Shown here: piece by piece, positions 1 through 20,734 of the stretch
How positions within the stretch are numbered: the first letter of the stretch is position 1
How the letters are laid out: each line of letters opens with the position of its first letter
IMG/VR virus record: IMGVR_UViG_3300041403_000394
Coordinates: 1 to 20,734 of that record
Strand: one strand, 5' to 3'
DNA length: 20,734 nt
Source of the DNA: a virus
Position numbers and translations under genes: made by a program
The notes under the pieces: generated by a model
What the model was told of the DNA's origin: nothing
Databases searched by the model: none
Seen by the model: the letters and a program-made list of their open reading frames with translations, nothing else

Positions 1-2
1 TA

Positions 3-647
3 GAAGCTAAACTCGTAGCAGTAACACAACCAGTACTAGGTACACCTGCAAGTAATGCTGAAGACCTTGTAGCTTTCTGTGCTCGTGTCTCTAGTGGTCG
101 TGAGTATGAGGATCGTGGTAAAGACTACCAAGGCTTACTTAAGTATTGTATCCGTAACAAGCACTGGTCAATCTTTGAGATGGCTAACGCTGTAGTAGAG
201 GTTAAGGCACCAAGGGACATCTCACGTCAGCTTCTACGCCACCGTAGCTTTAGCTTTCAGGAGTTTAGTCAGCGGTATTCTGATGATATTGATTTTTGTG
301 TTAGAGAGACTCGTGAGCAAGACTACAAAAACAGACAGAACAGTTTTGATAGCAACTCTATGTTTGTTGAAGATGCAAGCCTTGAACTCATAGAGTACGT
401 AGGAGGGGTATATAATGAACTAATAGAGCGGGATGTAGCTAAAGAGTGCGCTCGTGTGGTTCTACCTGAAGGTCTGACTATGAGTACCCTATACGTCAAT
501 GGGACACTACGTTCTTGGCTACACTATCTTGAGGTACGAGATGACATTGGGGTAACACAGAAGGAGCATGTGATGCTTGCACGAGAAATTCGTAAGGCAC
601 TTGAACCAGCTTTCCCAACCGTACTAGGACTTAGTAATGAAACCTGA
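3..647 (+). CDS. thyX: Flavin-dependent thymidylate synthase ThyX (5' end outside window)
   Basis: ThyX makes dTMP from dUMP using methylene-tetrahydrofolate, FAD and NADPH. The frame is open from base 3, so the gene enters from the left edge. The upstream codons read clearly as ThyX (AFCARVSSG, then NKHWSIFEM), so the internal ATG at 180 is not the start. The family signature RHRX7S is intact at about visible residues 79-89 (RHRSFSFQEFS), followed by QRY, which binds dUMP and flavin. About 214 residues are visible, close to the full family length of roughly 220-250. The stop overlaps the next gene by 11 bases, which suggests one operon. With the ribonucleotide reductase and MazG-like gene downstream it forms a phage nucleotide-supply pathway. 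Very sure of the family. Confidence 0.96.
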   Translation, partial: EAKLVAVTQPVLGTPASNAEDLVAFCARVSSGREYEDRGKDYQGLLKYCIRNKHWSIFEMANAVVEVKAPRDISRQLLRHRSFSFQEFSQRYSDDIDFCVRETREQDYKNRQNSFDSNSMFVEDASLELIEYVGGVYNELIERDVAKECARVVLPEGLTMSTLYVNGTLRSWLHYLEVRDDIGVTQKEHVMLAREIRKALEPAFPTVLGLSNET

Positions 648-1374
648 TCTAGTAAACAAGTGCTTGATTGATGGTGATATTGTAGCCTACCGATGCTCTG
701 CTGCTACTGAAGACACCATAGTTGAGGAGACTTACAATTATGTAGATGAGGTTATGTCACACATCATAGGAGAGACTGTAGTTTTTTCTATGGGTGATTC
801 AGTTAAGACCTATCTGACTGGTAAGAGCAACTTTCGTTATACTATCGCTAAAACAGCACCGTACAAAGGTAACAGAAGTGGTAAGCCTAGACCTATCCAT
901 TTGGCAGCAGCAAGGGACTACTTAGTGAGGGAATACGGAGCAATCATATCACAAGGCTGTGAGGCAGACGATCTTATCGCTATGGAGGTTATGAAGCATG
1001 ATCCTGAGAGTACAGTGATTGCCAGTATCGACAAAGACTTCAAGACTGTACCTTGCTGGATGTTTAACTTTGTGAAGAACACTTGGGAGTATTCTACAGA
1101 ATGGGATGCACTTAAGTACTTCTACACTCAGGTGCTTACTGGTGATAGTGCTGACAACATCAAGGGCATTCATAAGGTTGGACCCAAGACAGCAGAGAAG
1201 ATACTTGATGGTGCTACTACTGAGATGGGGCTGTATCAGAAGTGTGTAGAGGCTTATGAAGGGGATACTGATAGAGTGTTAGAGAATGGTCGTCTGTTGC
1301 ATCTCCAGCGTTATCCTAAGCAACTGTGGTCACCGCCTGAGGTGATGGAGGAGCCACCTAATGGAAAGTATTAA
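637..1374 (+). CDS. 5'-3' exonuclease, FEN/T7 gp6-T5 D15-like
   Basis: A 245-residue nuclease of the flap endonuclease family, which removes RNA primers and degrades DNA 5' to 3' during phage replication. The acidic metal-binding motifs occur in family order: DGD at residues 12-14, EADDL at 109-113, SIDKDF at 130-135, and TGDSADN at 168-174. A helix-hairpin-helix follows (GIHKVGPKTAEKIL, about 177-190) that grips duplex DNA. The length matches stand-alone phage exonucleases rather than the N-terminal domain of a Pol I. It starts 11 bases inside thyX, so translation is probably coupled. It may act with the endonuclease I gene just downstream in host DNA breakdown and recombination, as gp6 and gp3 do in T7; that pairing is inference. 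Confidence 0.93.
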   Translation: MKPDLVNKCLIDGDIVAYRCSAATEDTIVEETYNYVDEVMSHIIGETVVFSMGDSVKTYLTGKSNFRYTIAKTAPYKGNRSGKPRPIHLAAARDYLVREYGAIISQGCEADDLIAMEVMKHDPESTVIASIDKDFKTVPCWMFNFVKNTWEYSTEWDALKYFYTQVLTGDSADNIKGIHKVGPKTAEKILDGATTEMGLYQKCVEAYEGDTDRVLENGRLLHLQRYPKQLWSPPEVMEEPPNGKY

Positions 1375-1386
1375 AGGAGAAATTAC

Positions 1387-1647
1387 ATGAAGAATAAAAT
1401 TCAAGTGGTTTGTATATTTGACCCAGATGGAAATATCTGGAGTACGCCCAAAGGTAAAAACTCTTGGGGTTCAATTTCAGCAGCAAAAAACGCTTGGGGT
1501 TGTCATACTTGGCTAGACGATGGCCCTAACAAATACAACCCAAAACTACGATCTAGGCGACAAGGTAAATGGTCTAAAGGTGCTGAAGGTTGGGAAGTGA
1601 GGGTAGTACAAGAGTACACTCTGGTACCTAAACATGAAACGGAGTGA
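1387..1647 (+). CDS. Hypothetical protein, tryptophan-rich, 86 aa
   Basis: Not recognised. It has a good ribosome-binding site (AAGGAG at 1374-1379, seven bases before the ATG). The protein is small, basic and soluble-looking, with no signal or membrane segment. Tryptophans are spread along it (IWSTPKGK, SWGSISAAKNAWG, HTWLDD, GKWSKG, GWEVRV), and it has a central basic stretch, KLRSRRQGKWSK. Its C-terminus overlaps the endonuclease I start by 14 bases. The position between two nucleases suggests a role in DNA processing, but this is context only. Coding is supported by the ribosome site, operon packing and lack of a competing frame. Confidence 0.78.
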   Translation: MKNKIQVVCIFDPDGNIWSTPKGKNSWGSISAAKNAWGCHTWLDDGPNKYNPKLRSRRQGKWSKGAEGWEVRVVQEYTLVPKHETE

Positions 1648-2002
1648 CTTCAGAAGTGGCCTAGAGTATAAGGTAGCTAAACAACTAGAAGACCTTGGTG
1701 TAGCTTATGAGTATGAGCAGACTAAAGTAACTTACCAAAGGAAGCCTAGTAAGTATCTTGTTGACTTTGAACTACCCAATGGTATTATGGTAGAGACTAA
1801 AGGTAGGTTCACTTCTAGCGATAGGGCAAAGCACTTGTTGATTAAGGAGCAACACCCTGAGTTGGATATTAGATTCGTCTTTAGTAATGCTAGGAATAAA
1901 CTTAACAAAGCCTCTAAGACCACTTATGGTGATTGGTGTGATAAGCATGGATTTAAGTGGGCTGAAAAGGAAGTGCCAGAGGATTGGATAGATGAAAGTT
2001 GA
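1634..2002 (+). CDS. Endonuclease I (Holliday junction resolvase, T7 gp3-like)
   Basis: A 122-residue enzyme of the T7 endonuclease I family, which cuts Holliday and other branched DNA and helps degrade host DNA. It has the family start FRSGLEYKVAKQLE, then YLVDFELPNGIMVETKGRF. The catalytic set matches: E11, D44, E54 and K56, equivalent to E20, D55, E65 and K67 of T7 gp3. The length is slightly below the T7 protein (149 aa). The start lies inside the preceding gene with a weak ribosome site, so it probably depends on coupled translation. The stop overlaps a 48-residue gene by 11 bases. Confidence 0.93.
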   Translation: MKRSDFRSGLEYKVAKQLEDLGVAYEYEQTKVTYQRKPSKYLVDFELPNGIMVETKGRFTSSDRAKHLLIKEQHPELDIRFVFSNARNKLNKASKTTYGDWCDKHGFKWAEKEVPEDWIDES

Positions 2003-2138
2003 TGAAATAGAACAAGAGTACTGGTGGGAGATTAAGGCATACCTTGAAAAGCCTACTGAAGATAACCTTTTACGTTTGTTGGAGGAAGTCTACACAGATG
2101 CCTATAATGAGGGGCATTTCCAAGGGTCCTACCAATGA
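1992..2138 (+). CDS. Hypothetical acidic miniprotein, 48 aa
   Basis: A small gene filling the space between endonuclease I and the next unknown gene. The ATG at 1992 has AGAGG at 1978-1982, nine bases upstream. It reads 48 residues to a TGA that overlaps the next start as ATGA. The product is acidic (about a dozen Glu/Asp), begins MKVDEIEQEYWWEIKAYLE and is predicted to be mostly helical, with no membrane segment. Family not recognised. Overlaps on both sides (11 bases upstream, 4 downstream) argue strongly that it is translated. Acidic phage miniproteins are often inhibitors of host enzymes or DNA mimics, but nothing in the sequence proves that here. Confidence 0.7.
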   Translation: MKVDEIEQEYWWEIKAYLEKPTEDNLLRLLEEVYTDAYNEGHFQGSYQ

Positions 2139-2365
2139 CTAACAAAATCCTAGTATGGAAGGTAGAGGCTGGTCCTCTTAGTATTTCAGACATTGATGAG
2201 GATGCTTTGGATACTGGGGAAACTATGGTAACCCTTCTAGTAAGTGACCCTGATGATCCAGATAACTATGGGGACTTGGACTTGTGGTTTCCTACCTTTG
2301 ATGATTGCTATAGTTTCTGTAGTGATCTACACAAATCTATGGAACCTTTGGAGATTGAATTGTAA
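2135..2365 (+). CDS. Hypothetical acidic protein, 76 aa
   Basis: Not recognised. The product is soluble and strongly acidic, with aspartate-rich patches (ISDIDEDALD, then SDPDDPDNYGDLD) and an end LHKSMEPLEIEL. It has two cysteines close together in the middle (DDCYSFCSD). It starts in an ATGA overlap with the 48-residue gene, and its TAA overlaps the next ATG as TAATG, so it is part of a translationally coupled run. No signal peptide or membrane segment is visible. Confidence 0.75.
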   Translation: MTNKILVWKVEAGPLSISDIDEDALDTGETMVTLLVSDPDDPDNYGDLDLWFPTFDDCYSFCSDLHKSMEPLEIEL

Positions 2366-2448
2366 TGGAACAGATAACTTTTTGGGTAGTAATCGGTATC
2401 GTATGTATAGTGGCATGGATTTTAGGAGCTTGGTTGAGTGATGACTAA
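2365..2448 (+). CDS. Candidate single-pass membrane microprotein, 27 aa
   Basis: The ATG at 2365 shares its A with the stop of the gene before (TAATG) and reads 27 residues to a TAA at 2446-2448, overlapping the metallophosphoesterase start. The peptide is MEQITF, then one hydrophobic helix of about 17-18 residues (WVVIGIVCIVAWILGAWL), then SDD. This is a textbook single membrane span with charged ends. Its ribosome site is weak (GGAG at 2350-2353, 11 bases upstream), but coupling from the previous stop could serve. Without this gene there would be a 70-base gap in an otherwise gapless operon. Function unknown. Confidence 0.55.
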   Translation: MEQITFWVVIGIVCIVAWILGAWLSDD

Positions 2449-3214
2449 AACAGTAGTAGTGTGGAGTTGTGCTCATGCAGACCCATCAGCAGGTAATGAG
2501 CGGTTTGATTGGTTGGCTTCCTTCCTCTATGACCTAAAGCCTGATATGTGTGTTGACTTAGGGGACGGTGCGGATATGCGTTCCCTTAATACTTATGATA
2601 CTCGTTATCCACAGGCAATCGTAAACCAGAACTACGAAGAGGATATTAATAGCTACAATGATTCTCAAGAGCGTCTACGCTGGAAGTTTCGTTACTCTAA
2701 GAAGAAGCGTCCTTTCTGGGTAGGGTTTGAAGGTAACCACGAGAATCGCATTAAGAAGGCAATAGCACATGATCCAAGACTTGAGGGACAAAGATACGGG
2801 GTATCCTTCAGCCATCTTCAAACGAAGCACTGGTTCGATGAATACCACGAGTACGAGAATAGCGCCCCCAGTATCGCTTCTTACGATGGGATTCTCTACA
2901 GCCATTTCTTTAGTTCTGGTAACTACGGTACAGCTACTTCTGGTACTCATCACGCTTATACCCTCCTACAAAATAATAACAGTAGTAGCACTTGTGGTCA
3001 TAGTCATAAACGCAGTCTTTATTTTAAGGACGGTTCTTTGCCTACTGGCATTATCGGGTGTGTTGTCGGCTGCTACAAAGGGAAAGACGAAGCATGGGCT
3101 GGCCAAGCAAACAAAGATTGGTGGAGAGGTGTCGTGGTCAAACGAGAGTTATCGAATGGATACTACGAACCTCAGTTTATCTCGCTTGAGAGCCTTAGAA
3201 GGGAGTATGGATGA
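2438..3214 (+). CDS. Calcineurin-like metallophosphoesterase
   Basis: About 257 residues of the binuclear-metal phosphoesterase fold. Motifs in order: CAHAD near residue 11 (at the usual DxH position), LGDGADM (GD motif), EGNHENR (GNH[ED] motif), YSHFF (metal histidine) and CGHSHKR (GHxH motif). The first metal-binding aspartate seems to be a cysteine (see findings). The substrate is unknown; phage members are variously proposed as nucleases or nucleotide phosphatases. Two start codons are adjacent, GTG 2438 and ATG 2441. AGGAG at 2424-2428 lies nine bases before the GTG and twelve before the ATG, so the GTG is kept but the choice is open. The stop overlaps the next ATG as ATGA. Confidence 0.9.
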   Translation: MMTKTVVVWSCAHADPSAGNERFDWLASFLYDLKPDMCVDLGDGADMRSLNTYDTRYPQAIVNQNYEEDINSYNDSQERLRWKFRYSKKKRPFWVGFEGNHENRIKKAIAHDPRLEGQRYGVSFSHLQTKHWFDEYHEYENSAPSIASYDGILYSHFFSSGNYGTATSGTHHAYTLLQNNNSSSTCGHSHKRSLYFKDGSLPTGIIGCVVGCYKGKDEAWAGQANKDWWRGVVVKRELSNGYYEPQFISLESLRREYG

Positions 3215-3648
3215 AATCTTGTAATAAGTGTAAAACAACCAAACCTCTTTCTTCTTACTATGCAGATTCCCGCAATAAGGACGGCAGGAAAGGTGTTTGT
3301 AAGGAGTGTAACAACTCTACGAAAAGATTGCGTAGGTCTGACCCTTCAGTGAGGGAGGCGGAAAATCTAAAGAGGTCTAAATCTCGGAACAGTAGAAAGG
3401 AAAACCTTAAATATAGGTACAACTTAACGATAGAAGATTATGACAATATGGTGACCCAACAAAATGGGTTGTGTCTTATTTGTGAGAAAAGTCTGCCAGA
3501 GTACCCGCACATAGATCATTGTCATAAAACCGATGTTGTTAGAGGTATCTTGTGCCCAAACTGTAATACTAGCTTGGGTAAGTTTAACGATGATCCTAAG
3601 TTGCTACGTAGGGCTGCTGATTATCTAGAATCAAGGGGGCATAGATGA
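3211..3648 (+). CDS. Endonuclease VII-type HNH nuclease (recombination endonuclease VII family)
   Basis: A 145-residue protein with an N-terminal zinc-binding pair (CNKCKTT ... CKECN, residues 4-34) and a C-terminal endonuclease VII/HNH core: LKYRYNLTIEDYDNM, then CLICEKSL, HIDHCHKT and ILCPNCNTSLGKF, with the family tail DDPKLLRRAADYL. The H-D-H of HIDHCH is the catalytic centre, and the CxxC pairs bind structural zinc. Phage members are either junction resolvases like T4 gp49 or free-standing homing-type nucleases. Since the operon already has an endonuclease I, a selfish or redundant role is possible. It is joined to both neighbours by exact ATGA overlaps, so if it was inserted the junctions were neat. 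Confidence 0.9.
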   Translation: MKSCNKCKTTKPLSSYYADSRNKDGRKGVCKECNNSTKRLRRSDPSVREAENLKRSKSRNSRKENLKYRYNLTIEDYDNMVTQQNGLCLICEKSLPEYPHIDHCHKTDVVRGILCPNCNTSLGKFNDDPKLLRRAADYLESRGHR

Positions 3649-4178
3649 GTAAGAGGAGTGACTTTGAGAAAGTACCTAAAGACTTCTACCCAACTACCGA
3701 TCCTAGAGCTATCCCTGAACAGATGGTTACATTCCTAAGAGGTAAGACTTATGCGGAGCCATGCTATGGTGATGGTGACCTAGAGGATTTACTTATGGAT
3801 GTAGCTACCTGTAATTGGCGTAGTGACATCAGGGAGACTGTAGGCTCTTCTAAGGTAATGGATGCTATGTGCCTATCAAAAGAAGATATTGCTAGGTGCG
3901 ACTTGATAGTAACTAACCCCCCATTTTCTAAAGATGTACTCTTACCCATGATCGACCACTTTGTTAGTCTTAAACCAACTTGGTTGTTGTTACCTGCTGA
4001 CTACATGCACAATAAGTATTTTAGTGATTACATGAGTAGGTGCCGTAAGGTAGTATCTGTAGGAAGACTTAAGTGGTTCAAGGATAGTAAGCATACATCT
4101 ACAGATAACTTTGCTTGGTACTTCTGGCCTAAAGGTGCTACAACAGATGGGGTGACATACTTCTATGGTAGGGACTAA
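3645..4178 (+). CDS. DNA N6-adenine methyltransferase (phage Dam-like)
   Basis: A 177-residue enzyme predicted to transfer a methyl group from S-adenosylmethionine to adenine N6. The cofactor region is AEPCYGDGDL (about residues 37-46), in place of the usual FxGxG-type motif I, and the catalytic motif IV is TNPPFS (about 90-95), the NPPF form typical of N6-adenine enzymes. The preceding hydrophobic strand (CDLIV) and following LLPADY fit the fold. It is short, with no obvious target-recognition domain, like other stand-alone phage adenine methylases that protect phage DNA. No partner restriction enzyme is visible. It starts in an ATGA overlap with the HNH gene. Confidence 0.85.
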   Translation: MSKRSDFEKVPKDFYPTTDPRAIPEQMVTFLRGKTYAEPCYGDGDLEDLLMDVATCNWRSDIRETVGSSKVMDAMCLSKEDIARCDLIVTNPPFSKDVLLPMIDHFVSLKPTWLLLPADYMHNKYFSDYMSRCRKVVSVGRLKWFKDSKHTSTDNFAWYFWPKGATTDGVTYFYGRD

Positions 4179-4185
4179 AGAATTT

Positions 4186-4512
4186 ATGACAGTATATACA
4201 CCAGACAGATGGGTAGTATTTAAGTTTGGGGGTGATGATCCACACTGTAGAGTTCTTGGCGGTTGGTCAGGTGATTACCTTGGAAGTTATAGCTGGAGGC
4301 TTAACTCAGGGGTCACTGAACACGACTTTGACGGGGACTATTGGTACTTCTATGGTTCTTCTGGTAGTTGCTATAAGTGTTATGTAGATAACTACGGGTT
4401 CACAAGTGTGTCAGCAGGTGTCTACGATAAGCTCAAAGATGGGTATGGTGATGATGTGCTTCTATTGGATGACCAAGAGTGGATCAAGGAGGGTTGGGAG
4501 TGGAACTTGTAG
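4186..4512 (+). CDS. Hypothetical phage protein, 108 aa
   Basis: No function recognised, although the N-terminal pattern (TPDRWVVFKF, then LGGWSGDYLGSYSWRLNSG) resembles a widespread uncharacterised phage protein. It is aromatic- and glycine-rich, with repeated Tyr-Trp-Phe stretches (DGDYWYFYGSSGSCYKCY) and an acidic end. No membrane segment. An ATG at 4165 would add seven residues and overlap the methyltransferase. The ATG at 4186, seven bases after that gene's stop, gives the natural-looking N-terminus MTVYTPDRW and is preferred. Confidence 0.75.
   Translation: MTVYTPDRWVVFKFGGDDPHCRVLGGWSGDYLGSYSWRLNSGVTEHDFDGDYWYFYGSSGSCYKCYVDNYGFTSVSAGVYDKLKDGYGDDVLLLDDQEWIKEGWEWNL
4486..4492 (+). promoter_or_regulatory. 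Strong Shine-Dalgarno deciding the GTG start at 4500
   Basis: AAGGAGG ends seven bases before GTG 4500. The alternative GTG at 4479 lies upstream of this site and cannot use it, so the site fixes the start of the following small gene. Confidence 0.75.
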
Positions 4513-4682
4513 AAAGGTACTACGTACAATACGATAAGATGGCTAATGAGTGGGAAGTCTGGGAGAACAACGGTAAGTTCTGCTTTCCTACGTTTATCTG
4601 TTCTAGTGACAACAAAGAGACTTGCCTAATGCTACGGGATGCACTAAATAGCTTTCCACACGAACTAGGGGACTACTTATGA
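4500..4682 (+). CDS. Hypothetical protein, 60 aa
   Basis: Not recognised. It starts with GTG, directed by a near-perfect Shine-Dalgarno, and overlaps the preceding gene by 13 bases. The product begins MELVERYYVQYDKM and has a short strand-rich middle (EWEVWENNGKFCFPTF) and a helical end with CLMLRDALNSF. No membrane segment. Its TGA overlaps the MazG-like start as ATGA, so it belongs to the coupled operon. The composition suggests a small alpha-beta protein; function unknown. Confidence 0.72.
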   Translation: MELVERYYVQYDKMANEWEVWENNGKFCFPTFICSSDNKETCLMLRDALNSFPHELGDYL

Positions 4683-5098
4683 TTACACATGAAGATATCG
4701 AAGCCTTCTCTGATAGCTATGCTTATTGGAGTGAGCCTGACAACCACTACGCAACTCCTATGGACATGGTGAAATACTTCAAGAAGTTTACTGGTCAGGA
4801 TGGTACACCACAACTGTACTCACGTCTGATTATGGAGGAGTATGATGAGTGGAAACAAGAGTTACTTCAGATCAATGGAGACCGCACATCAGAACTTAAA
4901 GAACTTGCTGACTTGGTATATGTAATCTATGGGTATGCCTTGAGCAAGGGTTGGAACCTTGATGAGGCTCTTTACCGTGTTCATGTGAATAATGTATTGA
5001 GGGTGACACAACCTGATGGGACTATCAAGCGGCGTGAGGATGGAAAGATTATGAAGCGTGAGAATGCACCTAAGGTACGATTGGATGATCTTGTATGA
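4679..5098 (+). CDS. MazG-like nucleotide pyrophosphohydrolase
   Basis: A 139-residue all-alpha NTP pyrophosphatase-like protein. MazG-type enzymes hydrolyse (d)NTPs to monophosphates plus pyrophosphate and bind magnesium through an EExxE...ExxD set, visible here as E53-E54-x-x-E57 (IMEEYDEWKQEL) and E75-x-x-D78 (KELADLVYVIYGYA), followed by the family helix WNLDEALYRVHVNN. In phages this may prune the dNTP pool or alter host alarmone levels; the target cannot be read from sequence. The basic C-terminus (TIKRREDGKIMKREN) is typical of phage relatives. It lies just upstream of the DUF1127 gene and the reductase, each joined by ATGA overlaps. Confidence 0.9.
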   Translation: MITHEDIEAFSDSYAYWSEPDNHYATPMDMVKYFKKFTGQDGTPQLYSRLIMEEYDEWKQELLQINGDRTSELKELADLVYVIYGYALSKGWNLDEALYRVHVNNVLRVTQPDGTIKRREDGKIMKRENAPKVRLDDLV

Positions 5099-5271
5099 AC
5101 TGGATAGTACGATACTGGAACTACCTAAAGACTTGGCGATACCACCGACAGGTAATCAAAGAGTTGAACCAACTAAGTGACCAACAACTAAAAGATATGG
5201 GCATCAACCGTGGCGACATTGATCGTCTTGTGTGGCTTGAATCAGATAAACAAAAACGAGGAACTAAATGA
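5095..5271 (+). CDS. DUF1127 (YjiS-like) miniprotein, 58 aa
   Basis: This small gene fits exactly between the MazG-like gene and the reductase, with an ATGA overlap at each end. The first part is aromatic and basic (MNWIVRYWNYLKTWRYHR). Residues 18-43 match the DUF1127 pattern: EL at 23-24, LSD at 27-29, L32-x-D34-x-G36-I37, R39, then DI at 41-42. DUF1127 proteins are abundant in Alphaproteobacteria and also occur in enterobacteria; some, such as CcaF1 of Rhodobacter, bind RNA and affect RNA turnover. A phage copy could be an acquired host regulator. Family assignment is from pattern only, but the spacing of the conserved positions is complete. Confidence 0.82.
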   Translation: MNWIVRYWNYLKTWRYHRQVIKELNQLSDQQLKDMGINRGDIDRLVWLESDKQKRGTK

Positions 5272-7190
5272 GTAACTACCTGCCTACCGATTACCAAAAC
5301 TTTATCGCACTTTCTCGTTATGCCCGTTGGCTTCCTGAAGAGGGTCGTCGTGAGACTTTCTCTGAGACTGTTGCACGGTATATGAACAATGTTGTAGCAG
5401 AGAAGATTAACCAAATTAGTTCTAATGATGCTAGTAATGCCTATGATGAGATTCATGAAGCTATCCTTAATCTTGAGGTCATGCCCTCTATGCGATCACT
5501 AATGACAGCAGGACCAGCAGCTAACCGTGACAACACCTGTATGTACAACTGTAGCTACTTGCCTGTAGATGATCCTAAGTCTTTTGATGAGGCTATGTTC
5601 ATTCTACTGTGTGGCACAGGGGTAGGCTTCTCTGTTGAACGTCAGTATATCTCTAAGCTACCAGAGGTACCTGACACCCTCTACAACAGCGACACAGTGA
5701 TTGCAGTTAAGGACAGTAAAGAGGGTTGGGCTAAAGCATACCGTCAACTCCTGAGCCTCCTCTGGGCTGGTGAGGTGCCTAAGTGGGATGTATCTAAGGT
5801 CCGTCCTGCTGGTGCTAAACTCAAGACCTTTGGTGGTCGTGCTTCTGGTCCTGCACCCTTGGTTGATCTGTTTAACTTCACTATCTCTAAGTTCCGAGGT
5901 GCTACAGGACGTAAGCTGAACTCAGTAGAATGCCACGACATCATGTGTAAGATTGGTGAGGTTGTAGTTGTTGGTGGTGTACGCCGCTCTGCTATGATTT
6001 CCTTGAGTAACCTGTCTGATGATCGTATGCGTCATGCTAAGAGTGGTCAATGGTGGGAGCATCAGGGTCAACGTGCTTTGGCTAACAACTCTGTAGCCTA
6101 CACTGAGAAGCCTGACGTAGAGACCTTCATGCGTGAGTGGACAGCACTAATTGAGAGTAAGTCTGGTGAACGTGGTATCTTCAATCGTGTAGCATCACAG
6201 AAACAAGCAGCTAAGAATGATCGTCGTGATCCTAACTTTGAGTTTGGTACTAACCCTTGTTCAGAGATTATCTTGCGACCATATCAGTTCTGTAACCTGA
6301 CGGAGGTAGTTGTACGTGCTACTGATACACTGGAAGATTTGGAGCGGAAAGTACGCTTGGCTACTATCTTGGGTACAATCCAATCTACCTATACTCACTT
6401 CCCTTATCTGAGGAAGATTTGGCAGAAGAATACTGAAGAAGAGCGTCTGCTTGGGGTAAGCCTTACAGGTATCATGGACAATCCCCTGATGACTACAAAG
6501 AACCAAGGACTGGAGAAAACTCTTGAATACCTTAAATCTGTGGCTGTGGCTACTAATGCAGAGTGGGCTGAACGCCTTGGTATCCCTGTTAGTGCTGCTA
6601 TCACTTGTGTCAAACCTAGTGGTACTGTCTCCCAGCTTGTTGATTCTGCTAGTGGTATTCATACTCGTCACTCAGATTATTATATCCGTACTGTCCGGGG
6701 TGATTCTAAAGACCCACTAACACAGTTGATGATCGACCAAGGGGTTCCTTCTGAACCTTGTGTAATGAAGCCTGATACTACTACAGTGTTTAGCTTCCCT
6801 GTCAAGGCTCCAGAGGGTGCTGTAACTCGTAATGACATGACTGCTGTTGAACAACTAGAGACTTGGTTGATGTATCAGCGTCATTGGTGTGAGCATAAGC
6901 CTAGTGTGACTGTGAGTGTTAAAGATGATGAGTGGATGGACGTAGGGGCTTTTGTCTATAAGTACTTTGATGAGATGTCTGGTGTGTCCTTCCTTCCTTA
7001 TGATGGTGGTACATATCAACAGGCACCTTATCAGGAGTGCTCTAAGGAAGACTATGAGGCATTGCTTGAGAAGTCACCCACAACTATTGACTGGTCTAAG
7101 CTAGGGGAGTATGAGGCTGAAGACAACACATCAGGTATGCAGTCTCTTGCTTGTAGTTCTGATGGTTGTGAGATTGTTGATCTAACGTAA
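5268..7190 (+). CDS. nrdJ: Class II (adenosylcobalamin-dependent) ribonucleotide reductase, monomeric type
   Basis: A 640-residue enzyme reducing ribonucleotides to deoxyribonucleotides with a B12-generated thiyl radical. The active-site set is visible: N329, C331 and E333 in GTNPCSEI, and C342 in FCNLTEVV, whose usual redox partner is near C91 or C95 (CMYNCSYLP). GVSLTGIMDNP and CVKPSGTVSQL are family blocks. The end has a redox cysteine pair C629-x4-C634 (ACSSDGCE), as in the Lactobacillus triphosphate reductase, for re-reduction by a small thiol protein. No class I small subunit or class III activase is present. The length fits the monomeric class II group, somewhat shorter than the Lactobacillus enzyme. 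The glutaredoxin 50 bases downstream is a likely electron donor (inference). Confidence 0.95.
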   Translation: MSNYLPTDYQNFIALSRYARWLPEEGRRETFSETVARYMNNVVAEKINQISSNDASNAYDEIHEAILNLEVMPSMRSLMTAGPAANRDNTCMYNCSYLPVDDPKSFDEAMFILLCGTGVGFSVERQYISKLPEVPDTLYNSDTVIAVKDSKEGWAKAYRQLLSLLWAGEVPKWDVSKVRPAGAKLKTFGGRASGPAPLVDLFNFTISKFRGATGRKLNSVECHDIMCKIGEVVVVGGVRRSAMISLSNLSDDRMRHAKSGQWWEHQGQRALANNSVAYTEKPDVETFMREWTALIESKSGERGIFNRVASQKQAAKNDRRDPNFEFGTNPCSEIILRPYQFCNLTEVVVRATDTLEDLERKVRLATILGTIQSTYTHFPYLRKIWQKNTEEERLLGVSLTGIMDNPLMTTKNQGLEKTLEYLKSVAVATNAEWAERLGIPVSAAITCVKPSGTVSQLVDSASGIHTRHSDYYIRTVRGDSKDPLTQLMIDQGVPSEPCVMKPDTTTVFSFPVKAPEGAVTRNDMTAVEQLETWLMYQRHWCEHKPSVTVSVKDDEWMDVGAFVYKYFDEMSGVSFLPYDGGTYQQAPYQECSKEDYEALLEKSPTTIDWSKLGEYEAEDNTSGMQSLACSSDGCEIVDLT

Positions 7191-7239
7191 ACAATAAGTC
7201 CTGAGCAAGACAATAAAAGGCTCATTAAGGAGTGTTACA

Positions 7240-7500
7240 ATGAGTAATTTCTACACAGTAATCAGTCGTAACAACTGTCAATACTGCACAATGGTACTAG
7301 AAGACCTTTATGAAGCAGGGGAACGACCAATAGTCCACCATGTAGATAAAGACCCTTCTATCAGGACACTAATGCTTATGGCTGGTCTTAAGACTGTCCC
7401 TCAAGTGTTTGCACCTGATGGTTATCATATTGGTGGTTATTCTGAGACAGTTCAGTGGCTACTAGATAAAGAGATGGATGATACTAATGATCCTTATTGA
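7240..7500 (+). CDS. Glutaredoxin
   Basis: An 86-residue thioredoxin-fold protein. It has the redox motif C13-QY-C16 (NNCQYCTM), the cis-proline loop TVPQVF at about residues 52-57 and the glutathione-side GGYSE at about 65-69, all in glutaredoxin order. It would reduce disulfides using glutathione and could recycle the reductase just upstream. The ribosome site is good (AAGGAG nine bases before the ATG) in the 49-base spacer after the reductase gene. The C-terminus is acidic (KEMDDTNDPY). Confidence 0.93.
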   Translation: MSNFYTVISRNNCQYCTMVLEDLYEAGERPIVHHVDKDPSIRTLMLMAGLKTVPQVFAPDGYHIGGYSETVQWLLDKEMDDTNDPY

Positions 7501-7511
7501 AGGTACATAAA

Positions 7512-8207
7512 GTGCAACAGAAGCCTAAGCCAAAAACACGTCGAGTAACTACCAAACATGATGCTAATAAGTCTTCCTTTGAGTTGCTACCTAAAACTGA
7601 AAACCAGAGGCTCTACATAGAAGCACTTAATGAGTGTAACCAAGTAGTAGTCATGGGACCAGCAGGAACAGGAAAGACTTATGTTGTAGCTACCTATGCA
7701 GCTAGTGAGTATAATCTAAAGAACATTGACAAGATCGTCATCACTAGACCTCATGTAGCTGTAGGTAAAGACATTGGGTTCCTTCCCGGTACTCTTGAAG
7801 AGAAGTGCGCTCCGTGGGCTTTACCTGTCATTGACGTACTTGAGAAGCATCTAGGTAAGGGGGTTGTAGAAACTGGACTTAAGAATGGTAATATTGAGAC
7901 TGTACCACTAGCACTCATCCGAGGGAGGTCTTTTGACAACACACTAATCATTATTGATGAAGCACAGAACCTAACAGTGGAAGAACTTAAAGCTCTAGTC
8001 ACTCGTGTAGGGGAAGGCTCTAAGTTGGTAATCAATGGGGATGTACAACAGTCTGACCTTAAGCAAGGAGACGGGTTGACAAAGCTGGTACACCTTGTTA
8101 AGAAGTATACTATGCCAATCCCAGTAATTGAGTTTGGTGTAGACGACATCATAAGGAGTAACGTAACAGCCCTATGGGTTAAGACGTTTATGGCTGAAGG
8201 CATCTAA
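7512..8207 (+). CDS. PhoH-like P-loop ATPase
   Basis: About 231 residues with Walker A GPAGTGKT (about residues 49-56), Walker B LIIIDEAQN (about 145-153), and the family blocks ITRPHVAVGKDIGFLPG and NGDVQQSDL. PhoH proteins are ATPases, some with RNA helicase or nuclease activity; they are very common in marine phages and their phage role is unsettled. The N-terminal 20 residues are basic (QQKPKPKTRR) and may bind nucleic acid. A TTG at 7497 overlaps the glutaredoxin stop, but GAAGG at 7499-7503 lies eight bases before GTG 7512, so the GTG is preferred; both are possible. No N-terminal PIN domain. Confidence 0.92.
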   Translation: MQQKPKPKTRRVTTKHDANKSSFELLPKTENQRLYIEALNECNQVVVMGPAGTGKTYVVATYAASEYNLKNIDKIVITRPHVAVGKDIGFLPGTLEEKCAPWALPVIDVLEKHLGKGVVETGLKNGNIETVPLALIRGRSFDNTLIIIDEAQNLTVEELKALVTRVGEGSKLVINGDVQQSDLKQGDGLTKLVHLVKKYTMPIPVIEFGVDDIIRSNVTALWVKTFMAEGI

Positions 8208-8208
8208 A

Positions 8209-8466
8209 GTGAGGTACTACGAATATATGCTAGAGAAGAACCAACACGACAACGTAAACCACCCAAGTCACTATAATGAGTCTGGGATCGAAGCTATCGA
8301 GGCTATTGAGGCTTCACTAGGTTCTGATGGGTTTCAGGCTTACTGTAAGGGAAACTGTATGAAGTATCTATGGCGATACCAATACAAAAATGGACTTGAG
8401 GACTTGCAGAAAGCTCGTGTCTACTTAAACTGGATGATTGAATCAATGGAGAAAGCAAATGAGTAA
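8209..8466 (+). CDS. DUF3310 protein, 85 aa
   Basis: The family signature is clear: NVNHPSHYNESGIEAIEAIE near the start, FQAYCKGNCMKYLWRY at about residues 42-57 and GLEDLQKARVYLNWMIE after it. DUF3310 is a small, mostly helical domain found in many phages; some members are annotated as nucleotide kinases by relation to T7 gp1.7, but this copy is only the short domain with no visible ATP-binding loop. The start is GTG 8209, eight bases after GAAGG at 8196-8200; an ATG at 8227 is the alternative. It ends eight bases inside the next gene. The location at the end of the nucleotide block fits a nucleotide-related role (inference). Confidence 0.88.
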   Translation: MRYYEYMLEKNQHDNVNHPSHYNESGIEAIEAIEASLGSDGFQAYCKGNCMKYLWRYQYKNGLEDLQKARVYLNWMIESMEKANE

Positions 8467-8770
8467 CAACCTAAAAGCATTTATTGTAGCCTTCCTTACA
8501 GGCATCCTAGTCCTGTTTGCTGCACAAGAGGCTCTCTCTGATGAGTTGGATAACTGTCAGAACTTCGCTAATCGTTATGTAGGTCCAGTAACAGATGCTC
8601 GTGATGCAGGTACACCACCAGAGGTAATCTTTCAGCAACTTGTTATGGTAGGGTTTAACCCTGAAGGTGCCTACAACCTAGTCCAGACTGTCTACCTACT
8701 ACATAAAGACAGTAGTAAAGAAGAGGTGCTAGCCAGCTTTATGAATTGGTGTGTAGGGGAGGGTGTATGA
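8459..8770 (+). CDS. Exported small protein with signal peptide, 103 aa
   Basis: The ATG at 8459 follows GGAG at 8448-8451 by seven bases; an upstream TTG at 8438 lacks a ribosome site. The N-terminus is a classic signal sequence: short polar start, hydrophobic core AFIVAFLTGILVLFAA, and a plausible cut after ALS at about residue 28. The mature part of about 75 residues is predicted helical with exactly two cysteines, C33 and C98, able to form one disulfide in the periplasm. Family not recognised. Early phage genes encoding exported proteins can be superinfection-exclusion or envelope-modifying factors, but that is only a suggestion. Its TGA overlaps the next gene's ATG as ATGA, pairing it with a membrane protein. 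Confidence 0.78.
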   Translation: MSNNLKAFIVAFLTGILVLFAAQEALSDELDNCQNFANRYVGPVTDARDAGTPPEVIFQQLVMVGFNPEGAYNLVQTVYLLHKDSSKEEVLASFMNWCVGEGV

Positions 8771-8937
8771 TTTTAGACCTACTAGTGATTGCTGCTGTAG
8801 CTATCCTTGTCTTTGTTGACTACTTTACCTACAAACACCTTAAGGACTTGGTACACGCTCATAATAGCCTAATGCTTTACCATCATTATTTCTTACATTC
8901 TAAGTATGAAGACTATGGTAAGGAACCTGACGATTAG
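8767..8937 (+). CDS. Single-pass membrane protein, 56 aa
   Basis: Starts at ATG 8767 after a purine-rich ribosome site (GGGGAGGG, ending about three bases before the ATG), overlapping the exported-protein stop. Residues 2-20 are one hydrophobic helix (ILDLLVIAAVAILVFVDYF), followed by a tail rich in histidine and tyrosine (VHAHNSLMLYHHYFLHSKY) and an acidic end. Family not recognised. It is the last gene of the rightward operon and sits directly before the terminator. The overlap with the exported protein suggests the two act together at the inner membrane or periplasm. Confidence 0.72.
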   Translation: MILDLLVIAAVAILVFVDYFTYKHLKDLVHAHNSLMLYHHYFLHSKYEDYGKEPDD

Positions 8938-8946
8938 ACAAAAAGA

Positions 8947-8990
8947 AACCCTCTCTAGCGTAATGCCGGAGAGGGTTCTATTATTTTTTA
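8947..8990. terminator. Bidirectional rho-independent terminator between convergent operons
   Basis: A perfect nine-base-pair stem, AACCCTCTC with GAGAGGGTT (8947-8955 and 8969-8977), closes a 13-base loop. On the plus strand it is followed by a T run at 8984-8989. On the minus strand the reverse complement is followed by TTTCTTTTTG. It lies exactly between the last rightward stop (8937) and the last leftward stop (8981), so it can end both transcripts. The plus-side T run falls in the final lysine codons of the spanin gene. Confidence 0.88.
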
Positions 8991-9373
8991 CGTCTGAAGA
9001 TGTTTACTAAAGATCGTCCCATTTCACCGGGACTTGGTAGGAGCCAACCTAAGATCAACAAGAGAATGACCCAAGGGGGTATTTCATTGATCTCTATATA
9101 CTCTACGGAATCTGAAGCCACTTTGTTGCGGTCTGAGGACTGTTTTATTATTCTTGCTTGCGGTCTAACTATAGATTGTTCAGTATTGTTGGTAGTTCCC
9201 ACTGTCTGAGTGTTAGTCTTACCAGCTTGTACGTTAGCAGCTACGTTAGTCCCGCCCGATAGGAGGTCTAGGGGGTTGCTGCATCCCGCCATTAGGAGAA
9301 TACCACTGGAGACCAAAAGCCAGCGCAGAGTACGTAAAGACGGGCCACACAAGGACTTCAATAAGGCTCTCAT
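8981..9373 (-). CDS. Candidate unimolecular spanin (lipoprotein with C-terminal membrane span)
   Basis: 130 residues with a lipoprotein signal (WLLVSSGILLMAGC; lipobox LMAGC, lipidated Cys31), about 65 residues of polar periplasmic linker rich in Asn, Thr and Gln, and a C-terminal membrane helix at about 99-113 (IPPWVILLLILGWLL), then a basic end (IFRRKK). A lipid anchor at one end and an inner-membrane helix at the other is the layout of u-spanins such as T1 gp11 (of similar size), which fuse the two membranes at lysis. The ATG at 9373 has GGAG seven bases upstream. It begins 128 bases inside the preceding holin-like gene in another frame. It is the last gene of the lysis cassette. Function is by topology and context, not proven. 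Confidence 0.72.
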   Translation of the reverse strand: MRALLKSLCGPSLRTLRWLLVSSGILLMAGCSNPLDLLSGGTNVAANVQAGKTNTQTVGTTNNTEQSIVRPQARIIKQSSDRNKVASDSVEYIEINEIPPWVILLLILGWLLPSPGEMGRSLVNIFRRKK

Positions 9374-9476
9374 CTTTAGTCTCCACTAGGTAGGCAAACC
9401 ATATAAGTAGTGCTATAGCTAACTCACGCTTATAGCTTTTCTTATTTGTTGCTGTTAATTCTGTCTTCGACTGCAT
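9246..9476 (-). CDS. Two-TM small membrane protein, holin candidate, 76 aa
   Basis: The product has a polar basic N-terminus (SKTELTATNKKSYKR), a first membrane helix (ELAIALLIWFAYLVE), a short acidic loop (TKDESLIE), a second helix (VLVWPVFTYSALAFGLQWY) and a proline-rich tail. Two spans, small size and position next to an endolysin suggest a class II-type holin that permeabilises the inner membrane. The start is uncertain: ATG 9476 (AAGG ten bases upstream) is preferred over ATG 9500 or TTG 9503, which lack a ribosome site. The last 128 bases also encode the start of the spanin candidate in a different frame. No sequence family is recognised with certainty. Confidence 0.65.
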   Translation of the reverse strand: MQSKTELTATNKKSYKRELAIALLIWFAYLVETKDESLIEVLVWPVFTYSALAFGLQWYSPNGGMQQPPRPPIGRD

Positions 9477-9708
9477 CTCGGATAGCCTTAATGTTCTCAT
9501 CAATTCTGGCTAATGAGACTGCTTGATTTTGTACCAAACCCTCAAGAGTTTCAATTCTTGCCTCATGCCTAACAATCTCAGTCTCATTATTATCTACATC
9601 ATTACGTAGGGTAGCTACAAACCATATGAGAGCAATCGTCTGAGCAGCTATGGCTAGAATGAAAGTGATAGGTACGCTCTTGTTTAGGTGCCACTCGTTA
9701 GCCATCAC
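9442..9708 (-). CDS. Membrane-anchored coiled-coil protein of the lysis cassette, 88 aa
   Basis: One N-terminal membrane helix (VPITFILAIAAQTIALIWFVATL, about residues 12-34) followed by a long charged helix with heptad spacing (NNETEIVRHEARIETLEGLV, continuing ARIDENIKAIRDAVEDRI). This layout recalls short holin-like or i-spanin-like phage proteins and cannot be settled by eye. GTG 9708 has AAGG seven bases upstream and overlaps the endolysin stop as GTGA; ATG 9705 is the alternative start. It sits between the endolysin and the two-TM protein, so a role in the timing or membrane step of lysis is likely. Confidence 0.72.
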   Translation of the reverse strand: MMANEWHLNKSVPITFILAIAAQTIALIWFVATLRNDVDNNETEIVRHEARIETLEGLVQNQAVSLARIDENIKAIRDAVEDRINSNK

Positions 9709-10079
9709 GGGTAAACCTTTCTAGAAAGCTGAAAGTGAGGCCCATCTGGAAAGCTCTTCCAATCACCACCCCACTCAAGGTCTATATCAAGTTCCTCAGC
9801 AGCTTGCTTCATAGCATCCGCAATAGGGTAGAAGTACTCCCAGTCCCAGCTAACAGGGTAAGGTACAAGGTCCACAGCATGTCCTGTAAGGTGCCTAGAG
9901 TTCATTGTAGTGGACTTACCTGTAGCTACCAACTTCCTCTGGCGGTCAATGTTACGGACACCCTCAATAACACTAAAGTCTTGCTCAGTGATCTGAATAG
10001 CCCGTTTAACTACAGCAATCAAGTCAGGGTGTACCCCCGAAAGATTCTGCATACTGCGTTGTGATAGTGAATAACTCAT
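9705..10079 (-). CDS. Endolysin: M15-family peptidase (L-Ala-D-Glu or D-Ala-D-Ala peptidase)
   Basis: A 124-residue zinc peptidase that cuts peptidoglycan stem peptides, like T5 endolysin. The zinc site is complete: H63 and D70 in SRHLTGHAVDL and H115 in GPHFQL. The catalytic glutamate is E102 in LEWGGDW. N-terminally, VIEGVRNIDRQRKLVATGKS is the usual substrate-side block. The protein is a bare catalytic domain with no cell-wall-binding module and no signal sequence, so it needs a holin to reach the wall. The ATG overlaps the stop of the gene before as ATGA, and AAGGAA lies about eight bases upstream. Confidence 0.94.
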   Translation of the reverse strand: MSYSLSQRSMQNLSGVHPDLIAVVKRAIQITEQDFSVIEGVRNIDRQRKLVATGKSTTMNSRHLTGHAVDLVPYPVSWDWEYFYPIADAMKQAAEELDIDLEWGGDWKSFPDGPHFQLSRKVYP

Positions 10080-10447
10080 TTGATAGATTCCTTAAAGTAT
10101 TGTTCGATTCTGTTTTCCCACCACTCAAGTCCCTCTTTATCAGGTTCCCTATCTAGGTGCTTCCAATAGAGGTTACGCCAATAACCAAGATCAACTAATT
10201 CAGGTTTACTCTCAATAGTGTGGTAGCCATCACTTGTGGAGAAATGGTACTTGAAGGTCAGAGACTTTAGGATGTCTGTAGGTTTTACTACATATACCTT
10301 AGAGGTACCTACAAGCACCCCATCAGAATACCACTCATAAGTCTCTGACCCCCGTTTAAGTTTACTAAAAGGAACAGCCCCATTAGTTCTTCCAATTAAG
10401 GAGTTCCCCGGTACGAGGTCTCCCATGATACTTACTGGTCCAAACAT
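10076..10447 (-). CDS. Small virion-associated protein with Ig-like and DUF4214-like segments
   Basis: 123 residues lying between the tail-tip protein J and the endolysin. Residues about 35-80 look like an Ig/PKD-type beta domain (YEWYSDGVLVGTSKVYVVKP, then SLTFKYHFSTSDGYHTIES). Residues about 88-112 resemble DUF4214 (YWRNLYWKHLDREPDKEGLEWW), a small helical module found in secreted and surface proteins. A tail-tip accessory or adhesion protein is a reasonable guess from position and domains. The start is fixed by AAAGGAG at 10454-10460, six bases before ATG 10447; a GTG at 10468 lies upstream of that site and is rejected. Confidence 0.72.
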   Translation of the reverse strand: MFGPVSIMGDLVPGNSLIGRTNGAVPFSKLKRGSETYEWYSDGVLVGTSKVYVVKPTDILKSLTFKYHFSTSDGYHTIESKPELVDLGYWRNLYWKHLDREPDKEGLEWWENRIEQYFKESIK

Positions 10448-10453
10448 TTGAGA

Positions 10454-10460
10454 CTCCTTT
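10454..10460 (-). promoter_or_regulatory. Shine-Dalgarno fixing the start at 10447
   Basis: AAAGGAG on the minus strand ends six bases before ATG 10447. It lies inside any longer reading from GTG 10468, so it sets the start of the Ig/DUF4214-like gene. Confidence 0.7.
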
Positions 10461-10489
10461 AGCCGCACAGCCCGTTAGGGCGTTAAGGT

Positions 10490-13400
10490 TTATCCGCATA
10501 GGTAGATACAAGCTACCATCTTTACTTCTGTTGGGGAACTGAAGGTTACATCTTCTCGTGCCTTAGCGACAGTATAACTACGAACAATATCGTCAGATTG
10601 CTTCATACCTTTACCGGGTGTAGAAGAAGTAACGATAAGGTCACCTTTAGATATATTACCGTTCTCACCGATTACGTTGATAGCACCTTCACCTACAGCG
10701 TTTACCCTAATTAGGTTGTAGTCTTCGTGATAGATGGTTGGGTCTGCTGTAAGCACTGGTTCAGCTTCAGGGTCTAAGGCTATAGCCGCTATTGTCGCGT
10801 CCTTATCAACGAAAGCTGGTGGGGTAATCCAACCTGTCAACATATTCTGACACACACCGATAGCAGCTTTTTCGTTAGGTACTGAAGAGAGAGTTACTTC
10901 AGAATGACCATCCGTAATAGTTTTAGCTAAAATACGGACATCTACCAAAATGTCGCCAACTTCTGGAGTAACAGTTTTGTTTATCATAGAGATGTGAGCG
11001 CCCGTGAAAGGATCATACGTCCCCGCAGAGGCAAAGTAACCATTAGGGCTACCTGAAGCAGCGTTAAAGGCATACCCATCCCCGCCACCGGATACACCAC
11101 TCAAGGCGATCTCTGCAATACCACCACTAGCTGTTCTTGCGTAGATTGCTTTAGTGCCAGAACCTCCACTATTCTCTACCCAAAGTGTTCTATCCCTAGA
11201 ACCAATAGTACCAGCGTTTGCAAAAAAGTACGCGGCTACACCACCAGAGTTTGAAGCATAGAGACTCTGGGTTGCTCCGTTATTCGCATAAACCGACAAG
11301 GTTCTTTGAGTCCCCCCACCCGTTGTCATAGTGACTCCAGTGGAACCGTTATAAGTAGTGATCGTAGAGTTTCCTGTCAGATCACCACGAACGGTTACAT
11401 CATTGAACTCAGCATCACCTGTATCAGCATCAATCCTCCAACCAGCAGAACCCGAGACGTAGTTTGAACTTTCGATGTCTGTAGTGATTTGGACAGCACC
11501 ATCAGGGGTGGTGAAAGTAATATCCGTGGTGGTTGTATCACCGGGAGCAACTACAGCAGTGTACTCACTTGACCACTCTTGTTTATCCCATGCAGTTTTA
11601 GTTGTCTGCAAAGGTAATTGGGTTTTAAGCCAACCAGAAGTAAGCCCTGTGAAAGCACCTGTAGAAGCATTGAAGCTAGTCGCACTTGGGGTAGATGGTG
11701 GGGTATCTTGTAGTGTCTGGTAGTAAACCTTACCTGTGTAGATACTGTCCCCATCGGCACCATCTGTCACGGCGGCAGAAGTTGTAGCACTAGCATTGGC
11801 AGAGTAGGCACTCTCATTGCCAGAGAAATCTACAGCCTTGATACGATAATAGTAAGTCGTACTATCGGTGAGGCTAACGTCAGACCAACCTGTACCTGCT
11901 GTAGTATCTACCAAGGTTGTTGGATTACTTGATGTTCCGCGATAGATGTTGTAAAGGAAGATGTCGTTAGCCGCTGAACTGTCCGTGTTTGTAGTTACAG
12001 CATTCCACCCCAACTTAATAGTTCCATAACCAGCAGTAGCTGTAAGACCTGTGGGCGCATTGGGAATTGTACCGTCCTTGACGGAAGTCGTAAACGTAAC
12101 AGACCGCCACTCTGATTTCTGGTCAAAGGTGTTAAAGGCCCGCACTCGGATGTTGTAGATGATACCATCCAGAACAGGCTTAATAACGTATTGAGTGGTT
12201 GGCTCCCTGACTGTAATACCAGCGAACTTTACAGTGTTCCGCTCGGGTGAAGCCAACAGTTGCGCTCTAAAGGCTTCCTCATCAAGGCCAGAACCACCAC
12301 CAGTATTGTAGAAGTCAAAACCATCTTGGTCAGGTTGACGGAAGAGGATTTCAATGTAGCCTTTGTAGATGAACTGTTCTCGTGTAGTTACTGCACTTGC
12401 TTCAGCTACAATACCACCGTATGCAGAGTAGTCAATGGAATCGTTGACAGTCCACTCAAGTTCATATCTATTAGCACTAGGAGAAGAATCCCAATCAACC
12501 AAGATACCATTTACGAAAGTACCATCAGAAGCAACAACCCCATAAGCAGAAGCTGTAAGGTTACTAACTGGCTCTGGTGTACCACTAAGGTCAGTGTCAT
12601 TACTGATAATGTCTTCTTCTTCAGCATCCCAATCAAAAGCAGCCTCTGAAGTTTCCCTCAGAGTTAGTGTGATACGAAGGTCTCCAGCCTCTTGGTCACT
12701 ACCAAACTGCCAACCAACAACCTCAAACTCTTTATCGGTCCAACCGTAGCGGTCAATAGTAAGAGCAACAATCTCACCAACTTCTACATCAAACGCATTC
12801 AAGCCAAACTCAGCACTGAAGGTCATCTGCTCACGACCACGGAAGAGGGTCATCTTAGCAAGACGTTGTGCTGTAGCTGCACTTGTGGTAAAGGGTAGGT
12901 CTAGGTTAAGGGATTGCTCTACATCATTATCCTGTGCTAGGAATGTTGCAGATTCAATAGGCGGATAATCAGCAGCGATGTACCTTTGGCTGGCATCAGT
13001 AAAGATACCTTGGACCCTGTTGAATTGGTCACGAAGGTTTACACGAGTTTGTAGATTTATGTCAGAGCGAAGATCATCAAGAGTGAATGTCTTAGTGGGG
13101 GCATTATACTCACCAACTTGCAACTTCCACTTACCACCACCCCAGAAGAGAGTACCAGCACATGCTGTAGTCAGTTCCTGTAGAACATCACCATAGGGTT
13201 GGTCTGCCCTAACTACACCATTGATAGTATATCTTTTTTCTGTAGAGGCATCTGCTAAGGTTACATTCTCATCACAAGTGTTAGCAGCAGCAGAGAATAT
13301 GGTGTCATCTACTTCAGGGTCATTAAGACCATAAGAACTTGTCAGGTAGTCACGGACACACAAAGCAGCATTGTTAGAGTAGGCTGTTGTGGATGTAATT

Positions 13401-14173
13401 GGGTTAAAGACCTTCTTACCCCTGATCTTAGCTGTAATCGTAGGAATACCGTTTCTAAACACATCAGAAGCGTAGCTAAATTGAACAAACAGATACGCGA
13501 TGCCATTACCTACAAAAGAGGCTTTAGTTGGTTGATCTACACCACCAAAGTTTTTAGTCCCAGCATCGTCCCCTTTAAAAAACCTAGTGTCAAGAGATTC
13601 TACTGAGGAGTTAGCAAAAGTATCAGTAATAGATGTCTGGTCACCCAAGTGGTAGAAAATGCGGATTTCGTGCTTGCGGCTGTCGTCATCCTCAGACCAC
13701 TTCCTTGGGCTTGTGACCCAACCAGCACCAGAACGCTTGTCAGTAGAGTAGCTATCATCAGAAAGGACAGCCACTTCATCATTGATATAGATTGCCTCTA
13801 CACTTTCGATCTCATGTGCAGCAAGAGCAATAACCTGATAAAGGACACTACCCCCACGAGTAGTCTCAAGGTAAGTGATAGGTCCACCCTTACGAACCTC
13901 ACCATAGACAATCTCTTGAGGTGCAGCAGCATCACGAGAGTTGACCAGAAGGCTCTGCTTAGGTGTGGGTGGTGCGGGAGTAAGGGCGCTGATGATGGCG
14001 CTGGTTGCTACCGATATGGCGAGAGAGGCTACCGTTGTAGCAACGGCGATAGCGGTTTGGGTGGCTGTGATGCCCGTAGCCGCGAGGATTTGAAAAGCAA
14101 CTGCCTCAGCCCTAGGAGCATTACTCCAAGAGTTAGGATTCCTCAGTACGTTGAATGGTTCTTGACGCTTCAT
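10490..14173 (-). CDS. Tail tip/host specificity protein J-like, 1227 aa
   Basis: The central tail-tip protein that contacts the host receptor, at the lambda J position after the K-like gene. Residues about 20-70 hold alanine-rich hydrophobic helices (AIAVATTVASLAISVATSAI). About 80-530 is the J-type hub: QEIVYGEVRKGGPITYLE, then YGDVLQELTTACAGTLFW and a DUF-like beta domain. About 535-700 is a fibronectin III-like domain with an insert. About 702-800 is a clear fibronectin III domain (IPNAPTGLTATAGYGTIKL ... YYYRIKAVDFSGNES). A DGADGDS linker, a SAGWRIDADTGDAEF block of tail-fibre type and a Gly/Ser/Thr-rich region follow, and the last 170 residues are a separate fold (DPFTGAHISMI ... GDLIVTSSTPGKG). 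ATG 14173 overlaps the previous stop as ATGA and is chosen over TTG 14185. Confidence 0.9.
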   Translation of the reverse strand: MKRQEPFNVLRNPNSWSNAPRAEAVAFQILAATGITATQTAIAVATTVASLAISVATSAIISALTPAPPTPKQSLLVNSRDAAAPQEIVYGEVRKGGPITYLETTRGGSVLYQVIALAAHEIESVEAIYINDEVAVLSDDSYSTDKRSGAGWVTSPRKWSEDDDSRKHEIRIFYHLGDQTSITDTFANSSVESLDTRFFKGDDAGTKNFGGVDQPTKASFVGNGIAYLFVQFSYASDVFRNGIPTITAKIRGKKVFNPITSTTAYSNNAALCVRDYLTSSYGLNDPEVDDTIFSAAANTCDENVTLADASTEKRYTINGVVRADQPYGDVLQELTTACAGTLFWGGGKWKLQVGEYNAPTKTFTLDDLRSDINLQTRVNLRDQFNRVQGIFTDASQRYIAADYPPIESATFLAQDNDVEQSLNLDLPFTTSAATAQRLAKMTLFRGREQMTFSAEFGLNAFDVEVGEIVALTIDRYGWTDKEFEVVGWQFGSDQEAGDLRITLTLRETSEAAFDWDAEEEDIISNDTDLSGTPEPVSNLTASAYGVVASDGTFVNGILVDWDSSPSANRYELEWTVNDSIDYSAYGGIVAEASAVTTREQFIYKGYIEILFRQPDQDGFDFYNTGGGSGLDEEAFRAQLLASPERNTVKFAGITVREPTTQYVIKPVLDGIIYNIRVRAFNTFDQKSEWRSVTFTTSVKDGTIPNAPTGLTATAGYGTIKLGWNAVTTNTDSSAANDIFLYNIYRGTSSNPTTLVDTTAGTGWSDVSLTDSTTYYYRIKAVDFSGNESAYSANASATTSAAVTDGADGDSIYTGKVYYQTLQDTPPSTPSATSFNASTGAFTGLTSGWLKTQLPLQTTKTAWDKQEWSSEYTAVVAPGDTTTTDITFTTPDGAVQITTDIESSNYVSGSAGWRIDADTGDAEFNDVTVRGDLTGNSTITTYNGSTGVTMTTGGGTQRTLSVYANNGATQSLYASNSGGVAAYFFANAGTIGSRDRTLWVENSGGSGTKAIYARTASGGIAEIALSGVSGGGDGYAFNAASGSPNGYFASAGTYDPFTGAHISMINKTVTPEVGDILVDVRILAKTITDGHSEVTLSSVPNEKAAIGVCQNMLTGWITPPAFVDKDATIAAIALDPEAEPVLTADPTIYHEDYNLIRVNAVGEGAINVIGENGNISKGDLIVTSSTPGKGMKQSDDIVRSYTVAKAREDVTFSSPTEVKMVACIYLCG

Positions 14174-14631
14174 CCTGCTATCCAAGCCTTATCTATTGTT
14201 TCAATCGGGTGGTAGACAATTCCATCTTTAGCTACAAATGCAGCCTTAGTGCCTACAGAGATGCCCAGAGCATTGCCTATAGCCCATCTACGAGCCTTAC
14301 GAGTGGCAACTAGAGCACCTCTAGGGGGTAGGTAGTCAATACGTGTAAGACGCTCATCTACGGCTTCTGTGAAGGTTCTGTAGCCATACTCTTCTTGGAG
14401 TTCTTTCCTAGTAAGTGGCCTAACACCATCCATATACCTGCCAATCCAATCGTCTGCCCATCCATACCCATACATTTCTCTCCAAGCACTATTAGTGAAT
14501 ATCAAACAATCCTGTTGTCCCCACTTAAATGGAATATCCTTGACAGACTTCAGGTATGAGGGTAGTTTACTTAGGTTGGAATCTAACACCTTTGTCTTGG
14601 ATTTGAGCAACGAAGTCGAAGAATGTATCAT
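14170..14631 (-). CDS. Tail assembly protein, DUF6950-like (lambda K position)
   Basis: 153 residues (or about 139 from GTG 14589). The core reads FKWGQQDCLIFTNSAW, then DDWIGRYMDGVRPLTRKELQEEYG and, at the end, ALGISVGTKAAFVAKDG and KAWIAG. This fits the DUF6950 pattern of a Trp-Gly-x-x-Asp-Cys motif, a central helical part and a final beta domain with a terminal AW. It lies where lambda has gpK, an NlpC/P60-like tail protein, and may be a degenerate or distant relative with the conserved cysteine in DC. Neither start has a good ribosome site; ATG 14631 overlaps the preceding gene by 65 bases, GTG 14589 by 23. Confidence 0.75.
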   Translation of the reverse strand: MIHSSTSLLKSKTKVLDSNLSKLPSYLKSVKDIPFKWGQQDCLIFTNSAWREMYGYGWADDWIGRYMDGVRPLTRKELQEEYGYRTFTEAVDERLTRIDYLPPRGALVATRKARRWAIGNALGISVGTKAAFVAKDGIVYHPIETIDKAWIAG

Positions 14632-15112
14632 TAGGGTACCGGGTTTTATGGCTTACAGAAGTGTATCTACGGTTGGAGGCTCTCTCTAGCTCTACGAGTT
14701 TACTATCTACAGTAACGCTGATAGTGCCACTCTCAGGGCCATCCTCAATAACCATTTGGTTAAGGCTACCAGAGAATACTTCTACAAAGTCAGAGACACC
14801 TCGTACACCCCACAGAACTCGTACCTTACGCCTTTGGTAGGGTTCACCTAAAGCTAGAGCTACAACACTAGGGGGCATACCACTAAGAGTAAGAGTGATG
14901 TTTTTAGCGGATAGGTCAGCTACTTCTTCAAGACCACTGATACCTACAAGATTACCACCACCAGTGTAAGTATTACCATCAATAGTTCTATCACCTACAC
15001 CTGTCCAGATACGTAAAGGACCACTGTCAAGATCAATCTCAACAGCGTAGAAAGGTTCCACTTCGGGTTGGGATAATGCAGTAAGAATATCCGTTGGAAC
15101 TGTTCTAGACAT
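14567..15112 (-). CDS. Minor tail protein (lambda L position), 181 aa
   Basis: A beta-rich tail-tip protein. Recognisable features are FYAVEIDLDSGPLRIWTG near the start, a glycine-rich YTGGGNLVGISGLEEV, the block KNITLTLSGMPPSVVALAL, and RRYTSVSHKTRYPNDTFFDFV at the end, a pattern common to siphophage tail proteins between the tape measure and J. It probably forms part of the tail-tip hub beneath the tube. The ribosome site is strong (AAAAGGAG six bases before ATG 15112). Assignment to a lambda L counterpart is by gene order and pattern; a specific family was not pinned down. Confidence 0.75.
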   Translation of the reverse strand: MSRTVPTDILTALSQPEVEPFYAVEIDLDSGPLRIWTGVGDRTIDGNTYTGGGNLVGISGLEEVADLSAKNITLTLSGMPPSVVALALGEPYQRRKVRVLWGVRGVSDFVEVFSGSLNQMVIEDGPESGTISVTVDSKLVELERASNRRYTSVSHKTRYPNDTFFDFVAQIQDKGVRFQPK

Positions 15113-15161
15113 TATAGACTCCTTTTATAGACATTCTTCTGATAACTTTCTACAGAAACCA

Positions 15162-15773
15162 TTATAAATCTTCCATTGCTTCAAATTGAATTGAGTAAGC
15201 AGAACTACTACCGATACCCCACTGAGTAGAGTTAGAGGCTAGTCGGAAACGACCCCTTGGGTTAGTTAATCTAGCACTATCACCACTAAGAGAAGTTCCG
15301 GCCCTTAAAGAAGGCCATATCTCTAAATCAGTTCCAGCAGAAAAGTCCGCTATTGAGTAATCTACGAGAACTTTATACAGATAAGCTGCTTCGGGTGGAC
15401 CTAGCTGAAAATAGTCACCAGCCTTAAGTGTCCCATTTATCCCAGTGACAGAAAGAGAACGCTCTCCAACCGCACCTTGGACACTAAGGGTGGTAGCTGT
15501 ACCTTGAGGGGTAGCCCTGTTAGGATCACCCAAGAGGAATGTTCCATACTGACCACGTAGGGATAACAGGAAGGCTACCCAAGGCTCTGCAAGTTCTTTA
15601 CGTACTGTAGGGATAGTAACACTAGCAGACCACATCTCACCACTATAGGCGTGTACCTGAGTGGCAAAGGTAAATGGTGACTTGGATACAGCTACAGCAT
15701 TAGTGGCACTGAGTTGGATGTCAGCAATACCGATAACATCTGTGGGGGTACTGACTGGGTATGAGATTGCCAT
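15162..15773 (-). CDS. Minor tail/distal tail protein (lambda M position), 203 aa
   Basis: Directly follows the tape measure gene in transcription. It begins MAISYPVSTPTDVIGIADIQ and contains GEMWSASVTIPTVRKELAEPW, then FLLSLRGQYGTFLLGDPN and an end SIQFEAMEDL. This arrangement, a beta-sandwich start and a GxFLLGDP block, is seen in siphophage proteins that cap the tail tube and link it to the tip. No signal sequence. The ribosome site GGAAGGAG lies nine bases before ATG 15773. A role in initiating tail-tip assembly is inferred from order; the exact family is not certain. Confidence 0.78.
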   Translation of the reverse strand: MAISYPVSTPTDVIGIADIQLSATNAVAVSKSPFTFATQVHAYSGEMWSASVTIPTVRKELAEPWVAFLLSLRGQYGTFLLGDPNRATPQGTATTLSVQGAVGERSLSVTGINGTLKAGDYFQLGPPEAAYLYKVLVDYSIADFSAGTDLEIWPSLRAGTSLSGDSARLTNPRGRFRLASNSTQWGIGSSSAYSIQFEAMEDL

Positions 15774-15775
15774 AC

Positions 15776-17965
15776 TTAGAAACTCCTTCCGTAGGTACCA
15801 CCCCTACGCTTTGCGTCTACTACTGCTGCTTTAGTTGCTTCAGTAATTCTTGGGATTTCCCCACGTACAATACGCTTCACCGAATCATCCCCATTAGCAG
15901 AGATATTGAAGTTGTTGTTGACTACCACAGGCTGACTGGAGCCTTCCATCTGGACACCTAGCTTACCATTCTTACCTCGTTTAAGGGGCATAATAGCTTC
16001 AGGTCCAGCTTCTCCCATAACACCAAGACCACCAGAGTGACTAAACATAGTGGGGCTACCAACAACACCACCATTAGCATAGGCAGTAAACTTACCACCT
16101 CTTTCAAAGGCACCACCGTTAGCCAAGCCAAGTAGGTTCATAATTGCATTAGCACCAGCTTTAGCTACCTTTTCTTGGTAGATAGCCAAGATAATGTTAC
16201 GGAGCATAGACTTGAAAGCATCCTCAACAGATTTACTACCATCAACCATAGACATGAAAGCGTTTTCAATGTGACCTTCAATGGTATTCATCAGTTGCTC
16301 ACGCTGTTGTTCTGCTTCGATCAACTTACGAGTTTCAGCTTCAGTCTTAATAATCTCTTCAATGCGCTGTGTGTAGGCATCTGAAAGACCCTCTTCATAA
16401 CCGTTAAGCTGATTAACTAACTGTTCTCTACGGGTCTCAATAGCAACTTGCTCATCAGACAGGCCAACGAGAGTACTCTTGAACTCAGCCTCACGCTCTA
16501 ATTTTTGTAGGTATTCTTCTGCTTGTTGTATTGGGGATTGCTTTGAGCTTCCTTTAGCGGCTTTTCCCCGGGCAGATTCTTGATCCCTAAGGATGCTACT
16601 AACAGTTGTTACACGCCCTTGGTCGTCCATTTGGAAGGCTGGCCTTGAGCTTGTGGTCCCACGACCTGCATACTGGATGTTTGCTGCATTGGCTACATCA
16701 AGGGTTCTCGCCGCAAGTGCTGCTGCTGCATTATTTGCTGCATCTGCCATATTAGCTGCAAGGGATGCTGATTGATTGACAAGGTGAGACAAGTCGGCCA
16801 TTTTAAGGATTGTAGAAAATCTCTCCGCTTCGTCGGCTACGTCCTTTTGTTGTTGCGTTAAGTCTTGACTAACAGAAAGTAATTCTAGGAGCCTCTCTAT
16901 TTGATCTTGCTCTAGCCCCTCCTGCTCAAGTTTAGTTTGCAGGTTCTCTAACTCTTGTTGGTTCTGGAGCCTTTGAACAGCTAAAGATTCTTCCCCAAAC
17001 TGTAGGGACATTTGCTTTATAGCAACTTCTTGGAGCAGTTGGACCTCTTGTTGTTGAAACCTCTTCAGTCGCTCATCTGCGATCTTTTTCTCTAGGTCTG
17101 CAATTCTTTGAAGTGCTCTCGCCTCTAATTCCCTGAGTTCTTCTAACCGCGCTGCGTCATCCAACCCCAAAGCAGCCGCGCCGGGAATGGCACCTAAGAG
17201 ACTTCTTCCGATAGTTTCTGCTGATAAACTCTCATAGACTGCCCTGATACTCTCTAGTTCACCTCTAACACGGGAGAGTTCATCAGTTGCGAAGAGTTGA
17301 TCTAAGGTCATCCCCTTAGAGAAAGCCTCTTTCGTCTTGACTAATTTTTTCAACTCTTTATCAATTCGAGTGATCTCATCGGCAAGATCACTGCCAGTCT
17401 CTCGTGTACGCATCCAAGCAGCGCCAAGGGCAGTGAGCAATGGTATCGCAATACCGAGTGCAGTGCCGATAGCGATCATCTTACCGCCAAATAGGGTGAG
17501 TGTACCCGCTATCTGAGTGGCTTGTTGACCAAAGGCTACCATCCAGTTAGTGCCAGACTGTACCTGAACCAAAAAGTCACCAATCTGATAACCAGACTGC
17601 TGAACCATAGTGCTCATCTGCCCAATACCACGAGTGGACCTCTGAGAAGCATTGTTTAAATTATTTTGAGCGGCAGTAGCCCTATTGAGGTTATCTACCA
17701 TTTGGTCTACAGCTACATCAGAAGCCCTCATAGCTTTAGTGTACTGGAATACAGCATCACGAGCTTCTTTGTAAGAGAACCCTGCCTTAGTAAGTACAGA
17801 TACTAACTGCGTCTGACCCTTGAAGTAGGCTTGGCTAGAAAGGCGTCCCTTATCCATTTCGGTAGCAAGGCGCTTGGCACTATTCTGTACCTTTACCAAA
17901 GCCCGTTCAGCTTTTATGACATCTTGAGTACCTTGTACCTTAACGTCTAAGAGAATATCAGCCAT
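15776..17965 (-). CDS. Tail tape measure protein, 729 aa
   Basis: This protein sets tail length and leaves with the DNA at infection. It has an alpha-helical N-terminus with glutamine- and alanine-rich repeats, a hydrophobic stretch at about 150-185 (TLTLFGGKMIAIGTALGIAI, continuing LLTALGAAW), long charged coiled coils at about 190-390 and 480-575, and a lambda H-type C-terminal block at about 620-675 (AYANGGVVGSPTMFS, then GVMGEAGPEAIMPL and KLGVQM). At roughly 0.15 nm per residue this would give a tail of about 110 nm, an estimate only. It follows the G/T chaperone genes as in lambda. The ribosome site is weak; the start 3 bases after the T-frame stop suggests coupling. Confidence 0.95.
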   Translation of the reverse strand: MADILLDVKVQGTQDVIKAERALVKVQNSAKRLATEMDKGRLSSQAYFKGQTQLVSVLTKAGFSYKEARDAVFQYTKAMRASDVAVDQMVDNLNRATAAQNNLNNASQRSTRGIGQMSTMVQQSGYQIGDFLVQVQSGTNWMVAFGQQATQIAGTLTLFGGKMIAIGTALGIAIPLLTALGAAWMRTRETGSDLADEITRIDKELKKLVKTKEAFSKGMTLDQLFATDELSRVRGELESIRAVYESLSAETIGRSLLGAIPGAAALGLDDAARLEELRELEARALQRIADLEKKIADERLKRFQQQEVQLLQEVAIKQMSLQFGEESLAVQRLQNQQELENLQTKLEQEGLEQDQIERLLELLSVSQDLTQQQKDVADEAERFSTILKMADLSHLVNQSASLAANMADAANNAAAALAARTLDVANAANIQYAGRGTTSSRPAFQMDDQGRVTTVSSILRDQESARGKAAKGSSKQSPIQQAEEYLQKLEREAEFKSTLVGLSDEQVAIETRREQLVNQLNGYEEGLSDAYTQRIEEIIKTEAETRKLIEAEQQREQLMNTIEGHIENAFMSMVDGSKSVEDAFKSMLRNIILAIYQEKVAKAGANAIMNLLGLANGGAFERGGKFTAYANGGVVGSPTMFSHSGGLGVMGEAGPEAIMPLKRGKNGKLGVQMEGSSQPVVVNNNFNISANGDDSVKRIVRGEIPRITEATKAAVVDAKRRGGTYGRSF

Positions 17966-17968
17966 GTT

Positions 17969-18325
17969 CTACTTTCTGTTACTTGATAGATATAGGGAGT
18001 CTAGTCTCTTGATGATTCCCACATCATATGGGTTGAGAGTATTCCCGGTTAGTTCTTTCCAAGACTGCATGTCAGGATAACTAATAGGGTTAGGGCCGGA
18101 GAAGCCTTGAGACCTTGCTTGGGATAGCTGTAAGAAAAAAGACCAGACGTGAGACAAAAGGGTTGGGAACTCATGGGGGTTCTCTAGTCCTTCTGGCGCA
18201 TGTCCGGTCATCTTCCTTACTTGTTCTAAATGTTCTCTCTGAGTGATACCTTTGTCGTCTGCTTGTAAGAGGGAGAACTCATGCTCTGCCCAATCACATA
18301 GCGTATCACTCAGGCTTGAGTAAAA
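17969..18325 (-). CDS. Tail assembly chaperone, T-like -1-frame extension
   Basis: This frame is open with no stop from 18328, inside the end of the G gene, down to its stop at 17969. An ATG at 18211 exists, but the 38 codons upstream also read as protein (SDTLCDWAEHEFSLLQ, then QREHLEQVRKMTGHAPEG), and no start codon occurs among them. The end (ISYPDMQSWKELTGNTLNPY, then IIKRLDSLYL) matches phage T-type chaperones. It lies one base back (-1) from the G frame, as in lambda G-GT, so it is most simply made by ribosomal frameshift to give a fusion of about 244 residues. It helps load the tape measure protein. If not frameshifted, ATG 18211 would give 80 residues. Confidence 0.75.
   Translation of the reverse strand, partial: FYSSLSDTLCDWAEHEFSLLQADDKGITQREHLEQVRKMTGHAPEGLENPHEFPTLLSHVWSFFLQLSQARSQGFSGPNPISYPDMQSWKELTGNTLNPYDVGIIKRLDSLYLSSNRK
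18308..18325 (-). promoter_or_regulatory. Proposed -1 frameshift site: TTTT run followed by a hairpin
   Basis: Minus-strand TTTT at 18325-18322 spans a zero-frame TTT phenylalanine codon that can re-pair perfectly one base back. Right after it a five-base-pair hairpin forms, ACTCA-AGCC-TGAGT (18321-18308), overlapping the G stop codon. The -1 frame is closed by TGA at 18331-18329, so any shift must occur in the 18-base window after it. The site is not a standard X-XXY-YYZ heptamer (it reads G-GCT-TTT). Confidence 0.45.
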
Positions 18326-18702
18326 GCCTCAAAGGAGTTAAGTTCTCCTTGTAGTTGGTCTACAATCCAGAAGCCAGCATCACCGGAGTAAATCTCTCGT
18401 GCTTTCTTCTTATTGAGCTTGGGCTTCTCACCACCGTAAGTAATGTCCCACTCTTTAGTAATGCCTACCAGAAGGTCCAAGGAAGAACTCTCGTAGTCTT
18501 CAATGGTAAAGTCTTTCTTCTGATCCTTGATGCGCTTGTTAGCCTGTTCATAAACTACAGCCTTATACTCCTTAGTGTGTGGAGCATACAGGGTAATAGT
18601 CATTGGGGTCTTGTCATCATTCTCTAGGACATTATCTGTGCCGGGGTACTTAAGAGTGACAGTAATTACGTTGGATTTAGGTACAATAGTTGAAAGGTCC
18701 AT
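18310..18702 (-). CDS. Tail assembly chaperone G-like, 130 aa
   Basis: A soluble protein between the major tail and tape measure genes, the position of lambda G. It has a beta-rich start (ITVTLKYPGTDNVLENDDKT, continuing MTITLY) and a helical middle with a basic stretch (YEQANKRIKDQKKD), then DLLVGITKEWDITYGG and GFWIVDQLQGELNSF. It would bind the tape measure protein before tube polymerisation, with most copies ending at this stop and a minority continuing into the T frame. ATG 18702 follows AAGGAA by about nine bases. The sequence family is divergent; the call rests on order, size and the adjoining T frame. Confidence 0.85.
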   Translation of the reverse strand: MDLSTIVPKSNVITVTLKYPGTDNVLENDDKTPMTITLYAPHTKEYKAVVYEQANKRIKDQKKDFTIEDYESSSLDLLVGITKEWDITYGGEKPKLNKKKAREIYSGDAGFWIVDQLQGELNSFEAFTQA

Positions 18703-18796
18703 GTCGGGTATTCCTTAAATGTTTTGATCGGGTTTTGATTGATAGTCAGTGGGAGACCTGACCCGACACAAGCCCCCCACCTAGCCCACTAGGGGA
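18703..18796 (-). other. 94-base untranslated spacer with inverted repeats between major tail and chaperone genes
   Basis: The longest non-coding stretch in the window. It contains a C-rich/G-rich segment next to the major tail stop (CCTA and TAGG arms around GTGGGC on the minus strand), an inverted repeat TCGGGT...ACCCGA, and nested GTCAG/CTGAC arms inside it. No T-tract follows, so it is not a plain terminator. It could be an attenuator or mRNA-processing structure that sets high tail-tube against low chaperone expression. Confidence 0.35.
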
Positions 18797-19708
18797 TTAC
18801 GCAGGTCGTGTGATCTGGAGGTTAGTCTCAGCAGTAGCATCATACAGTGCAACAAACGGCAGAGTAATGATACGGCTACCAGTCCCATCCACAGGTACAT
18901 CAGCACCGTTAATCTTGATCTTGGGGAATGTGAATGTGTAAGCGTTAGCACCTGTAGGATCATCTACGGAAACATTCAATGCAGTCTCAGTCTCATTGAT
19001 AAAGCGGTTAATCAGTGCAGCATCTTCAAAGTAAGCTGTAAAGGTGCCTTCTACTGTAGCCATACCAGTCTCAAGGAACGGTGTAGCATCATCACCAACT
19101 ACAAAAGTAGGTGCCATAGCGTTATCAATGGAGAAATCAATAGAGGTAACAATAGCAGATGCAGAAGCACCACCAACGTCACCAATGTTCACATCACCAG
19201 AGTAAGCATCGAAAGGTTGTGCGATAGTGGCATCATCTACAGTCTTACCTGTACCACTGATAGTCATATCCTTACCAATCATGGAGAAGGTTGTAGCTAC
19301 CATCTGGTTAGGGGCAATGCTGACAGACATGCTAGAGACGGACATACCAGTGAATACACGATACTGAGCAATGTCATTAGCAGCATCTTCAATGGAGAAG
19401 TACTTAGGGGTAGTGCCAACCTTAAGGACTGTGGTAGCCCAAGTGTTCTGAAGTGCAGACTCTAGGAACGGATCAAAGTTACCATCACGGAGGTCAACTA
19501 CAATGTCACCACCTGTCTGACGGTTACCATGACGGTCAACCCGAAGCATACGATCTGGTTGGATTTCATTACCTGTCACACGATCTTTAGTGAGGTTCAG
19601 GCTGTGTGTGTTATACGGGATAGCAGTAAAGTTACCCGATGGTGTTGTACCGAATGTGGATTCTACGATATACGAGAGACCACTGCGACTTCCTTGACTA
19701 AAGGCCAT
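18797..19708 (-). CDS. Major tail tube protein, 303 aa
   Basis: Forms the stacked rings of the tail tube. The sequence is beta-rich and matches a common siphophage tube pattern: GLSYIVESTFGTTPSGNFTA at the start, LTKDRVTGNEIQPDRMLRVD, GGDIVVDLRDGNFDPFLESAL, then IAPNQMVATTFSMIGKD, with a second similar domain carrying VTSIDFSIDNAMAPTFV and VEGTFTAYFEDAALINRFI. Two related halves and a short beta end fit the Phage_tube_2 type. ATG 19708 has AAGGAG seven bases upstream, in line with heavy expression. It lies between the tail terminator and chaperone genes, the normal order. Confidence 0.93.
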   Translation of the reverse strand: MAFSQGSRSGLSYIVESTFGTTPSGNFTAIPYNTHSLNLTKDRVTGNEIQPDRMLRVDRHGNRQTGGDIVVDLRDGNFDPFLESALQNTWATTVLKVGTTPKYFSIEDAANDIAQYRVFTGMSVSSMSVSIAPNQMVATTFSMIGKDMTISGTGKTVDDATIAQPFDAYSGDVNIGDVGGASASAIVTSIDFSIDNAMAPTFVVGDDATPFLETGMATVEGTFTAYFEDAALINRFINETETALNVSVDDPTGANAYTFTFPKIKINGADVPVDGTGSRIITLPFVALYDATAETNLQITRPA

Positions 19709-19726
19709 AGAAATTCTCCTTGGAGT

Positions 19727-20137
19727 TTAAGAGTATATATACCAGCCAATACGTACTGGAATGTGATAGTGAGAGCCTTCTTGAGTGCCGAGGTCTCGTT
19801 CAGCATAACGGATATGAAGGGTTGTTCCGTCATTAGTAATGTCTGTAGTAGCCTCAAAGGCATCAATGATTAGGTCTGCTAGGTCATCCCCTGCTGCTGG
19901 TCCTTGCCCTTCAGGTACACAACAAGTTACTAGGAAATAACCTTGGTAGTACATCTGAGGGTTAAGACCTCTATGAGCAGGTTCCCTAGTTGTAGGTATC
20001 ATCCTAACTGTCAAATAACTGCTGTTAGTGGTAGGACTGAAGGCTACATTCTCCCAAGCTATGCTAGAGGGGATACCTGAGACAGCAGCAAGGTTAACCT
20101 CAAAGGTGGCTCTGATTTGTTCGTATACACTTGCCAT
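19727..20137 (-). CDS. Tail terminator protein (DUF4128-like), 136 aa
   Basis: Caps the tail tube when it reaches full length and joins it to the head, like lambda gpU. The sequence opens MASVYEQIRATFEVNLA, has SIAWENVAFSPTTNSSYLTV and MIPTTREPAHRGL in the middle, then YYQGYFLVTCCVPEGQGPAA, DDLADLIIDAF and an end HIPVRIGWYIYS. This is the DUF4128 pattern. Its ATG shares a base with the preceding TAA (TAATG). Order just before the tube gene supports the call. Confidence 0.88.
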   Translation of the reverse strand: MASVYEQIRATFEVNLAAVSGIPSSIAWENVAFSPTTNSSYLTVRMIPTTREPAHRGLNPQMYYQGYFLVTCCVPEGQGPAAGDDLADLIIDAFEATTDITNDGTTLHIRYAERDLGTQEGSHYHIPVRIGWYIYS

Positions 20138-20523
20138 TATCGGTTCCTATCCTTAGCCGCCCCAAAGACTTGGTATTTCTCTTCTACCTTTGAAGCGTGA
20201 GGTGCCCTGTTCCTGAAGGAGATGCTTTTGTTCTCTAGTATCTCTATTCGCTCAATATCAGAGGCCATATTAGAAAGAGCTTTACCACGGAAGGTGGCTA
20301 CATCCTGATTGCGAGGTCTTCCATGTGAGTCTTTACGTCTACCACCACCAGAGGAAGAAGGAACTACAGAGAAACTCTCAGCATAGGCCCCAGTATCTAC
20401 AGGAGTTCTTACGGTTAAGTCCTCTGCAATGTCTACCAACTTATCTTTAAGTTTATCTTCAGCTTGCATCAAGGCTTTGTCAATCTTAGCAGAAATAGAC
20501 TTCTGATTAACTCTAACCTTCAT
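20137..20523 (-). CDS. HK97 gp10-like tail completion/neck protein, 128 aa
   Basis: A small basic helical-beta protein of the HK97 gp10/lambda Z group, which prepares the tail end for joining to the head. The hallmark is LVDIAEDLTVRTPVDTGAYAESFSV (residues about 28-52), TPVDTG being the typical turn, with an N-terminal coiled segment (ISAKIDKALMQAEDKLKDK) and a C-terminal YEV-type ending replaced here by RAPHASKVEEKYQVF. ATG 20523 overlaps the stop of the gene before (TGATG); a GTG at 20526 directly precedes it. No clear strong ribosome site, so coupling is likely. Confidence 0.85.
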   Translation of the reverse strand: MKVRVNQKSISAKIDKALMQAEDKLKDKLVDIAEDLTVRTPVDTGAYAESFSVVPSSSGGGRRKDSHGRPRNQDVATFRGKALSNMASDIERIEILENKSISFRNRAPHASKVEEKYQVFGAAKDRNR

Positions 20524-20734
20524 CACTCTCTCGCTTGACAGATGTAGCAGACTAAGGTACTACCATTATAGATGCTCTGCACTCGTTTGATGACTACAGT
20601 ATCACCTACTCCAAGTATCTGGTCGTTGTTGTCGGGTTCTGGAACAGCATTACCTGAAGTATCTTTTGCAGCTATGAGGACTTTACGATCACCCAGAAGG
20701 ATACTATCGTTGTTAATCTCAGTTACATCATAAT
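20523..20734 (-). CDS. Head-completion/connector protein, C-terminal 69 residues (5' end outside window)
   Basis: The minus-strand frame is open from the right edge to a TGA at 20525-20523, which overlaps the next start. The visible end reads DVTEINNDSILLGDRKVLIA, then GVGDTVVIKRVQSIY and LVCYICQARE. A strand with a DRKVLIAA segment, a VGD turn and a KRVQSI strand is common in siphophage head-closure proteins, and the place just before the gp10-like gene agrees. Identity beyond that is not certain because most of the gene is missing. Confidence 0.6.
   Translation of the reverse strand, partial: YDVTEINNDSILLGDRKVLIAAKDTSGNAVPEPDNNDQILGVGDTVVIKRVQSIYNGSTLVCYICQARE

Follow-up and report, generated by a model that had tools for sequence, protein, structure and literature searches.

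The two frames and their neighbourhood

How is a protein made from a reading frame that has no start codon of its own? The question is raised by a 20.7-kb virus record of IMG/VR, described as a marine phage and called here the window (the whole stretch of DNA that was analysed, 20,734 nucleotides), in which two overlapping frames lie with the tail tube gene on one side and the tape measure gene on the other, which is the place of genes G and T in lambda. The features concerned are the following:

18797..19708, minus strand: tail tube protein (Phage_tube_2, E 9e-47), upstream neighbour
18310..18702, minus strand: gene G, short tail assembly chaperone of 130 aa (ORF, conserved in relatives)
18329..18331, minus strand: TGA closing the T frame upstream, which bounds the slip window (open-frame analysis)
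17969..18328, minus strand: T frame, -1 relative to G (open frame, PF23812 and phrog_3817 matches)
15776..17965, minus strand: tape measure protein (phrog_32885, 8.6e-18), downstream neighbour

The G protein of the window gave no significant family match in family searches; in one relative, L061, G hits phrog_313 ('Tail assembly chaperone') with E 2.3e-4. T belongs to Pfam PF23812, Phage_TAC_18 (62.3 bits against a curated cut-off of 27), and also matches phrog_3817, tail chaperonin. Searches of solved structures returned no match for G and only marginal and unrelated ones for T, and neither Rfam nor tRNA searches of the window gave a hit.

Five scans for G gave several hundred IMG/VR loci, among them 222 distinct ones with both G and T, from which 56 representatives were used for codon, start and structure statistics; these representatives are related to each other, so that counts among them are not independent trials. 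A scan of genome contigs found no relative of G. In all 222 loci T lies in the -1 frame without a conserved start of its own, as in a lambda-type pair.

The sequence-only reading had held that T lacks a start in its first 38 codons, reads as protein there nonetheless and is open only from the TGA at 18331-18329, which would confine a shift to about 18 bases near the end of G. This picture stands with one correction: the -1 frame runs from 18328 to 17969 after that TGA, and its first ATG, GTG or TTG is the ATG at 18211, which comes after 39 codons rather than 38 and would leave an ORF of 80 aa. The overlap of the two frames (GAG GCT TTT ACT CAA GCC TGA) amounts to 19 nt. That the start-less stretch is protein-coding is borne out by the Phage_TAC_18 match and by its conservation among relatives, whose differences follow a coding pattern (49.8% fall in codon position 3), the N-terminal third of T being common also to distant phages. 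The first ATG of T lies at least 27 codons in for all representatives, and some have none at all.

The slip site and its variants

The elements around the junction are these:

18345..18350, minus strand: Shine-Dalgarno-like AAGGAG, candidate upstream stimulator, 20 nt before the slip codon
18325..18327, minus strand: P-site codon GCT (Ala)
18322..18325, minus strand: U_UUU slip tetramer (TTTT)
18324-18322, minus strand: A-site Phe codon TTT
18322-18320, minus strand: first T codon, TAC
18310..18312, minus strand: G stop codon TGA, inside the base of the stem and 9 nt past the slip codon

TTTT, proposed earlier as the only good slip point, is the sole run in the overlap, and the alignment of relatives supports it: TTTTA is kept at the junction in 207 of the 222 loci, as G_GAT_TTT_A (190 loci), G_GCT_TTT_A (6), A_GCT_TTT_A (4), G_GGT_TTT_A (6) or A_GAT_TTT_A (1). 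Fourteen others carry the canonical T_TTT_TTG, 11 of them in one clade and 6 nt upstream, three at the site itself; the last, L321, has a disrupted G. The stop codon of G stands at the same 9-nt distance from the slip codon in nearly all relatives. A tree of G and T places three independent gains of T_TTT_TTG, each on a well-supported branch; GCT characterises the window clade (support 100/100) and also L093. While most relatives have GAT in the P site, GCT is found in three separate lineages.

Codon usage is consistent with constraint on the letters themselves, since the junction Phe codon is TTT in 56 of 56 representatives (59% elsewhere) and the P-site Asp is GAT rather than GAC by 45:1 (53% elsewhere). 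The sole GAC representative, L145, carries T_TTT_TTG. In it and in L227-L240 a synonymous change of GAT to GAC loses TTTT, and 6 nt further upstream T_TTT_TTG follows immediately on the T-frame stop; this is a relocation of the slip site, and such replacement of a lost TTTT is the pattern predicted by selection for slippage. A later scan added a new lineage with GGATTTT in L432, L433 and L437 and GGCTTTT in L434-L436, L438 and L439. These sequences are near-identical, yet both heptamers coexist at the junction, which suggests that both work.

What kind of site is it? The window heptamer, G_GCU_UUU, allows full re-pairing by the A-site tRNA only, just as had been read from the sequence. It departs from the X_XXY_YYZ pattern, in which both tRNAs re-pair, and from the umbravirus-type GGAUUUU of the 190 relatives (the window has GGCUUUU), and it conforms to the Z_ZZN tetramer type (U_UUU, with cognate A-site re-pairing). 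X_XXY_YYZ heptamers do occur among relatives, as T_TTT_TTG, G_GGT_TTT, T_TTT_TTC and A_AAT_TTT. As for the earlier suggestion of a different slip mode, the site is less exotic than supposed, because most relatives use G_GAU_UUU, a known site, and some use fully canonical heptamers; that of the window is one end of a graded series rather than a new slip mechanism.

A more conventional account of the same letters, ordinary tandem slippage in which the Ala-tRNA pairs with GGC at two of three positions and both tRNAs slip, seems rather unlikely. G_GCU_UUU would permit first-position and possibly third-position pairing on GGC, and the G preceding GCT is retained by most members of the window clade; however, L071, L072 and L093 have A_GCU_UUU, in which even the first position fails, and from codon-anticodon pairing the middle position would always be G-G.

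Upstream, a Shine-Dalgarno-like AAGGAG or GAGGAGG lies about 20 nt before the slip codon, at a fixed place in nearly all relatives. The AAGGAG-like position is common to 44 of the 56 representatives (mean z -1.2 against synonymous shuffles), at a spacing longer than usual, and because of this long spacing it is kept as a candidate only: possibly it is an upstream stimulator, possibly it just reflects E-E-A coding.

A predicted stem-loop built on the stop codon of G

Two structures compete for the RNA past the slip site:

18303..18313, minus strand: 5' arm of the putative stimulator stem, CTGAGTGATAC, pairing 11/11 with 18249-18239
18261..18302, minus strand: inner hairpin, GCTATGTGATTGGGCAGAGCATGAGTTCTCCCTCTTACAAGC (folding)
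18239..18249, minus strand: 3' arm of the putative stimulator stem, GTATCACTCAG, pairing with 18313-18303
18308..18321, minus strand: short hairpin ACTCA-AGCC-TGAGT

The stem-loop of the window has a predicted MFE of -33.0 kcal/mol (z -4.85), with none of 200 shuffles as stable, and its 5' arm begins one base before the TGA of G. The spacer between slip site and stem is 8 nt (6-13 nt across relatives). Across the family, a scan with 60-nt windows found folding energies about ordinary except at +6 to +12 nt past the slip codon, where mean z falls to -1.68 and -2.04 (the latter at +12), with none comparable elsewhere; shuffles that preserve the amino acids gave a mean z of -2.21 there, the control values being -0.84 in G and, downstream, -0.13 and +0.36. 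In L069 and L070 paired changes (G-C to A-U, A-U to G-C) leave the 11/11 stem intact. Other relatives have the stem in several registers, usually starting at or just after the G stop codon, and a helix goes beyond synonymous shuffles at p<0.05 in 19 of the 56 representatives, with 5' arms starting at columns 10-17 wherever it is significant. Covariation of the register-87 helix is stronger than in any of 500 shuffles or in any slid version; that of register 83 does not exceed shuffles. RNAalifold found no single family-wide structure for the 56 representatives, covariation in the window clade (six sequences, too small for the test) was not above shuffles, and no strong stem was predicted in L076, L093 and the Roseobacter phage CRP-6. 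The stem-loop is the putative stimulator of the shift.

The sequence-only reading had instead placed the short hairpin directly after the slip site, with no spacer. It is present at 18321-18308 and in L066-L069. As the driver of the shift it is very improbable: it is absent in L070, 5-bp stems at that place are no commoner in relatives than in shuffled sequence, its formation would rule out the long stem, which is far more stable and takes up its 3' arm TGAGT, and a ribosome on the slip site would presumably cover it. The hairpin was accordingly rejected as stimulator, and with it the missing spacer, the larger stem-loop having an ordinary one.

How T would be made

Since T is always in the -1 frame and the junction is always slippery, a programmed -1 ribosomal frameshift very probably yields G and a G-T fusion from one message, with UUUU as the place of the slip and the stem as its putative stimulator. 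Most ribosomes would read G through to its product of 130 aa. The stem-loop 8 nt downstream would hold the ribosome while GCU occupies the P site and UUU the A site, and the Phe-tRNA would slip from UUU to the overlapping UUU, the Ala-tRNA being unable to re-pair properly. Reading would resume at UAC in the T frame, so that a minority of ribosomes would make a fusion of 127 + 117 = 244 aa with the junction ...NSFEAF|YSSLSDTL... An alternative slip, with UUU standing in the P site, would end in the same fusion and is indistinguishable here from an A-site slip. Such a single-tRNA slip is made credible by precedents: U_UU.U shifts measurably in E. coli only with a strong stimulator (PMC4066793), and PEMV with P-site re-pairing blocked keeps 36-40% (PMC4737148). 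The idea that the nearby stop codon may help likewise has a plant-virus precedent. By analogy with lambda, in which gpG covers the tape measure and gpGT brings in the tail tube (PMC5009743), the G product would sit on the tape measure and the fusion would recruit the tail tube.

Could T be made alone? Translation from the internal start at ATG 18211 would give 80 aa; the ATG and its open frame exist, and the annotators of CRP-6 gave T its own start. Even so, this is a very doubtful reading, as the conserved N-terminal third would be lost, the ATG is not conserved (the first one lies anywhere from codon 27 onwards, or is missing altogether) and AGGAAG abuts it with almost no spacing. Still less probable is re-initiation after G at a CTG overlapping the TGA: CTGA is found in the window and many relatives, but other relatives have CTA, TTA or GTA at this codon, and the slip run would then need no conserving, yet it is kept, and is replaced by T_TTT_TTG when lost. 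Slippage by RNA polymerase, an error in sequencing and gene decay can practically be dismissed: programmed transcriptional slippage needs a run longer than four Ts, nothing in favour of these readings was found here, and they are contradicted by the recurrence of the arrangement in 222 distinct relatives, as well as in the genome of an isolate.

Comparison with known systems

The slip site of lambda is G_GGA_AAG, where both tRNAs re-pair, whereas in the window the A-site tRNA alone re-pairs fully; G and T of the window also belong to other sequence families than those of lambda. Shared with lambda gpG/gpGT (PMC5009743) are the place between tail tube and tape measure, the -1 direction, the shift near the end of G and a T without its own start. 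The umbravirus and dianthovirus GGAUUUU (PMC4737148) is the heptamer of most relatives (G_GCU_UUU in the window); in both groups the stop codon of the first frame lies at the base of a large stem-loop, and some members of both have AAAUUUU. They differ in that the phages use a bacterial ribosome and show no homology to these viruses, in the spacer (6-13 nt in the phage family, 5 in the viruses) and in the distance of the stop after the slip codon (9 nt in the phages, 0-3 in the viruses). The U_UU.U tetramers tested in E. coli (PMC4066793) resemble the proposed site in the slippage of a single A-site tRNA. They need a strong downstream stimulator, which in those reporters was the IS3 pseudoknot; the window has a natural phage gene with a stable predicted stem-loop as the candidate.

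The 'twoonefour' motif of PRFect (PMC10885494), proposed as a phage slip motif from inspecting SEA-PHAGES tail chaperone annotations, would by its name correspond to the pattern GG-C-TTTT. The motif is described there as mostly not explainable by G:U pairing, and the text on it names neither a marine family nor a series of related sites. A literature search for the letters of the slip site returned nothing relevant in phages.

Isolate phages and a possible change of direction

Beyond the marine loci, the junction reads T_TTT_TTC in T relatives from phages of Pseudomonas, Vibrio, Acinetobacter, Xanthomonas, Klebsiella and Janthinobacterium, G_GGA_AAG as in lambda in a Mannheimia phage, and A_AAT_TTT_A in a Bradyrhizobium phage; the annotated records of these distant isolates give two separate genes, or none for T. 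In Serratia phage Tlacuache (OK499995, L382) the junction of the T relative may be an A_AAG tetramer (CGA AAG). Roseobacter phage CRP-6 (MK613348, record 24745-25487, L065) has the same site, GTG GAT TTT ACG AAT GTC TAA, with gp45 and gp44 annotated as separate genes; its predicted G-T junction peptide is ...DSVDF|YECLTGELLEYAEHQFK. CRP-6, which has been described as short-tailed (PMC6918029), encodes a tape measure and a G/T-type chaperone pair.

The T family also includes a freshwater branch in which T lies in the +1 frame, again at the same Phe codon. Limnohabitans phage DC31 belongs to it together with some two dozen related contigs (PQ492658, about 1160-1180, which is L389; L391-L425; L430). 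The junction in this branch hardly departs from AAY_TTT_CGN (AAC_TTT_CGA in DC31) or TTT_TGC, which makes UUU_C a candidate site of a +1 shift. Its close -1 relatives L423 and L431 have A_AAT_TTT. It is conceivable, and we advance it tentatively, that the family depends essentially on a single Phe UUU codon where G meets T, that it can do without re-pairing in the P site (GAU, GCU, GGU and AAU interchange), and that even the direction of slippage has been switched, -1 at U_UUU_A and +1 at UUU_C in the freshwater branch.

The frameshift process itself is already known; the new points are that slip sites within one family form a natural graded series, that the predicted stem is built on a stop codon, and that the direction may have switched. 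The G-T fusions predicted for the marine group, that of CRP-6 included, are missed by current annotation. One gene family spans the range from fully canonical heptamers to sites where a single tRNA would re-pair, most with a predicted downstream stem-loop, and this graded series makes the contribution of the P-site tRNA in bacteria directly testable with real sequences.
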